From Acidobacteriota bacterium (GTDB lineage Bacteria > Acidobacteriota > Thermoanaerobaculia > Multivoradales > J023), in assembly GCA_003697015.1 (NCBI GenBank), contig RFGL01000311.1:1-52133 (forward strand): 52,133 nucleotides of DNA. Direction: 5' to 3'. Under the pieces are notes generated by a model, which was not told the DNA's origin, did no database searches, and worked only from the letters and a program-made list of their open reading frames with translations. The position numbers and the translations under genes are program-made. Each line of letters starts with the position of its first letter. Within the stretch, counting starts at the first letter, position 1. Of this stretch, positions 1 through 52,133 are shown one piece after another.

Positions 1-1307
1 CCCCGCCCGGCGCGCTGGCGCGCGATGGCGAGGAGCTGCCGGGCCTGGGGATCTTGAGGTTGCAGATCGAGGCGGCGTTCGAGGTCGGGGATGGCGGCGG
101 CGAAGCGGCCGAGGTCCATCAGGGTGGTGGCGCGCTGGAGGCGGGCGGGGGCGTGGTCGGGATCGGCTTCGACGGCGCGGTCGAAGTAGGCGAGGGCGGC
201 TTCCAGCCGGCCGGCGCGGCCCTCGAGGTTGCCGAGCTGCAGCCAGGCGTCGGCGTAGGACGGATCGAGGGCGACCGCGGTCTCGAAGCGCGCTCGGGCG
301 GCGGCGGCGTCGCCGCGGTTGACCGCCAGGGCGCCGAGGGCGTAGTGGAGCTCCACCGCCTCGGCGTCGCGCTGGGCGGGATCGAGGGACGCCAGCAGCG
401 GCTCGGCGGCTTCGAGCTCGGCGGCGGCGGCGCGGGCGTCGCCGAGCCGGTTGAGGGTGAGAGCGAGGGACTTGCGGTAGAAGAAGCTCGTCGGATCGGC
501 GGCCACCGCCCGGCGGTAGTCGGCGACGGCATCGTGCAGGCGGCCGTCGAGCACCGCCTGATCGCCGCGGAATTTGTACAGCGCGCCACCCCGCGCACCG
601 GCCGCCAGGCCGGCGACCAGGGGGTCGTCGAAGCCTACCCGCCGTTCGCCGCGCTGGGCCAGCTGGCGCCGCGCCTCTTCGGCGCGGCCCGTGCGCCGGT
701 AGGCCATGGCCAGGGGCACGCGGACCTGGGAGGCGGCCGGCTGGTGGCGCAGAGCCTGCTCGAAGTGCTCGGCGGCGGCGGCGTGGTCGCCGAGGCGGGC
801 GGCGGCGCGGCCGAGGCCGAAGTGGGCGGCGGCCGGGGCGTCCCGGCGCGCCCGTTCAAAGGCACGGCGGGCGGCGCGGGCGTCGCCCAGGGCGAGGTGG
901 GCTTCCCCCAATCGCAGCCAGGCGGCGGCGTCTCCGGGGCGCAGGCGGGTGGCGGTCTCGAGGGCCGCGACCGCCGCCTGCGGCCGACTGCGCTGGCCCT
1001 CGACGTACCCCAGCAGGTAGGCCCAGGCGAAGTCCTCCGGCGCCAGCTGGTGGGCGTTGGCGAAGGCGGCGGCGGCGGCGTCCCACAGCTCGTAGGCGGC
1101 GCACAGCCGGCCGAGCTCGCCGTAGGCGCCGGCGAGCTCGTCGCGGCCGGCGGCGTCGACGGCGGCGTGCGCCGCCGCCAGTTCCTGCGCCACCACCGCC
1201 TCGACCGAACCCGCCGGCGGCCGCGGCACCGGCAGCAGCTCGCCGGCGGCGGGCACGGCCGCCGCCGTCCACGCCAGCAATCCCCAGATCGCGAATCTCA
1301 ACGCCAT
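1..1307 (-). CDS. TPR-repeat protein, secreted, 3' end beyond window
   Basis: The frame is open from an ATG at 1307 to the window edge (about 435 codons, stop not seen). The N-terminus MALRFAIWGLLAWTAAA looks like a short signal peptide. After it come repeated 34-residue units with TPR spacing (for example AAAAFANAHQLAPEDFAWA, and DAWLQLGNLEGRAGRLEAAL near the cut end), alternating A/L-rich helix pairs. TPR proteins are scaffolds for protein-protein contacts, so no specific partner can be named. It starts 46 bp after the CRTAC1 lipoprotein stop on the same strand and is probably co-transcribed. Such pairs are frequent in Acidobacteriota (family knowledge). No strong Shine-Dalgarno is visible. 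Confidence 0.8.
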   Translation of the reverse strand, partial: MALRFAIWGLLAWTAAAVPAAGELLPVPRPPAGSVEAVVAQELAAAHAAVDAAGRDELAGAYGELGRLCAAYELWDAAAAAFANAHQLAPEDFAWAYLLGYVEGQRSRPQAAVAALETATRLRPGDAAAWLRLGEAHLALGDARAARRAFERARRDAPAAAHFGLGRAAARLGDHAAAAEHFEQALRHQPAASQVRVPLAMAYRRTGRAEEARRQLAQRGERRVGFDDPLVAGLAAGARGGALYKFRGDQAVLDGRLHDAVADYRRAVAADPTSFFYRKSLALTLNRLGDARAAAAELEAAEPLLASLDPAQRDAEAVELHYALGALAVNRGDAAAARARFETAVALDPSYADAWLQLGNLEGRAGRLEAALAYFDRAVEADPDHAPARLQRATTLMDLGRFAAAIPDLERRLDLQPQDPQARQLLAIARQRAGR

Positions 1308-1353
1308 TGTGCGATGCTGTGCCACCGGCGGATGATCTCATCGATGCCCATCG

Positions 1354-3168
1354 CTATTGGCTCGACGATATCAGCTCTCCCTCGCCGCCGCCCTGGTGGA
1401 GGACGTTGTAGCGCCCGGCGACGAGGCCGGTGAAGCGTTCCGCGGAGCCGTCGGGCCAGAGGACGCGGAGGGCGAGCTCGCCGTCCGCCGCGTCGCGGTC
1501 GAGGGCGAAGACGATGCGCGGGTCGTGGGCCGAGGCGTAGCTGCCGTCGGTGGCCAGGCGCTGCCAGCGCGGCGGCCGGCCGGGACGTAGCAGGGCGGCG
1601 CGGGCGCCGAGGGCGTCGCGCGGCGGCGTGCCGAGGAGCAGTCGCAGGCCGACCCAGGGCCGGCCGCGGGCGGCGCGGTTCACGAACAGCCGCGCCGGGC
1701 CGTGGTTGACCGTCACCACCAGGTCGACGCCGCCGTCGCCGTCGAGGTCGCCGAAGAGGGCGCCGCGGCTCACCGCCGGGGCGACGAAGGCGGCGCCGAC
1801 GCGGTCGCTGGCGTCGGCGTAGCGGCCGCCGCCGAGGCCGCGGAAGAACTGGTCGGCCTGGGCGTAGGGGTAGGGATCGCCGGCCATCACCAGCGCTTCG
1901 AGGGCGCGCACTGCGCCGTTGACCACCACCAGATCGAGCACCCCGTCGGCGTCGACGTCGCGCCAGCCGGCGCCGAAGCCGTTGGCCGCCAGGCTGCTGG
2001 CGGCGAGCCCCGAGCGGGCGGTGACGTCGTCGAAGAGTCCGCTGCCGTCGTTTTCGTAGAGGGTGTGGGTCTCGCCGGCGAAGTGGCTCATCACCAGGTC
2101 GAAGTCGCCGTCGCCGTCCATGTCGGCGGCGTCGACCCCCATCGACGCCTCCGACAGGCCGTCGCCGTTGACCGCGCAGCCGGCGAAGAGCGCTTCGTCC
2201 TCGAAGGTGCCGTCCCCCCGGTTGCGCCACAGCTGGTTGGGGGTGCCGTCGTTGGCGACGTAGAGATCGAGCCAGCCGTCGCCGTCGGCGTCGAAGGCCA
2301 CCGCCCCCAGTGCCTTGCCGTAGGCGGCGTCGAGGCCGGCGGCGGCGGTGACGTCTTCGAAGGCGACGGTGCCGTCGGCGCCGCGGCCGCGGTTGCGCAG
2401 GAGGCGGTCGGGCACCGCACCGTAGACCTCGGGATCGCAGTAGTCGGGAGCGCCGGCGGCGGTGGTGCAGGGCCGGTGGCGGGCGATGGTGAAGTCGAGG
2501 TAGTTGCCGACGAAGAGGTCGAGCCAGCCGTCGCGGTCGTAGTCGAAGAAGAGCGCCGGCACGCTCCAGCGCTCGTCGCCGGCGCCGGCGGCGGCGGTGA
2601 CGTCTTCGAAGGTGCCGTCGCCGCGGTTGGCGAGCAGCTGGTTGGGGCCGAAGGCGGTGCGGTAGAGGTCGACGTCGCCGTCGTTGTCGTAATCGCCGCT
2701 CGCCACCCCCATGCCGTAGCCGCGGGCGACGACGCCGCCGTCGCCGGCGACCTCCAGGCGCAGCTCGCCCTCCTCCAACCGGTTGCGGTAGAGCCGGTCG
2801 CCGGGCTGAACGCCGCCGGCGAGGGGCCCGCCCTGCACCAGGTAGAGGTCGAGGTCGCCGTCGCCGTCCCAATCGACGAGGGCGCCGCCGGCGCCCATGT
2901 TCTCGGGCATGTAGAACCGCCCGCTCATGCCGTTTCGGTGGACGAAGTCGAGGCCGGCGACGGCGCTGACCTCGGCGAAGAGGTCGCCGTCGGGCAGCGG
3001 CGCCAGGGCGCTCTCCGGCGCGGGCCGATCCTCCGCCGTGGCGGCCGGCGGCGGCGGTGCGGAGGGTACGGCGGCGCGCTCCTCCGGCGCCTCGCCGCCG
3101 CAGGCGAGGGCGAGGAGGAGGACGGCGGCTCCAAGCCGCGTCCGGGACGCGATCCCGCTGCTCAGCAC
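1354..3168 (-). CDS. CRTAC1/UnbV family lipoprotein (FG-GAP propeller)
   Basis: 604 aa. I chose the GTG at 3168, 20 bp after the patatin stop, because the next residues form a lipoprotein signal peptide ending in the lipobox LALAC-GG; the mature protein would be lipid-anchored at about Cys25. A Pro/Ala-rich linker follows. Then there are seven calcium-loop FG-GAP/VCBS motifs, such as DWDGDGDLDLY, YDNDGDVDLY, FDADGDGWLDLY and DLDGDGGVDLV, which predict an integrin-like beta-propeller. The last ~100 residues (from RPWVGLRLLLG to the end) match the ASPIC/UnbV domain. Family members are extracellular or periplasmic and mostly uncharacterised. Role here is unknown; an adhesion or scaffold function with the neighbouring TPR protein is inference. 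Confidence 0.88.
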   Translation of the reverse strand: MLSSGIASRTRLGAAVLLLALACGGEAPEERAAVPSAPPPPAATAEDRPAPESALAPLPDGDLFAEVSAVAGLDFVHRNGMSGRFYMPENMGAGGALVDWDGDGDLDLYLVQGGPLAGGVQPGDRLYRNRLEEGELRLEVAGDGGVVARGYGMGVASGDYDNDGDVDLYRTAFGPNQLLANRGDGTFEDVTAAAGAGDERWSVPALFFDYDRDGWLDLFVGNYLDFTIARHRPCTTAAGAPDYCDPEVYGAVPDRLLRNRGRGADGTVAFEDVTAAAGLDAAYGKALGAVAFDADGDGWLDLYVANDGTPNQLWRNRGDGTFEDEALFAGCAVNGDGLSEASMGVDAADMDGDGDFDLVMSHFAGETHTLYENDGSGLFDDVTARSGLAASSLAANGFGAGWRDVDADGVLDLVVVNGAVRALEALVMAGDPYPYAQADQFFRGLGGGRYADASDRVGAAFVAPAVSRGALFGDLDGDGGVDLVVTVNHGPARLFVNRAARGRPWVGLRLLLGTPPRDALGARAALLRPGRPPRWQRLATDGSYASAHDPRIVFALDRDAADGELALRVLWPDGSAERFTGLVAGRYNVLHQGGGEGELISSSQ

Positions 3169-3188
3169 GCGGTCGATGGTAGCACCGC

Positions 3189-4325
3189 TCAGCAGGCCCC
3201 TTCGACCCAGCGTTCGACGTCCCGGCGCCGGGCCGTGGCGTCGCGCTCGCCGATCTCGAGCAGGGCCTCGACGTAGTCGCGCTGGAACATCAGCAGGCTG
3301 AGGAAGTCCGGGCTCTTGGTCTGGCGGGTGCCGAGACCGCGGGTCAGATAGCGGAGGCCCTTGGGCAGCTTGCTCTCGAAGCGCGCCACCAGCCGGCCGA
3401 GATCCTGCGACGGGCGGATCAGGAGGGCGTCGACCGGCCGCATGCCCTCGTGCTCCGCCGCCGGCAGCTTGCGCAGCAGCCGGTTGATGCGCTCGAGGTG
3501 GCGGACGTCGCGATCGAGGAGATCGAGGAACATGGCGTTGAGCAGCTTGCCGGTGATCTGCGCCGGCGGCGGATAGTCGAGGATCTCCGGCTCTTCCGCT
3601 TCCCCCGGGGAACGCGGATAGCGGGTGGAGATGGCGAGGATGCGGTCCGCCCCGAGGTGCAGCGCCGGCGACAGGGGGGCGGTGAGGCGCACGCCGCCGT
3701 CGCCGTACCAGGAGCCGGCGATGTTGACCGCGGGGAAGATCAGCGGCAGGGCGGCGGACGCCATCACGTGGTCGATGCGCAGGCGGGTCAGGCGGGCGAC
3801 GCGTTGCGGCCGGATCCAGGGCTCGACGTCGCGTCCCTCGACCCAGGTGACGGTCTGGCCGGTGGCGTAGTTCAACGTCGTCAGGGAGACGGCCCTCAGG
3901 TGTCCGGCATCGAGGTTGTGGCCGATGCCGGCGATGCGGTCGGTGGTGTGCAGGGCGCGTTGCAGGAATCGCCGCAGGGGGGAGGTGTCGAGCAGCCCGC
4001 GGACGCCGCCGCCGAGGCGGCCGGCGGTCGACAGGCGCAGCAACCAGCGGCTGGCATTGCGGCTCAGGGTGGGGGCGTCGGTGCGGAAGACGTCCTCGAA
4101 CCGCACCGCCCGCCACAGGTCGGCAAGCTCCTCCACCGCCGAGCTGAGAGGGCCGGGGTGATTGGCCAGCTGGACGGCGTTGATGCCGCCGGCGGAGGTG
4201 CCGGTGATGATCGGTACCCGCAGTTCGGGGCAGAGCTTGCCGACGGCGTGCAGGACCCCGGCCTGGTAGGCGGCGCGGGCGCCGCCGCCGGTGAGCACGA
4301 TCGCCAGCCGCGGGCGTTCGGCCAT
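3189..4325 (-). CDS. patatin-like phospholipase
   Basis: 378 aa, a serine acyl-hydrolase of the patatin family (RssA-like). The oxyanion loop is TGGGARAAYQAG (residues 12-23). The nucleophile elbow is G42-T-S44-A-G, and the catalytic Asp lies in YGDGG (D209), so the Ser-Asp dyad is complete. The ATG at 4325 overlaps the upstream stop as TGATG, with AGGAGG four bases before it; a GTG one codon earlier would sit too close to that site. No signal peptide or membrane segment is seen, so it is probably cytosolic and acts on phospholipid or lysolipid. The substrate cannot be told from sequence. Confidence 0.9.
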   Translation of the reverse strand: MAERPRLAIVLTGGGARAAYQAGVLHAVGKLCPELRVPIITGTSAGGINAVQLANHPGPLSSAVEELADLWRAVRFEDVFRTDAPTLSRNASRWLLRLSTAGRLGGGVRGLLDTSPLRRFLQRALHTTDRIAGIGHNLDAGHLRAVSLTTLNYATGQTVTWVEGRDVEPWIRPQRVARLTRLRIDHVMASAALPLIFPAVNIAGSWYGDGGVRLTAPLSPALHLGADRILAISTRYPRSPGEAEEPEILDYPPPAQITGKLLNAMFLDLLDRDVRHLERINRLLRKLPAAEHEGMRPVDALLIRPSQDLGRLVARFESKLPKGLRYLTRGLGTRQTKSPDFLSLLMFQRDYVEALLEIGERDATARRRDVERWVEGAC

Positions 4326-5128
4326 CACCCCTCCTGCCGGGCCTCCGGGGCGGCGGCCAGGTGCGCGTCGCCCGCGGCGAGGACGGCGCGCGCCGCCTGC
4401 GCCCGGCCGTGGCTGACGGCGACCATCTCGGCGACGATCGCCAGGGCGATCTCCTCCGCCCGCCGGCCGCCCAGGGGCAGGCCGATCGGATTGTGGATCC
4501 GCGCCAGCCGCCGCTCGTCGAAACCGGCTTCGCGCAAGGCCGCCAACCGCTTGCGATGGGTCTTCTTCGAGCCCAGGGCGCCGACGTAGCGCGCCGGACT
4601 GGCGAGGGCGACCTCGAGCGCCGGCAGATCGAGCTTCAGGTCGTGGCTCAGCACGGCGACGTAGCTGCCCTCGTTGAGGCCGACCTGGCGCAGCGCTTCG
4701 TCCGGCCAGTCGGTGCGCAGTTCGGCGGCGTGGGGGAAGCGTTCGCGGGTGGCGAAGGCGGTGCGCGGATCGACCACCACGGTGCGGAATCCCAGGGTGT
4801 TGGCGAAGCTGACCAGGGGGATGGCGACGTGCACCGCGCCGACCGCGATCAGGGTGCGGCGCGGCGCCATGACGTCGAGGAAGAGGTCCGCCGTCCGCCC
4901 GCCGGCGTCGACCGCGATGCGCGCCGGCGCCTGGCGGGCGAAGGCCTCTTCGGCCGCCGTCGTCACCGCCGCTTCGAGCTCGGGGATGCCGAGATCGCCG
5001 CGGCGCGTGCCGTCGGGGTAGAGCAGCAGCTGGCCGCCGGCGCCGGGGCCGCCGACCACCGTCGCCAGGATCACCAGCCGTTCGTCGGCGAGGGCCTGGC
5101 GGAGCTCGCGGTAGATCTCGCTGCGCAT
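4325..5128 (-). CDS. XdhC/CoxF family protein, large subunit of an XdhC pair
   Basis: 267 aa. The first ~75 residues resemble a degenerate XdhC_CoxI domain (LATVVGGPGAGGQLLLYPDG). Residues ~95-240 form the XdhC C-terminal Rossmann-like domain, with VVVDPRTAF, the segment ending in VAVLSHDLKLD, and YVGALGSKKTHRKR. XdhC proteins bind molybdenum cofactor and help its sulfuration and insertion into xanthine dehydrogenase/CO dehydrogenase-type enzymes. It lies 5 bp behind the small XdhC protein and overlaps patatin by TGATG. No molybdenum hydroxylase subunit is in the window, so the client enzyme must be elsewhere. Confidence 0.85.
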   Translation of the reverse strand: MRSEIYRELRQALADERLVILATVVGGPGAGGQLLLYPDGTRRGDLGIPELEAAVTTAAEEAFARQAPARIAVDAGGRTADLFLDVMAPRRTLIAVGAVHVAIPLVSFANTLGFRTVVVDPRTAFATRERFPHAAELRTDWPDEALRQVGLNEGSYVAVLSHDLKLDLPALEVALASPARYVGALGSKKTHRKRLAALREAGFDERRLARIHNPIGLPLGGRRAEEIALAIVAEMVAVSHGRAQAARAVLAAGDAHLAAAPEARQEG

Positions 5129-5133
5129 CGTTC

Positions 5134-5448
5134 TCAGTCCTGCAGCGGTTCGACGTAGACCTGGATCTCCCCGCCGCAGGACAGGCCGACCGCCCAGGCT
5201 TCGTCGTCGGTGACGCCGTAGGTCAGGAGCTTGGGCTCGCCGCGGACGATGACCTCCTGGGCTTCTTCGTAGACCGCCCCCTCGACGCAGCCGCCGCTGA
5301 CCGAGCCGGCCATGTCGCCGCCGTCGGAGATCGCCATCTTGGAACCCAGCGGCCGCGGCGACGAGCCCCACGCCTTGACCACCGTGGCGAGGGCGGCGCG
5401 TTTGCCCGCGGCGCGCCAGCGTTCGAGTTCGGGGAGAAGCTCGCGCAT
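5134..5448 (-). CDS. XdhC/CoxI domain protein, small subunit of the pair
   Basis: 104 aa. It consists only of an XdhC_CoxI domain: ALATVVKAWGSSPRPLGSKM, then GSVSGGCVEGAV with the conserved Cys, and GLSCGGEIQVYVEP with the second conserved Cys. I chose the ATG at 5448 because AGGAGG lies six bases upstream; the ATG at 5454 directly abuts that site. Small XdhC_CoxI proteins encoded beside a longer XdhC are known, so this need not be a broken gene. It is the first gene of the five-gene minus-strand run (XdhC pair, patatin, CRTAC1, TPR). It likely acts in the cytosol in Mo-cofactor delivery. Confidence 0.85.
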   Translation of the reverse strand: MRELLPELERWRAAGKRAALATVVKAWGSSPRPLGSKMAISDGGDMAGSVSGGCVEGAVYEEAQEVIVRGEPKLLTYGVTDDEAWAVGLSCGGEIQVYVEPLQD

Positions 5449-5566
5449 GATCATCCTCCTGGCGGAACGTGGCTTCGTCGGACCATTCTAGCCGCACCCG
5501 CCGCTCCTCCCCCGGCGCCTCGCCTGTGGGCTCTACGGCCCGGCGGCGGCCGGTGGATCGGGGTGA

Positions 5567-5572
5567 TAGGCT
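5567..5572 (+). promoter_or_regulatory. candidate extended -10 element (TGA-TAGGCT)
   Basis: TAGGCT is preceded by TGA, the extended -10 pattern, 63 bases upstream of the membrane-protein ATG at 5636 in the divergent spacer. No clear -35 is seen. The same TGn-TAGGCT occurs before the AAA ATPase at 49478. Confidence 0.3.
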
Positions 5573-5635
5573 GCCGCGGTCACCCGAGCGAACGACGATC
5601 CCCATCAGCGCGCTGGTGGAGAAAGGTGGTGGAGG

Positions 5636-6571
5636 ATGGAGCAAGAGCGTCGCAGCGGGGCGCTGGTCGTTTTCGTGATGATCGCCGTCCTGATCGTGCC
5701 CGCGGGCCTGACCCTGACGACGGTCGAGGTCCCCGGCACCCTCGACATCCCGTCCGACGATCCGACGCCCTTGGGCTATACCTGGAGCCTCTCCCTCTTT
5801 CTCGTCCCCCTCGCCGTTCTCGGCTGGTGGTTCTGGCGCCACCCCGATCTGTCGTGGCAACGCCGTTCCTTCGTGTCGACGATCCTCGTCCTGCTGCCCT
5901 TGGGGTTCGTGCTCGATCTCGTCTTCGGCAACGCCTTTTTCACCTTCCCCAACCACGGTGCGGTCCTCGGCATCGAGGTGCCGGCGGTGGGCGGTGCCAT
6001 CCCGATCGAAGAATTCGTTTTCTATCTCAGCGGCTTTCTCTTCGTGCTCTTGTTCTACGTCTGGTGCGACGAGTACTGGGTGGCGGCCTACAACGTCGAG
6101 GACTATCCCGCCGCAGTGGCCAAACTGCCCAAGCTGATCCGCTTCCACGGCGGCTCGATCCTGGTCGGCCTGCTGCTGCTGATTCTGGCGGTGATCTACA
6201 AGAAGGTCTTCTCCGGCGATCCCGAGGGCTTTCCCTGGTACCTGACCTATCTGCTGTCGGTGGCGATCGTGCCGTCGGCGGGGTTCTTTCGTACCGCCAG
6301 TCCGTTCATCAACTGGCGCGCCTTCAGCGTCTCGTTTTTCTTCATCCTGCTGATCAGCCTGGTGTGGGAGGCGACCCTGGCGGCGCCCTACGGCTGGTGG
6401 GGCTACAACCCCGAGATGATGATGGGGATCTTCATCGGCGCCTGGTCCAACCTGCCGCTGGAGGCGGTCTGCGTGTGGTTGGCGGTGAGCTACGCGACGG
6501 TGATCGTCTTCGAGATCGTCAAGCTCTGGCGGGCTTCCGGACGGAGCCTGCGGCGGGCGCTCTTCGGCTGA
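5636..6571 (+). CDS. polytopic membrane protein, lycopene cyclase (CarR/CrtYcd)-like
   Basis: 311 aa with about eight or nine hydrophobic segments. A PIEE motif sits at the start of one helix (IPIEEFVFYLSGFLF, around residue 122), preceded by a loop containing FPNHGAVLGIEVP. A second related helix begins LPLEAVCVWLAV near residue 282, where the acidic pair has become EA. Two copies of a three-to-four-helix unit with PxEE are typical of the lycopene cyclase domain of CarR/CrtYc-CrtYd proteins. The weak second motif means the activity may differ. No other carotenoid gene is in the window. The start is supported by GGTGGAGG just before the ATG. Confidence 0.5.
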   Translation: MEQERRSGALVVFVMIAVLIVPAGLTLTTVEVPGTLDIPSDDPTPLGYTWSLSLFLVPLAVLGWWFWRHPDLSWQRRSFVSTILVLLPLGFVLDLVFGNAFFTFPNHGAVLGIEVPAVGGAIPIEEFVFYLSGFLFVLLFYVWCDEYWVAAYNVEDYPAAVAKLPKLIRFHGGSILVGLLLLILAVIYKKVFSGDPEGFPWYLTYLLSVAIVPSAGFFRTASPFINWRAFSVSFFFILLISLVWEATLAAPYGWWGYNPEMMMGIFIGAWSNLPLEAVCVWLAVSYATVIVFEIVKLWRASGRSLRRALFG

Positions 6572-6578
6572 CCGCGGC

Positions 6579-7097
6579 TCAGCGCTTGCGGAAGGAGTCG
6601 ATCGACACCACGTCCGCCGGCTTCGCCGGTCGCCGGTCGCCGGCGCGTACGATGCCGGTCGGGCCGCGGCTGGCCAGCGGTGCGGGCTCGCCGTCCGCGG
6701 CCGGCTCGTCGTCCGCGGCCGGCTCGTCGTCCGCGGCCGGCGTCACGCCCTCGAACTGCATCTCCAGCTGCACCGCCGGGTCGGCGAAGGCGATCACCGA
6801 CTCGAAGGGCACCACCAGCCGCGCCGGCACGCCGCCGAAGCGCAGGTCGACGGCGAAGCTGTCGTCGCTGACCTCGAGATTCCAGAACTGATGTTGGAGG
6901 ACGATCTGCAGGGTCTCCGGATGCTGCTTGCGCAGCCAGTCGGGCATCTCGACCCCCGGCGCGTCGGACTTGAGCAGCACGTAGAAGTGGTGCTCGCCGG
7001 GAAGACCGTGCTCGGCGACGTGGGCCAGGGCCTGTCGCGGCACGTCGCGCAGGGCTTTCTGGATCATGCGGGGATAGTCGATGGTGGGCTCGCTCAT
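6579..7097 (-). CDS. sspB: SspB family ClpXP specificity-enhancing factor
   Basis: 172 aa. Residues 1-115 match the SspB fold: IDYPRMIQKALRDVPRQAL, GLPGEHHFYVLLKSDAPGV, IVLQHQFWNLEVSDDSF and RLVVPFESVIAFADP. SspB tethers ssrA-tagged and other substrates to ClpX for degradation by ClpXP. A Pro/Ala/Asp/Glu linker made of three EPAADD-like units joins the domain to a C-terminal tail ending VVSIDSFRKR, which I infer is the ClpX-docking peptide. The ends converge with the lycopene-cyclase-like gene, 7 bp apart. No other Clp gene is in the window. Confidence 0.87.
   Translation of the reverse strand: MSEPTIDYPRMIQKALRDVPRQALAHVAEHGLPGEHHFYVLLKSDAPGVEMPDWLRKQHPETLQIVLQHQFWNLEVSDDSFAVDLRFGGVPARLVVPFESVIAFADPAVQLEMQFEGVTPAADDEPAADDEPAADGEPAPLASRGPTGIVRAGDRRPAKPADVVSIDSFRKR
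6684..6741. repeat. 18-bp minisatellite in the sspB linker
   Basis: The 18-bp unit gtccgcggccggctcgtc occurs at 6693-6710 and 6711-6728, with partial copies on both sides. It keeps the sspB frame and codes for the EPAADD linker units, so copy-number change would alter linker length by six residues without a frameshift. Confidence 0.85.
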
Positions 7098-7237
7098 GGC
7101 GTCTCGGGGGAGCCGGCGGGTGACGGGATCGGCCGTGCCGCCGCCCGGTGGCTGGCGGCCGGCGCACGACTAGCCTATCATCGTCGGCACAGCCGCTGCG
7201 GCGGTTCGTCCCATCGCCACCGAAAGGAGCATCCGGC

Positions 7238-8038
7238 ATGATTTCGCGTTCTCGTCCCAGCCCCCCGCGCCCGTGGTTGCCCGCCCTGCGGGTGGCTCCC
7301 CTGCTGCTGCTGCTCGCCGCCGCCGCCACCGCCCAGGACGGTGCCGCGCGGGCCACCGGCGACCCGCGGGCCATCGCCCTCGCCGAACGCCTGCTCGACG
7401 CTCTCGGCGGCCAGGAGGCCCTCGACGCCACCCGCTACGTGCGTTTCAACTTCTTCGGCTTCCGCACCCACCACTGGGACCGCTACACCGGCCGTCACCG
7501 GCTCGAGGGCCAGAACCGGGAAGGGGTCTCCTACGTCGTCCTGCACAACGTCCAGACCCGCCAGGGGGACGTCTGGCTCGACGGCGTCAAGCAGGAGGGG
7601 GAGGCGCGCGATCAATGGCTGGAGCGTGCCTACGGGGCGTGGATCAACGATACCTACTGGCTCTTCATGCCCTACAAGCTGCTCGACCCCGGGGTCAACC
7701 TGGCCTACGACGGCGAGGAGACGATCGACGGCGTGGTCTACGACAAGGTCAAGCTGACCTTCGACAACGTCGGCCTGACGCCGGGGGACACCTACTGGGC
7801 CTACCTGAACCGCGACACCCACCTGATGGACCGCTGGGCCTACTTCCTCCAGGGCTGGGAGGCCGACCGTGAACCCACCCATTGGTGGTGGCGCGACTGG
7901 CGGCGCTACGGCCGCATCCTGCTGTCCTCAAAGCGGATCAACGTGGCCGACGGCCGCGAGGCGATCCTCGGCGACATCGCGGTCTTCGATCGGCTGCCGG
8001 ACGCGGTCTTCGATTCCCCCGAACCGGTGACGCCCTGA
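7238..8038 (+). CDS. secreted protein of unknown function (LolA-like fold possible)
   Basis: 266 aa. The ATG at 7238 has AAGGAG eight bases upstream. Residues ~1-32 are a signal peptide (WLPALRVAPLLLLLAAAATA-QDG). The mature part begins with a helix, ALAERLLDALGGQEALDATRY, as in many periplasmic lipoprotein-carrier-like proteins. It continues with beta-rich aromatic segments (FNFFGFRTHHWDRYTGRHRL, GVVYDKVKLTFDNVG, YWAYLNRDTHLMDRWAYFL). The shape is that of LolA/LolB-like half-barrel proteins common in Acidobacteriota and Bacteroidota. No catalytic motif is visible, so function is unknown. It is followed by the ABC permease 90 bp downstream. Confidence 0.65.
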   Translation: MISRSRPSPPRPWLPALRVAPLLLLLAAAATAQDGAARATGDPRAIALAERLLDALGGQEALDATRYVRFNFFGFRTHHWDRYTGRHRLEGQNREGVSYVVLHNVQTRQGDVWLDGVKQEGEARDQWLERAYGAWINDTYWLFMPYKLLDPGVNLAYDGEETIDGVVYDKVKLTFDNVGLTPGDTYWAYLNRDTHLMDRWAYFLQGWEADREPTHWWWRDWRRYGRILLSSKRINVADGREAILGDIAVFDRLPDAVFDSPEPVTP

Positions 8039-8128
8039 GCGCGCCGGCGCGAACCTGATCCGGCAGACGCCGTAGGCACCTCGAGCCGCCGCCGCAGTCG
8101 AGCGGCGGCGATGCCGTCGGAGACGCAG

Positions 8129-10546
8129 ATGGCTACCCTCTGGCAAGACGTCCGCTTCGCGCTCCGCACCCTGCGCAAGAACCTCTCGGTGACCGTCCTG
8201 GCGATCCTCTCTCTGGCCCTGGCGATCGCCGGCAACACCACCGTCTACAGCCTGGTGGCGGGCTTTCTCCACCGGCCGATCCCCTATCGCGACGTCGACC
8301 GCCTGGCGCTGATCGGCGAGCGCAACAGCGAGGTGCTGGCCGGCCAGCTGACGACCATCTCGCCGGCCAACTACCTCGACCTGGCGGAGCGCCAGAGCTC
8401 GTTTGTCCGCACCGTCGCCTACCAGGGTGCGGCCTACAGCCTCGACGGCGGCGGCGACCGGCCGGAGCAGCTGACCGCCGGTCTGGTGACGCCGGGCTTC
8501 TTCGAGCTGCTCGGCGTCGAGCCGGCGTGGGGGCGTACGTTCCAGGCCGAGGAAGGGGTGCGGGGCCGCGACCGGGTGGCGCTCTTGAGCTACGACTTCT
8601 GGCAGGAGCGCTACGGCGGGCGCACCGACCTGGCCGGCGAGACCCTGCGGCTCAACGGCGAGCTCTACGACGTGGTCGGCGTCGCCGGCGAGGACTTCGA
8701 GTGGCTGCTCGCACCCAACACCGACGTCTGGCTGCCCCTGGTGCTGGAACGCGGCACCGCATCGCGCCAGCGGCGTACCCTCTTCGCCGTCGGCCGGCTG
8801 CGCGACGGCGTCGCCGACGAGGCGGCGCAGGCGGAGATGGACGCCCTGATGGCGCAGCTGGCGCAGGAGCATCCGGAGAGCAACCGCGGCTACGTCGTCG
8901 AGCTGCTCAACATGCGCCACGACATCCCCGACGCGCGCAACAAGATGTTCTTCACCCTGATGCAGGTGGCGCTGATCTTCGTCCTGCTGATCGCCTGCGC
9001 CAACGTCGCCAACCTGCTGTTGTCGCGCAGCCAGGCGCGCGAACGGGAGATCGCCATCCGCAACTCGATCGGCGCCAGCCGCCGCCGCATCGTCGGCCAG
9101 CTGTTCACCGAGAGTGCGATCATGGCGCTCTTCGCCGGCGTCGTCGGGGTGGCCCTGGGCTACGTCGGCATGCGGCTGATCACCAACGCTCTGACCAGCT
9201 TTCTGCCGTCGTTCTGGATCCCCTCCCTCGACGCGCGGGTGCTCGCCTACAGCCTCGGGGTGACCCTCCTCGGCGGGGTGCTCTTCGGCCTGGCGCCGGT
9301 TCTCCAGACCCTGCGCTTCGACCTGCTGTCGTCGCTCAAGGACGGCTCGCAAGGCGCCTCGAGCGGCGGCCGGCGACGCCTCGCGTCGAACCTGCTGGTG
9401 ATCGCCGAGATCGCCTTCGCTCTCGCCTTCCTCGCCGGCGCCAGCATGATGATCCGCACCTTTCAGACCATGCAGACGGCGGACCCCGGTTTCGACACCG
9501 CCAACGTCCTGATCATGCAGCTCGACCTGCCGGATGCACGCTACGCCGGCGCCCAGGAGCAGGTCGCCGGCGCCCGTCAGGTGCTGGAGCGTCTCGCCGG
9601 GCTGCCCGGGGTCGAGGCGGTGACCCTGGCCAACGTCCCCCCGCGCACGCCCTTTCTGCCCCAGGCCGCGTTCGAGGTCGAGGGCCGGCCGCCGGCGGAG
9701 GGCGAGGCGCTGCCGCAGGTCGGCTGGCTGGCCGCCGGCCCGGGCTACTTCGAGGCCCTCGGCATCCCGATCCGCAGCGGTCGCGGGCTGGCCGGGGACG
9801 ACGCTTTGGGCGAGGAACCGGTGGCGGTGATCAATGAGGCGATGGCGCAGCGCTACTGGCCGGCGGAGAGCCCCCTCGATCGACAGCTGACGATCCAGGG
9901 GGAGACGCGGCGCATCGTCGGCGTCGTCGCCACCGTGCGCCACGACGTGGTGGTGCGCCGGGAGGCGACGCCGGTGGTCTACCTGCCGTGGAGTCAGCGT
10001 CCGTCGACCACCATGAGCCTCGCCGTGCGCACGGCGGTCGAGCCCGGCAGCCTGGCCGAGCCGGTGCGCCGCGAGCTGCTCGCCTTCGACCGCAACGCTT
10101 CCCTCAGCCAGATGCAGACCCTGGACGATTTCGTCGAGCAGTTCTGGGTCGGGCAGCGCATCTTCACCGCCATCCTCGGCGGTTTCGGCCTCCTGGCCCT
10201 GGTGCTCGCCGCCCTCGGCACCTACGGCGTGCTGGCCTACTCGGTCGCCCGCCGCACCCAGGAGATCGGCATCCGCATGGCGATCGGCGCCGGCCGGCGC
10301 GAGGTGATGCGGATGATCCTGCGCCAGGGCTTCTGGCTGGGGCTGATCGGCGTCGCCCTCGGCATCCCCCTGGTGCTGGTGCAGATCCGGGTGATCTCGG
10401 CGATCTTCGCCGGCTTCGTGCCGGTCGAGCCCTCGTCGGTGGTCGGCGTCGCCTTGCTGCTCACCGCCGTGACCCTCGTCGCCAGCGCCTTGCCCGCCCA
10501 CCGCGCCGCCAGCGTCGACCCGATCCGCGCCCTGCGCTGGGAGTGA
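8129..10546 (+). CDS. MacB/FtsX-type ABC transporter permease (ADOP family)
   Basis: 805 aa. I chose the ATG at 8129 because GGAGA lies six bases upstream; another ATG is six codons earlier. The N-terminus LWQDVRFALRTLRKNLSVTV is the typical start of Acidobacterial duplicated-orphan permeases. There are two MacB_PCD + FtsX units: one membrane segment near residue 30, a periplasmic domain, three segments in ~275-400, then a second unit starting near 430 and ending with three segments. The sequence EIAIRNSIGASRRRIVGQL and its second copy EIGIRMAIGAGRREVMRMI are the two coupling loops. No cognate ATPase gene is adjacent. Substrate unknown. Confidence 0.9.
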   Translation: MATLWQDVRFALRTLRKNLSVTVLAILSLALAIAGNTTVYSLVAGFLHRPIPYRDVDRLALIGERNSEVLAGQLTTISPANYLDLAERQSSFVRTVAYQGAAYSLDGGGDRPEQLTAGLVTPGFFELLGVEPAWGRTFQAEEGVRGRDRVALLSYDFWQERYGGRTDLAGETLRLNGELYDVVGVAGEDFEWLLAPNTDVWLPLVLERGTASRQRRTLFAVGRLRDGVADEAAQAEMDALMAQLAQEHPESNRGYVVELLNMRHDIPDARNKMFFTLMQVALIFVLLIACANVANLLLSRSQAREREIAIRNSIGASRRRIVGQLFTESAIMALFAGVVGVALGYVGMRLITNALTSFLPSFWIPSLDARVLAYSLGVTLLGGVLFGLAPVLQTLRFDLLSSLKDGSQGASSGGRRRLASNLLVIAEIAFALAFLAGASMMIRTFQTMQTADPGFDTANVLIMQLDLPDARYAGAQEQVAGARQVLERLAGLPGVEAVTLANVPPRTPFLPQAAFEVEGRPPAEGEALPQVGWLAAGPGYFEALGIPIRSGRGLAGDDALGEEPVAVINEAMAQRYWPAESPLDRQLTIQGETRRIVGVVATVRHDVVVRREATPVVYLPWSQRPSTTMSLAVRTAVEPGSLAEPVRRELLAFDRNASLSQMQTLDDFVEQFWVGQRIFTAILGGFGLLALVLAALGTYGVLAYSVARRTQEIGIRMAIGAGRREVMRMILRQGFWLGLIGVALGIPLVLVQIRVISAIFAGFVPVEPSSVVGVALLLTAVTLVASALPAHRAASVDPIRALRWE

Positions 10547-10568
10547 CGGCGGCGGACGGACCGCTGCC

Positions 10569-11792
10569 TCAGCTGGCGGAGGGGCGGCCGAAGGGGCCGC
10601 GGCCGTGGCCTTGGAGGCCGGCCTCCATCACCGCTTCGTCGATCACCGACAGTCCCCGGCGGCGGGCGTAGGCCTCGATGCCCTGCTCGACCTTGCGCCG
10701 GATGAAGGCGATCGGGATGCGCTCGAGACGGGCGCGGGCGGCGGCGTCCCAGCGCACCTCGCCGACGGCCAGGGGCTCGCCGGTCGGCTGGTAGGTGCAG
10801 GCCGGATCTTCCGCCAGGTAGTCGCCGAAGGCGGCCTGGGCGCGGCAGCGGCAGCCGCCGCACATCTCCTTCAGCTCGCAGGCGCCGCAGCGTCCCGTAA
10901 GCCGGCCGAGGTCGCGCAGCTCGGCGAGCACCGGCGACGCCTTCCACACCGCGGCAAAGCCCCCCGCCTGCCGCACGTTGCCGGCCTTGACGTCCATGTA
11001 GGGACAAGGGGTGACGTCGCCCTCGGGGGTGATGCGGCAGTACTGGGTTCCGGCCATGCAGCCGCCGCTCTCCAGGCCCTGAGCGCCGCGCTGGTAGGCG
11101 ATGCGTTTGAAGTGCGGCGCGCACTTGGCGCGCACCAGCATCGGCCGCATGCGCTCCTGCACCTCGACCAGCTGGCCGAGGATCGTCTCGGTGGCGGCGG
11201 CGTCGAGGTCGTTGAGCCGCTGCCCGCGGCCGGTCTGCACCAGGAAGTAGAGGTTGAAGGACCAGGCGCCTTTCCGCCGCGCGAAGTCGATCAGCTGCGG
11301 CAGCTCGTCGCGGTTCCAGTCCATCACCGTGGTCTGCACCAGCACCTCGAGACCGTGGGCCTTGGCGATCTCCAGGGCGCGGACGGAGTAGCGCCAGCTG
11401 TCGGGACCGCCGCGGAAACGGTCGTGCTTCTGCGGGTCGATGGAGTCGATCGAGATCCCCACCCCCTTGACCCCGCAGTCGACCATCGTCCGCGCCACCC
11501 GCTCGTCGAGCAGCACCCCGTTGGTGCCCATCACCACCCACAGGCCGAGCTCGGCGGCACGGCGGGCGAGGTCGTAGACGTCCTTGCGCAGCAGCGGCTC
11601 GCCGCCGGTGAGGATCACCATCTCGGTGCCCAGGTCGCGCATCTCGTCGAGCAGCGCCAGGCACTCGCCCGTGCTCAGCTCGTCGCCCCCCTTCTTGCCC
11701 GCCGACAGATAGCAGTGCGGGCAGCGCAGGTTGCACATCCGGGTCAGGTTCCAGGACACCAGGGAGGGGCGAAAGACCGCCGGCGCGCTCAT
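10569..11792 (-). CDS. radical SAM/SPASM protein with C-terminal PCP_red-like domain
   Basis: 407 aa. The SAM [4Fe-4S] motif is C20-N-L-R-C24-P-H-C27, followed by the GGEP-type loop LTGGEPLLRKDVYD. The SPASM region (about residues 240-340) holds many cysteines: GGCMAGTQYCRITPEGDVTPC, then CGACELKEMCGGCRCRAQ, enough for auxiliary clusters. The last ~60 residues (WDAAARARLERIPIAFIRRK, then IEAYARRRG) resemble the PCP_red domain otherwise found at the end of protochlorophyllide reductase subunit B. The family is related to NirJ/AhbD heme-maturation enzymes, but the substrate cannot be named. The ATG at 11792 has no Shine-Dalgarno, and a TAGACT box lies nine bases upstream. Confidence 0.85.
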   Translation of the reverse strand: MSAPAVFRPSLVSWNLTRMCNLRCPHCYLSAGKKGGDELSTGECLALLDEMRDLGTEMVILTGGEPLLRKDVYDLARRAAELGLWVVMGTNGVLLDERVARTMVDCGVKGVGISIDSIDPQKHDRFRGGPDSWRYSVRALEIAKAHGLEVLVQTTVMDWNRDELPQLIDFARRKGAWSFNLYFLVQTGRGQRLNDLDAAATETILGQLVEVQERMRPMLVRAKCAPHFKRIAYQRGAQGLESGGCMAGTQYCRITPEGDVTPCPYMDVKAGNVRQAGGFAAVWKASPVLAELRDLGRLTGRCGACELKEMCGGCRCRAQAAFGDYLAEDPACTYQPTGEPLAVGEVRWDAAARARLERIPIAFIRRKVEQGIEAYARRRGLSVIDEAVMEAGLQGHGRGPFGRPSAS

Positions 11793-11801
11793 CACGCCGG
11801 C

Positions 11802-11807
11802 AGTCTA
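11802..11807 (-). promoter_or_regulatory. candidate -10 element of the radical SAM gene (TAGACT)
   Basis: TAGACT on the minus strand ends nine bases before the ATG at 11792. With usual spacing, transcription would begin at or next to the start codon. The rest of the spacer 11793-12000 is GC-rich with no other recognisable element. Confidence 0.35.
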
Positions 11808-12000
11808 CCCGAAGGCGCCTGCCGCCGCAGCGGCGAAGCCGTGGGCCGTCCGCCGGCGTCGCGGGTCCGCTGCGACGTCGAGCAGGGAGCCGAAGCGATG
11901 ATCGCCCCCGGCGAGATCGGAGGCCCTCAGCCGCCTTGTCGCGGCCTGCGAAGACCGTTTGCCCGCTCACCCGGCCGTGGTGACGGAGACCTCCGTCCGG

Positions 12001-13974
12001 CTACGGATCGAGGGCGAGACAGGCGAGGCAACGTGAGGCGATGCCGGCGGTGCGGATCGCCGGCGGCCGGCGGGTGAGGGCGGCGGCGTCGGCGGCGGTG
12101 TCGAGGAGCCAACGCCAGCTCCCGGCCGGGAGGGCGAAGCGCGCCGGCTCGGCGCCGCCGTTGAGCAGCAGCAGCAGACCCTCGTCGCCGCGCGCGACGA
12201 GGACGCCGAAGGCATCCTGGCCTGCGGGGACGGCGGCGCCGGTCACCGGCGCCGCGCCGGGGGCCAGGTAGCGCAGCTCGCCCTCCACCAGCAGGTCGCG
12301 CCGGCGCCGGCGCAGCTCGCCCAGGCGGGCGACGAAGGCCGTCAGGTCGTCGCCGGGGGCGGCCGGCCAGGCGATCCAGGAGAGCTCGTTGTCCTGGCAG
12401 TAGGCGTTGTTGTTCCCCCCCTGGCTGCGGCCGAGCTCGTCGCCGTGGCCGAGCATCGGCACGCCGCGGGCGAGGAAGACGGTGGCGAGGAGGTTGCGCC
12501 GCGCCCGCCGGCGCGCCGCGCCGATGGCGGGATCGTCGCTCGGCCCCTCGTGCCCCCAGTTGGAGCTCTGCTCGTCGTCGCTGCCGTCGCGGTTGTCTTC
12601 GCCGTTGGCCCGGTTGTGCTTGCGCTCGTAGGCCGTCAGATCGGCGAGGGTGAAGCCGTCGTGGCAGGCGGCGTAGCACACCCCGCGCGGCTCCCGGCCG
12701 TCGCAGCCGAGGATCTCCGGCGAGCCGGCCAGGCACGACGCCAACTCCGCCCCGACGCCGGGATCGCCCCGCCAGTAGCGCCGGGCGGCGATGCGGAAGC
12801 GGTCGTTCCACTCGCGGAAGCGGCGCGGGAATCGCCCCAGCTGGTAGCCCTCCGGCCCCAGATCCCAGGGCTCGACGACGATCTTGGCCTGCGCCAGGTG
12901 CGGATCCTCGGCGATGGCGACGAGCAGCGGCGCATCGGGCGAGAAGGGGGCGCCCGCGGCGGTGGAGCCGCGGCCGAGGGCCGTCGCCAGGTCGAGGCGG
13001 AAGCCGTCGACGTGCATCGTCCGGTGCCAGTGGCGCAGGCAGTCGAGCACCAGCTCGGCGACCGCCGGCCGGCTGGCGTCGAGGGTGTTGCCGCAACCGC
13101 TGACGTCGACGTAGCGGCTGCGGTCGGCGGGGTCGAGGCGGTAGTAGAGGGCGTTGTCGAGGCCGCGCCAGCAGAGGGTCGGCCCGTCCGCCCCGCCCTC
13201 GGCGGTGTGGTTGAAGACCAGGTCGACGAGCACCTCAAGGCCGGCTCGGTGGAGGGCTCGGACCATGCGCTTGAACTCGACCACCTGCTCGCCCGCTGCG
13301 GCGCTGGCATAGCCGGCGTGCGGGGCGAAGTAGCCCAGGGTGTTGTAGCCCCAGTAATTCCTCAGACCGCGGCGCAGGAGCGCCGGCTCGCTGGCGATCT
13401 GGCAAGGGGGCAGAAGCTCGACGGTGGTCACCCCCAGGCGCTTCAGGTGCGCGACGATCGGCGGCGACGCCAGGCCGAGGAAGCGCCCGCGGTCGGCCGG
13501 CGGCACCTGCGGATGGCGCATGCTCATGCCGCGCACGTGGCATTCGTAGATCACCGTCTCGCGCCACGGCACCCCGGGCGGCGCGTCGCCCTGCCAATCG
13601 AATGCATCGCCGACCACCACCGAGCGGGGCATCGCCGCGGCGCTGTCGCGGCCGCGCTCGGCCAGCGACCGGTCGGCGGCGGGCTCGCCGGTGATCGCCC
13701 GGGCGTAGGGGTCGACGAGGAGCTTCGCGCAATCGAAGCGATGCCCGTCCGCGGGGCGCCAGGGACCGCTCGCCCGAAAGCCGTAGAGCTGCCCCGGACC
13801 GACCCCCGGCACGTAGACCTGCCACTGCTCGTCGCCGCTCCGCGCCAGGGGGAGGCTGCGGCTGGCGGCGGCGTCGCCGGGGCGGTCGAAGAGGCAGAGC
13901 TCGACCGCCGCGGCGTGACGCGAGCGCACGGCGAAGCGCGTGCCTTCGCCGTCCCAGACCGCCCCGAGCCTCAC
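12001..13974 (-). CDS. glgX: glycogen debranching enzyme (GH13, isoamylase type)
   Basis: 657 aa, normal for GlgX. An N-terminal CBM48-like beta domain (VWDGEGTRFAVRSRHAAAVE to ~100) precedes the GH13 barrel. Barrel motifs are VLVDLVFNHT, the nucleophile Asp in VDGFRLDLA, the acid/base Glu in KIVVEPWDLG, and CHDGFTLAD with the third conserved acid. A C-terminal beta domain follows. The enzyme cleaves alpha-1,6 branches of glycogen or limit dextrin in the cytosol. The GTG at 13974 overlaps the ATP-grasp stop as GTGA, showing translational coupling; a longer N-terminus would run into that gene. No other glycogen gene is in the window. Confidence 0.93.
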   Translation of the reverse strand: MRLGAVWDGEGTRFAVRSRHAAAVELCLFDRPGDAAASRSLPLARSGDEQWQVYVPGVGPGQLYGFRASGPWRPADGHRFDCAKLLVDPYARAITGEPAADRSLAERGRDSAAAMPRSVVVGDAFDWQGDAPPGVPWRETVIYECHVRGMSMRHPQVPPADRGRFLGLASPPIVAHLKRLGVTTVELLPPCQIASEPALLRRGLRNYWGYNTLGYFAPHAGYASAAAGEQVVEFKRMVRALHRAGLEVLVDLVFNHTAEGGADGPTLCWRGLDNALYYRLDPADRSRYVDVSGCGNTLDASRPAVAELVLDCLRHWHRTMHVDGFRLDLATALGRGSTAAGAPFSPDAPLLVAIAEDPHLAQAKIVVEPWDLGPEGYQLGRFPRRFREWNDRFRIAARRYWRGDPGVGAELASCLAGSPEILGCDGREPRGVCYAACHDGFTLADLTAYERKHNRANGEDNRDGSDDEQSSNWGHEGPSDDPAIGAARRRARRNLLATVFLARGVPMLGHGDELGRSQGGNNNAYCQDNELSWIAWPAAPGDDLTAFVARLGELRRRRRDLLVEGELRYLAPGAAPVTGAAVPAGQDAFGVLVARGDEGLLLLLNGGAEPARFALPAGSWRWLLDTAADAAALTRRPPAIRTAGIASRCLACLALDP

Positions 13975-15188
13975 CGCGCGCGGACTTTCAACGTCTCGCC
14001 GACGCGGTCGAGCATGGCGCGCAGCCGATCGTAGTCGGGGTGCTTGAGCCGCACCCAGGCGTTGGCCATGTAGCCGGCCTCCACCGGCTGGGTGCGGGCG
14101 CCGACCGGCGGCAGGTGGTAATCGATCAGCCACTCACCGTAACGGTCGAGGATCTCCAGCCCTTCGTAGCCGGAGATGTGGCCGTCGCGGTCCGGCCGCA
14201 GGTTGACGATGCCGGCGGCGTAGCGGCGCGAAGGTTGCGCGCTGGGGTGGCCGTGGACGATCGCCATCGCCCACTCCTTGTAGACGTCCATGTCGTTGGC
14301 GGCGCAGTAGAGGTCCCACGCCCCGACCCCGGGCGGCCGGCAGCCGATCTCCGAGAACTTGAGCCCCTTGGGGCCGAAGAACCACTCCATGTGGGTGGCG
14401 GAGGTGCCGATCTGAAGCAGCTCGATCACCTTCTTGCCCATCACCTTGAGCTCGTCGTAGCCCTCGGCGTCGATCCGGTTGGTGGTGACGAACTGGGGCG
14501 AGATCCAGCGCGTGCGCATCGCCTCCAGCACCCCGGGGTAGTAGTGGGTGATGAAGTAGTGGGCGATCTTGCCGCCGATGGTGATGGTGTCGAAGAAGCC
14601 CTCGTGGCCTTCGATGAATTCCTCGACGGCGACGCTCGCCCCGCGGTCGAGGTGGGATTCGCGGATCGCCACCTCCAGCTCCCGATCGTCGCGCACCCGC
14701 CAGGTGCCGGCGGCGCCGGCGGCGTCGCGCGGCTTGATGATCAGCGGATAACCGACCCGGCGCGCGAACTCGCGCACCTCGTCGGCGGAGTCGGTGCCGG
14801 TCGAACGGGCGCAGGGGATGCCGCCGCGGCGCAGGGCCTCCTTCATCGCCGGTTTGTCGCGGCACAGAAAGGCGGTCTCGACGCTGGTACCGGGGATGCC
14901 GCAGGCCGCCCGCACCCGCGCCGCCGGCAGGATGTGGGCCTCGACCGTCGCCTCCAGCCGGTCGACCCACTCGCGCTTCTGCACCCGTCTGACCGCCTCG
15001 AGCAACGACGGCTCGTGCACCACGCTCGGCACCTGCTCGTAGCCGTGGAGCCAGCTGCGCATCTCCGGCCCCAGCGCTTCCGCCGGCGCCTCGCCGATCG
15101 CGGTCACCCGCGCCCCGACCGCGTGCAGGGCGCGGGGAAACTCGCGTTGGTTGCGGGGGAACGACGGCTCGACGAAGATGACGTGCAT
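13971..15188 (-). CDS. ATP-grasp domain enzyme
   Basis: 405 aa. The N-terminus MHVIFVEPSFPRNQREFPRA is a Rossmann-like pre-ATP-grasp domain. Residues ~115-310 carry the ATP-grasp fold: the ATP-binding lysine in YPLIIKPRDAAGAAGT, then VAVEEFIEGHEGF, and the metal-binding GLKFSEIGCRPPG in place of the usual E-x-N. The family ligates a carboxylate to an amine or thiol through an acyl phosphate (carbamoyl-phosphate/biotin-carboxylase-like enzymes). The substrate cannot be told. It is directly coupled to the glycogen debranching gene. A TGG-TATCAT box lies 43 bases upstream. Confidence 0.85.
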   Translation of the reverse strand: MHVIFVEPSFPRNQREFPRALHAVGARVTAIGEAPAEALGPEMRSWLHGYEQVPSVVHEPSLLEAVRRVQKREWVDRLEATVEAHILPAARVRAACGIPGTSVETAFLCRDKPAMKEALRRGGIPCARSTGTDSADEVREFARRVGYPLIIKPRDAAGAAGTWRVRDDRELEVAIRESHLDRGASVAVEEFIEGHEGFFDTITIGGKIAHYFITHYYPGVLEAMRTRWISPQFVTTNRIDAEGYDELKVMGKKVIELLQIGTSATHMEWFFGPKGLKFSEIGCRPPGVGAWDLYCAANDMDVYKEWAMAIVHGHPSAQPSRRYAAGIVNLRPDRDGHISGYEGLEILDRYGEWLIDYHLPPVGARTQPVEAGYMANAWVRLKHPDYDRLRAMLDRVGETLKVRAR

Positions 15189-15231
15189 GGGCGGCCTCGG
15201 CAAAGGGGTGGGTAGATCGAATCGACGGCGG

Positions 15232-15237
15232 ATGATA
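15232..15237 (-). promoter_or_regulatory. candidate extended -10 element (TGG-TATCAT) before the ATP-grasp gene
   Basis: On the minus strand TATCAT is preceded by TGG and lies 43 bases before the ATG at 15188, in the 92-bp gap after the DUF4097 gene stop. No -35 is obvious. Confidence 0.35.
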
Positions 15238-15280
15238 CCACCGTCGCGACGCGCGATCCGCCCCTGCCGTCGCCTCCACG

Positions 15281-16132
15281 TCAGCCGGTCTGGCGGAGTC
15301 GGATGGTGCCGTTGGTGGTGCGCAGCTTGACCCGCGGCCCGCCACCGCCGAGCAGGTAGGTGGCGGCCTTGGCGGATTTCTTGAGCTCGTAGCTCGCCGG
15401 CAGCTCGCTCACCACCCGGCCGCTCGAGGCGCGGGCGTCGATCTCCGCCGCCAGGCCGGCGGCGACGTCGAGCTCGATCGAGCCGTTGGTGGTGGTCAGC
15501 TGCATGTCGTCGTCCAGCTGCGCGGCGCGGAGCTCGGCCCGGATGGTGCCGTTGGTGGTGCGGCCGTCGAGCCGTCCGCCGAGGCCGCGGGCGCGGATGT
15601 CGCCGTTGGTGGTGCGGGCCTCGACGTCGCCGCCGACGTCCTGCAGCTCGATGGTGCCGTTGGTGGAGGTGAGGGCGGCCGGGCCGTCGAGGCCCCGGAC
15701 CGCGACGTTGCCGTTGGTGGACCGCGCCTCGACGGTGGCGCGGCGCGGCACGGTGAGCTCGTAGCTGACGCTGACGCCGCCGCCGGCGCGGCGTTTCCAC
15801 GAGCTCTTCGGCGGCCGCGTCCGGATCGACACGCCGCCGTCGCCCGCGTCGATTTCGATGCCGGTCTCCTCGAGCAGCTCCCGCGCCGCCTCGGAGCTCG
15901 ACCCTCGGGCCTCTTTCGTCGCCTTGACGTAGACCTCGTCGCGGTCCCAGGTGCGGACGGTGACGTTGCCGTTGATGGTCTCCACCTGCACCGTGCCGGC
16001 GGCTGCCGCCGGCACGGTCTGCTCGAAGATCTCCTCCTCCTTCGCCCGGCCCCAGTCGGCGCCGGCGGCGCTGGCGAGGAGCAGGATCGCCAGCAGACTT
16101 GCCGGCACGAAGAACAGAGCTGGTTTGCGCAT
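15281..16132 (-). CDS. secreted DUF4097 beta-helix protein
   Basis: 283 aa. The start at 16132 has AGGAGG six bases upstream. Residues 1-25 are a signal peptide (KPALFFVPASLLAILLLASA-AGA). The remainder matches DUF4097, a right-handed beta-helix-like repeat domain. Seven TNG or ING motifs (INGNV, TNGNV, TNGTI, TNGDI, TNGTI, TNGSI, TNGTI) mark the turns, spaced roughly 18-25 residues in the middle. The domain is common in cell-envelope proteins and no enzymatic residues are known for it. It is transcribed divergently from the HIT gene. Confidence 0.85.
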   Translation of the reverse strand: MRKPALFFVPASLLAILLLASAAGADWGRAKEEEIFEQTVPAAAAGTVQVETINGNVTVRTWDRDEVYVKATKEARGSSSEAARELLEETGIEIDAGDGGVSIRTRPPKSSWKRRAGGGVSVSYELTVPRRATVEARSTNGNVAVRGLDGPAALTSTNGTIELQDVGGDVEARTTNGDIRARGLGGRLDGRTTNGTIRAELRAAQLDDDMQLTTTNGSIELDVAAGLAAEIDARASSGRVVSELPASYELKKSAKAATYLLGGGGPRVKLRTTNGTIRLRQTG

Positions 16133-16244
16133 GGACGTCCTCCTGTTGCTCGAGGGGTTCGATCGTTGGATGGCGGCGGGACCCTGCGGGTCACGGGCGC
16201 CGCTTCGGTTGGACGCCGGCCGGCGGCGAAGGGTTTGCAGGGTG

Positions 16245-16250
16245 TAGGAT
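16245..16250 (+). promoter_or_regulatory. candidate -10 element of the HIT gene (TAGGAT)
   Basis: TAGGAT ends eight bases before the ATG at 16259. There is no Shine-Dalgarno between them, which fits a leaderless transcript. Confidence 0.4.
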
Positions 16251-16258
16251 GAACCGCC

Positions 16259-16678
16259 ATGAGCGAGCGCACCATCTTCGACCGCATTCTCGACGGCGAG
16301 ATCCCCTGCCACCGCGTCTACGAGGACGACCACGTGCTGGCCTTTCTCGACATCGCCCCCTTGAGCCGCGGCCACACCCTGCTCATTCCCAAGGAGCGCA
16401 AAGCGCACCTGCACCAGCTGTCCGACGACTCCGCCGCCGCCCTCGGCCGGGTCCTGCCGCGCCTCTGCCGGGCGGTGCTTCAGGCCACCGGCGCCAGTGC
16501 CTACAACGTGCTGCAGAACAACGGCGCCGCCGCCCACCAGGCGGTCATGCACGTCCACTTCCACGTCATCCCCAAGCTCGGCGACCGCGGCCTGGGCATC
16601 GGCTGGCGCCCCGGCCGGCTGGCGCCGGAGGAAGCCGAGGAGCTCGTCGCCGCGATCCGGGCCGGCCTCGACGGCTGA
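16259..16678 (+). CDS. HIT family nucleotide hydrolase/transferase
   Basis: 139 aa, a usual HIT length. The N-terminal half has TIFDRILDGEIPCHRVYEDD and FLDIAPLSRGHTLLIPK, the typical HINT/HIT start. The histidine triad is H98-V-H100-F-H102, with the third His as nucleophile attacking the alpha-phosphate of a nucleotide. Family members hydrolyse AMP-linked compounds (AMP-lysine, adenosine phosphoramidates); the physiological substrate is open. It is a single gene, convergent with the DUF1835 gene. Confidence 0.93.
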   Translation: MSERTIFDRILDGEIPCHRVYEDDHVLAFLDIAPLSRGHTLLIPKERKAHLHQLSDDSAAALGRVLPRLCRAVLQATGASAYNVLQNNGAAAHQAVMHVHFHVIPKLGDRGLGIGWRPGRLAPEEAEELVAAIRAGLDG

Positions 16679-16713
16679 GCCGCCCCCCTCTCCGGCGTGT
16701 CTCTTCGTCCGCC

Positions 16714-17658
16714 TCAGCTCGGACCGTGGAGCGACTCTCCGTCCCAGCGCCAGAGGTGGCCGGGTACGAGGTGGACTCCGCCCAGCCAGCGGTCGATGCC
16801 GCGGCCGGCGACGGCGTCGGCACGGCCGGCGAGGACCCGGCGGCCGGCGGCGGTGAGCACCAGCGGCGGGGCGTCGTCGCCGGGCGGGGCGCGGAAGGCG
16901 CCGCCGGTCGGCCGCAGGAGGGGTTCGGGACCCGCGCAGAGGCCTTCCAGCAGGCGCCGGAAGGGGAGATCGCCGAGGTATGGCGCCTCCTCCATGGCGC
17001 CGGCGAGGCGGAACAGCTCCCGCGGCCGCCGGCCCCCGTCGGCGGCGGCGACGAGGACCTGGCGCTCGCTGCGTCCGAGGCCGTCGCGGGGGCTGGGATA
17101 CTCCTCCAACAGACGCCGCAGGGCGGAGCGCAGGAAGGGCAGGGGGCGCAGATCCTCCGCCAGCAGGGCCGCCAGCGCGGTGGGGGTGGGCTGGCGGAAG
17201 GCGTACCAGGCACGGCGGGCGAGGGCGAGCTCGGCGTCGCCGACCGGCCGGCGGGCGGCGAAGCGCCGCGCCAGGGCCGGCGGCTCTTCGCTGCCGACGA
17301 AGATCGCGTCGCAGAGCAGGCGCAGGCGCGTCACCGGCCGGGCGGCGAGCTCGGCCAGGAGCTGCAGGAGCTGCAGCTGGTCGTAGAGGTCGTGCTCGAA
17401 GACCAGCGCCACCTCGTCGTGGGCGGGGGCGGCCTCGAGCTGCCGGTCGCGGGCCTCGAAGTCGGCGGCGACCTGCGCCGGCTCCCCCCAGCCGCAGCCG
17501 GCGATGAAGCGGGCGCGGACGGTGCTCAGGGCCGCCAGCTCGAGCCCGGCCGGCACCGGACCGTCGTGCAAGAGGTCGCGCCAGGCGACGATCCGCCCGG
17601 GGATTCCGGCGGCGCGGAGGGCGGCGGCCGCACAGTCGCCGTTGGTGAAGATCAGCAT
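16714..17658 (-). CDS. DUF1835 domain protein
   Basis: 314 aa. The N-terminus (MLIFTNGDCAAAALRAAGIP, then WRDLLHDGPVP) is the signature of the DUF1835 N-terminal domain. About residues 95-125 contain EVALVFEHDLYDQLQLLQLL, where a conserved W/E-H-DLYDQLQL segment is typical of the family. The C-terminal half has LGRSERQVLVAAADGGRRP and a winged-helix-like end (LVPGHLWRWDGESL). No signal peptide or membrane segment is seen. Biochemical function is unknown. It is transcribed divergently from the Smr gene with a 113-bp spacer. Confidence 0.8.
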   Translation of the reverse strand: MLIFTNGDCAAAALRAAGIPGRIVAWRDLLHDGPVPAGLELAALSTVRARFIAGCGWGEPAQVAADFEARDRQLEAAPAHDEVALVFEHDLYDQLQLLQLLAELAARPVTRLRLLCDAIFVGSEEPPALARRFAARRPVGDAELALARRAWYAFRQPTPTALAALLAEDLRPLPFLRSALRRLLEEYPSPRDGLGRSERQVLVAAADGGRRPRELFRLAGAMEEAPYLGDLPFRRLLEGLCAGPEPLLRPTGGAFRAPPGDDAPPLVLTAAGRRVLAGRADAVAGRGIDRWLGGVHLVPGHLWRWDGESLHGPS

Positions 17659-17730
17659 CGCGGTCGCCCGTGCCCCCGGCGCTCGCCGCGCCCTTCGGCC
17701 GCCGGCGGAGGGTGGCGTGGCGGAGGGCGG

Positions 17731-17736
17731 TATAGT
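17731..17736 (+). promoter_or_regulatory. candidate -10 element of the Smr gene (TATAGT)
   Basis: TATAGT stands out in the very GC-rich divergent spacer, 35 bases before the ATG at 17772. No good -35 was seen. Confidence 0.35.
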
Positions 17737-17771
17737 CGGCCCCATCCTAGCAAAGCGACCGAGCCCCAACC

Positions 17772-18572
17772 ATGCCGCGCCGACCGCCCCCACCCCGCCC
17801 GACCGCTCCGCCCGGCGACGGCATCGAGCTGGCGGAGCGGGCTCTCTTTCTGCACGCCATGCGGCAGTTGCAGGTGCGGCCGCGTGATGACGGCCAGTCG
17901 CCGGCGCCGCGGCCGGCGGCTCCGCCGCCGGAGGTGACGGCGGCGGAAGGGGAGGCCTTCCTCGAAGCCATGCGCCAGCTGGAGGTGAAGCCGCGCCAGG
18001 CGCGGCCGGCCGTGCCGTCCGCCGCTGCGTCACCGTCCGCCGCTGCGTCACCGTCCGCCGCTGCGTCACCGTCCGCCGCTGCGCCGCCGGCGCCCCGGCG
18101 GACGCCGGCGGTGGGGGGAAAGCCGCCGGCCGGCGACGTCGACCCGGCGGAGCGGGCTCTCTTCCTGGCCGCGATGCGCCGTCTCGACGCGGTGCCGGAC
18201 AAGGACCGGCCGCACCGCCAGCCGGGCCCTCCCCGCGTCCGCCGGCGCCGCCTGGCGAAGACCGAAACGCCGGTGGTCGACGGTCGCCTCGATCTCCATG
18301 GCGCGACCGTCGACGAGGCCCTGGTGCTGCTCCAGGACTTTCTCGTCTCGGCGCTGGCGGAGGGCCGGCGGACGGTGCTGGTGATCACCGGCAAGGGGCA
18401 CCACTCGGCCGCCGGCAGGGGGGTGCTGCGGCAGCGGGTTGAGCGCTGGCTGCGGCAGCGCGGCGGCGAGTGGGTCGACGGCTATGCCCCGGCGCCGCGG
18501 CCGGCCGGTGGCAGCGGCGCTTTCGTCCTCTACCTGCGGCGGCAGGAAACCCCCGGCGGCGAACGACCGTAG
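17772..18572 (+). CDS. Smr domain protein with three N-terminal ERALFLxAMRxL repeats
   Basis: 266 aa. The C-terminal ~95 residues are an Smr domain (MutS2/SmrA type): LDLHG at 173-177, VITGKGHHSAAGRGVLRQRV, and GGSGAFVLYLRR at the end. Smr domains are nucleic-acid nucleases or nicking enzymes, and in several bacteria act on stalled-ribosome mRNA or branched DNA. Before it is a Pro/Ala-rich region with three copies of a short helix: residues 22-33, 60-69 and 127-138, pattern ERALFLxAMRxL. A PSAAAS minisatellite lies between copies two and three. The start is chosen as the first ATG after a TATAGT box. The helix repeat may be a docking peptide (inference). Confidence 0.85.
   Translation: MPRRPPPPRPTAPPGDGIELAERALFLHAMRQLQVRPRDDGQSPAPRPAAPPPEVTAAEGEAFLEAMRQLEVKPRQARPAVPSAAASPSAAASPSAAASPSAAAPPAPRRTPAVGGKPPAGDVDPAERALFLAAMRRLDAVPDKDRPHRQPGPPRVRRRRLAKTETPVVDGRLDLHGATVDEALVLLQDFLVSALAEGRRTVLVITGKGHHSAAGRGVLRQRVERWLRQRGGEWVDGYAPAPRPAGGSGAFVLYLRRQETPGGERP
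18015..18083. repeat. 18-bp minisatellite coding for PSAAAS
   Basis: The unit ccgtccgccgctgcgtca is repeated exactly at 18015, 18033 and 18051, with a 15-bp partial fourth copy. It is in frame with the Smr gene (residues 82-104), so length changes would keep the frame. Confidence 0.9.
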
Positions 18573-18605
18573 ATCCGATCATCCCCCGGCTGCGGACAGC
18601 TGGTT

Positions 18606-19760
18606 ATGTTCGATCCCACCACCCTCGTCTTCGTCGGACTCCTCGCCGCGGCGGCGCTGCTGGCCTACGCCAACGGCGCCAACGACAACTTCAAGGCGGT
18701 GGCCACGGTCTACGGCAGCCGCATCCTGGGCTACGAGCGCGCCCTGGCCTGGGCGACGGCGAGCCAGATCCTCGGCTCCCTCGCCGCCCTGGCGCTCGCC
18801 AGCGAGCTGATCCGGCGCTTCAGCGGCAAGGGCCTGGTGCCGGACGCTCTGGTCGGCCGCTGGGACTTCCTCCTGGCGGTGGGTCTCGGTGCTGCGCTGA
18901 CGGTGCTCCTCGCCACCCGCTTCGGCCTGCCGATCTCGACCACCCACTCCCTCACCGGCGCGCTCCTCGGCGGCGGCCTGATGCTGGCGGCGGGGGCCGT
19001 CGACCTGCGGGTGCTCGGGGGCCGATTCGCTCTGCCGCTTCTGATCTCACCCTTCCTGGCGCTGCTCCTGACCCTCGTCCTCTACCTGCCGGCGACCGCT
19101 CTGCGCCGGCGTCTGGCCCTCGACGACGCCAGCTGCGTCTGCCTCGATCAGGGTGCCCCGGAGGTGGTGGCGGTGGGCAGCAGCCGGCTGCAGATCGTCG
19201 ACTCGCCGCCGGTGCCGCAGCTGCGGGTCGACCATGCCGACAACTGCCGCCGGCGCTACGCCGGCAGCATCGCCGGCGTGCCCTTGGCGCCGCTGGTCGA
19301 TGCCGGCCACCTGCTGTCGAGCGGCATGCTCGGCTTCGCCCGTGGCCTCAACGACACGCCGAAGGTCCTCGGCGTGCTCTTCGCCGCCCAAGTGGCCGGC
19401 ATCGGTGCCCACGTCAGCCAGCCGGCGATGCTGGTGGCGATCACCCTCGCCATGGCCACCGGCGGCATCCTCCACTCGCGCAAGCTGGCCCGCACCCTGG
19501 GGGAAGAGATCACCGAGATGAACCGCGGCCAGGGCCTGGTCGCCAACGCCGTCGCCTCCCTCTTGGTGATCGTCGCCTCGCGCTTCGGCGTGCCGGTCTC
19601 CACCACCCACGTCAGCTGCGGCGCCATCTTCGGCGTCGCCACCGCCCGCCGGCAGGCCAACTGGCGGTTGGTCGGCGGCATCGTCCTCGCCTGGATCGCC
19701 ACCCTGCCCCTCGCCGCCCTGCTCGCCGCCGCCATCGCCCTGGCGACGCGGTTGGCGTAG
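18606..19760 (+). CDS. pit: inorganic phosphate transporter, PiT family
   Basis: 384 aa, the short bacterial PiT length, with about ten membrane helices. The inverted-repeat signature motifs are both present: GANDNFKAVATVYGSR near residue 24 with PISTTHSLTGALLGGG, and in the second half GLNDTPKVLGVL with PVSTTHVSCGAIFGV. A hydrophilic cytoplasmic loop lies at ~165-220. PiT carriers import phosphate (as metal phosphate) with H+ or Na+. It starts 33 bp after the Smr gene on the same strand. No PhoU-like (DUF47) partner is adjacent. Confidence 0.93.
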   Translation: MFDPTTLVFVGLLAAAALLAYANGANDNFKAVATVYGSRILGYERALAWATASQILGSLAALALASELIRRFSGKGLVPDALVGRWDFLLAVGLGAALTVLLATRFGLPISTTHSLTGALLGGGLMLAAGAVDLRVLGGRFALPLLISPFLALLLTLVLYLPATALRRRLALDDASCVCLDQGAPEVVAVGSSRLQIVDSPPVPQLRVDHADNCRRRYAGSIAGVPLAPLVDAGHLLSSGMLGFARGLNDTPKVLGVLFAAQVAGIGAHVSQPAMLVAITLAMATGGILHSRKLARTLGEEITEMNRGQGLVANAVASLLVIVASRFGVPVSTTHVSCGAIFGVATARRQANWRLVGGIVLAWIATLPLAALLAAAIALATRLA

Positions 19761-19843
19761 AGGAGCCGCGGAGGACGCCACCGCCGGGGCCTTGCAGCGT
19801 CGCCGCAGCGGCGGGAAGGGCCCGCCCTGGGAGCCCCCTGGGA

Positions 19844-19849
19844 TAAGAT
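19844..19849 (+). promoter_or_regulatory. candidate -10 element (TAAGAT) before the propeller-amidohydrolase
   Basis: TAAGAT lies in GGGATAAGATGG, 76 bases before the chosen ATG at 19926. It is one of few A/T-rich hexamers in the 165-bp spacer after pit. Confidence 0.3.
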
Positions 19850-19925
19850 GGCGCCGCATTGACGCAACCGTTCTCCCGCGGCCGCCGTGCCGCAGCTTCC
19901 TCCCGCACTTCCCGGAGACCACCCC

Positions 19926-22900
19926 ATGCCATCGATCCGCTCGTCCCTCGCCCTGCTCGCCGCCGTCGTCCTGCTCGCCGCCGCCCCGGCCGCTGCCGCG
20001 CCCTGGCCGTGGCAGCACCTGAGCGACGACCCCTCCGCCCACCCCCACGCCGCCGGCGGCGACGCCGGCTCAGCGGACGACGACGGCGGCGGAGACGGGA
20101 AGGAGAAGGAAGAGGCCTGGAGCGTCGCCGAGCCGCCCCTCGACACCTACGAGGCGACCGTCGACGTCACCGAGGGCACCTGGATGAACCTCGACGTCAG
20201 CCCGGACGGCGAGACGATCGTCTTCGACCTTCTGGGGGACATCTACCTGCTGCCGATCGGCGGCGGCGAGGCCGAGGCGATCTCCTCCGGCCTGCCCTGG
20301 GACATGCAGCCGCGTTTCTCGCCCGACGGCGAGCACATCGCCTTCACCTCCGACGAGGGGGGCGGCGACAACGTGTGGATCATGCGCCGCGACGGCAGCG
20401 AGCGCACCCAGGTGACGAAGGAAGACTTCCGCCTCCTGAACAATGCCGTCTGGACGCCGGACGGCGAATACCTGGCGGCGCGCAAGCACTTCACCTCCCG
20501 CCGCTCCCTCGGCGCGGGCGAGATCTGGCTCTACCACCGGAGCGGCGGCAGCGGCCTGCAGATGACCGAGCGCCCCAATGATCAGAAGGACCTCGGCGAG
20601 CCCGCCTTCTCCCCCGACGGGCGCTACCTCTACTTCAGCCAGGACGCCACCCCGGGGCCGGTCTTCGAGTACAACAAGGACCCCAACGGCCAGATCTACG
20701 TCATCAAGCGCCTCGACCGCGAGAGCGGCGAGATCGAGACCTTCATCGACGGTGCCGGCGGCGCCGTCCGCCCCACCCCGTCGCCCGACGGCAGGTCCCT
20801 GGCCTTCGTCCGCCGGGTGAGCTACAAGACCTCCCTCTTCGTCCACGACCTGGCGAGCGGCGAGAACCGCCTGCTCTACGACGGTCTCGACCGCGACCAC
20901 CAGGAGACCTGGGCGGTGCACGGGGTCTATGCCAATTTCGCCTGGACGCCGGACAGCCGCGCCATCGTCTTCTGGGCCGGCGGCAAGCTGCACCGCATCG
21001 ACGTCGCCGGCGGCGAGCTGGCGGAGATCCCCTTCCACGTCCGTCAGACCCACAGGATGATCGAGGCGCTGCACGTCGAGCACGACCCGGCGCCGGCGAG
21101 CTTCGACGCCCGCATGCTGCGCTGGGTCGAGGTCTCGCCCCAGGGCGACCGGGTGCTCTTCCAGGCCCTGGGCTACGTCTGGGTGAAGGATCTCGACGGC
21201 GGGGCGCCGCGACGGTTGACCACCCAGGAGGAGCACTTCGAGTACTACCCGTCGTTCTCCCGCGACGGCCGCCAGGTGGTCTACGTCAGCTGGGACGACG
21301 ACCGGCTCGGCGCGGTGCGGGTGGCGCCGGCGGGCGGCGGCGAGGGCCGGGTGCTGACCGCCCAGCCCGGCCACTACCTGGAGCCGGTCTTCTCCCCCGA
21401 CGGCGAGACCGTCGTCTTCCGCAAGAGCGCCGGCGGCTTCCTCTCCAAGCCCCTCTACGGCCGCGACCTGGGCCTCTACAAGGTGCCGGCCTCGGGGGGC
21501 GAGGCCGAGCGCATCGCCGATCACGGCGTGAGCCCCCACTTCGGCGCCTCGAGCGAGCGGGTCTTCTTCGTCGACTTCGAGCCCGAGGACCGCCGCGCCC
21601 TGCGCTCGATCGGTCTCGACGGCAAGGACGAGCGCACCCACGTCACCAGCGAGGCGGCGACCGAGCTGGTGGTGTCGCCGGACGGCAAGTGGCTGGCCTT
21701 CGCCGAGCGCTTCCACGCCTACGTCGCGCCCTTCGTCGCCACCGGCAAGGCGATCGCCATCGGCCCCAAGACCACCAGCATTCCGGTCAAGCAGGTATCC
21801 GCCGAGGCCGGCAACTACCTGCACTGGTCGGGGGACGCCGAGACCCTCCACTGGTCCCTCGGCAACGAGCTTTTCAGCCGCTCCCTGAGCCGGACCTTCG
21901 CCTTCCTCGAGGGCGCGCCGGAGGCGCTGCCGGAGCCCGAGTCCGAGGGTCGCGAGATCCGTCTGACGGCGGCGAGCGACGTGCCCTCCGGCACCGTCGC
22001 CCTGGTCGGCGCCCGCCTCATCACCATGCGCGGCGACGAGGTGATCGAGGACGGCACCGTCGTCGTCGAGGGCAACCGCATCCGCGCGGTCGGCGCGCGC
22101 GAGGCGGTGGCGGTGCCGGAGGGCGCCCACGTCGTCGACCTCGCCGGCCACACCATCATCCCCGGCATCGTCGACGTCCACTGGCACGGCTCCCAGGGCT
22201 TCTCCGAGATCGTCCCCCAGCGCGACTGGTTCAATTACGCCACCCTCGCCTTCGGCGTCACCACCATCCACGACCCGTCGAATGACACCAGCACCTTCTT
22301 CGCCGCCAGCGAGATGGCGCGCACCGGCGCGATCGTCGCCCCGCGGCTGTTCTCCACCGGCACCATCCTCTACGGTGCCGCCGGCGACTTCAAGGCGATC
22401 ATCAACAGCCTGGAGGACGCGCGCTTCCACCTGCGGCGGATGAAGGCGGCGGGGGCGTTTTCGGTCAAGAGCTACAACCAGCCGCGCCGCGATCAGCGCC
22501 AGCAGGTGATCGCCGCGGCACGGGAGCTAGGCATGCTGGTGATGCCCGAAGGCGGCTCGCTCTTCATGCACAACATGACCATGGTGGTCGACGGCCACAC
22601 CGGCATCGAGCACGCCGTGCCGCTGGCGCGGCTCTACGACGACGTGTTGCAGCTGTGGAGCCAGAGCCGCACCGCCTACACCCCGACCCTGGTGGTGGGC
22701 TACGGCGGCATCTGGGGGGAGAACTACTGGTACGCCACCACCGACGTGTGGAAGAACGAGCGCCTGCTCACCTTCGTGCCGCGGGAATTCGTCGAGCCGC
22801 GTGCCCGCCGGCCGTTCAAGGCGCCGCTCGAGGAATACAACCATTTCCGCATCGCCGAGGGCTGCAAGGCGCTGGCCGACCGCGGCGTCAAGATCAACGT

Positions 22901-23222
22901 CGGCGCCCACGGCCAGCGCGAGGGGCTCGGCGCGCACTGGGAGATCTGGATGCTGGTCCAGGGCGGCATGACCCCGCACCAGGCGCTGCGCGCCGCCACC
23001 TTGAACGGCGCCGAGTACATCGGCATGGGCCGGCATCTGGGATCCCTCGAGGCGGGCAAGCTCGCCGACCTGGCGGTGTTGGAGACGAACCCCTTAGACG
23101 ACGTCCGCAACAGCGAGTCGGTCAGCCACGTGATGGTCAACGGCCGCCTCTACGACGCCCGCACCATGGACGAGATCGGCAACCATCCGAAGAAGCGCGG
23201 CAGGTTCTTCTGGGAGGAGTGA
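19926..23222 (+). CDS. secreted TolB-propeller amidohydrolase
   Basis: 1098 aa. The ATG at 19926 gives a clean signal peptide (SLALLAAVVLLAAAPAAAAP); an in-frame ATG at 19887 would add 13 residues. After an acidic linker (~40-60), residues ~80-660 hold repeated PD40/TolB blades with SPDG motifs (LDVSPDGETIVFD, RFSPDGEHIAFTS, AFSPDGRYLYFSQ, VFSPDGETVVFR). Residues ~690-1090 are an amidohydrolase barrel: ALVGARLITMRGDEVIEDG, VVDLAGHTIIPGIVDVHWHG, then metal/catalytic segments (HTGIEHAVP, NVGAHGQREG), ending GSLEAGKLADLAVLETNPL. The first metal motif is HWHG rather than HxH-A. Probably a periplasmic hydrolase of cyclic amides or peptides; substrate unknown. Confidence 0.9.
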   Translation: MPSIRSSLALLAAVVLLAAAPAAAAPWPWQHLSDDPSAHPHAAGGDAGSADDDGGGDGKEKEEAWSVAEPPLDTYEATVDVTEGTWMNLDVSPDGETIVFDLLGDIYLLPIGGGEAEAISSGLPWDMQPRFSPDGEHIAFTSDEGGGDNVWIMRRDGSERTQVTKEDFRLLNNAVWTPDGEYLAARKHFTSRRSLGAGEIWLYHRSGGSGLQMTERPNDQKDLGEPAFSPDGRYLYFSQDATPGPVFEYNKDPNGQIYVIKRLDRESGEIETFIDGAGGAVRPTPSPDGRSLAFVRRVSYKTSLFVHDLASGENRLLYDGLDRDHQETWAVHGVYANFAWTPDSRAIVFWAGGKLHRIDVAGGELAEIPFHVRQTHRMIEALHVEHDPAPASFDARMLRWVEVSPQGDRVLFQALGYVWVKDLDGGAPRRLTTQEEHFEYYPSFSRDGRQVVYVSWDDDRLGAVRVAPAGGGEGRVLTAQPGHYLEPVFSPDGETVVFRKSAGGFLSKPLYGRDLGLYKVPASGGEAERIADHGVSPHFGASSERVFFVDFEPEDRRALRSIGLDGKDERTHVTSEAATELVVSPDGKWLAFAERFHAYVAPFVATGKAIAIGPKTTSIPVKQVSAEAGNYLHWSGDAETLHWSLGNELFSRSLSRTFAFLEGAPEALPEPESEGREIRLTAASDVPSGTVALVGARLITMRGDEVIEDGTVVVEGNRIRAVGAREAVAVPEGAHVVDLAGHTIIPGIVDVHWHGSQGFSEIVPQRDWFNYATLAFGVTTIHDPSNDTSTFFAASEMARTGAIVAPRLFSTGTILYGAAGDFKAIINSLEDARFHLRRMKAAGAFSVKSYNQPRRDQRQQVIAAARELGMLVMPEGGSLFMHNMTMVVDGHTGIEHAVPLARLYDDVLQLWSQSRTAYTPTLVVGYGGIWGENYWYATTDVWKNERLLTFVPREFVEPRARRPFKAPLEEYNHFRIAEGCKALADRGVKINVGAHGQREGLGAHWEIWMLVQGGMTPHQALRAATLNGAEYIGMGRHLGSLEAGKLADLAVLETNPLDDVRNSESVSHVMVNGRLYDARTMDEIGNHPKKRGRFFWEE

Positions 23223-23229
23223 GCCGCCC

Positions 23230-24189
23230 TCAGCCCCGCGCGCCCGCGACCCGCGGCCGGCGGCGAGGAGGGGCGTCGTCGGCGCGCCGTCGCCGGTGGG
23301 CCCGGCCGTCGCCGTTCCCCGGCCGCGACCGGGAGGCGGATCGCGGGTCCTCGGCCACCAAGGCGGCGACGAGGCGGGGCAGGACCTCGCCGCAGGGGGC
23401 GGCGATCTTGACGTCGGCATCGGCGTCGGCGCGGGTACGACCGAGGTTGACGAGGCAGAGGGGGAGGCCGAGCTGGCGCCCGGCGCGGGCGAAGCGGTAG
23501 CCCGAGAAGACCATCAGCGACGAGCCGGCGACGAGCACGGCGTCGGCCCGGCGCAGGGCGGCGAAGGCGCGCTCGACCCGCGGCGGCGGCACCCGCTCGC
23601 CGAAGAAGACCACCCACGGTTTGAGCACCCCGCCACAGCGCGGGCAGGGGGGGACGCGGAAGGCGTCGTAGTCGGCGTTGTGGAGCTCGGCGTCGCCGTC
23701 CGGGGTGAGGGTGGCGGCGGCGCGCTCGGCCCAGCCCGGATTGAGGCGCTCGAGCTCGAGCTGGAAGGCGTGGCGACGGAAACGCGTCCTGCAGCCCAGA
23801 CACTCGACGCGATCGAGGCGGCCGTGGAGGTCGATCACCCGCCGGCTCCCCGCCTTGGCGTGCAGGCCGTCGACGTTTTGGGTCACCAGGCAGCCCAGGC
23901 GTCCGGCCGCCTCCAGACGGGCGAGGGCGTGGTGGGCGGCGTTGGGCTCGGCGGCGGCGATGCGCCGCCAGCCGACCAGGCTGCGCGCCCAGTAGCGCCG
24001 CCGCGCCGCGGCGCTGGCCAGGAGCTGGCGGTAGGTCATCGGCCGGGGGTGCTTCCACTCGCCGTCGGCGTCGCGGTAGTCGGGAATGCCCGACTCGGTG
24101 CTGACGCCGGCGCCGGTGAGGACGAAGATTCGCCGGCAGGGCCGGAGCCGCGCCACCAGATCGTCGAAAGCGCTCGCCGCTGCTGCCAT
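23230..24189 (-). CDS. Sir2 family NAD-dependent protein deacylase (class II-like)
   Basis: 319 aa. Rossmann motif GAGVS (26-30) is followed by TESGIPDYRD, typical of class II/SIRT4-like sirtuins. The NAD/catalytic segment TQNVDGLH and the catalytic His in DLHGRLDRVEC are intact. Zinc ligands are ECLGC and PPCPRCGG. The adenosine loop is VAGSSLMVFSGYRF, with LVNLGRT later. Sirtuins use NAD+ to remove acyl groups (or ADP-ribosylate). The C-terminal ~35 residues are Arg/Pro-rich and not part of the fold. A TAGACT box ends ten bases before the ATG with no Shine-Dalgarno. Confidence 0.93.
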   Translation of the reverse strand: MAAAASAFDDLVARLRPCRRIFVLTGAGVSTESGIPDYRDADGEWKHPRPMTYRQLLASAAARRRYWARSLVGWRRIAAAEPNAAHHALARLEAAGRLGCLVTQNVDGLHAKAGSRRVIDLHGRLDRVECLGCRTRFRRHAFQLELERLNPGWAERAAATLTPDGDAELHNADYDAFRVPPCPRCGGVLKPWVVFFGERVPPPRVERAFAALRRADAVLVAGSSLMVFSGYRFARAGRQLGLPLCLVNLGRTRADADADVKIAAPCGEVLPRLVAALVAEDPRSASRSRPGNGDGRAHRRRRADDAPPRRRPRVAGARG

Positions 24190-24199
24190 CGCGCCCGCC

Positions 24200-24205
24200 A
24201 GTCTA
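24200..24205 (-). promoter_or_regulatory. candidate -10 element of the sirtuin gene (TAGACT)
   Basis: Minus-strand TAGACT ends ten bases before the sirtuin ATG (24189). The arrangement matches that before the radical SAM gene. Confidence 0.35.
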
Positions 24206-24408
24206 CGCCAAGGCCCGCCGGTACCGGCCCACCTACCTCCCGGGGTGGTCGTTCCCACCGCCCGCCCGGGGGTGGCGTCGCCGCCGCGCCAGCGGGCACA
24301 CTCGGGGGGAGCGGATGGACGGGCCGAGCTTCGCCGCCGAGTACGCCGTGACGGCCGTCGCCGGGCTGTGGCTCGTCGCCCTCGCCGCCGCCGCCGCGGA
24401 GGTGCACG

Positions 24409-25782
24409 ATGACCGATACCGAAACCCTGATCGAGCGCTACGACCGGCCCGGCCCGCGCTACACCTCCTACCCGACGGCGATGGAGTTTCATCCCGGGGT
24501 CGGCGAGGCGGCCTACGCCGAGCGCCTGCGACGGGCCGCCGCCCGCCCCGACGATCCCCTCGGCCTCTACGTCCACCTGCCGTTCTGCGCCGAACGCTGC
24601 CTCTACTGCGGCTGCAACGTGGTGATCACCCGGAAGCGGCACGTCGCCGGCCGCTACCTCGAGCTGCTGCAGCGGGAGATCGGGATGGTGGCGCAGCGCC
24701 TCGGCGGGCGCCGGCGGCTGCGCCAGATGCATTGGGGGGGCGGCACCCCCACCTACCTGACGCCGGCGGAGCTGCGCGCCCTCTTCGAGGCGGTGGGCCG
24801 CCATTTCGAGATCGAAGGCGACGCCGAGCTGGCGGTGGAGATCGACCCGCGGGTGACCACCGCCGAGCATCTCGAGACCCTCCGCCGGCTGGGCTTCAAC
24901 CGCCTCTCCCTCGGCGTCCAGGACTTCACCCGCGAGGTGCAGGAGCGGGTCAACCGCATCCAGAGCTTCGACGACACCCGCGCCCTGGTCGAGCGCGCCC
25001 GCGCACTCGGTTTCCCTTCGATCAACGTCGACCTGATCTACGGCCTGCCCCTGCAGCGCCCCGAGACCTTCCGCCGCACCCTGCAGAAGGTGCTGTGGCT
25101 GCGCCCGGAACGCATGGCGGTCTACAGCTACGCCCACGTCCCCTGGATGCGGGTGCAGCAGCGGCGCATCGAGGCCAGCGAGCTGCCGCCGCCGGCGGTC
25201 AAGCTGGAGCTCATCGCCAGCGCGCTCGACGCCTTCCGCGCCGCCGGCTATCTGGCGATCGGCATGGACCACTTCGCCCTGCCCGAGGACGAGCTCGGCC
25301 GCGCCCTGGCGGACGGCACCCTGTGGCGCAACTTCATGGGCTATACCGTGCGCCACGCCCCCGACCTCGTCGCCTGCGGTCTGAGCGGCATCGGCGACGT
25401 CGCCGGCGCCTACGTGCAGAACGAGCGCAAGCTGTCGCGCTACCAGCAGGCGGTGGCGGCGGGGCGCCTGCCGGTCGAGCGCGGCGTCGTGCGGAGCCCG
25501 GAGGACGAGCTGCGGCGTTACGCCATCACCAGCCTGATGTGCACCTTCCGGCTCGACTTCGCCGACCTGGAGAAGCGCTTCGCCATCGATGCGCGGCGCC
25601 ACTTCGCCGCCGAGATCGAGGCCCTGCGCCCCCTGGCGGACGACGGCCTGGTGCGCCTGGGCGAAGACGGCATCGACGTCGAGGGCGACGGCCGCCTCTT
25701 CGTGCGCAACGCCTGCATGGTCTTCGACGCCTACTTGCAGCGCCATCCCGACACCGTGCCGCGTTTCTCACGCACGGTGTGA
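24409..25782 (+). CDS. hemN: oxygen-independent coproporphyrinogen III oxidase
   Basis: 457 aa, the full HemN length. The radical SAM cluster is C60-x3-C64-x2-C67-x-C69 within FCAERCLYCGCNV, the HemN-specific arrangement. Other HemN features are PRYTSYPTA at residues 16-24, HWGGGTPTYLTP, DPRVTTAEHL, and the C-terminal HemN domain (GLSGIGDVAGAYVQN, YAITSLMCTFRLDF). It decarboxylates coproporphyrinogen III to protoporphyrinogen IX without oxygen in heme synthesis. The start has GGAGG six bases upstream. The 219-bp divergent spacer to the sirtuin gene holds no other gene I can support. Confidence 0.95.
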   Translation: MTDTETLIERYDRPGPRYTSYPTAMEFHPGVGEAAYAERLRRAAARPDDPLGLYVHLPFCAERCLYCGCNVVITRKRHVAGRYLELLQREIGMVAQRLGGRRRLRQMHWGGGTPTYLTPAELRALFEAVGRHFEIEGDAELAVEIDPRVTTAEHLETLRRLGFNRLSLGVQDFTREVQERVNRIQSFDDTRALVERARALGFPSINVDLIYGLPLQRPETFRRTLQKVLWLRPERMAVYSYAHVPWMRVQQRRIEASELPPPAVKLELIASALDAFRAAGYLAIGMDHFALPEDELGRALADGTLWRNFMGYTVRHAPDLVACGLSGIGDVAGAYVQNERKLSRYQQAVAAGRLPVERGVVRSPEDELRRYAITSLMCTFRLDFADLEKRFAIDARRHFAAEIEALRPLADDGLVRLGEDGIDVEGDGRLFVRNACMVFDAYLQRHPDTVPRFSRTV

Positions 25783-25793
25783 TCCGGCGCATC

Positions 25794-26111
25794 CTACCGC
25801 TGCGCCCCGTCCTGCTTCCCCTCCACCACCGCCAACCGCGCCCGCTCGAGCTCGGCGTAGGCCGCCGGATCCGCCGGCCGCGCCAGGTCATGGCCGATCT
25901 TCCGCCACGCCGGATGGTCGGGGTCGAGGCCGAGGATGCGGACGTACTCGCGCTCGACCACCGCGAAATGGCGGCGGTAGGGCACGAGGTAGCCGCCGCA
26001 GGCGGCCAGCGTCCGGCGGGCCTCGTCGTAGCTCGAGCACCAGCGGTTGAGCAGCACGTCGGTGGCGACCTCGTACCACAGCTCGCCGCGATCGGGGGCT
26101 CCGTCGCTCAC
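25794..26111 (-). CDS. small protein of unknown function
   Basis: 105 aa. It starts with GTG at 26111, overlapping the maf stop as GTGA, so it is translationally coupled to maf. The sequence is mostly helical, with WYEVATDVLLNRW, YDEARRTLAACGGYLVPYRRHF and REYVRILGLDPDHPAWRKIG. No signal peptide, membrane segment or known motif is seen. I do not recognise the family. Its stop is 12 bp from the hemN stop on the other strand. Coding status is supported by the overlap and by sensible composition, not by homology. Confidence 0.65.
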   Translation of the reverse strand: MSDGAPDRGELWYEVATDVLLNRWCSSYDEARRTLAACGGYLVPYRRHFAVVEREYVRILGLDPDHPAWRKIGHDLARPADPAAYAELERARLAVVEGKQDGAQR

Positions 26112-26713
26112 GCCGCCGATCCCCCCGCCCCAATGGCGGGCGCGGCCAGCAGGTCGTAGCCCGCCGCCCGCAGCAGGCGGTAGGTGGCGGGAACCGGCAG
26201 GCCGACGACGTTCGAGTAGTTGCCGTCGATGGCGTCGACGAAGAGCATGCCCAGCCCCTGGATGGCGTAGGCCCCGGCCTTGTCGCGCGCCTCGCCGGTG
26301 GCGACGTACCAGTCGATCTCCGCCGGTTTCATCGGCGCGAAGCGCACCCGGGTCCGCTCCACGTGCTCCAGGCGCAGGTCCGCGGCGTGGACGGCGATGG
26401 CGGTGAGCACCTCGTGCCAGCGGCCGGCGAGCTCGCCGAGCATGCGGCGGGCGTCGGCGTCGTCTTCGGGCTTGCCGAGCAACGCCCCGCCGCAGGTCAC
26501 CACCGTGTCGGCCGCCAGCACCACCTCCCCCGGCCGCGCCACCGCCGCTGCCTTCTCCACCGCCAGGCGGGCGGCGTAGGGCGCCGCCGGCTCCTGCGGC
26601 TGCGGCGTTTCGTCGATCTGCGCCGGGCGTACGGCGAAGCGGTAGCCGAGCCGCTCGAGCAGACGCTGGCGGCGGGGGGAGGCGGAGGCGAGAACCAGGG
26701 GCGGGGGCGTCAT
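26108..26713 (-). CDS. maf: Maf family nucleoside triphosphate pyrophosphatase
   Basis: 201 aa. Motifs are LVLASASPRRQRLLERLGY, VDE-like QIDETPQ, VVLAADTVVTCGGALLGKP with the catalytic Asp, and GEARDKAGAYAIQGLGMLFVD near the C-terminus. Maf proteins hydrolyse non-canonical or pyrimidine NTPs (dTTP/UTP or m7GTP types) to monophosphates, limiting misincorporation and affecting septation. The ATG overlaps the ABC exporter stop (ATGA) and the stop overlaps the downstream small gene, so all three are one translational unit. Confidence 0.94.
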   Translation of the reverse strand: MTPPPLVLASASPRRQRLLERLGYRFAVRPAQIDETPQPQEPAAPYAARLAVEKAAAVARPGEVVLAADTVVTCGGALLGKPEDDADARRMLGELAGRWHEVLTAIAVHAADLRLEHVERTRVRFAPMKPAEIDWYVATGEARDKAGAYAIQGLGMLFVDAIDGNYSNVVGLPVPATYRLLRAAGYDLLAAPAIGAGGSAA

Positions 26714-28452
26714 ACCGCGGCCAGCGCCTCCTCCAGCTGCTGGCGGCGGTTGAGCTCGGCGTACAGGCCGCCGGCGGCGAGCAGGTCGTCGTGGCAGCCT
26801 TCCTCGCAGATGCGGCCGCCGTCGAGGACCAGCACGCGGTCGCAGAGCTGTACCGCCGAGATGCGGTGCGACGCCAGGATCACCGTGCGTCCCGGGAAGA
26901 TGGCGCGCAGGTTCTTGAGGATCGCCACCTCGGTCTCGGCGTCGACCGCCGACAGGCAGTCGTCGAGCAGCAGGATGCGCGGATCCCGGAGGATCGCCCG
27001 CGCCAGGGCGACGCGCTGCTTCTGACCGCCGGAGAGGGTCACCCCCCGTTCGCCGACCAGGGTGTCGAGACCGCGCGGGAAACGCGCCAGGTCGCGTTCC
27101 AGGCCGGCCAGGAAGGCGACTTCGCGCACCGCGTCCTCGGTGGCGTCGGGGCGGCCGAAGGCGATGTTGTCGCGCAGGCTGGCGGAGAAGAGGAAGGTCT
27201 CCTGCGGCACCATGCCGATCGCCTGGCGCAATTCGTCCAAGGGCAGGCGGTGGACGTCGTGGCCGTCGATGGTCAGGCTGCCCGGCGGCGGCTCGAGCAG
27301 GCGCGGGATGAGGGAGAGGAAGGTACTCTTGCCGGCGCCGGTGCGGCCGACCAGGCCGATCGTCTCGCCGGCGGCGATCGCCACCTCGATGCGATCCAGA
27401 ACCGGCGGCGCGTCGCCGTAGGCGAAGCGCAGGGCGTGGCAGGCGATGGCGCCGTCGAGCCGCGGCGGGTGGATCAGCGGCGGCCGGTCGCGGATCTTCG
27501 GCTCGGTGGCGAGGACCTCGTGGATGCGGCCGAGGGAGGCGGCGCCGCGGGTCACCAGGTTGATCACCCAGCCGACGGCGATCATCGGCCAGCTCATGCG
27601 GCCGAGGAAGAGGTTGAAGGTGACGAATTCGCCGATGGTGATCCGCTGGTCGAGCATCAGGCGGCCGCCGTAGAAGAGCGCGATGGCGAACCCGATGCCG
27701 ATGGTCAGATGGAGCAGGGGGCTGAAGGCGGCGTTCCAGCGGATCAGCTGCCGGTTGTGCTCGACGTAGGCGTCGCTCAGGCGCTCGAAGTCCGCCAGCT
27801 CGCGGCGCTCGCGGGCGTAGGCGCGCACCACCCGGCCGCCGGCGATGTTCTCCTGCACCTTGCTCGACAGGCCGGCGAAGCTCTCCTGCACCCGCTTGAA
27901 GAGGTCGTGGGTGCGCTGGCCGAAGAGGCGGGTGACGATCGCGACGAAGGGCATGGTGAGGAGCACCAGGAGAGTCATCTCGAGGCTGATGGCGGCCATG
28001 AAGGCGAGGCAGCCGATGCTGGTCAAGACGGTGTTGGCGGCGTACATGACCGACGGCCCGCACATCAGTCGCACCGCCTCCAGGTCGTTGGTCGCCCGCG
28101 CCATCAGATCGCCGACCTCGTGGCGTTGAAAGAACGCCGGCTCGAGGCGCGTCAGGTGGGCGAAGAGATCGTCGCGCAGATCGCGCTCGACGTCGCGGCT
28201 GACGGTGACCAGGATCTTGCGCTGGGCGAATTGAGCGACGCCCTTGACCAGATGGATGCCGACCAGCAACCCGGCGTAGACCAGCAGCAGCCGGCCGGTG
28301 ACCTCGGCTCGCAGCGCGTCGATGGCGCGGCCGATGATCAGCGGCGCCAGCAGCCCGACCCCGGCGGTGACGGCGACGCACAGAATGCCGGCGGCGAAGC
28401 GCCGGCGGTAGGGCCGCAGGTAGGGCACGATGGGGGCGACGTGGCTCCACAT
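26710..28452 (-). CDS. ABC exporter half-transporter (MsbA/MdlB-like)
   Basis: 580 aa, one membrane domain fused to one ATPase domain. Residues ~15-300 contain six helices with the type IV exporter loops. The nucleotide-binding domain (~335-570) has Walker A GRTGAGKST, the Q-loop in GMVPQETFLFSASLRDNIAF, signature LSGGQKQR, Walker B RILLLDDCLSAVD (Asp in place of the usual catalytic Glu), and switch His in ILASHRIS. The DD instead of DE at Walker B is found in one half of heterodimeric exporters, so this may need a partner; none is adjacent. Cargo unknown. The ATG at 28452 is 19 bp after the trmB stop. Confidence 0.92.
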   Translation of the reverse strand: MWSHVAPIVPYLRPYRRRFAAGILCVAVTAGVGLLAPLIIGRAIDALRAEVTGRLLLVYAGLLVGIHLVKGVAQFAQRKILVTVSRDVERDLRDDLFAHLTRLEPAFFQRHEVGDLMARATNDLEAVRLMCGPSVMYAANTVLTSIGCLAFMAAISLEMTLLVLLTMPFVAIVTRLFGQRTHDLFKRVQESFAGLSSKVQENIAGGRVVRAYARERRELADFERLSDAYVEHNRQLIRWNAAFSPLLHLTIGIGFAIALFYGGRLMLDQRITIGEFVTFNLFLGRMSWPMIAVGWVINLVTRGAASLGRIHEVLATEPKIRDRPPLIHPPRLDGAIACHALRFAYGDAPPVLDRIEVAIAAGETIGLVGRTGAGKSTFLSLIPRLLEPPPGSLTIDGHDVHRLPLDELRQAIGMVPQETFLFSASLRDNIAFGRPDATEDAVREVAFLAGLERDLARFPRGLDTLVGERGVTLSGGQKQRVALARAILRDPRILLLDDCLSAVDAETEVAILKNLRAIFPGRTVILASHRISAVQLCDRVLVLDGGRICEEGCHDDLLAAGGLYAELNRRQQLEEALAAV

Positions 28453-28471
28453 GATGCGCCCGTCGAGGCTA

Positions 28472-29176
28472 TCACCCGGCCGGCTCGTCGCCGCTCCGCG
28501 GCGGGGCGACGGCAGCGAGGACGCCGGCGCGGCCGTCGGGGTGGAGCCAAAGCTCCGGCAGGGGCTCGCGCAGGCGGGCGGCGAGGCGCAGGATGGGGCG
28601 GCCGGCGGCCATGTACTTCGCTTCGTAGTTGGTGCGCGCGCCGTCCGGCCAGGGGCCCGGGAGGCGCTCGACCTCGAGCCCGGGAACCGCGGCGAGGAGC
28701 TCGGCGACGCGCTCGCCGTAGGCCAGGAAGTCGGTGGCGAAGTCGAGCTCTCCCCCCGGCCGCAGCAGGCCGAGCACCAGGTCGACGGTCTCGGGGTCGA
28801 ACAGCCGGCGCTTGTGGTGGCGGCTCTTGGGCCACGGATCGGGGAAGTAGACGTGGACGGCGCTGGCGAAGCCCCGCGGCAGGAAGGTGCTGAGCAGGTA
28901 GAGCGCCTCGCCGCGCAGGGCGACCAGATTGCGCCCGCCACGCCGCGCCGCGCGGCGGGCGAGGAGGCGAAAGTACTTCGACGCCACCTCGATGCCGAGG
29001 AAGCGCTGCTCGGGGCAAGCCAAGGCCCGCTCGAGCAGGAAGCGGCCCTTGCCGAACCCGATCTCGACCTGCCACGGTCCGTCCCCCGGCAGCAGCCGGT
29101 CGAGGTCGAGGGGTGCCGGCAGCCGGTAGAGGGAGCGCTCCACCCCGCCGGCGGCGTAGAGCGGCGTCAGGCGCAT
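28472..29176 (-). CDS. trmB: tRNA (guanine-N7-)-methyltransferase
   Basis: 234 aa. SAM motif I is VEIGFGKGRFLLERA. Motif FLGIEVASKY holds the acidic ribose-binding residue. The family signature is VYFPDPWPKSRHHKRRL, followed by ARTNYEAKYMAAGRPI near the C-terminus (the TxYE motif). TrmB methylates G46 of tRNA variable loops. It is followed by the ABC exporter and preceded by manC 48 bp upstream, likely in one transcript. Confidence 0.95.
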   Translation of the reverse strand: MRLTPLYAAGGVERSLYRLPAPLDLDRLLPGDGPWQVEIGFGKGRFLLERALACPEQRFLGIEVASKYFRLLARRAARRGGRNLVALRGEALYLLSTFLPRGFASAVHVYFPDPWPKSRHHKRRLFDPETVDLVLGLLRPGGELDFATDFLAYGERVAELLAAVPGLEVERLPGPWPDGARTNYEAKYMAAGRPILRLAARLREPLPELWLHPDGRAGVLAAVAPPRSGDEPAG

Positions 29177-29224
29177 GGCGGGCCCCCGGTCGGGAAGCTC
29201 GGACGAGCGCGGTGCGCCACGGCT

Positions 29225-30271
29225 CTAGAGCAGCTCCTCGCGCCCCCGCCGGCGCAGGGAGTCGACGATCTTCCGCACCTCCTGGGCGCGCTTCTTGGGC
29301 ATCACCAGCACCGCGTCGGCGGTGCGTACCACCACCAGGCCGCTGACCCCGAGGACGGCGACGTGGCCTTCCTCCGCCGCCACCAGGTTGTCGCGGGCAT
29401 CGATCACCGTGGCGTCGCCGCGCACCGCATTGCCGTCGCTGCCGGCGGCGGCCACCTCCGCCAGCGCCTGCCACGAGCCGAGGTCGCTCCAGCCGCAGTC
29501 GAGGGGCAGGGTGGCGAGGGCGTCGAGGTGCTCCATCACGCCGTAGTCGATCGACGTCGCATCGAGCTGCGGGTAGAGCTCCTGCAGGCGGTCCGGCCGA
29601 TCGGCGATCGCCTCCAGGCCGCGGGCGATCTGCGGTGCATGACGGGCCAGGGCGGCGAGCAGGGTGGTGCCGCGGAAGACGAACATGCCGGCGTTCCACA
29701 GGTGCGTGCCGGCCGCCGTCCAGCGCGCGGCGGTCTCGGGGTCGGGCTTCTCGGTGAAGCGCCGCACCCGCCGCAGCCCCTCCGCCCTCGGCAAGGGCTC
29801 CCCCAGCTCGAGGTGGCCGAAGCCCGGCTCCGGGCGATGGGGCTTGACGCCGAGGGTGAGGATGCGGTCGTCCCGTGCCGCGACCTCGGCGGCCAGCCCC
29901 AGGGTGCGACGGAACGACGCCGGGTCGGCGATGCGGTGGTCGGCCGGCAGCACCGCCACCACCTCGGAGCGCACCGCTGCCGGCATGCAGTGCAGGGCAT
30001 AGCCGATCGCCGGTGCGGTATTGCGTCCCACCGGCTCAACCAGGAACTGCGCCGCCGGCACGTCCGGCAGCTGATCGCGTACCGGCGCCAGCAACTCGGC
30101 GGTGGTCGCCACCCAGACCCGCTGCGGAGGGATCAGCGGCTCGAGCCGCTCGACCGTCGCCTGCAGCAGGCTGCGGTCGCCGTCGAGAGGCAGCAGGTGT
30201 TTGGGCTGGCGACGCCGGCTCAGGGGCCAGAACCGGGTGCCGCTGCCCCCGGCCAGAATCAACGCGTGCAT
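29225..30271 (-). CDS. manC: mannose-1-phosphate guanylyltransferase
   Basis: 348 aa. The nucleotidyltransferase signature is LILAGGSGTRFWPLSR, then PKHLLPLDGDRSLLQATV. Other motifs are VEPVGRNTAPAIGYAL, VLPADHRI, FTEKPD, WNAGMFVF, and SIDYGVMEH with DLGSW. The protein ends at ~350 residues and lacks the C-terminal phosphomannose isomerase cupin of bifunctional ManC. It makes GDP-mannose from mannose-1-phosphate and GTP for glycans or polysaccharide. The start has GAGGAG eight bases before the ATG and a TATACT box 37 bases upstream. Confidence 0.94.
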   Translation of the reverse strand: MHALILAGGSGTRFWPLSRRRQPKHLLPLDGDRSLLQATVERLEPLIPPQRVWVATTAELLAPVRDQLPDVPAAQFLVEPVGRNTAPAIGYALHCMPAAVRSEVVAVLPADHRIADPASFRRTLGLAAEVAARDDRILTLGVKPHRPEPGFGHLELGEPLPRAEGLRRVRRFTEKPDPETAARWTAAGTHLWNAGMFVFRGTTLLAALARHAPQIARGLEAIADRPDRLQELYPQLDATSIDYGVMEHLDALATLPLDCGWSDLGSWQALAEVAAAGSDGNAVRGDATVIDARDNLVAAEEGHVAVLGVSGLVVVRTADAVLVMPKKRAQEVRKIVDSLRRRGREELL

Positions 30272-30308
30272 GCTCTATGCTCCTCATCCGCCGCCGCGGC
30301 GGGCCGCG

Positions 30309-30314
30309 AGTATA
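30309..30314 (-). promoter_or_regulatory. candidate -10 element of manC (TATACT)
   Basis: Minus-strand TATACT lies 37 bases before the manC ATG in the manC-msrP divergent spacer. No clear -35 is visible. Confidence 0.45.
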
Positions 30315-30359
30315 CCGGCTGGCCCGCCGCCGGCCCAGCGCCTCCGCGCCGCATCCAGC

Positions 30360-30388
30360 TTGACCTCACCGGCGGTAACCCTCTACCG
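30360..30388 (+). promoter_or_regulatory. weak candidate promoter of msrP
   Basis: TTGACC at 30360-30365 resembles a -35 box; the region 17 bases later (CTACCG) is a poor -10. The spacer holds no better plus-strand candidate. Confidence 0.25.
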
Positions 30389-30442
30389 TGGTCGGAGGAG
30401 CCCGAAGCGCCCAGCCTGGCCACCGGCCGACGGAGGTAGAGC

Positions 30443-31462
30443 ATGACCGCATTCCACATCCCCCCGCCCTGGCGCCTGCCGGAACGCGAAGCGACCGCCG
30501 AGGACGTCTACCTCAATCGCCGCCAGGTACTCCGCGCTCTCGGCCTCGGCACCCTCGCCCTGAGCGTGCCGCAGCTGGCCTGCGCCCGGCAGAGCGACGG
30601 CCGGTCGGCCGCCGCGCCGGCGGCGGACGAAGCGGCGATGGTCAAGCCGGCCCTCGGCAGCTCCTACGCCGACCGCTTCCCGGCACCGCGCAATCCTGCC
30701 TATGCCCTGGGGGACGACCGCACCGTCACCCCGGAGGCGCTCTCGGCGCGCTACAACAACTTCTACGAATTCACCACCACGAAGCAGAAAGTCTGGGAGC
30801 TGGCCCAGGGGTACGCGGTCGAACCGTGGACGGTCGAGGTCCGCGGCCTGGTGAAGAAACCCCGTACCCTCGACCTCGACGATCTGCTCGGCCGCTTCCC
30901 GCTGGAGGAACGCCTCTACCGCTTCCGCTGCGTCGAGCGCTGGGCGGCCCAGATGCCGTGGACCGGCTACCCCCTGCGTCTGCTGATCGACTACCTCGAG
31001 CCCTTGTCGTCGGCCCGCTACGTGCGCTTCGTCACCGCCCTCGACCGCGACGGCATGCCGGGGATCAAAGAGCAGCCCTGGTACCCCTGGCCCTACTTCG
31101 AGGGCTTGCGGCTCGACGAAGCGCGTCACGAGCTGGCGCTGGTGGTGGTGGGCAGCTACGGCCACGCCCTGCCGATGCAGCACGGCGCGCCCTGGCGGGT
31201 GATCGTGCCCTGGAAGTACGGCTACAAGAGCCCGAAGTCGATCGCCGCCATCGAATTCACCAAGAAGAGGCCGGGCACCTTCTGGAATCAGCTGCAGCCG
31301 CGCGAGTACGGTTTCTACTCCAACGTCGATCCGCGCAAGCCCCACCCGCGCTGGAGCCAGCGCTGGGAGACCGACATCGGCACCCAGAAGACCCGCGAGA
31401 CCCTGCTCTACAACGGCTATGCCGAGCAGGTCGCCGATCTCTACAGCGGCGACGAGGTCTGA
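30443..31462 (+). CDS. msrP: protein-methionine-sulfoxide reductase, molybdopterin subunit
   Basis: 339 aa, normal for MsrP (YedY). A twin-Arg export signal is present: N-R26-R-Q-V-L then a hydrophobic stretch ending LACARQ. The cofactor domain has NNFYEFTTTKQKVWELA, the Mo-ligating Cys163 in RFRCVERWAAQMPWTGYPL, and PMQHGAPWRVIVPWKYGYK. MsrP repairs oxidised methionine in periplasmic proteins and normally takes electrons from the membrane heme protein MsrQ. No msrQ gene is adjacent. AGG-rich sequence ggaggtagagc precedes the ATG. The last 22 bp overlap the convergent MFS gene. Confidence 0.94.
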   Translation: MTAFHIPPPWRLPEREATAEDVYLNRRQVLRALGLGTLALSVPQLACARQSDGRSAAAPAADEAAMVKPALGSSYADRFPAPRNPAYALGDDRTVTPEALSARYNNFYEFTTTKQKVWELAQGYAVEPWTVEVRGLVKKPRTLDLDDLLGRFPLEERLYRFRCVERWAAQMPWTGYPLRLLIDYLEPLSSARYVRFVTALDRDGMPGIKEQPWYPWPYFEGLRLDEARHELALVVVGSYGHALPMQHGAPWRVIVPWKYGYKSPKSIAAIEFTKKRPGTFWNQLQPREYGFYSNVDPRKPHPRWSQRWETDIGTQKTRETLLYNGYAEQVADLYSGDEV

Positions 31463-32748
31463 CCCGGCGGCCGCGACCCGGCCGCGGCCGGTGCTGAGGA
31501 GAGGGGCGGCGAGACGTCGCCGGCGTCGTCCACCACCACCTCGACCTCGCGCCGCGGAGCCTCGCCGGGATGGAGGCGGAGGGCGGCGAGGACGGCGGCG
31601 AGCACCACTCCGCCGGCGAGCCAGAAGGTCGCCTGCGGGCCGGCGTGCTGGAAGACGGCGCCGGCCCAGATCGGCCCCAGCAGGCGGCTGGTGCCGCCGA
31701 AGGCCTGCTGCACGCCGAGGGTCTGACCGAGCTCGCCGGACGGTGCCAGACGCGACACCAGGGAGGTGGTGGAGGGGAAGAGCAGCGCCGTGCCCGCCGG
31801 CACCAGGACGATGGCGAGGAGGAAGGCTGCCGGCGTCGCGGCGAAGGGCGCCAGCACCATGCCCGCCGCCAGCAGCAGGCCGCCGGCCCGCAGTACCCGC
31901 ACCTCGCCGAAGCGACGCACCAAGGAGCCGAGGATCAGCGCCCGCATGACCACCGACACCGAGCCGACGGCGACGTAGAACCAGCCGATCGAGCGCTCGT
32001 CGATGCCGAAGCGCAGGGCGAGAAACAGCGCCATCACCGCGTTCATCGCCATGAAGGCCATCATGCCGGTAGCGTAGATCCACACCAGCAGATGGGGCGG
32101 CTCGAAGGGATGGCGGGCCACCGCCGCCACCGCCTGGCGCAGGCGCCGCCGGCGCTGGCCGGCGTGGCGGTGACGCAGGGGCTCGGGCAGCCAGCGCCAG
32201 GCGAAGAGCACGTTCAAGGCCGACAGGGCGGCGGCGATCATCCCCGGCGCCGACTCGCTGAAGCGGAAGCTGAAGGAGGCGATCGCCGGCCCGATCATCA
32301 CCCCCAGGCTGGAGCAGGCGGTGATCCAGCCCAAGGCCCGGGCCCGGTCCTGCGGCCCGGCGACGTCGCCGACGTAAGCCTGGTTGACGCTGACCGTGCC
32401 GCCGCCGGCGCCCTGCACCAGCCGGCAGAGGAGGAGCAGCCAGACCGAGTCGGCGACGGCGAAGATGGCGAAGGCGATGGCCGCCAGGCACTGACCGCCG
32501 ATGATCACCGGCCGCCGGCCGGCGCGGTCCGACAACCGTCCCCACAGCGGCGCGGTCAGCAGCTGGGCGAAGGCGAAGGCCGCCATCAGCAGACCGACCA
32601 CCACCGGCGGCGCGCCGTAGCGGGTGGCGTAGAGGGGCAGCAGGGGGAGGATCAGGGCGAAGCCGAGCATGTCGACGAACGCCGTCACCATCAGCACCCA
32701 GAGGCGCCCCAGGGCGAGGCGGGCGGCGCTCTGCTGCGGCCCGCTCAC
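31441..32748 (-). CDS. MFS transporter (multidrug type)
   Basis: 435 aa with twelve hydrophobic helices. The loop 2-3 signature GRLSDRAGRRPVIIGG is present, with FVDMLGFALILPLLPLYATR in helix 1, as in TetA/Bcr-like drug:H+ antiporters. The GTG at 32748 overlaps the ABC permease stop (GTGA). The stop TAG at 31441 lies inside msrP on the other strand, a 22-bp convergent overlap. A short polar tail follows the last helix. It ends the long minus-strand run beginning with the Mrp-like ATPase. Substrate unknown. Confidence 0.9.
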   Translation of the reverse strand: MSGPQQSAARLALGRLWVLMVTAFVDMLGFALILPLLPLYATRYGAPPVVVGLLMAAFAFAQLLTAPLWGRLSDRAGRRPVIIGGQCLAAIAFAIFAVADSVWLLLLCRLVQGAGGGTVSVNQAYVGDVAGPQDRARALGWITACSSLGVMIGPAIASFSFRFSESAPGMIAAALSALNVLFAWRWLPEPLRHRHAGQRRRRLRQAVAAVARHPFEPPHLLVWIYATGMMAFMAMNAVMALFLALRFGIDERSIGWFYVAVGSVSVVMRALILGSLVRRFGEVRVLRAGGLLLAAGMVLAPFAATPAAFLLAIVLVPAGTALLFPSTTSLVSRLAPSGELGQTLGVQQAFGGTSRLLGPIWAGAVFQHAGPQATFWLAGGVVLAAVLAALRLHPGEAPRREVEVVVDDAGDVSPPLSSAPAAAGSRPPGQTSSPL

Positions 32749-34397
32749 GGCGCCGCCTCGCCGCGTCCCCAGAGCAGGAAGGCGGCCGCCGACAGCACCA
32801 TCAGGAGCACCCCGTAGGCTGCCGCCACCCCCAATTCCTGCACCCGCAGGGCGGAGAGGATCTCGATCGAGATCGGCCGGGTGGCGAAGGTGTAGAGCAC
32901 GATCGAGGCGACGAAGTCGCCGAGAGCGGTGATGAAGGCCAGCCCCAGCCCGGCGACCAGCGCCGGTCGCACCAGGGGCAGCACCACCCGGCGCAGGGTA
33001 CGCCAGCCGCCGGCACCGAGGCTCGACGCCGCCTCCTCGAGGGCCGGGTCGAGCTGGCGCAGGCCGGCGAGCGCGGCGCGGCCGGTGATCGGCAGGCAGC
33101 GCACCAGGTAGGCGAGGGGCAGGATGACGGGCGTGCCGACCAGCACGAAGCGTCCGGCCCAGGGCGCGTCGACGCTGAAGGTGGCGGCCAGGGCGACGGC
33201 GAAGACCGTCGCCGGGATCGCCCACGGCAGGGCGACCAACCCCTCGAGGACGCCGCCCAGTCGGCCGCCGGCCTTGAGCGCCGCGCGGCCGGCGGCGAGC
33301 CCCAGGGCGACCGCCCCGGCGGTGGCGGCGCTCGCCATCCACAGGGAGGTGACGATCGGTCGCAGGCGTTCCGGTTGGGAGACGAGCGCCCGGTAGTTCG
33401 ACAGGTCGAGCACCGGCGGCAGCAGCTCCACCGTCCAGGTGTCGGTCGGCACCAGGGAGATCAGGGTCAGGGTGAGGTGCGGCAGGAGCAACGTCAGGGC
33501 GAGGAGCCAGCCGACGGCGCCGAAGACGAGGCGGAGAGCGGGTCGCTCGATGCGCCGGCGCGCCGGCGCCACGCCGTGGGCGGTGGTCACCACCTCGGCG
33601 TCGGCCTGCAGGCGGTGGATGAGCCACAGGGCGGCGAGAGCGAAGACCGCCAGCACCATCGACTCGACCATCGCCAACTCGATCTCGCCGCTGACCTTGG
33701 AGGCGACGATCTGGGTGGTCATCACCCGGAAACCGCCGCCGAAGATGTAGGGCGCGGAGAACGAGCCCAGGGAGGTCATGAAGGTCAAGAGCGCCGCCGC
33801 CAACAGCGCCGGCTTGAGCTGCGGCAGGATCACCCGCAGGAGGATGCGCAGCCGTCCGGCCCCCAGGGCGGCCGCCGCTTCGATCAGGGCGCCGTCGAGC
33901 CGGGCCAGGCCGGCGCGGGCGAAGAGGTAGAAGTAGACGTACATCGAGTAGGCGTGGACCAGCAGGATCGCTCCCGGTCCGCCGAGCCGCCAGGGCGAGC
34001 GCTCGAGTCCCAGCGCCAGTTGCAGCCCGCGGGCGACGAAGCCGCTCTCGCCGTAGAGGAAGAGGAAGGCGATCACCCCGACCAGCGGCGGCAGGGCCAC
34101 CGGCAGGGCGACCAGCGCCCCCAGCACCCGCCGGCCGGGAAAGTCGGTGCGTTCGAAGACGAAGGCCAGCGGTACGCCGACCGCCGCCGCCAGGGCCACC
34201 GAGGCGAGGGAAATCCACAGGCTGCGCCACAGGGCCAGCCACTCGTCGCCGCGGCTGACGAAGGTGCGGAGGTGCTCGACGGTCAGCTCGCCCCGCCCCA
34301 GCCCCAGGGCCTCGAGCAGGGTCAGGAGCAGGGGATAGCCCACCAGCCAGGCCAGGACCGCGGCGAGCAGCGCGGCGAGCACCCGCGGCCGGCTCAT
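32745..34397 (-). CDS. ABC importer permease with two membrane units (FbpB/ThiP-like)
   Basis: 550 aa with about twelve helices. Two BPD_transp_1 units are seen; each has an EAA-type coupling loop: EAAAALGAGRLRILLRVILPQ (about residue 190) and EEAASSLGAGGWRTLRRVVLP (about residue 460). Fused double permeases of this kind serve iron(III), thiamine or putrescine/2-aminoethylphosphonate importers. No ATPase or substrate-binding protein gene is next to it, so it is an orphan in this window. It begins 66 bp after the DUF1116 gene and overlaps the MFS gene by GTGA. Substrate unknown. Confidence 0.88.
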   Translation of the reverse strand: MSRPRVLAALLAAVLAWLVGYPLLLTLLEALGLGRGELTVEHLRTFVSRGDEWLALWRSLWISLASVALAAAVGVPLAFVFERTDFPGRRVLGALVALPVALPPLVGVIAFLFLYGESGFVARGLQLALGLERSPWRLGGPGAILLVHAYSMYVYFYLFARAGLARLDGALIEAAAALGAGRLRILLRVILPQLKPALLAAALLTFMTSLGSFSAPYIFGGGFRVMTTQIVASKVSGEIELAMVESMVLAVFALAALWLIHRLQADAEVVTTAHGVAPARRRIERPALRLVFGAVGWLLALTLLLPHLTLTLISLVPTDTWTVELLPPVLDLSNYRALVSQPERLRPIVTSLWMASAATAGAVALGLAAGRAALKAGGRLGGVLEGLVALPWAIPATVFAVALAATFSVDAPWAGRFVLVGTPVILPLAYLVRCLPITGRAALAGLRQLDPALEEAASSLGAGGWRTLRRVVLPLVRPALVAGLGLAFITALGDFVASIVLYTFATRPISIEILSALRVQELGVAAAYGVLLMVLSAAAFLLWGRGEAAP

Positions 34398-34463
34398 CGC
34401 GCCACCTCCGGCGGGGCGGCGTACGGCCGGGCGGCGCTGCGGCCGCGCCGCCCGGGGCGTCCG

Positions 34464-35717
34464 CTAGAGCCCATAGCGCTCGGCGTAGGCGAGGAGGGCT
34501 CGCTCGAAGAGGGCGAGGGGCGGGCGGACGAGGCCGGCGCCGATCTGGCCGATGCCGGGCTCTTTGTGGGCGATGCCGGTGTTGACCCGCGGCGCGATGC
34601 CGAGCTCGACCACGCGGCGCAGGTCGATGCCGGTGGGGGTGCCGCGGAAGTCGAGCGCGGGGATGGTCAGGTGCTGGTGCTCGGCGACGGTGATTTCGTA
34701 CATCTCGAGGGTGGCGTTCATGGCGTCCTGCGGGGTGCCGGAGACGAAGCTGACGATGGCCGGCGCCGCGGCCATGGCGAAGGCGCCGATGCCGGCGGTC
34801 TCGGTGATCGTCGAATCGCCGATGTCGGGGTTGGCGTCGGCGCCGGAAAAGCCGGGGAAATAGAGCCCTTCGGGGGTGGCGGCGGGGGCGGTGAGCCAGC
34901 CGTCCCCGAGGCCGCTGACGCGGATGCCGAAGTCGGTGCCGTTTCTGGCCATGGTGGAGACGACGGTCGAGCCCTCGATCCCATGGGCGGCGTCGGCCAT
35001 CGCCTTGCAGGCCGCCATCACCGGGTTCAAGACCGACAGGGCATTGTCGCCGAGGAACGTCATGACCTCGGCGGCGAGGGCGGCGTTCCCGGCCACCCGC
35101 ACCAGGCGCGGTGCGAGCAGTTTGACAAAGAGGAGGGAGCCGGCCTTGTTGCGGTTGTGCCCCTCGTCGCCCATGTGCAGGGCCTCGGCCAGGAGGGCGC
35201 GCAGGTCGAGGGGCTCGCCGTCCTCGAGGGCGGCGCGCAGGAGGGGCGCCATGGCGTCGTTCATCCAGCGTAACCGGTCGAGGACTTCGGGACTGTAGGC
35301 GCCGTAGCGCAGCACCTTGCCGTAGCCTTCGTTGAGGTTGGAGAAGGCGAGGTTGCCGTGGACCTCGTTCTCGACCACGTAGACCGCCATCGAGGGCGAG
35401 ATGACGCCCGCCATCGGCCCGACGGCGCCGTGGTGGTGGCAAGGGGAGAAGGCGACCTCGCCGCCCTCGACCAGCGCGATCGCCGCCGCCTCGTCGGCGG
35501 CCCTGCCCTCGAAGATCAGGGCGCCGATCACCGCCCCGCGGAGCGGCCCGGACATCCGCTCCCAGGTGATCGGCGGCCCGGCGTGGAGCAGCATGTGCGG
35601 CTCCAGTCCGGGGATGACGTCCGCCGCTTTGGCGACGGTCTTGAGCAGCGGCCGCGCTGCCATCATGCGGCCGACCGCTTCGCGGTTCTGGGCGTCGATG
35701 TCCCTCTTGGTGCTCAT
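34464..35717 (-). CDS. DUF1116 family protein (YlbE/AllG-like)
   Basis: 417 aa. Matches DUF1116 with NREAVGRMMAARPLL at the N-terminus, GPPITWERMSGPLRGAVIGA, FSPCHHHGAVGPMAGVIS, NLNEGYGKVLRYGAYSPEV and a Gly-rich C-terminal half (MARNGTDFGIRVSGLGDGW). In E. coli YlbE works with FdrA and YlbF in an oxamic transcarbamylase step of allantoin use (recalled from literature, not checked). It follows fdrA by 38 bp. A third partner (DUF2877, YlbF-like) and carbamate kinase are absent here. No signal peptide; cytosolic. Confidence 0.88.
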   Translation of the reverse strand: MSTKRDIDAQNREAVGRMMAARPLLKTVAKAADVIPGLEPHMLLHAGPPITWERMSGPLRGAVIGALIFEGRAADEAAAIALVEGGEVAFSPCHHHGAVGPMAGVISPSMAVYVVENEVHGNLAFSNLNEGYGKVLRYGAYSPEVLDRLRWMNDAMAPLLRAALEDGEPLDLRALLAEALHMGDEGHNRNKAGSLLFVKLLAPRLVRVAGNAALAAEVMTFLGDNALSVLNPVMAACKAMADAAHGIEGSTVVSTMARNGTDFGIRVSGLGDGWLTAPAATPEGLYFPGFSGADANPDIGDSTITETAGIGAFAMAAAPAIVSFVSGTPQDAMNATLEMYEITVAEHQHLTIPALDFRGTPTGIDLRRVVELGIAPRVNTGIAHKEPGIGQIGAGLVRPPLALFERALLAYAERYGL

Positions 35718-35755
35718 CTCGCAACTGCCTTTCGTCGGTCGCTGGACGGCGGAGC

Positions 35756-37417
35756 TCAGCGCATCCGCCGGAGCAGGGCGATCAGCTTCTCGTCGCCGCC
35801 GGCGGGCGGCCGCCAGTCGAGTTGCAGGGCTTCGGCTCCCTGGTCGACGAGGCTCGAATAGAAACTCTCGAGGCCGGCGTTGATCACCGCCGGCGGCGAC
35901 GCCAGGGCGCCGGCCTCGACGGCGGGCAGGGACGCCGGGCGGAGCGCCCACTCGCTCGCCCGGGCCAGGGCCCCGGCGACCGTATCGTAAACCTCGGCGC
36001 CGGCGTCGCTCAGGCGTTCGATCTGGGCGTCGCGGTCCTGGGGGTCGTCGCCGGTGCCGACCACAATCAGCACCACCGCGAGCTCGGGCCGGGCGCGCTT
36101 GATTTCGGCCACGGCCGGCGCTAGGGAGGCCGCCGGGTCGGGGTCGGCGCCCTCGCCGAGGACGACGTCGAGGAGCAGCAGGCCGACCTCGGGATCCGCC
36201 GCTTCCCGGCGCAAGCGGCGCAGGCGCAGGTCCGGATCGATCATGGGGTGCAGGCGGCCGACGGTGAGTTCGTCCGCCCCCAGGTCGAGCACGGTATGGC
36301 CGCGGCTGGCGGTCGGATCTGCGAGGCGTTCGACCCCGGCCAGGGCCGCGTTGCTCGCCAGCGGCGTGAGGAAGAGACGCAATTGGAGCAGGGTCTCGGT
36401 GGCCAGGGTGCCGCCGGCGAAGAGTCCCCGCAGGTAGCCCTCGCCGCCGCTCGCCGCGACGCGTTGCGGCCCGCCGTCGGCGAGCTCGGCGGCGAGCTCG
36501 GCGGCCTCCTCGAGACCGGCGGCGAAATGGAGCGACCCGATCCGGCGTACCGGCGGCACGTAGCCCAGGAAGTCGATCACGACCGGCTTGCCGCAGGACC
36601 GCGCCGCCGCCAGCAGGCGCGCCGCCACCGCCGGTGCGGGAGGCTTGGAGACCAGCGTCACGACCCGGGTCGCCGGGTCGCCGGCGAGGAGAGCGAGGGC
36701 CTGGCGTGCGGTCGCCCCTCCGACTTCGGCCGACAGGTCGCGGCCGCCGGTGCCGAGGGCGTGGGAGACGCCGGCGCCGAGTTGGTGGAGGCGGCTGGCG
36801 ATGGCCTGGAGGCCGGTGCCCGAGGCGCCGATCAGGCCGACGGCGCCGCGGCGTACGCGATTGGCGAAACCCAGGCCGATGCCGCCGACGATGGCGGTGC
36901 CGCAGTCCGGCCCCATCACCAGCAGGCCGCGCTCCGCCGCCAGGCGTTTGAGCTCGACTTCGTCGTCGAGGGAGACGTTGTCGCTGTAGAGGAAGACGTT
37001 GCGTCCCAGCTCCAGAGCCTGGCGCGCCAGCTCGGCGGCGTAGCGGCCGGGCACGGAGATCGACGCCCAGCGCGCCGCCGGCAGTTGGCGCACGGCGGCG
37101 GCCAGGCTCTTCGGGCGGTAGCCCTCGCCGCCGCCGCCGCGCCGGCGGGCGAGGAGGGCGTCGATCTGGCCGAGAGCGCGCTCGGCCGCGTTCTCGTCCT
37201 CGGCCTTGACCACCACCAGCAGATCGCCGTCGCCGGCCTCGCCGGCGTCCTCGGGCAAGAGGCCCTGGCTGGCGAGGAGCTGGCGGTTGGCCTCGGTGGC
37301 CATCACGGCGCCGCTGTCGGCGATTCCCGGCAGGCCGGCGAGGGCGGCCTGAAGCTGCATGAGGACGATCGAGTCGCAGTAGTGGCCGCGGCGTAGCTCG
37401 CTCTTGACGACGCTCAT
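35756..37417 (-). CDS. fdrA: FdrA family protein (succinyl-CoA synthetase alpha-like)
   Basis: 553 aa, the length of E. coli FdrA. It has CoA-ligase-like Rossmann units: FLYSDNVSLDDEVELKRLA, LLVMGPDCGTAIVGGIGLGF, and GLIGASGTGLQAIASRLHQL, which resembles the CoA-binding GASGTG loop of SucD. The middle has VTLVSKPPAPAVAARLL and VVIDFLGYVPP. The ATG at 37417 overlaps the amidase stop as ATGA and has AGGAG eight bases upstream. FdrA is the AllF component of the proposed oxamic transcarbamylase; together with DUF1116 and amidase genes it suggests nitrogen salvage from ureide- or amide-type compounds (inference). Confidence 0.9.
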   Translation of the reverse strand: MSVVKSELRRGHYCDSIVLMQLQAALAGLPGIADSGAVMATEANRQLLASQGLLPEDAGEAGDGDLLVVVKAEDENAAERALGQIDALLARRRGGGGEGYRPKSLAAAVRQLPAARWASISVPGRYAAELARQALELGRNVFLYSDNVSLDDEVELKRLAAERGLLVMGPDCGTAIVGGIGLGFANRVRRGAVGLIGASGTGLQAIASRLHQLGAGVSHALGTGGRDLSAEVGGATARQALALLAGDPATRVVTLVSKPPAPAVAARLLAAARSCGKPVVIDFLGYVPPVRRIGSLHFAAGLEEAAELAAELADGGPQRVAASGGEGYLRGLFAGGTLATETLLQLRLFLTPLASNAALAGVERLADPTASRGHTVLDLGADELTVGRLHPMIDPDLRLRRLRREAADPEVGLLLLDVVLGEGADPDPAASLAPAVAEIKRARPELAVVLIVVGTGDDPQDRDAQIERLSDAGAEVYDTVAGALARASEWALRPASLPAVEAGALASPPAVINAGLESFYSSLVDQGAEALQLDWRPPAGGDEKLIALLRRMR

Positions 37418-38721
37418 GCCAGCATCTCCTCGAGCCCATTCGCCCAAGCGAGGAGGGCTTCGTCGCTGCCGCTGCGGCCGGCCAGCTGGAGGCCGAGGGG
37501 CAGGCCGGTGCCGTCGTCGCCGGCGGGCAAGGTGACGGCGGGCATGCCGGCGTGGGTGAAGGGCAGGTTCATCACCGGATCGCCGGTGGAGCTCAGGCCG
37601 CGCGGGGCCGGGCCGGGGGCGGCGGGGGTGAGCCAGAGGTCGACGCCGTGCTCCTCCATCAGGTCCTCGAGTTGCCGGCGCAGCTCGAGGCGGCCGCGGC
37701 GCAGGCGGGCGAGCTCGCCGTCGCCGACGGCCTGGCCTTCTTCGATCAAGGCGGCGGTCTTCGGATGGTAGAGCTGGCGGTGGCGGCGGTACCAGGCGGC
37801 GTGGACCCGCGCCGCCTCGCCGGCGAGGAGGCGCTGGTGGCGGCTGCGGACGGCGTCGAAGTCGGCCAGGGCGGCGACGCGGAGGAGGCGCAGGCCGGCG
37901 GCTTCGAGGCGGGCGCAGGCGGCGCGCAGGTGGCGGCGGGCGAGGTCGGAGGCGCAGTCGAGGTAGGGCCCTTCGGGCAGGCCGAGGACCGGCGGCCGGC
38001 GGCCGCTGTCCGGATGCCAGCCGTCGAGCAGGCAGCCGGCGGCGAGGGCGGCATCGCCGGCGGCGGCGGTGAAGAAGCCGACGTGGTCGAGGGAGGGCGC
38101 GAGGGGGATGACGCCGTCGCGCGGTATGCGGCCGTAGGTCGGCTTGAAGCCCACCACGCCGCAGAAGGCGGCCGGGCGGTTGACCGAGCCGATGGTCTGG
38201 GTGCCGAGGGCGAGGGGACAGAGGCCGGCCGCCACCGCCGCGGCTGAGCCGCTCGACGAGCCGCCGGGGGTGTGGGCCGGGTTGTGCGGGTTGCGCGTCG
38301 GGCCGGGGGCGAAGTAGGCGAATTCGGTCGACACGGTCTTGCCCAGGACGAGGCCGCCGGCGCGCTTCAGGCGGCGGACCGCCGCCGCCTCGTCGCCGCG
38401 GAGCTCGGCCGGTGGCAGGCGGCTGCCGGCGGTGGTGGGAAAGCCCTCGGCGTGGAAGACGTCTTTGACCCCGAAGGGGACTCCGAAGAGGGGCGGGCGC
38501 GTTTCCGGCTGGGGGTGGCGCTCGATCAGCGCCGCCGCCTGCCGCCGGAGACGGGCGAAGCGATCGTCTTCGGGCATGAAGGCCAGGACGTCGCGTTCGC
38601 GCTCGGCGAAGCGCCGCTCGAGCCGGTCGAGGTAGCGGTCGAGGGGCAGCTCGCCGCTCGCCAGGGCGGCGGCGAGCTCGACGAGAGGGAGATCGACGGC
38701 GGCGATCAAAACCCAGTCCAC
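37414..38721 (-). CDS. amidase (amidase signature family)
   Basis: 435 aa. The Ser-cisSer-Lys triad is intact: Lys in FGVKDVFHAEG, cis-Ser in TPGGSSSGSAAAVAAG, and nucleophile Ser in GTQTIGSVNRPAAFCG. The last differs from the usual GTDTGGSIR at one Gly (IGS). C-terminal MNLPFTHAGMPAVTLPAG matches the family. Such enzymes hydrolyse small amides, allophanate-type or aryl amides; the substrate is unknown. I chose GTG at 38721; a TTG one codon earlier is possible. It sits between the zinc-ribbon/PCP_red gene (22 bp) and fdrA (ATGA overlap). Confidence 0.9.
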   Translation of the reverse strand: MDWVLIAAVDLPLVELAAALASGELPLDRYLDRLERRFAERERDVLAFMPEDDRFARLRRQAAALIERHPQPETRPPLFGVPFGVKDVFHAEGFPTTAGSRLPPAELRGDEAAAVRRLKRAGGLVLGKTVSTEFAYFAPGPTRNPHNPAHTPGGSSSGSAAAVAAGLCPLALGTQTIGSVNRPAAFCGVVGFKPTYGRIPRDGVIPLAPSLDHVGFFTAAAGDAALAAGCLLDGWHPDSGRRPPVLGLPEGPYLDCASDLARRHLRAACARLEAAGLRLLRVAALADFDAVRSRHQRLLAGEAARVHAAWYRRHRQLYHPKTAALIEEGQAVGDGELARLRRGRLELRRQLEDLMEEHGVDLWLTPAAPGPAPRGLSSTGDPVMNLPFTHAGMPAVTLPAGDDGTGLPLGLQLAGRSGSDEALLAWANGLEEMLA

Positions 38722-38743
38722 CAAACGGAGACCATCGATGGAT

Positions 38744-39157
38744 CTACATGCCGAAGAGACCGCGGGCCTCGTCCATGACCTGTTCGCTGACTTCGTCGTG
38801 GCCTTGTTGGCGGGCGAATTGCTCGATGCTGTCTTTGGCCATCGGGCGGACGAAGTCGGGGATCTTGGCCAGGCGGTCGAGGGCCTCGCGGGTCCACGGC
38901 ATGCGCAGGGGCTTCTCTTCCATCTCGTTGATCATGCCGGAGAAGGGGCAGCCGCCGGCGGCGGCGCGCTCGGCTGCCCCGGGACCGATCTGCACGCCCA
39001 GGGAGGTCACGGCCTGGGTCTCCATCGGGTTGGTCAGCATGGCGATCTGGTGGAAGCATTCGGGGCATTCGAAGACGGCGGTGATGGAGCCGTCTTTGGG
39101 GGGCTCGGCGCGCTCGAGGCGCATCGGCGTGTCGCAGACGACGCAGAGGAATTTCAT
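38744..39157 (-). CDS. small zinc-ribbon protein with C-terminal PCP_red domain
   Basis: 137 aa. Four N-terminal cysteines form two pairs, C5-V-V-C8 and C31-P-E-C34, a rubredoxin/zinc-ribbon knuckle pattern. Another Cys lies in GGCPFSG (C70). From W88 to the end (PWTREALDRLAKIPDFVRPM, then IEQFARQQG) it resembles PCP_red, the small domain at the end of light-independent protochlorophyllide reductase subunit B. The ATG overlaps the Mrp-like gene stop (ATGA), so the two are coupled. PCP_red in non-photosynthetic bacteria has no defined role. Metal or Fe-S binding is inferred from cysteines only. Confidence 0.75.
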   Translation of the reverse strand: MKFLCVVCDTPMRLERAEPPKDGSITAVFECPECFHQIAMLTNPMETQAVTSLGVQIGPGAAERAAAGGCPFSGMINEMEEKPLRMPWTREALDRLAKIPDFVRPMAKDSIEQFARQQGHDEVSEQVMDEARGLFGM

Positions 39158-40029
39158 GCCGTGATCTCCGCGGCAGCAAGGGCTTGGAGCAGGTTGTCGG
39201 TCGCTTCTTCGAGGCCGGGGGGCGGGCTGAGCTCGGCATCCGAGGGCCAGCCGGCATCGCACAGGCGGGCGAGCTCGGGATCGAAGGGGATGCGCCCGAG
39301 CAAGGGCAGCTCGAGCTCGCCGCGCCTCGGCGGCGGGAAGAGGGGCAGGATGCGCTCTTCCGCACGGTGGTAGTAGCCGGCCATGTTTTCGATCTGCCCG
39401 AGGACGACGGCGCGGTCCCGGCGCAGGGCGGCGAGGGAGCGGGCGACGACGCCGCGGGCGACGTCGGTGGGGATGGTGAGCAGCACCAGGACCACCCGCG
39501 GGCCGAGGAAGGCGGCGTGCTGGCGGGTGCTCTCGGTGCCCGGCGGCAGGTCGACGAGCAGCACGTCGAGGCTTCCCCAATCGATGCTGGCGACGAGCTG
39601 GCCGAGGGTGGTGAGCTCGCGGGTCGCGCGCCACACGTGCTCGTCGCCCTGGGCGACGCTGGGCAGCTCGAGGCTGGCCGCGCCTTCGAGGAAGCTGCCG
39701 CAGGAGACCACCCCCAGCCCGTCGCGGCGGCGGGGGATGGCGAGGCCGCGAAGCCCGGGCACCCACGGCGCTCCCTCGAGGCCGGCCATCTGCGCCTGGC
39801 ATGGGCCGTTCAGGTCGGCATCGAGGATGGCGACCGTCTTTCCGCGGCGCCGCAAGCTCTGTCCCAAGGCCATGGTGGCGGTGCTCTTGCCCACGCCGCC
39901 CTTGCCCGAGCCGATCAACACCACGTGACGCACCCCGGCCAGCGCCGCGGTCATCGCCTCGCGCTGGGCCGTGACCTGGGCGACGATGCCTGAGCCGCCG
40001 TCCCCCTGAACGTCGAAGTACGTCTTCAC
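39154..40029 (-). CDS. Mrp/NBP35-type P-loop ATPase lacking the CxxC motif
   Basis: 291 aa. The deviant Walker A is GKGGVGKS (42-49), with VAILDADLNGPCQAQMAGL, DVLLVDLPPGTES and VLLTIPTDVARGVVARSLAAL, all typical of Mrp/ApbC ATPases that carry Fe-S clusters. The usual IENMSxFxCPxC segment is here QIENMAGYYHRAEERI, with no cysteine pair, so it cannot bridge a cluster in the usual way. The start is GTG at 40029; a TGG-TATGGT box ends six bases before it. Next gene is the coupled zinc-ribbon protein. Confidence 0.87.
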   Translation of the reverse strand: MKTYFDVQGDGGSGIVAQVTAQREAMTAALAGVRHVVLIGSGKGGVGKSTATMALGQSLRRRGKTVAILDADLNGPCQAQMAGLEGAPWVPGLRGLAIPRRRDGLGVVSCGSFLEGAASLELPSVAQGDEHVWRATRELTTLGQLVASIDWGSLDVLLVDLPPGTESTRQHAAFLGPRVVLVLLTIPTDVARGVVARSLAALRRDRAVVLGQIENMAGYYHRAEERILPLFPPPRRGELELPLLGRIPFDPELARLCDAGWPSDAELSPPPGLEEATDNLLQALAAAEITA

Positions 40030-40035
40030 GCGCCG

Positions 40036-40041
40036 ACCATA
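40036..40041 (-). promoter_or_regulatory. candidate extended -10 element (TGG-TATGGT) of the Mrp-amidase-fdrA run
   Basis: Minus-strand TATGGT preceded by TGG ends six bases before the GTG at 40029, giving an essentially leaderless start for the first gene of the run. Confidence 0.4.
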
Positions 40042-40085
40042 CCACCGATGCGGCCTCGTTCCGGGCTTCTGCTCACCGCGGACCG

Positions 40086-40530
40086 CCGTCTCGTTTCGCT
40101 CGCTGCGCTCCGGCCCCGGCGTCGGTTGACGTGCTTTGGGGGCCGGGTCCGGTGCTCGCTCGCTCAGAGGACTGGCGGAGGTTGGTCTGGCCGGCGGCAG
40201 CTGTTGGGTAGGCAGGGGTGGTCGGTGGTCGAGGGGCCGGCCGTCTCGTTTCGCTCGCTGCGCTCCGGCCCCGGCCCCGGGTGAGGTGTTGTGCGGGCTG
40301 GGCCCGGCCGCGGCGTCGGTTGACGTGCTTTGGGGGCCGGGTCCGGTGCTCGCTCGCTCAGAGGACTGGCGGAGGTTGGCCTGGCCGGCGGCAGCTGTTG
40401 GGTAGGCAGGGGTGGTCGGTGGTCGAGGGGCCGGCCGTCTCGCTTCGCTCGCTGCGCTCCGGCCCCGGCCTCGGTTGAGGTGTTGTGCGGGCTGGGCCCG
40501 GCCCCGGCGTCGGTTGACGTGCTTGGCGGC
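40086..40530. repeat. 194-bp tandem repeat in a non-coding spacer
   Basis: A 194-bp unit starting gtcggttgacgtgctttggg occurs at 40121-40314 and 40315-40508 with about five differences by eye; a third copy begins at 40509 and stops after ~16 bp. The stretch 40086-40120 matches an internal part of the unit (40241 onward) but lacks a ~39-bp piece. The rest of the 513-bp spacer 40030-40542 holds nothing else recognisable. 194 is not a multiple of three, and reading frames through it are not conserved, so it is non-coding. The segment ggtgctcgctcgctcagaggac recurs in shorter form near 44069. Confidence 0.85.
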
Positions 40531-40542
40531 CGGGGCGGGCCC

Positions 40543-41244
40543 CTAGAAGGGGTTGGTGGCGAAGACGGAGAACTCTGGGATGAAGCCGCGGTCGTCGATC
40601 TTCAGGGCGCCGACGATGGCGTCGGCGATCTCTTTCGGGCGCAGCTTCTTGGGGGAGGCCTCCTGCGGGTAGCCGGCGGTGGCGGCGAAGTCGGTCAGCA
40701 CCTCGCTGGGGTTGACCAGCATCACCCGCACGTTGTGCCGCCGCAGCTCGTCGCGCCAGCACTCGGTCATGCCGCGCAAGGCGAACTTGGACGAGCTGTA
40801 GGCGGTGGAGCCGCGGCCACCCTTGAGGCCCGAGGTCGAGGAGATGTTGATCAGGTTGCCCGAGCCTTGGGCGATGAACTGCTTGGCCGCCTCCCGCGCC
40901 ATCAGGAAGGCACCGAAGACGTTGGTGCGGTAGACCGCCTGCAGCTTCTCGAAGCTCATCTCGTGGAGCGGCGCGAAGTAGCCGAAGCCGGCGTTGTTGA
41001 CCAGGATGTCGAGTCGTCCGTGGCGGTCGACGAAGTCACGCACGGTGCGTACGACGTCCGCTTCTTCCCCGACGTCGCCGGCGCTGAAGCCGACGCCGAG
41101 CTCGGCGGCGGCGGCTTCGAGAGCCTCGCGCCGGCGGCCGGTGATCACCACGTCGCAGCCCTCGTCGACGAAGGCTCGGGCGATGGCTTTGCCGATGCCG
41201 GCGCTGCCGCCGGTGATGAGTGCTTTGGCGCCTCGCAGCTCCAT
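40543..41244 (-). CDS. SDR family oxidoreductase
   Basis: 233 aa, classical short-chain dehydrogenase. The cofactor motif is TGGSAGIGKAIA, followed by DVVITGRRREAL, where Arg after TG suggests NADP(H). NNAG is in ILVNNAGFGYF, the catalytic Ser in INISSTSG, and Tyr/Lys in AYSSSKFALRG. The start has GAGGAG seven bases upstream. It resembles 3-ketoacyl-(ACP) reductase-like enzymes, but the substrate is unknown. Its stop lies 12 bp beyond the end of the 194-bp repeat block. Confidence 0.93.
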   Translation of the reverse strand: MELRGAKALITGGSAGIGKAIARAFVDEGCDVVITGRRREALEAAAAELGVGFSAGDVGEEADVVRTVRDFVDRHGRLDILVNNAGFGYFAPLHEMSFEKLQAVYRTNVFGAFLMAREAAKQFIAQGSGNLINISSTSGLKGGRGSTAYSSSKFALRGMTECWRDELRRHNVRVMLVNPSEVLTDFAATAGYPQEASPKKLRPKEIADAIVGALKIDDRGFIPEFSVFATNPF

Positions 41245-41331
41245 CTCGTCTCTCCTCAAGAGGTTGGTTGACGGCTCGTGGGCACGCCGGACCGGGCTGG
41301 CGACGCGGGCTCCCGGTGCCGGCCGCCCTGC

Positions 41332-41337
41332 TATACT
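41332..41337 (+). promoter_or_regulatory. candidate extended -10 element (TGC-TATACT) of the deoxynucleoside kinase gene
   Basis: TATACT preceded by TGC ends seven bases before the ATG at 41345, placing the transcript start at the ATG. If the kinase instead starts at TTG 41441, the leader would be about 96 bases. Confidence 0.4.
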
Positions 41338-41344
41338 GCCGGCC

Positions 41345-42091
41345 ATGGAAGCTCGATCGCGGCCGGCTCGCTTCCAGACCTTATCCCGATCCGCCGGCAG
41401 CCGGCCGGCGGCCGACCCGGCGCCCCAGAGGACGTCCTCCTTGAGCACCGACGCTCTACCTCTACACTACCTGGCGGTCGATGGCCCGATCGGGGTGGGC
41501 AAGACCACTCTGGTGGAGATGCTCGCCCGCCGCTTCGAGGGGGTGAAGGTGCTGGAGGACGTGGAGAACCCCTTTCTCGACAAGTTCTACAAGGATCGCC
41601 CCGGGGGCGCATTCCAGACCCAGCTCTACTTCTTGCTGTCGCGTTTCAAGCAGCAGCAGGAGATCGTCCAGCGCGAGCTCTTCAACCGCCTGGTGGTGGC
41701 CGACTACCCCTTCCAGAAGGACCGCATCTTCGCCTACCTGAACCTCTCCGACGACGAGCTCCTGATCTACGACAAGCTCTACGCCATGCTCGAGCCCCAG
41801 ATCCCGACCCCGGACCTGGTGCTCTACCTGGTGGCCGACGTCGACACCTGTCTGGCGCGGATCAAGAAGCGCCAGCGCAGTTTTGAGCGCAACATCTCCC
41901 GCACCTATCTCGCCGAGCTGATCGACGCCTACAACCACTACTACCACCATTACGACCGCGCGCCGGTGCTGGTGGTCGACACCCGGGACCTCAACTTCCC
42001 CGCCCGCCCGGACGATTTCGAGGAGCTGGTCGCGCAGCTGAAGAAGCCCCTGAAGGGCACCCACTACTACCTCTCCCGGGTCTCCCGCTAG
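41345..42091 (+). CDS. deoxynucleoside kinase
   Basis: 248 aa from the ATG at 41345, or 216 aa from a TTG at 41441 preceded by GAGG; the shorter form is the usual family length. I list the ATG because of the TATACT box just before it, but the first 32 residues are Arg/Ser/Ala-rich and may not be real. The P-loop is DGPIGVGKTTLVE, then ENPFLDKFYKD, LYFLLSRFKQQQ, and VVADYPFQKDRIFA (in place of the usual DRS). The LID-like segment is RIKKRQRSFERNIS. The family phosphorylates deoxynucleosides for dNTP salvage. Confidence 0.88.
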   Translation: MEARSRPARFQTLSRSAGSRPAADPAPQRTSSLSTDALPLHYLAVDGPIGVGKTTLVEMLARRFEGVKVLEDVENPFLDKFYKDRPGGAFQTQLYFLLSRFKQQQEIVQRELFNRLVVADYPFQKDRIFAYLNLSDDELLIYDKLYAMLEPQIPTPDLVLYLVADVDTCLARIKKRQRSFERNISRTYLAELIDAYNHYYHHYDRAPVLVVDTRDLNFPARPDDFEELVAQLKKPLKGTHYYLSRVSR

Positions 42092-42126
42092 GCCAGGCGT
42101 CCGCGCCTCCAAGCCGCGCCTTCCGT

Positions 42127-42305
42127 GGGCGCGCGGTGCGTGCCGTCGTGCGGGCGGCGCGCGGGGTTGAGCCGCAGGCGGGGCGGAGGGCAGGGAGCGT
42201 CGCGAGACGGCGGTGCCTCCCCCCTTCGGCCCGCCCGCCTGGCCTTCGTTGGCGCAGCGGGATCCGGGGGCCGTGACGTCCTCGGCGCGCGCTGCGTGCC
42301 GTCGT
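42127..42305. repeat. imperfect direct repeat in the kinase-ATL spacer
   Basis: A 23-bp stretch at 42127-42149 (core gcgtgccgtcgt) recurs at 42283-42305 with two differences, 156 bp apart. The whole spacer 42092-42324 between the convergent genes is GC-rich and I see no gene in it. Confidence 0.6.
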
Positions 42306-42324
42306 CGGCCGCGGCGGGCGACGG

Positions 42325-42645
42325 TTACGCCTGCCAGCGGAAGCGGCGGAGGCTGACGCGTCCGCGCCGGTCGAAGACGATGCCTTCGGCTTCGAGCATG
42401 GCCCGCTGAAGGCCCTCGGGCCCCGGGTCGGCACGGCGGCTGATTTCGCCGCGGGCGTTGATCACCCGATGCCAGGGGACGTCGTCGTCGGTGCGCAGGG
42501 CGTGGAGAGCGTACCCCACCTGGCGGGCATGGCCGGGGAGTCCCGCCAGGCTGGCGACCTGGCCGTAGGTGGCCACCCGGCCGTGAGGGATGGCCCGCAC
42601 GACGGCGTAGATGCGCTCGTAGGTGGGTTCGGTGGCTCGACTCAT
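42325..42645 (-). CDS. alkyltransferase-like protein (ATL)
   Basis: 106 aa, the size of a lone MGMT DNA-binding domain. IYAVVRAIPHGRVATYGQVASL and the base-flipping Arg segment ARQVG (R41) are present. The active-site motif is P57-W58-H-R-V where MGMT has PCHRV, so the methyl-accepting Cys is replaced by Trp. ATL proteins bind O6-alkylguanine and hand it to nucleotide excision repair without repairing it themselves. I chose the ATG at 42645 over an upstream GTG at 42660. A TAGGAT box on the minus strand lies 27 bases upstream. Confidence 0.92.
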   Translation of the reverse strand: MSRATEPTYERIYAVVRAIPHGRVATYGQVASLAGLPGHARQVGYALHALRTDDDVPWHRVINARGEISRRADPGPEGLQRAMLEAEGIVFDRRGRVSLRRFRWQA

Positions 42646-42672
42646 GGTCTTTGCTGACACAATCGCTGGGTG

Positions 42673-42678
42673 ATCCTA
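42673..42678 (-). promoter_or_regulatory. candidate -10 element of the ATL gene (TAGGAT)
   Basis: Minus-strand TAGGAT lies 27 bases before the ATL ATG. On the plus strand the overlapping CTACAT, 16 bases after CTGACA (42654-42659), could serve the divergent DUF1572 gene. Confidence 0.35.
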
Positions 42679-42727
42679 CATCCCGGCGTCCGACCCAACG
42701 CCTACCCGCGACCTCGAGGTAATCCCC

Positions 42728-43285
42728 ATGTCCGATCCGCTCGCCAGCCATCTGCTGGAGGAAATCCGTGGCTCCTTCCGTTCCCTGCGCTCGCAGGCCG
42801 AGCGCGCCCTCGACCAGATCGACGACGATGCCTTCCTCGCACCGTTCGGTGACGGCAATAGCCCGGCGCTCCTGGTCAAGCACGTGGCGGGCAATCTGCG
42901 TTCCCGCTTCACCGATTTCCTGACCACCGACGGGGAGAAGCCCGACCGCGATCGCGAGAGCGAATTCGTGCTCGCGCCGGAGGACGACCGCCCTTCCCTC
43001 GAGGCCCGATGGCGAGAGGGCTGGGCCTGCTTGGAGGGCGCGCTTGCCGCCCTGGCCCCTGCCGACCTGGAACGCACGGTCTTGATCCGCTACCAGCCCC
43101 ATACCGTCCTCCGCGCTCTTCAACGTGCCCTCACCCACGTCGCCTACCACGTCGGTCAGATTGTGCAGCTGTGCCGCCACCGCTGCCGTGGCCGGTGGCA
43201 GAGTCTGAGCATTCCCCGCGGCGAAAGCGATGCCTTCAACGAGACGATGCGCCGGCGCTTCGGCCCGCAAACCGCTGGTGAATGA
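42728..43285 (+). CDS. DinB-like DUF1572 family protein
   Basis: 185 aa. Helical bundle with DinB/YfiT-like features: LLVKHVAGNLRSRFTDFL carries the first conserved His, and ALTHVAYHVGQIVQLCR the C-terminal HxxxH pair, the usual metal-binding triad. DUF1572 members are putative metal-dependent (thiol-linked) transferases; substrate unknown. It begins 82 bp from the divergent ATL gene. GAGG lies 10 bases before the ATG. The stop is just before the left direct repeat of the toxin-antitoxin region. Confidence 0.85.
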   Translation: MSDPLASHLLEEIRGSFRSLRSQAERALDQIDDDAFLAPFGDGNSPALLVKHVAGNLRSRFTDFLTTDGEKPDRDRESEFVLAPEDDRPSLEARWREGWACLEGALAALAPADLERTVLIRYQPHTVLRALQRALTHVAYHVGQIVQLCRHRCRGRWQSLSIPRGESDAFNETMRRRFGPQTAGE

Positions 43286-43290
43286 GCGCT

Positions 43291-43329
43291 AGGGACGGTC
43301 TCAGGTTGCGTCCTGGTCCGGTGCTCGCG
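43291..43329. repeat. left direct repeat flanking the vapBC-type locus
   Basis: Starts agggacggtc and ends cggtgctcgc; matched by 44037-44079 on the far side with small gaps and substitutions. Its end resembles part of the 194-bp repeat unit at 40.1-40.5 kb. Confidence 0.6.
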
Positions 43330-43334
43330 TGGCG

Positions 43335-43747
43335 TCAGCCCACGAGGTGGAAGCCCACGGCGGCGAAGTGGTGATCGAACGACAGGGCGAAGCGGATGCG
43401 CTCGCGCTTCATGATCACGAAGCTGGTCGCGTCGACGGCCGACAGCTTGTGCAGATCCCGGCGCCTGAAATAGGCCCAGGCCCGGGCCAGATCGTCCGGC
43501 GAGCAGGGGAGGATCTCAAAGCGTGCGAGGTCGGCCAAGGACGCCTGCCAGGCGAGAGCGACGTCCCGGTGAACGTTCCGTTCCAGAAAGGTGAAGGTCT
43601 CCAGCACCACCGGGACGTCGAGACCGGCGACCCTGCGGCCGTGATCTCTTCCCAGGCCTCGCGGGCGCGCGGGTGAAATGGATTGCGGGTCAATGCCAGG
43701 GCGATCCATGCCCCGGTATCGACGAATACCGGCTCCCCCGATCGCAT
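43335..43747 (-). pseudogene. vapC: VapC-like PIN-domain toxin, frameshifted
   Basis: The ATG at 43747 overlaps the antitoxin stop as TGATG. The first 45 codons read as a PIN start: EPVFVDTGAWIALALTRNPF with catalytic Asp10, then ARE-AWEEITAAG. Around 43610-43615 this frame leaves the family. The -1 frame then continues as PVVLETFTFLERNVHRDVAL, through LSAVDATSFVIMKRERIRFA and SFDHHF, to the stop at 43335. Both halves together hold the expected PIN acidic residues (Asp10, Glu in VLETF, Asp in AVDATS, Asp in SFDHH). One base appears missing, by mutation or assembly error. If real, the tRNA/rRNA-cleaving toxin is inactive. Confidence 0.8.
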
Positions 43748-43965
43748 CACGGATCGTCGTAGATCGCATCGTGCTCGACCGAGGTGCGGTTGGGCTCGCC
43801 GTCCCACAGACCGACGGGGCCCTGATTCTCGGGCCGCAACCACACGCGGCGCACAGCCTCGCGCACCAGCTCGGCAATACTTCGGCCCGATCGTGCGGCG
43901 GCCGCCCGCAGCGCAACCAGCTCCTCTTCGCGCAGATAGACTTGAGTCTTCACCATATGTGTCAT
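43747..43965 (-). CDS. vapB: VapB-like ribbon-helix-helix antitoxin
   Basis: 72 aa from the ATG at 43965. The N-terminal KTQVYLREEELVALRAAAAR followed by SGRSIAELVREAVRRVW is a CopG/Arc-type ribbon-helix-helix, for DNA binding and dimerisation. The acidic C-terminal tail (VEHDAIYDDP) would bind and neutralise the PIN toxin. Several in-frame ATGs exist (43980, 43968, 43965, 43956); I chose 43965 because AGGGGA lies four bases before it. An inverted repeat overlaps the start and probably allows self-repression. Confidence 0.85.
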   Translation of the reverse strand: MTHMVKTQVYLREEELVALRAAAARSGRSIAELVREAVRRVWLRPENQGPVGLWDGEPNRTSVEHDAIYDDP

Positions 43966-43988
43966 CATTCCCCTATTCATGACACATG
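43957..43988. promoter_or_regulatory. inverted repeat, likely antitoxin operator
   Basis: ATGTGTCAT at 43957-43965 and its exact reverse complement ATGACACAT at 43979-43988 are separated by 13 bases and span the vapB start. Ribbon-helix-helix antitoxins usually bind such sites to repress their own operon. Confidence 0.6.
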
Positions 43989-44036
43989 TCCAACGACGTA
44001 ATGCAGGGCCGTCCCGGCGCCCGGGCCCAGCCTACA

Positions 44037-44079
44037 AGGGACGGTCGTGGTTGGTGCGTGCTGGTCGCGGTGCTCGCTC
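44037..44079. repeat. right direct repeat flanking the vapBC-type locus
   Basis: agggacggtc ... cggtgctcgc, partner of 43291-43329, 746 bp apart. The following bases ctcagaggac also occur in the 194-bp repeat at 40.1-40.5 kb. Confidence 0.6.
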
Positions 44080-44095
44080 AGAGGACGCCCTGGGC

Positions 44096-44755
44096 CTACG
44101 ACTCGGGGACGGCGGTGAGGAGGACGACCAGGGCCTTGCGTTCGCCGTCGAGGCGCGAGGTGCCGACCACCACCGTCTCGCCCACCTCCATGCGAAACGA
44201 CGTCGAGATCAGGGGCGTCCGCGCCAGCGGCGCGACCACCGCGCCCTGCGGCATCACCCGCGAGCGCAGGGCGTCCGCCACCGGCGTCTCACTGCTCTCG
44301 CTGAGCTCGAAGTGGCTGACGAAGATCTGCCCACCGGTCTCCTCCGACGGGCTGCGGTGGCGCAACGAGACGCGGAAGAGACGCTCCTCCGGGCCGCGCA
44401 TCTTGGCCGAGGCATACCCCGACGAACGCAGCCAGGCGAAATCGAGCAGGCGGTAAGTGGTGAAGGGAAGAAAGTCCCTGAGATCCACCAGGGCCTTCTG
44501 GGCGCTCTTCGACAACCCTTCGAACGACGTCTCGCCGCTGCCCACGTCGGCCACCAGGAGATGGACCTGGAAGGACTGAGACGGTTGCTCCGACAGGTCC
44601 TCTCCTCCGGGGGTGAGCTCCAGCAATCGCGCGGTGAGCGCGTCCGCCGACGGTGCCGGGGGGGCGGGAGGAGCCGGCGGCTGCGCCACCAGGGCGAACG
44701 GCGCCAGCAGGACGAGGGTCGAGAAGACGACGGCGGCGTGATGCTTGGTGTTCAT
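44096..44755 (-). CDS. secreted protein of unknown function downstream of ECF sigma operon
   Basis: 219 aa. The signal peptide is HHAAVVFSTLVLLAPFALVA, then a Pro/Ala spacer (QPPAPPAPPAP). The mature part is mixed alpha/beta, with FQVHLLVADVGSGETSFEGL, LPFTTYRLLDFAWLRSSGYA and a C-terminal strand pair FRMEVGETVVVGTSRLDGE, followed by ALVVLLTAVP. The last part resembles the end of secretin-like or bactofilin-like envelope domains only vaguely. I do not recognise the family. It starts 41 bp after the anti-sigma-like gene with GAGGACA before the ATG, so it is probably in the sigma operon. Confidence 0.75.
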   Translation of the reverse strand: MNTKHHAAVVFSTLVLLAPFALVAQPPAPPAPPAPSADALTARLLELTPGGEDLSEQPSQSFQVHLLVADVGSGETSFEGLSKSAQKALVDLRDFLPFTTYRLLDFAWLRSSGYASAKMRGPEERLFRVSLRHRSPSEETGGQIFVSHFELSESSETPVADALRSRVMPQGAVVAPLARTPLISTSFRMEVGETVVVGTSRLDGERKALVVLLTAVPES

Positions 44756-44796
44756 TGCCTGTCCTCAAAGAAGATCGGTTGAATTTCAGTTGAAAC

Positions 44797-45156
44797 CTAG
44801 AGCTCGAGCTCCGAGCTCAGGGTCCAGATGATCCGCGTGCCACCGGCGGTGGTGAACCGCACTTGACGGCGGTCGGAGCGAGCGGCTTCGGCGTTCCCCG
44901 GCAGGTCCATCGCCGGTCGCGGGGCCGGGTGGCCGGCCGGCCACCGCAGAGCGCCCAGGGCCAGGGCGAGGGCGACGGCCGCCGCGCCGATCCACGCCAG
45001 ACGCGGCCGCCAGGCGCGCCGCTCGTCGCCCACCGCCGCCAGGACGCGGCGCCGCATGCGGGCCACCTCCGCCCCGTCGAGGGCCTCGTCGGGCGTCCAG
45101 GGATCGCCCTGGCGCAGCAGCGCCCGGAGCTCGTCGTCGAATCTCTGTTCGCTCAT
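44797..45156 (-). CDS. anti-sigma-factor-like single-pass membrane protein
   Basis: 119 aa. The cytoplasmic N-terminal ~50 residues (DDELRALLRQGDPWTPDEAL, EVARMRRRVLAAV) precede one membrane helix (LAWIGAAAVALALALGALRW). A short outer part ends RFTTAGGTRIIWTLSSELEL. The ATG overlaps the sigma gene stop (ATGA), the usual place for an anti-sigma factor. There is no HxxxCxxC zinc motif, so it is not a ZAS-type anti-sigma. Regulation of the neighbouring sigma factor is inferred from position. Confidence 0.75.
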   Translation of the reverse strand: MSEQRFDDELRALLRQGDPWTPDEALDGAEVARMRRRVLAAVGDERRAWRPRLAWIGAAAVALALALGALRWPAGHPAPRPAMDLPGNAEAARSDRRQVRFTTAGGTRIIWTLSSELEL

Positions 45157-45716
45157 CGTTCGCCTCCCCCGCGGCCCGCCGCCGGCCGCGGCGCCAGTTC
45201 CGCCGCCATCAGCCGGCGGGCGCGCGACAGATGCCAGCGCACCGTCACCCGGGCGACGCCGAGCAGCGCCGCCACCTCCGCCACCGGCCTCCCCTCGAGC
45301 TCGTGCAGGACGACGATCGCCCGCCGGCGTGGATCGAGAACGGCGAGCGCTCGCCGCACCGCCGCCCGCGCGACCAGGGCATCCTCCGGATCGCCGCCGG
45401 CGTCGTCGCGCCCGCCGGCGAGCTCGTTCTCGGCGGCGCGGCGGCGTACGGCGCGCCGCCGGTGATGATCGCGGCACAGGTTGATCAGGGTGCGGACCAA
45501 CCAGGCCTCGGCCCCGCCGTCGCTCGCCGGCAGGCGCGCCGCGTGGCGGGCGGCGCGCAGGAAGCACTCCTGCACCGCGTCGCGGGCCTCTTCGGCACCG
45601 GGCAGCATGCGCCGCGCCAGGCGGAAGAGACGCGCTTGCTGGCGGTCGAAGAGCATCCCCAACCGCTGCCGCGGGTCGGGCTCGGCGGTCGGGCTCATGG
45701 CGTGTTCCAGGATCAT
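45153..45716 (-). CDS. ECF-type RNA polymerase sigma factor
   Basis: 187 aa. Region 2 is LFRLARRMLPGAEEARDAVQ then ECFLRAARHAARL. Region 4 is ALAVLDPRRRAIVVLHELEG then VAEVAALLGVARVTVRWHLSRAR, a helix-turn-helix for the -35 element. The linker is acidic and Gly-rich. I chose the ATG at 45716; one at 45698 would remove six residues. It heads a three-gene unit with the anti-sigma-like and secreted proteins and probably controls an envelope-response regulon (inference). Confidence 0.92.
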   Translation of the reverse strand: MILEHAMSPTAEPDPRQRLGMLFDRQQARLFRLARRMLPGAEEARDAVQECFLRAARHAARLPASDGGAEAWLVRTLINLCRDHHRRRAVRRRAAENELAGGRDDAGGDPEDALVARAAVRRALAVLDPRRRAIVVLHELEGRPVAEVAALLGVARVTVRWHLSRARRLMAAELAPRPAAGRGGGER

Positions 45717-45775
45717 CGTTTCGCTCACACCCTTGAAGACGCGCCGGCGGGGGGATGCGTTGGTGAGGTGGCGGG

Positions 45776-46570
45776 TCAATCGCCGGGCGGCGGCCGGCGG
45801 CGGGCGAAGAGCAGGCCGGCCCAGGTGTCGTCGATCCTGGCGATCTTGTAGTCGACGAAGTCCCGTTCGAGGCCGAAGCGGCGGACGTCGGCCTGGGTCA
45901 GGTCGCCGGCGAGAATCGAAGACTTCTTCGGCCACGCCAGCCACAGACCGCCGCCCCTTCTAAGCGCGCGGCTGGCGGCGGGGAAACGCCGTATCAGCTC
46001 GCTGCGGGAGCGGGCGAAGAGCAGGATCAGGTCGGCCGCGCCGCGCGCCGACGTCTTCAGGCGAACCTCCGCCGGCAACTCGCCCAAGGTCCGTTCGAAG
46101 TCCGCCGGCGCGTTCAAGAGAGCGACCGTCGCCCCGGCCTTGATGCCGAGCTTCTTGGGCAGCGGGGTACCGGCGTAGGCGTCCATCGCGCCGGGTACCA
46201 CCGGATCGACCGGTGGATTCGCCAGACCCCGGGCGACGGCGTCGCCGGCGTCGTCCCAGGGGGCGTAGACCGCATCCGGCAGCAGGGCGCGCAGGCGCTC
46301 GACCTTGGCCGGCACGCCGCCGAGGAAGACCAGCGGCAACGGCCGGCTGGCCGGTCGCTGGCGCAGCCACACCGCCACGTCACGGCCCTGGGACGGCAGC
46401 CGTCCGAGGTCGACGACGAAGGCTTCGGGCAACGGTGAGAGCAGGCTCGGCAGCCCGGCCTGCGGCTCGAAAATCCCCACCTCGTAGCCCGCTGCCCGCA
46501 ACGCGGCGGCACGCTCCGCCGCCTCCTCGGCGTGCCAGCCGATCAGCGTGACGTGCGGCCGGGGGCTCAT
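45776..46570 (-). CDS. DUF3052 protein with receiver-like N-terminal domain
   Basis: 264 aa. The first ~120 residues have a receiver-like alternation: VTLIGWHAEEAAERAAALRA, VGIFEPQAGL, EAFVVDLGRLPSQGRDVAVW with a D at the position of a phosphoacceptor, and PLVFLGG. Residues ~140-255 match DUF3052: YAGTPLPKKLGIKAGATVAL, LLNAPADFERTLGELP, DLILLFARSRSEL, and GLWLAWPKKSS. The ATG overlaps the amidohydrolase stop (ATGA). DUF3052 has no assigned function. A real phosphorelay role is unproven because the acidic pair and Lys of receivers are not clear. Confidence 0.8.
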   Translation of the reverse strand: MSPRPHVTLIGWHAEEAAERAAALRAAGYEVGIFEPQAGLPSLLSPLPEAFVVDLGRLPSQGRDVAVWLRQRPASRPLPLVFLGGVPAKVERLRALLPDAVYAPWDDAGDAVARGLANPPVDPVVPGAMDAYAGTPLPKKLGIKAGATVALLNAPADFERTLGELPAEVRLKTSARGAADLILLFARSRSELIRRFPAASRALRRGGGLWLAWPKKSSILAGDLTQADVRRFGLERDFVDYKIARIDDTWAGLLFARRRPPPGD

Positions 46571-48330
46571 CGCTCGACGGGCGACGGCTTGTGGTAGACC
46601 ACCCGCCCGCCGACCACGGTCAGCAGCACCTCCAGGTCCTTGAGCTCGGCGGGATCGACCTCGAAGGGATTGCGGTCGAGCACCACCAGATCGGCGAGCT
46701 TGCCGGCGGTGAGGGACCCCTTCGTCGTCTCCTCGCCCGCCGCCCAGGCGTTGTTGATCGTGTAGGCGCGGAGCGCGGTCTCGAGGTCGATCCGCTCCTG
46801 TGGATACCAGCCGCCGGGCGGTTTGCCGTCGAGGGTCTGGCGGGTCACCGCGGCGTAGATGCCGAGCATGGGATTCGCCGGGTACCACGACGCGTTGGTG
46901 CCCGGCCAATCGCTGCCGAAGGACAGCCGCACGCCCTTGTCGTGCAGGGTCTTGAAAGCATAGGCCCAGCGCGCCCGCTCGCCGATGCGCTCCTCCATCC
47001 AGCGCATGTCGTCGATGCAATGGTAGGGCTGGACCTCCGCGATCACCCCCATCTTCGCCATGCGCTCGGCCACCTGCGGGCCGCGGATCACCTGGGTGTG
47101 GATCACCCGAAAACGGCGCTCCCGCGGCGGGTTGCTCTCCATCACCTGCTGGTAGAGATCGAGCAGGACGTCGATCGCCTCGTCGCCGATGGCGTGGACC
47201 TGCGGCTGATGGCCGCTGCGGTCGGCGCCGAGGAGGAGCTTCAGCATGTTGCCTTCCGGCTGCATCATCGGCCGCCAGCTGCCGCGCTCGCCGGAGGTCA
47301 GGTAGGGCTCGTAGAAGCGCGCCGACGAGTTGCCCATGATGCCGTCGACGAAGCCCTTGAGACCGCCGATCTTGAGCATCTCGTTGCCGAAGCCATGGCG
47401 GATGCCGACCCGCGCCAGATCCTGCCAGCGGTCGAGGGTGGGGCGGGCGTAGACCCTCACCGTCAGCTCGCCGCCGCGGTCGAGCTCTTGGAAGACCCGC
47501 AGCTGCTCCGGTGGGGTGACGTCGTGGATGCCGGTGACGCCGAAGCGGCGCAGCCGGGCGAGCGCCATCCGCGCTTCCGCCATGCGCTGCTCGAGGGAGG
47601 GCTGAGGGATCACCGCCTGCACCCGCGCCGCCGCCTCCGGCGCCAGAAGGCCGCTCATCGTCCCCCCCTCGTCGCAGTCGACGCCGGGCTGCCCGCAGGC
47701 GAGGCCGGCGGCGGCGAGGGCCGCGCCGTTGGCCAGATACCGACTGCGATCCCAACGCGACAGGAGAACCGGCCGCGAGCCGGTGATCGGCTCGATCATC
47801 CGCCGGTGGGGGACGAAGGGCGCTCGGTCCTCCGCCCCGCCACCCTCCTCGCCCTCACCGCTCGAGCCGCGTGCCCACGCTTCGTAGGCGCCCCAGTCGC
47901 CCCCGACCATCCAGGCGCCGGCGGGCAGCCGGGCGTGGGCTGCCGCCACCTCACGCGCCAGGCCCTCCGCGTCCGCCACCGCCAGCAGGTTGACCCCCAG
48001 CAGCAGGGCACCGGCGCGGTTGAAGTGGGTGTGGTTGTCGATCAGGCCGGGGAGCAGGAAGCGGCCCGGCATCTCCCGGACCTCGGTCATCGGCCCGCGG
48101 TAGAGCATGACGTCCCGGCGCTCTCCCACCGCGAGGATGCGCCCGTCGTCCATCGCCACGCCCCGCGCCCAAGGCGCCGCCGGATCGCCCGTCCAGGCCC
48201 ATTCGCCGACGACGATCAGGTCGGCGTACTGGGCCGACGCCGGGCCGCCGGCGGCGAGCACCAGCCAGCTGAGCAGCAGCCGCCACCCCCACGCCCCACG
48301 GCGTGGTGACGCGTCGCATTTTCGGTCCAT
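46567..48330 (-). CDS. YtcJ-like metal-dependent amidohydrolase, secreted
   Basis: 587 aa. The N-terminus [19 protein letters not shown] is a signal peptide. Metal-binding HxH is in [18 protein letters not shown]. Family motifs are [25 protein letters not shown] (carboxy-Lys region), [38 protein letters not shown] and [20 protein letters not shown]. The YtcJ/NfdA branch hydrolyses N-formyl or N-acyl amino compounds; the substrate is unknown. A TGC-TACGAT box ends six bases before the ATG with no Shine-Dalgarno. Confidence 0.9.
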
Positions 48331-48336
48331 GGCGCC

Positions 48337-48342
48337 ATCGTA
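48337..48342 (-). promoter_or_regulatory. candidate extended -10 element (TGC-TACGAT) of the YtcJ-like gene
   Basis: Minus-strand TACGAT preceded by TGC ends six bases before the ATG at 48330, fitting a leaderless transcript. Confidence 0.35.
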
Positions 48343-48388
48343 GCATGCCGCCGGTGGAGACCACTTCGCCAACGGCGCGCCGACGTCA

Positions 48389-48394
48389 TAGGAT
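48389..48394 (+). promoter_or_regulatory. candidate -10 element of argF (TAGGAT)
   Basis: TAGGAT lies 26 bases before the argF ATG in the divergent spacer; unlike its leaderless counterparts, this gene also has AGGAGG. Confidence 0.35.
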
Positions 48395-48420
48395 CGGCCC
48401 GACCAGGAGGACGACGCGCG

Positions 48421-49422
48421 ATGGCTTTCAATCTCCGCAACCGCAGTTTCCTCAAGCTCCTCGACTTCACCCCGGCCGAGATCCGCCACCTGCTGGAGCT
48501 CGCCCGGCAGCTCAAGGCCGCCAAGTACGCCGGCACCGAGCGGCCGCGCCTGCGCGGCAAGAACGTCGTCCTGATCTTCGAGAAGGCGTCGACCCGCACC
48601 CGCTGCGCTTTCGAGACCGCGGCCTATGACCAGGGCGCCCACGTCACCTACCTGGGGCCGACGGGATCCCACATCGGCCACAAGGAATCGGTGCGCGACA
48701 CGGCCCGGGTCCTGGGCCGGATGTACGACGGCATCGAGTACCGCGGCTTCGGCCAGGAGCGGGTCGAAGAACTGGCGCGCTACGCCGGGGTGCCGGTGTG
48801 GAACGGCCTGACGGACGAATTCCATCCCACCCAGGTGCTGGCCGACGTGATGACGATGCTCGAACAGTGCCCCAAGCCCCTCGCCGAGCAGTCCCTGTGC
48901 TACCTGGGCGACGGCGGCAACAACATGGGCAATTCCCTGATGGTCGGCTGCGCCAAGCTCGGCATCGACTTCCGCATGGCTTCCCCTCCCGGCTGCCGGC
49001 CGCGGCAGGAGCTGGTCGCGACCTGCCGCGAGATCGCCGCCTCAACCGGCGGCCGCCTCACCCTCACCGCCGACGTCGCCGACGCGGTGCACGGCGCCGA
49101 CTTCCTCTACACCGACGTCTGGGTATCGATGGGTGATCCCGAGGCGGCGTGGGAGGAGAGGATCACCCTGCTGCGTCCGTATCAGGTCAACAAGACCGTG
49201 CTCGAGCTGACCGACAATCCGGCGGTCAAGTTTCTCCACTGCCTGCCCGCCTTCCACGACCGCAAGACCACCAAAGGCGAGGAGATTTATCAGAAGTACG
49301 GTCTCGACGGCATGGAGGTGACCGACGACGTCTTCGAATCCGATCATTCCGTCGTCTTCGACCAGGCCGAGAATCGCGTGCATACGATCAAGGCCGTGAT
49401 GGTGGCGACCCTGGGAGACTAG
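48421..49422 (+). CDS. argF: ornithine carbamoyltransferase, catabolic/anabolic type
   Basis: 333 aa. The carbamoyl-phosphate loop is [20 protein letters not shown]. Other motifs are [18 protein letters not shown] (HPTQ), [14 protein letters not shown], the ornithine loop DVWVSMGD, and [10 protein letters not shown] (HCLP). Length and sequence fit ArgF/ArcB-type OTCase, which makes citrulline from ornithine and carbamoyl phosphate. AGGAGG lies eight bases before the ATG. No other arginine gene is adjacent, so anabolic versus catabolic use is open. Confidence 0.95.
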
Positions 49423-49455
49423 CCCCCGCAGCCCGCCGGAGCCCAGGCGTGGATC

Positions 49456-49465
49456 GGAGATCTCC
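49456..49465. promoter_or_regulatory. palindrome GGAGATCTCC upstream of the AAA/DUF4276 cassette
   Basis: A perfect 10-bp palindrome lies 12 bases before the TGC-TAGGCT box and 72 bases before the AAA ATPase ATG. It could be an operator; no regulator gene is adjacent. Confidence 0.3.
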
Positions 49466-49477
49466 ACGAGGGCGTGC

Positions 49478-49483
49478 TAGGCT
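49478..49483 (+). promoter_or_regulatory. candidate extended -10 element (TGC-TAGGCT) of the AAA/DUF4276 cassette
   Basis: TAGGCT preceded by TGC lies 54 bases before the ATG at 49538. The gap to the ATG has no Shine-Dalgarno. Confidence 0.35.
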
Positions 49484-49537
49484 CTCCTGACCGTATCCGA
49501 GCGACCCAATCCTGCGGCGCCACGTTGACGAACGACC

Positions 49538-50620
49538 ATGCCACCTCTAGAGAAGGTCCGCGTAGCCGGCTTCAAGTCGATCCGAGATCAGGAAGTGGAG
49601 CTGCGCCCGCTTAACGTCATGATCGGAGCCAACGGCGCGGGCAAGTCGAATTTCGTCGGCATCTTCCGCCTACTGCGCGAGATTATCAAGAACAACCTAC
49701 AGCTTTACGTGGCGCGGTCCGGCGGCGCCGATCGACTCCTTCACTTCGGCCGCAAGGCGACCGATGCGATCGAGCTTCAATTTGAGTTTGAGCCCAACCT
49801 CTATCGATGCCGGCTGGAGCCTACCGCCAGCGGCTCGCTGATCTTTGCCGACGAAACGGTTTTCTTTCATGACAAGGCTCATTATGAAAACCCGTATGAG
49901 CAGCTGCTTGGCCGGGGTCATGTAGAGACTTTATTGCGATCTCCATCAAGCCGGATCGCCACCTACGTGCTGGCCTCGATCGAAAGCTGGTGGGTCTACC
50001 ACTTTCATGACACCAGCGAGAATGCGAAGGTCAAGCAAGCAGGCGACGTCGACGACAACCGTAGGCTGCGTCCGGATGCCGGCAATCTCGCCGCGTTACT
50101 CTATCTCCTGCGCGACACGAGTCCCGCCACCTACCGCGACATCGTCGAGACTGTGAGGCTCGCTGCACCTTTTTTCGACGACTTTGACCTCGCACCCGAC
50201 CGCCGCAATCCGAGGACCATCAAGCTCGAATGGAAGGAGCGAGGCTCCGACGCCTACTTCGACGCCAGCTCACTTTCCGACGGAACTCTCCGCTTCATCA
50301 GTCTGGCGACGCTCCTCCTGCAACCGCAGCCGCCGGCGACCATCCTCCTCGACGAGCCCGAGCTCGGCCTTCATCCCTACGCCATCACCCTCCTCGCCGA
50401 CCTCCTGCGCTCTGCCGCCGAGCGCACCCAGCTCATCGTTTCCACCCAGTCGGTGACCCTGGTCAACCAATTGGCGCCGGAAGACGTGATTGTCGTCGAT
50501 CGTGAAGCCGGCGCCTCCGTCTTCCGCCGACTCAACGAAGCCGACGTCGCTTCCTGGCTCGACGACTACGCCCTCGGCGACTTGTGGGAGAAGAACGTGA
50601 TCGGAGGGAGACCTGGGTGA
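49538..50620 (+). CDS. AAA family ATPase (AAA_21, OLD/ABC-ATPase-like), putative defence protein
   Basis: 360 aa. Walker A is GANGAGKS (30-37) after KVRVAGFKSIRDQEVELRPL, the usual SMC/OLD-type N-terminus. The ABC-like signature is LSDGT (246-250), Walker B is ILLDEPELGLHP with D272-E273, and the following strand is IVSTQSVTLVNQL, where the switch position is Gln rather than His. The middle ~80-230 is an insert without known motif. The stop overlaps the DUF4276 start (GTGA). The gene is visibly poorer in GC than its neighbours (29 G/C in the 60 bases from 49861), suggesting transfer. Such ATPases paired with TOPRIM-like proteins serve in anti-phage systems. Confidence 0.85.
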   Translation: MPPLEKVRVAGFKSIRDQEVELRPLNVMIGANGAGKSNFVGIFRLLREIIKNNLQLYVARSGGADRLLHFGRKATDAIELQFEFEPNLYRCRLEPTASGSLIFADETVFFHDKAHYENPYEQLLGRGHVETLLRSPSSRIATYVLASIESWWVYHFHDTSENAKVKQAGDVDDNRRLRPDAGNLAALLYLLRDTSPATYRDIVETVRLAAPFFDDFDLAPDRRNPRTIKLEWKERGSDAYFDASSLSDGTLRFISLATLLLQPQPPATILLDEPELGLHPYAITLLADLLRSAAERTQLIVSTQSVTLVNQLAPEDVIVVDREAGASVFRRLNEADVASWLDDYALGDLWEKNVIGGRPG

Positions 50621-51282
50621 ATCGTGTTCACATCCTCGTCGAAGGCCAGACTGAGGAATCGTTCGTCAAGACGATCTTGGCTCCGCACCTCCACAGATTC
50701 GGCGTGCATGCGGTGGCGATTCTCCTGACGACCAAGCGCGTCAAGGCCGGCGGGCATTTCAAGGGGGGCGTTACCAGCTACAGCAAAGTCAAACGCGACG
50801 TTCAGCGCCTGCTAGGGGACAGCAGCGCTCGCGCGGTCACCACCATGATCGACTTTTACGGCTTGCCGCAAGATTTTCCGGGGAAGGGGAACCTCTCGGG
50901 CACCACGTGCTATGAACGGGTGGAGCAGCTCGAAGAGGCATTCAAGGCCGATGTCGGCGAGCCCCGCTTCATGCCGTATCTCTCTCTGCATGAGTTCGAG
51001 TCGCTGCTGCTCGTCTCGCCGGAAACGGTTGCCACGGCCTTCCCCGATCGCAGCAATGTCGAGCAGGAGCTCAAGTCGTGGACGGCGAGCGTGTCGCCCG
51101 AGGAAGTCGACGAGGGGCCGGAATCGCATCCGGCCGCCCGCTTGCAGCGCCTGTTGCCCGGATTTCGCAAGGCCCTTCATGGACCGCTGATCACCGCTCG
51201 CATCGGCCTGGAAGCAATTCGTGATCGCTGCCGGCATTTCAATGCCTGGGTCGAAAGCCTGCAGCGGCTCGGTGGTGCGTAG
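50617..51282 (+). CDS. DUF4276 family protein, TOPRIM-like, putative nuclease partner
   Basis: 221 aa. It begins with GTG at 50617, overlapping the AAA stop. The N-terminus VHILVEGQTEESFVKTIL holds the conserved Glu (E9) of TOPRIM-like folds. Later conserved segments are TTMIDFYGLP (D79) and LSLHEFESLLL (H125, E126, E128), all typical of DUF4276. The TOPRIM fold is used by OLD nucleases, primases and PARIS AriB-like effectors. The tight overlap with the AAA gene means the two are made together. Toxin or nuclease activity is inference. The methyltransferase ATG follows 2 bp after the stop. Confidence 0.82.
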   Translation: MNRVHILVEGQTEESFVKTILAPHLHRFGVHAVAILLTTKRVKAGGHFKGGVTSYSKVKRDVQRLLGDSSARAVTTMIDFYGLPQDFPGKGNLSGTTCYERVEQLEEAFKADVGEPRFMPYLSLHEFESLLLVSPETVATAFPDRSNVEQELKSWTASVSPEEVDEGPESHPAARLQRLLPGFRKALHGPLITARIGLEAIRDRCRHFNAWVESLQRLGGA

Positions 51283-51283
51283 A

Positions 51284-51892
51284 ATGAGGTCGATGCGCGG
51301 GTTGGAGCAGATTCCCTGGCTCTACGACGCGACGATGGCGTTGATGGAGCCGTTCGGGCTCGGGTTGTGGCGCCGGCGGCTGCTGGCGACGGTGCGTGGG
51401 CGGGTGTTGGAGGTGGGGTGCGGCACCGGGCGGAATCTGCCGTCGTACCGCGGCCGGCCGGTCGGCATCGATCTTCACCTCGACCTCTTGCTGCGCGCCC
51501 GGCGGCGTGCGCCGGAGGCGTTGCTGGTGATGGCCAGCGTCGAAGCTCTACCGTTTCGTGACCGCAGCTTCGATACGGTGGTGTCGAGCCTGGTCTTCTG
51601 CAGCGTGCCGCAGCCGCGGCGCGGGCTGGCGGAGATCGCTCGCGTGCTGGCTCCCGGCGGCACCCTGCGCATGCTCGAGCACGTGCGCCTCAGGAGTCGG
51701 CTCGGCGGACGGCTGCAGGACCTGATCCAGCCTCTGTGGACGCGACTGACCGGCGGCTGCCACCCCAACCGCGACACCGAGGCGACGGTGCGGGCGGCGG
51801 GCTTCGTCGTCGATCCCAAGAGCCGCCGGGCGCGCGGCACGATGCGGCTCTTCAGCGCCCGTCCACCGGCCGCGAGAGCGCAGGGCTCATGA
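51284..51892 (+). CDS. class I SAM-dependent methyltransferase (UbiE/Methyltransf_11 type)
   Basis: 202 aa. Motif I is VLEVGCGTGRNLPSY, motif II acid in VGIDLHLDLL, and motif IV region is FRDRSFDTVVSSLVFCSVPQP; EIARVLAPGGTLRMLEHVRLRS is the post-motif. The C-terminal GGCHPNRDTEATVRAAGF is as in small phospholipid/arsenite-like methyltransferases. It starts 2 bp after DUF4276, but the codon use is GC-rich like the host genes, so whether it belongs to the cassette is doubtful. The stop overlaps the convergent membrane gene by 6 bp. Confidence 0.88.
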   Translation: MRSMRGLEQIPWLYDATMALMEPFGLGLWRRRLLATVRGRVLEVGCGTGRNLPSYRGRPVGIDLHLDLLLRARRRAPEALLVMASVEALPFRDRSFDTVVSSLVFCSVPQPRRGLAEIARVLAPGGTLRMLEHVRLRSRLGGRLQDLIQPLWTRLTGGCHPNRDTEATVRAAGFVVDPKSRRARGTMRLFSARPPAARAQGS

Positions 51893-52133
51893 GGCGAAGA
51901 ACGCCATCCGCGCCACCCAGCCGGCGGTCAAGAGCAGCAGCGCGACGATCCCCAGGTCGGCGTAGGAGGGCAGAAAGTCCTCGCCGACGAAGGGGTTGCG
52001 CTCACCGCCGCTCAGGTGGGTCCAGAAGCAGGAGAGGAGAATCGCGCTGACGATCAGCGCCCCGCCGCAGCTGGCGATGGCGATCACCGCGCTCATCCAC
52101 TCGTAGCCCCCCTCGCCGACGCCGCCCAGGGAC
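51887..52133 (-). CDS. membrane protein, 5' end beyond window
   Basis: At least 82 codons, open to the window edge. Two hydrophobic helices are visible: AVIAIASCGGALIVSAILLS and LGIVALLLLTAGWVARM. Between them is a polar loop (GGERNPFVGEDFLPSYADL), which looks like a short loop. An internal ATG exists at 52096, but the open frame continues upstream with GGVGEGGYEW. The family cannot be recognised from this fragment. It is convergent with the methyltransferase. Confidence 0.6.
   Translation of the reverse strand, partial: SLGGVGEGGYEWMSAVIAIASCGGALIVSAILLSCFWTHLSGGERNPFVGEDFLPSYADLGIVALLLLTAGWVARMAFFAS

Follow-up and report, generated by a model that had tools for sequence, protein, structure and literature searches.

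A Mrp/NBP35-family ATPase without CxxC, paired with a zinc-ribbon/PCP_red protein: a candidate cofactor-maturation pair for a bd-like oxidase

A two-gene unit encoding an ATPase of the Mrp/NBP35 (NUBPL) family, here termed MrpX, and a small protein that joins a zinc ribbon to a PCP_red domain, here termed ZnR-PCP, is real and conserved in bacteria, and in one acidobacterial genus the ATPase has lost its cysteine pair with both genes remaining under purifying selection. The pair lies in a stretch of 52,133 nucleotides (contig RFGL01000311.1; hereafter the window). On balance, the gene content of the loci in which the pair occurs leads us to favour a role as a dedicated cofactor-maturation pair for a bd-family complex, with MrpX working as a HypB-like switch in the window's genus.

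The mrpX open reading frame specifies 291 amino acids from a GTG start, and a Pfam profile search placed the product above the cut-off of PF10609 (NUBPL iron-transfer P-loop NTPase; E=1e-42). An earlier note on this DNA had stated that the protein keeps GKGGVGKS and has no Cys pair in the usual CxxC stretch, and the sequence bears this out. Both SGKGGVGKS and the Walker B motif DLPPG are intact and kept in relatives, with the Walker A positions through K48 invariant and S49 found in >90% of 52 aligned relatives, and the CxxC region reads IENMAGYYHRAEE with no cysteine at all, the CxxC site itself being HRAE (codons CAC-CGT-GCG-GAA). The remaining cysteines, C77, C110 and C257, are each isolated. 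A canonical Mrp with CPSC is encoded elsewhere in the genome (C241), so MrpX is a divergent second copy, and it scored below the NCBIfam equivalog cut-offs for ApbC (85 vs 348 bits) and MrpORP (130 vs 450 bits). The AlphaFold2 model (pLDDT 90) has as its top PDB matches Cfd1 (Foldseek E=2.1e-15), Thermococcus kodakarensis HypB (TkHypB) and ApbC. The interval immediately upstream of mrpX, which separates it from a short-chain dehydrogenase gene, contains a tandem repeat of a 194-bp unit (2.2 copies, 95% matches; 40102-40534).

Table 1. Position of the pair, its motifs and domains, and the radical SAM gene in the window.
Feature	Position	Strand	Basis
MrpX, Mrp/NBP35 (NUBPL)-family ATPase without CxxC	39154..40029	-	PF10609 match
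Deviant Walker A GKGGVGKS, MrpX residues 42-49	39883..39906	-	Alignment of relatives
IENMAGYYHRAEE, MrpX residues 213-225, CxxC region; H221 and E224 at the Cys columns	39355..39393	-	Alignment
ZnR-PCP: N-terminal zinc ribbon, Cys-Pro-Phe linker, C-terminal PCP_red, 137 aa	38744..39157	-	
Zinc ribbon C5xxC8...C31xxC34 of ZnR-PCP	39056..39145	-	Four Cys invariant, 60 relatives
Cys70 of the GCPF motif, low-confidence linker of ZnR-PCP	38948..38950	-	Conservation
PCP_red domain of ZnR-PCP, residues 88-132	38762..38896	-	PF08369
Radical SAM/SPASM-PCP_red protein (NirJ2/AhbD-like)	10569..11795	-	TIGR04055 E=8.6e-104, below cut-off; PCP_red over cut-off

In order to place the cysteine loss among relatives, the partner alignment was scanned against the genomes of 84,980 species, which returned 255 relatives, and 80 loci were examined. 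An MrpX gene lies directly upstream of the partner in 73 of these, often with the identical 4-base overlap. One MrpX (L152) is interrupted before the motif and was left out, the readable set comprising the window protein and 72 others. CxxC is kept in 71 of these 73, the exceptions being the window protein and that of its genus mate (L105); the Cys-less genus was seen in these two MAGs only. Likewise, both Cys columns are filled by cysteine in 80 of 82 aligned MrpX proteins, with the same two exceptions. The genus mate's protein shares 65% amino acid identity with that of the window and reads YHNRATG, with NRAT at the CxxC site. Maximum-likelihood analysis groups the two Cys-less proteins in a clade (100/99) nested among CxxC-bearing relatives, and the loss is therefore secondary. 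Between window and genus mate, dN/dS is ~0.26 for MrpX (dS about 1.2) and ~0.21 for the partner, and thus both genes have been under purifying selection after the cysteines were lost. The end branches of the Cys-less proteins (0.36 and 0.42) are not unusually long compared with those of sister lineages, and most diagnostic MrpX residues are retained in the window protein.

The ZnR-PCP gene overlaps mrpX by ATGA, and the earlier description of it as the coupled next gene holds: its product has two CxxC pairs, and profile searches confirmed the PCP_red domain (PF08369, E=8.8e-18, 64.5 and 66 bits against a cut-off of 32.5). The predicted structure consists of the zinc ribbon, a low-confidence linker and the PCP_red domain. 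Residues 3-45 weakly resemble the zinc ribbon of NrdR (Z about 4.9, 43 residues); HypA was absent among the listed fold matches, and a profile search did not recognise the protein as HypA. In the linker, C70-P71-F72 is conserved in >90% of relatives. The PCP_red model matches the NMR structure of the BchB PCP_red domain (2kru; Z 8.7, rmsd 1.4, 55 residues). The same part of the model (residues 82-137; 38744-38914) also aligns with the lid domain of the AAA+ proteins RuvB/RuvBL (Z 5-7, 56 residues), which may reflect a mere common helical arrangement. A role in chlorophyll synthesis, considered because of the PCP_red domain, was rejected from a survey of this genome for PCP_red proteins, in which those passing the cut-off were ZnR-PCP, the radical SAM-PCP_red protein and a Usp-PCP_red protein.

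MrpX and ZnR-PCP have an identical distribution across 59 order-level genomes (27 with both, 32 with neither), these genomes being kin, so that p-values for co-occurrence overstate the association, and in a sample of the phylum ZnR-PCP was found in 30 of 396 genomes, all 30 of which also encode MrpX. In about ten bacterial phyla the gene set to which the pair belongs accompanies an uncharacterised bd-like oxidase. MrpX does not adjoin ZnR-PCP in seven of the 80 loci; in one of these (L182) a truncated MrpX match sits at the contig end, and in the other six (L140, L145, L149, L154, L162 and L168), mostly from Rokubacteria, ZnR-PCP occurs with no MrpX detected alongside.

In many loci the pair forms part of a longer set, in the common order bd-like subunit, c-type cytochromes, Usp-PCP_red, GNAT, MrpX, ZnR-PCP and radical SAM-PCP_red. 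The CydA-like subunit matches PF01654 and is adjoined by the c cytochromes, one of which carries an EB_dh (ethylbenzene-dehydrogenase-like) heme-b domain, and genes similar to QrcA/QrcB-C (ActA/ActB) precede the set in some genomes. The Usp-PCP_red protein (724 aa in genome G012) also has a zinc ribbon. MrpX, ZnR-PCP, the bd-like subunit and Usp-PCP_red are all present in 26 of the 59 order-level genomes, the exceptions being one genome with the bd-like subunit and Usp-PCP_red without the pair (G051) and one with the pair without both of these (G006). The association extends to further genomes that carry the partner, many of them from other phyla (Poribacteria, Calditrichota and Rokubacteria among them): 32 of 35 have a gene for the bd-like subunit, whether or not it adjoins the partner.

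In the window's genus the pair is no longer within the oxidase operon. The window's genome carries that operon on another contig (L077, G000:C209, 931-9757), with the bd-like subunit, c cytochromes including the EB_dh domain, Usp-PCP_red and GNAT, whilst the pair itself is followed downstream by genes for an amidase, an FdrA-like protein and AllG, in a collinear arrangement common to both genus members. In the window these three genes, on the same strand (34464-38724), encode an amidase, an FdrA-like CoA-ligase-domain protein and AllG (oxamate carbamoyltransferase subunit). The radical SAM-PCP_red gene of the window (Table 1) is probably a further member of the set, since many loci have a related gene after ZnR-PCP. 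It is 28 kb from mrpX, and scored 297 bits to the radical SAM query; in most loci of Acidobacteriota the protein encoded after ZnR-PCP is closer to that query, at about 550-930 bits.

A dedicated cofactor-maturation system would fit both the close association with a single respiratory complex and the composition of the set (a Mrp ATPase, a zinc ribbon, PCP_red domains and an AhbD/NirJ-like radical SAM protein). The target would be a complex of the CydA-like subunit, several c-type cytochromes (one EB_dh-like) and sometimes Qrc/ActAB-like subunits, and the delivered cofactor might be an Fe-S cluster, a heme or a metal. In such a scheme, ATP-bound MrpX dimers together with ZnR-PCP would load or release the cofactor and pass it to apo-subunits, and the Usp-PCP_red and radical SAM-PCP_red proteins would act on the same route. 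The ancestral, CxxC-bearing MrpX probably carried a bridging [4Fe-4S] cluster. Where CxxC has been lost and both genes are still constrained, as in the window's genus, MrpX would most likely serve as a nucleotide switch on ZnR-PCP, as TkHypB does on HypA, and ZnR-PCP may be the cofactor holder. Taken further, the Mrp ATPase subfamily, the ZnR/PCP_red adaptor, the Usp-PCP_red protein and the radical SAM-PCP_red enzyme could together represent an insertion system for bd complexes of which the literature searched gave no description, and in which the genus would show the cluster site of the ATPase to be dispensable and ATP switching on the adaptor to be essential; we put this wider proposal forward tentatively, as possible rather than likely.

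The main rival to a role in Fe-S maturation is that the module handles heme, the AhbD/NirJ-like radical SAM enzyme modifying a tetrapyrrole, PCP_red and the Cys-Pro motif binding it, and MrpX driving its delivery to the bd-like or cytochrome subunits with ATP. A NirJ2/AhbD-type radical SAM domain is fused to PCP_red, PCP_red recurs in three proteins of the set and is familiar from the protochlorophyllide reductase BchB, the Cys-Pro-Phe of ZnR-PCP is strongly conserved, and the targets are heme proteins. However, the ancestral CxxC and the strong kinship with Mrp/NBP35 proteins favour an Fe-S role for MrpX itself, PCP_red is not established as a heme binder, and the radical SAM protein scores under the equivalog cut-offs, so that we regard heme handling as rather unlikely, at perhaps one chance in a few.

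The position of the pair outside the oxidase operon, beside the amidase, FdrA-like and AllG genes, suggests that its role in the genus may have changed, and a second alternative is that MrpX there has been re-purposed for an oxamate/allantoin-type operon, or is drifting and serves nothing. The loss of the Cys pair and the relocation of the gene, with the same genes collinear downstream, are seen in both genus members and would fit. Against this, the low dN/dS holds over an appreciable dS, the Walker motifs and most diagnostic residues are kept, the end branches are of ordinary length and the bd-like operon is still in the genome, and we consider re-purposing or drift improbable. Much less credible is the proposal of the earlier note that a split carrier arose through transfer to the partner of the cysteines with which the ATPase would bind a cluster or metal. 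Although an ATPase without a Cys pair does sit next to a gene with two CxxC pairs, a CxxC-bearing homologue beside the same partner is the rule, the partner cysteines are conserved whether or not the neighbouring MrpX has CxxC, and neither Cys-less genus member has an added cysteine in ZnR-PCP; the partner cysteines are therefore ancestral, not a compensation. Of the split-carrier idea the conserved two-gene unit stands and the relocation of cysteines falls, and a milder version may hold, whereby the pre-existing zinc ribbon is enough after the loss of the ATPase's own site. That the CxxC codons were misread or misassembled, a concern in that the genomes are MAGs, can be set aside, since two MAGs whose MrpX proteins are only 65% identical have different non-Cys codons there in an open frame.

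Returning to the maturation pair, the parts of the set belong to known families. A literature search, which covered few subscription journals, found neither their combination with a bd-like complex nor the one-genus, constrained loss of CxxC described. The tightly linked accessory genes are candidates for cofactor acquisition by bd-like complexes with c-type cytochromes, and a Mrp-family carrier that has naturally lost CxxC and has long stayed under constraint offers a ready-made test of what the ATPase does beyond holding a cluster.

Amongst known systems, MrpX shares the deviant Walker A, DLPPG and the SIMIBI/NUBPL fold with the Mrp/NBP35 carriers (ApbC, Nbp35/Cfd1, Ind1/NUBPL), Cfd1 ranking first and ApbC third for its model. 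Characterised members carry a bridging [4Fe-4S] cluster (PMC6345978), and their cluster-bridging CxxC is at the same canonical place as in MrpX relatives, whereas the window protein lacks it. The MrpX subfamily differs from canonical Mrp in its own N-terminal KxY...GDGGS...QV motif and DxNGP, in the long branch that sets it apart, and in its dedicated ZnR-PCP partner. MrpORP is a variant with an extra metal-binding module, in which Mrp is fused to a Di-Nase domain (PMC6345978); unlike the window MrpX it keeps CxxC, and its fused module is unrelated to the zinc ribbon and PCP_red. A parallel to the Cys-less state is TkHypB, a Mrp/MinD-type protein and close structural match that also has no CxxC in the aligned region. 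TkHypB and the zinc-ribbon protein HypA form a HypA2HypB2 complex of nanomolar nickel affinity, whilst no nickel site was found in TkHypB (PMC7055735). The window pair differs in that its partner is a zinc ribbon plus PCP_red rather than HypA, in low sequence identity and in having no hydrogenase link, and the analogy is one of structure and function rather than of phylogeny; the ZnR-PCP ribbon matched NrdR-type ribbons and not HypA. The PCP_red domain is, by sequence and fold, that of the BchB C-terminus and Asr4154 (2l09), but ZnR-PCP combines it with a zinc ribbon, and its association is with a bd-like oxidase instead of chlorophyll synthesis. Finally, cytochrome bd-like oxygen reductases of the OR-N type occur in Nitrospirales/Nitrospinota, where some adjoin genes for alternative complex III (PMC12342949, PMC10839748), and the family is described as yet uncharacterised (PMC10839748). 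Like these, the set associated with MrpX and ZnR-PCP has a CydA-like subunit accompanied by c cytochromes and by ActA/B-like genes, and its oxidase is a candidate OR-N enzyme.
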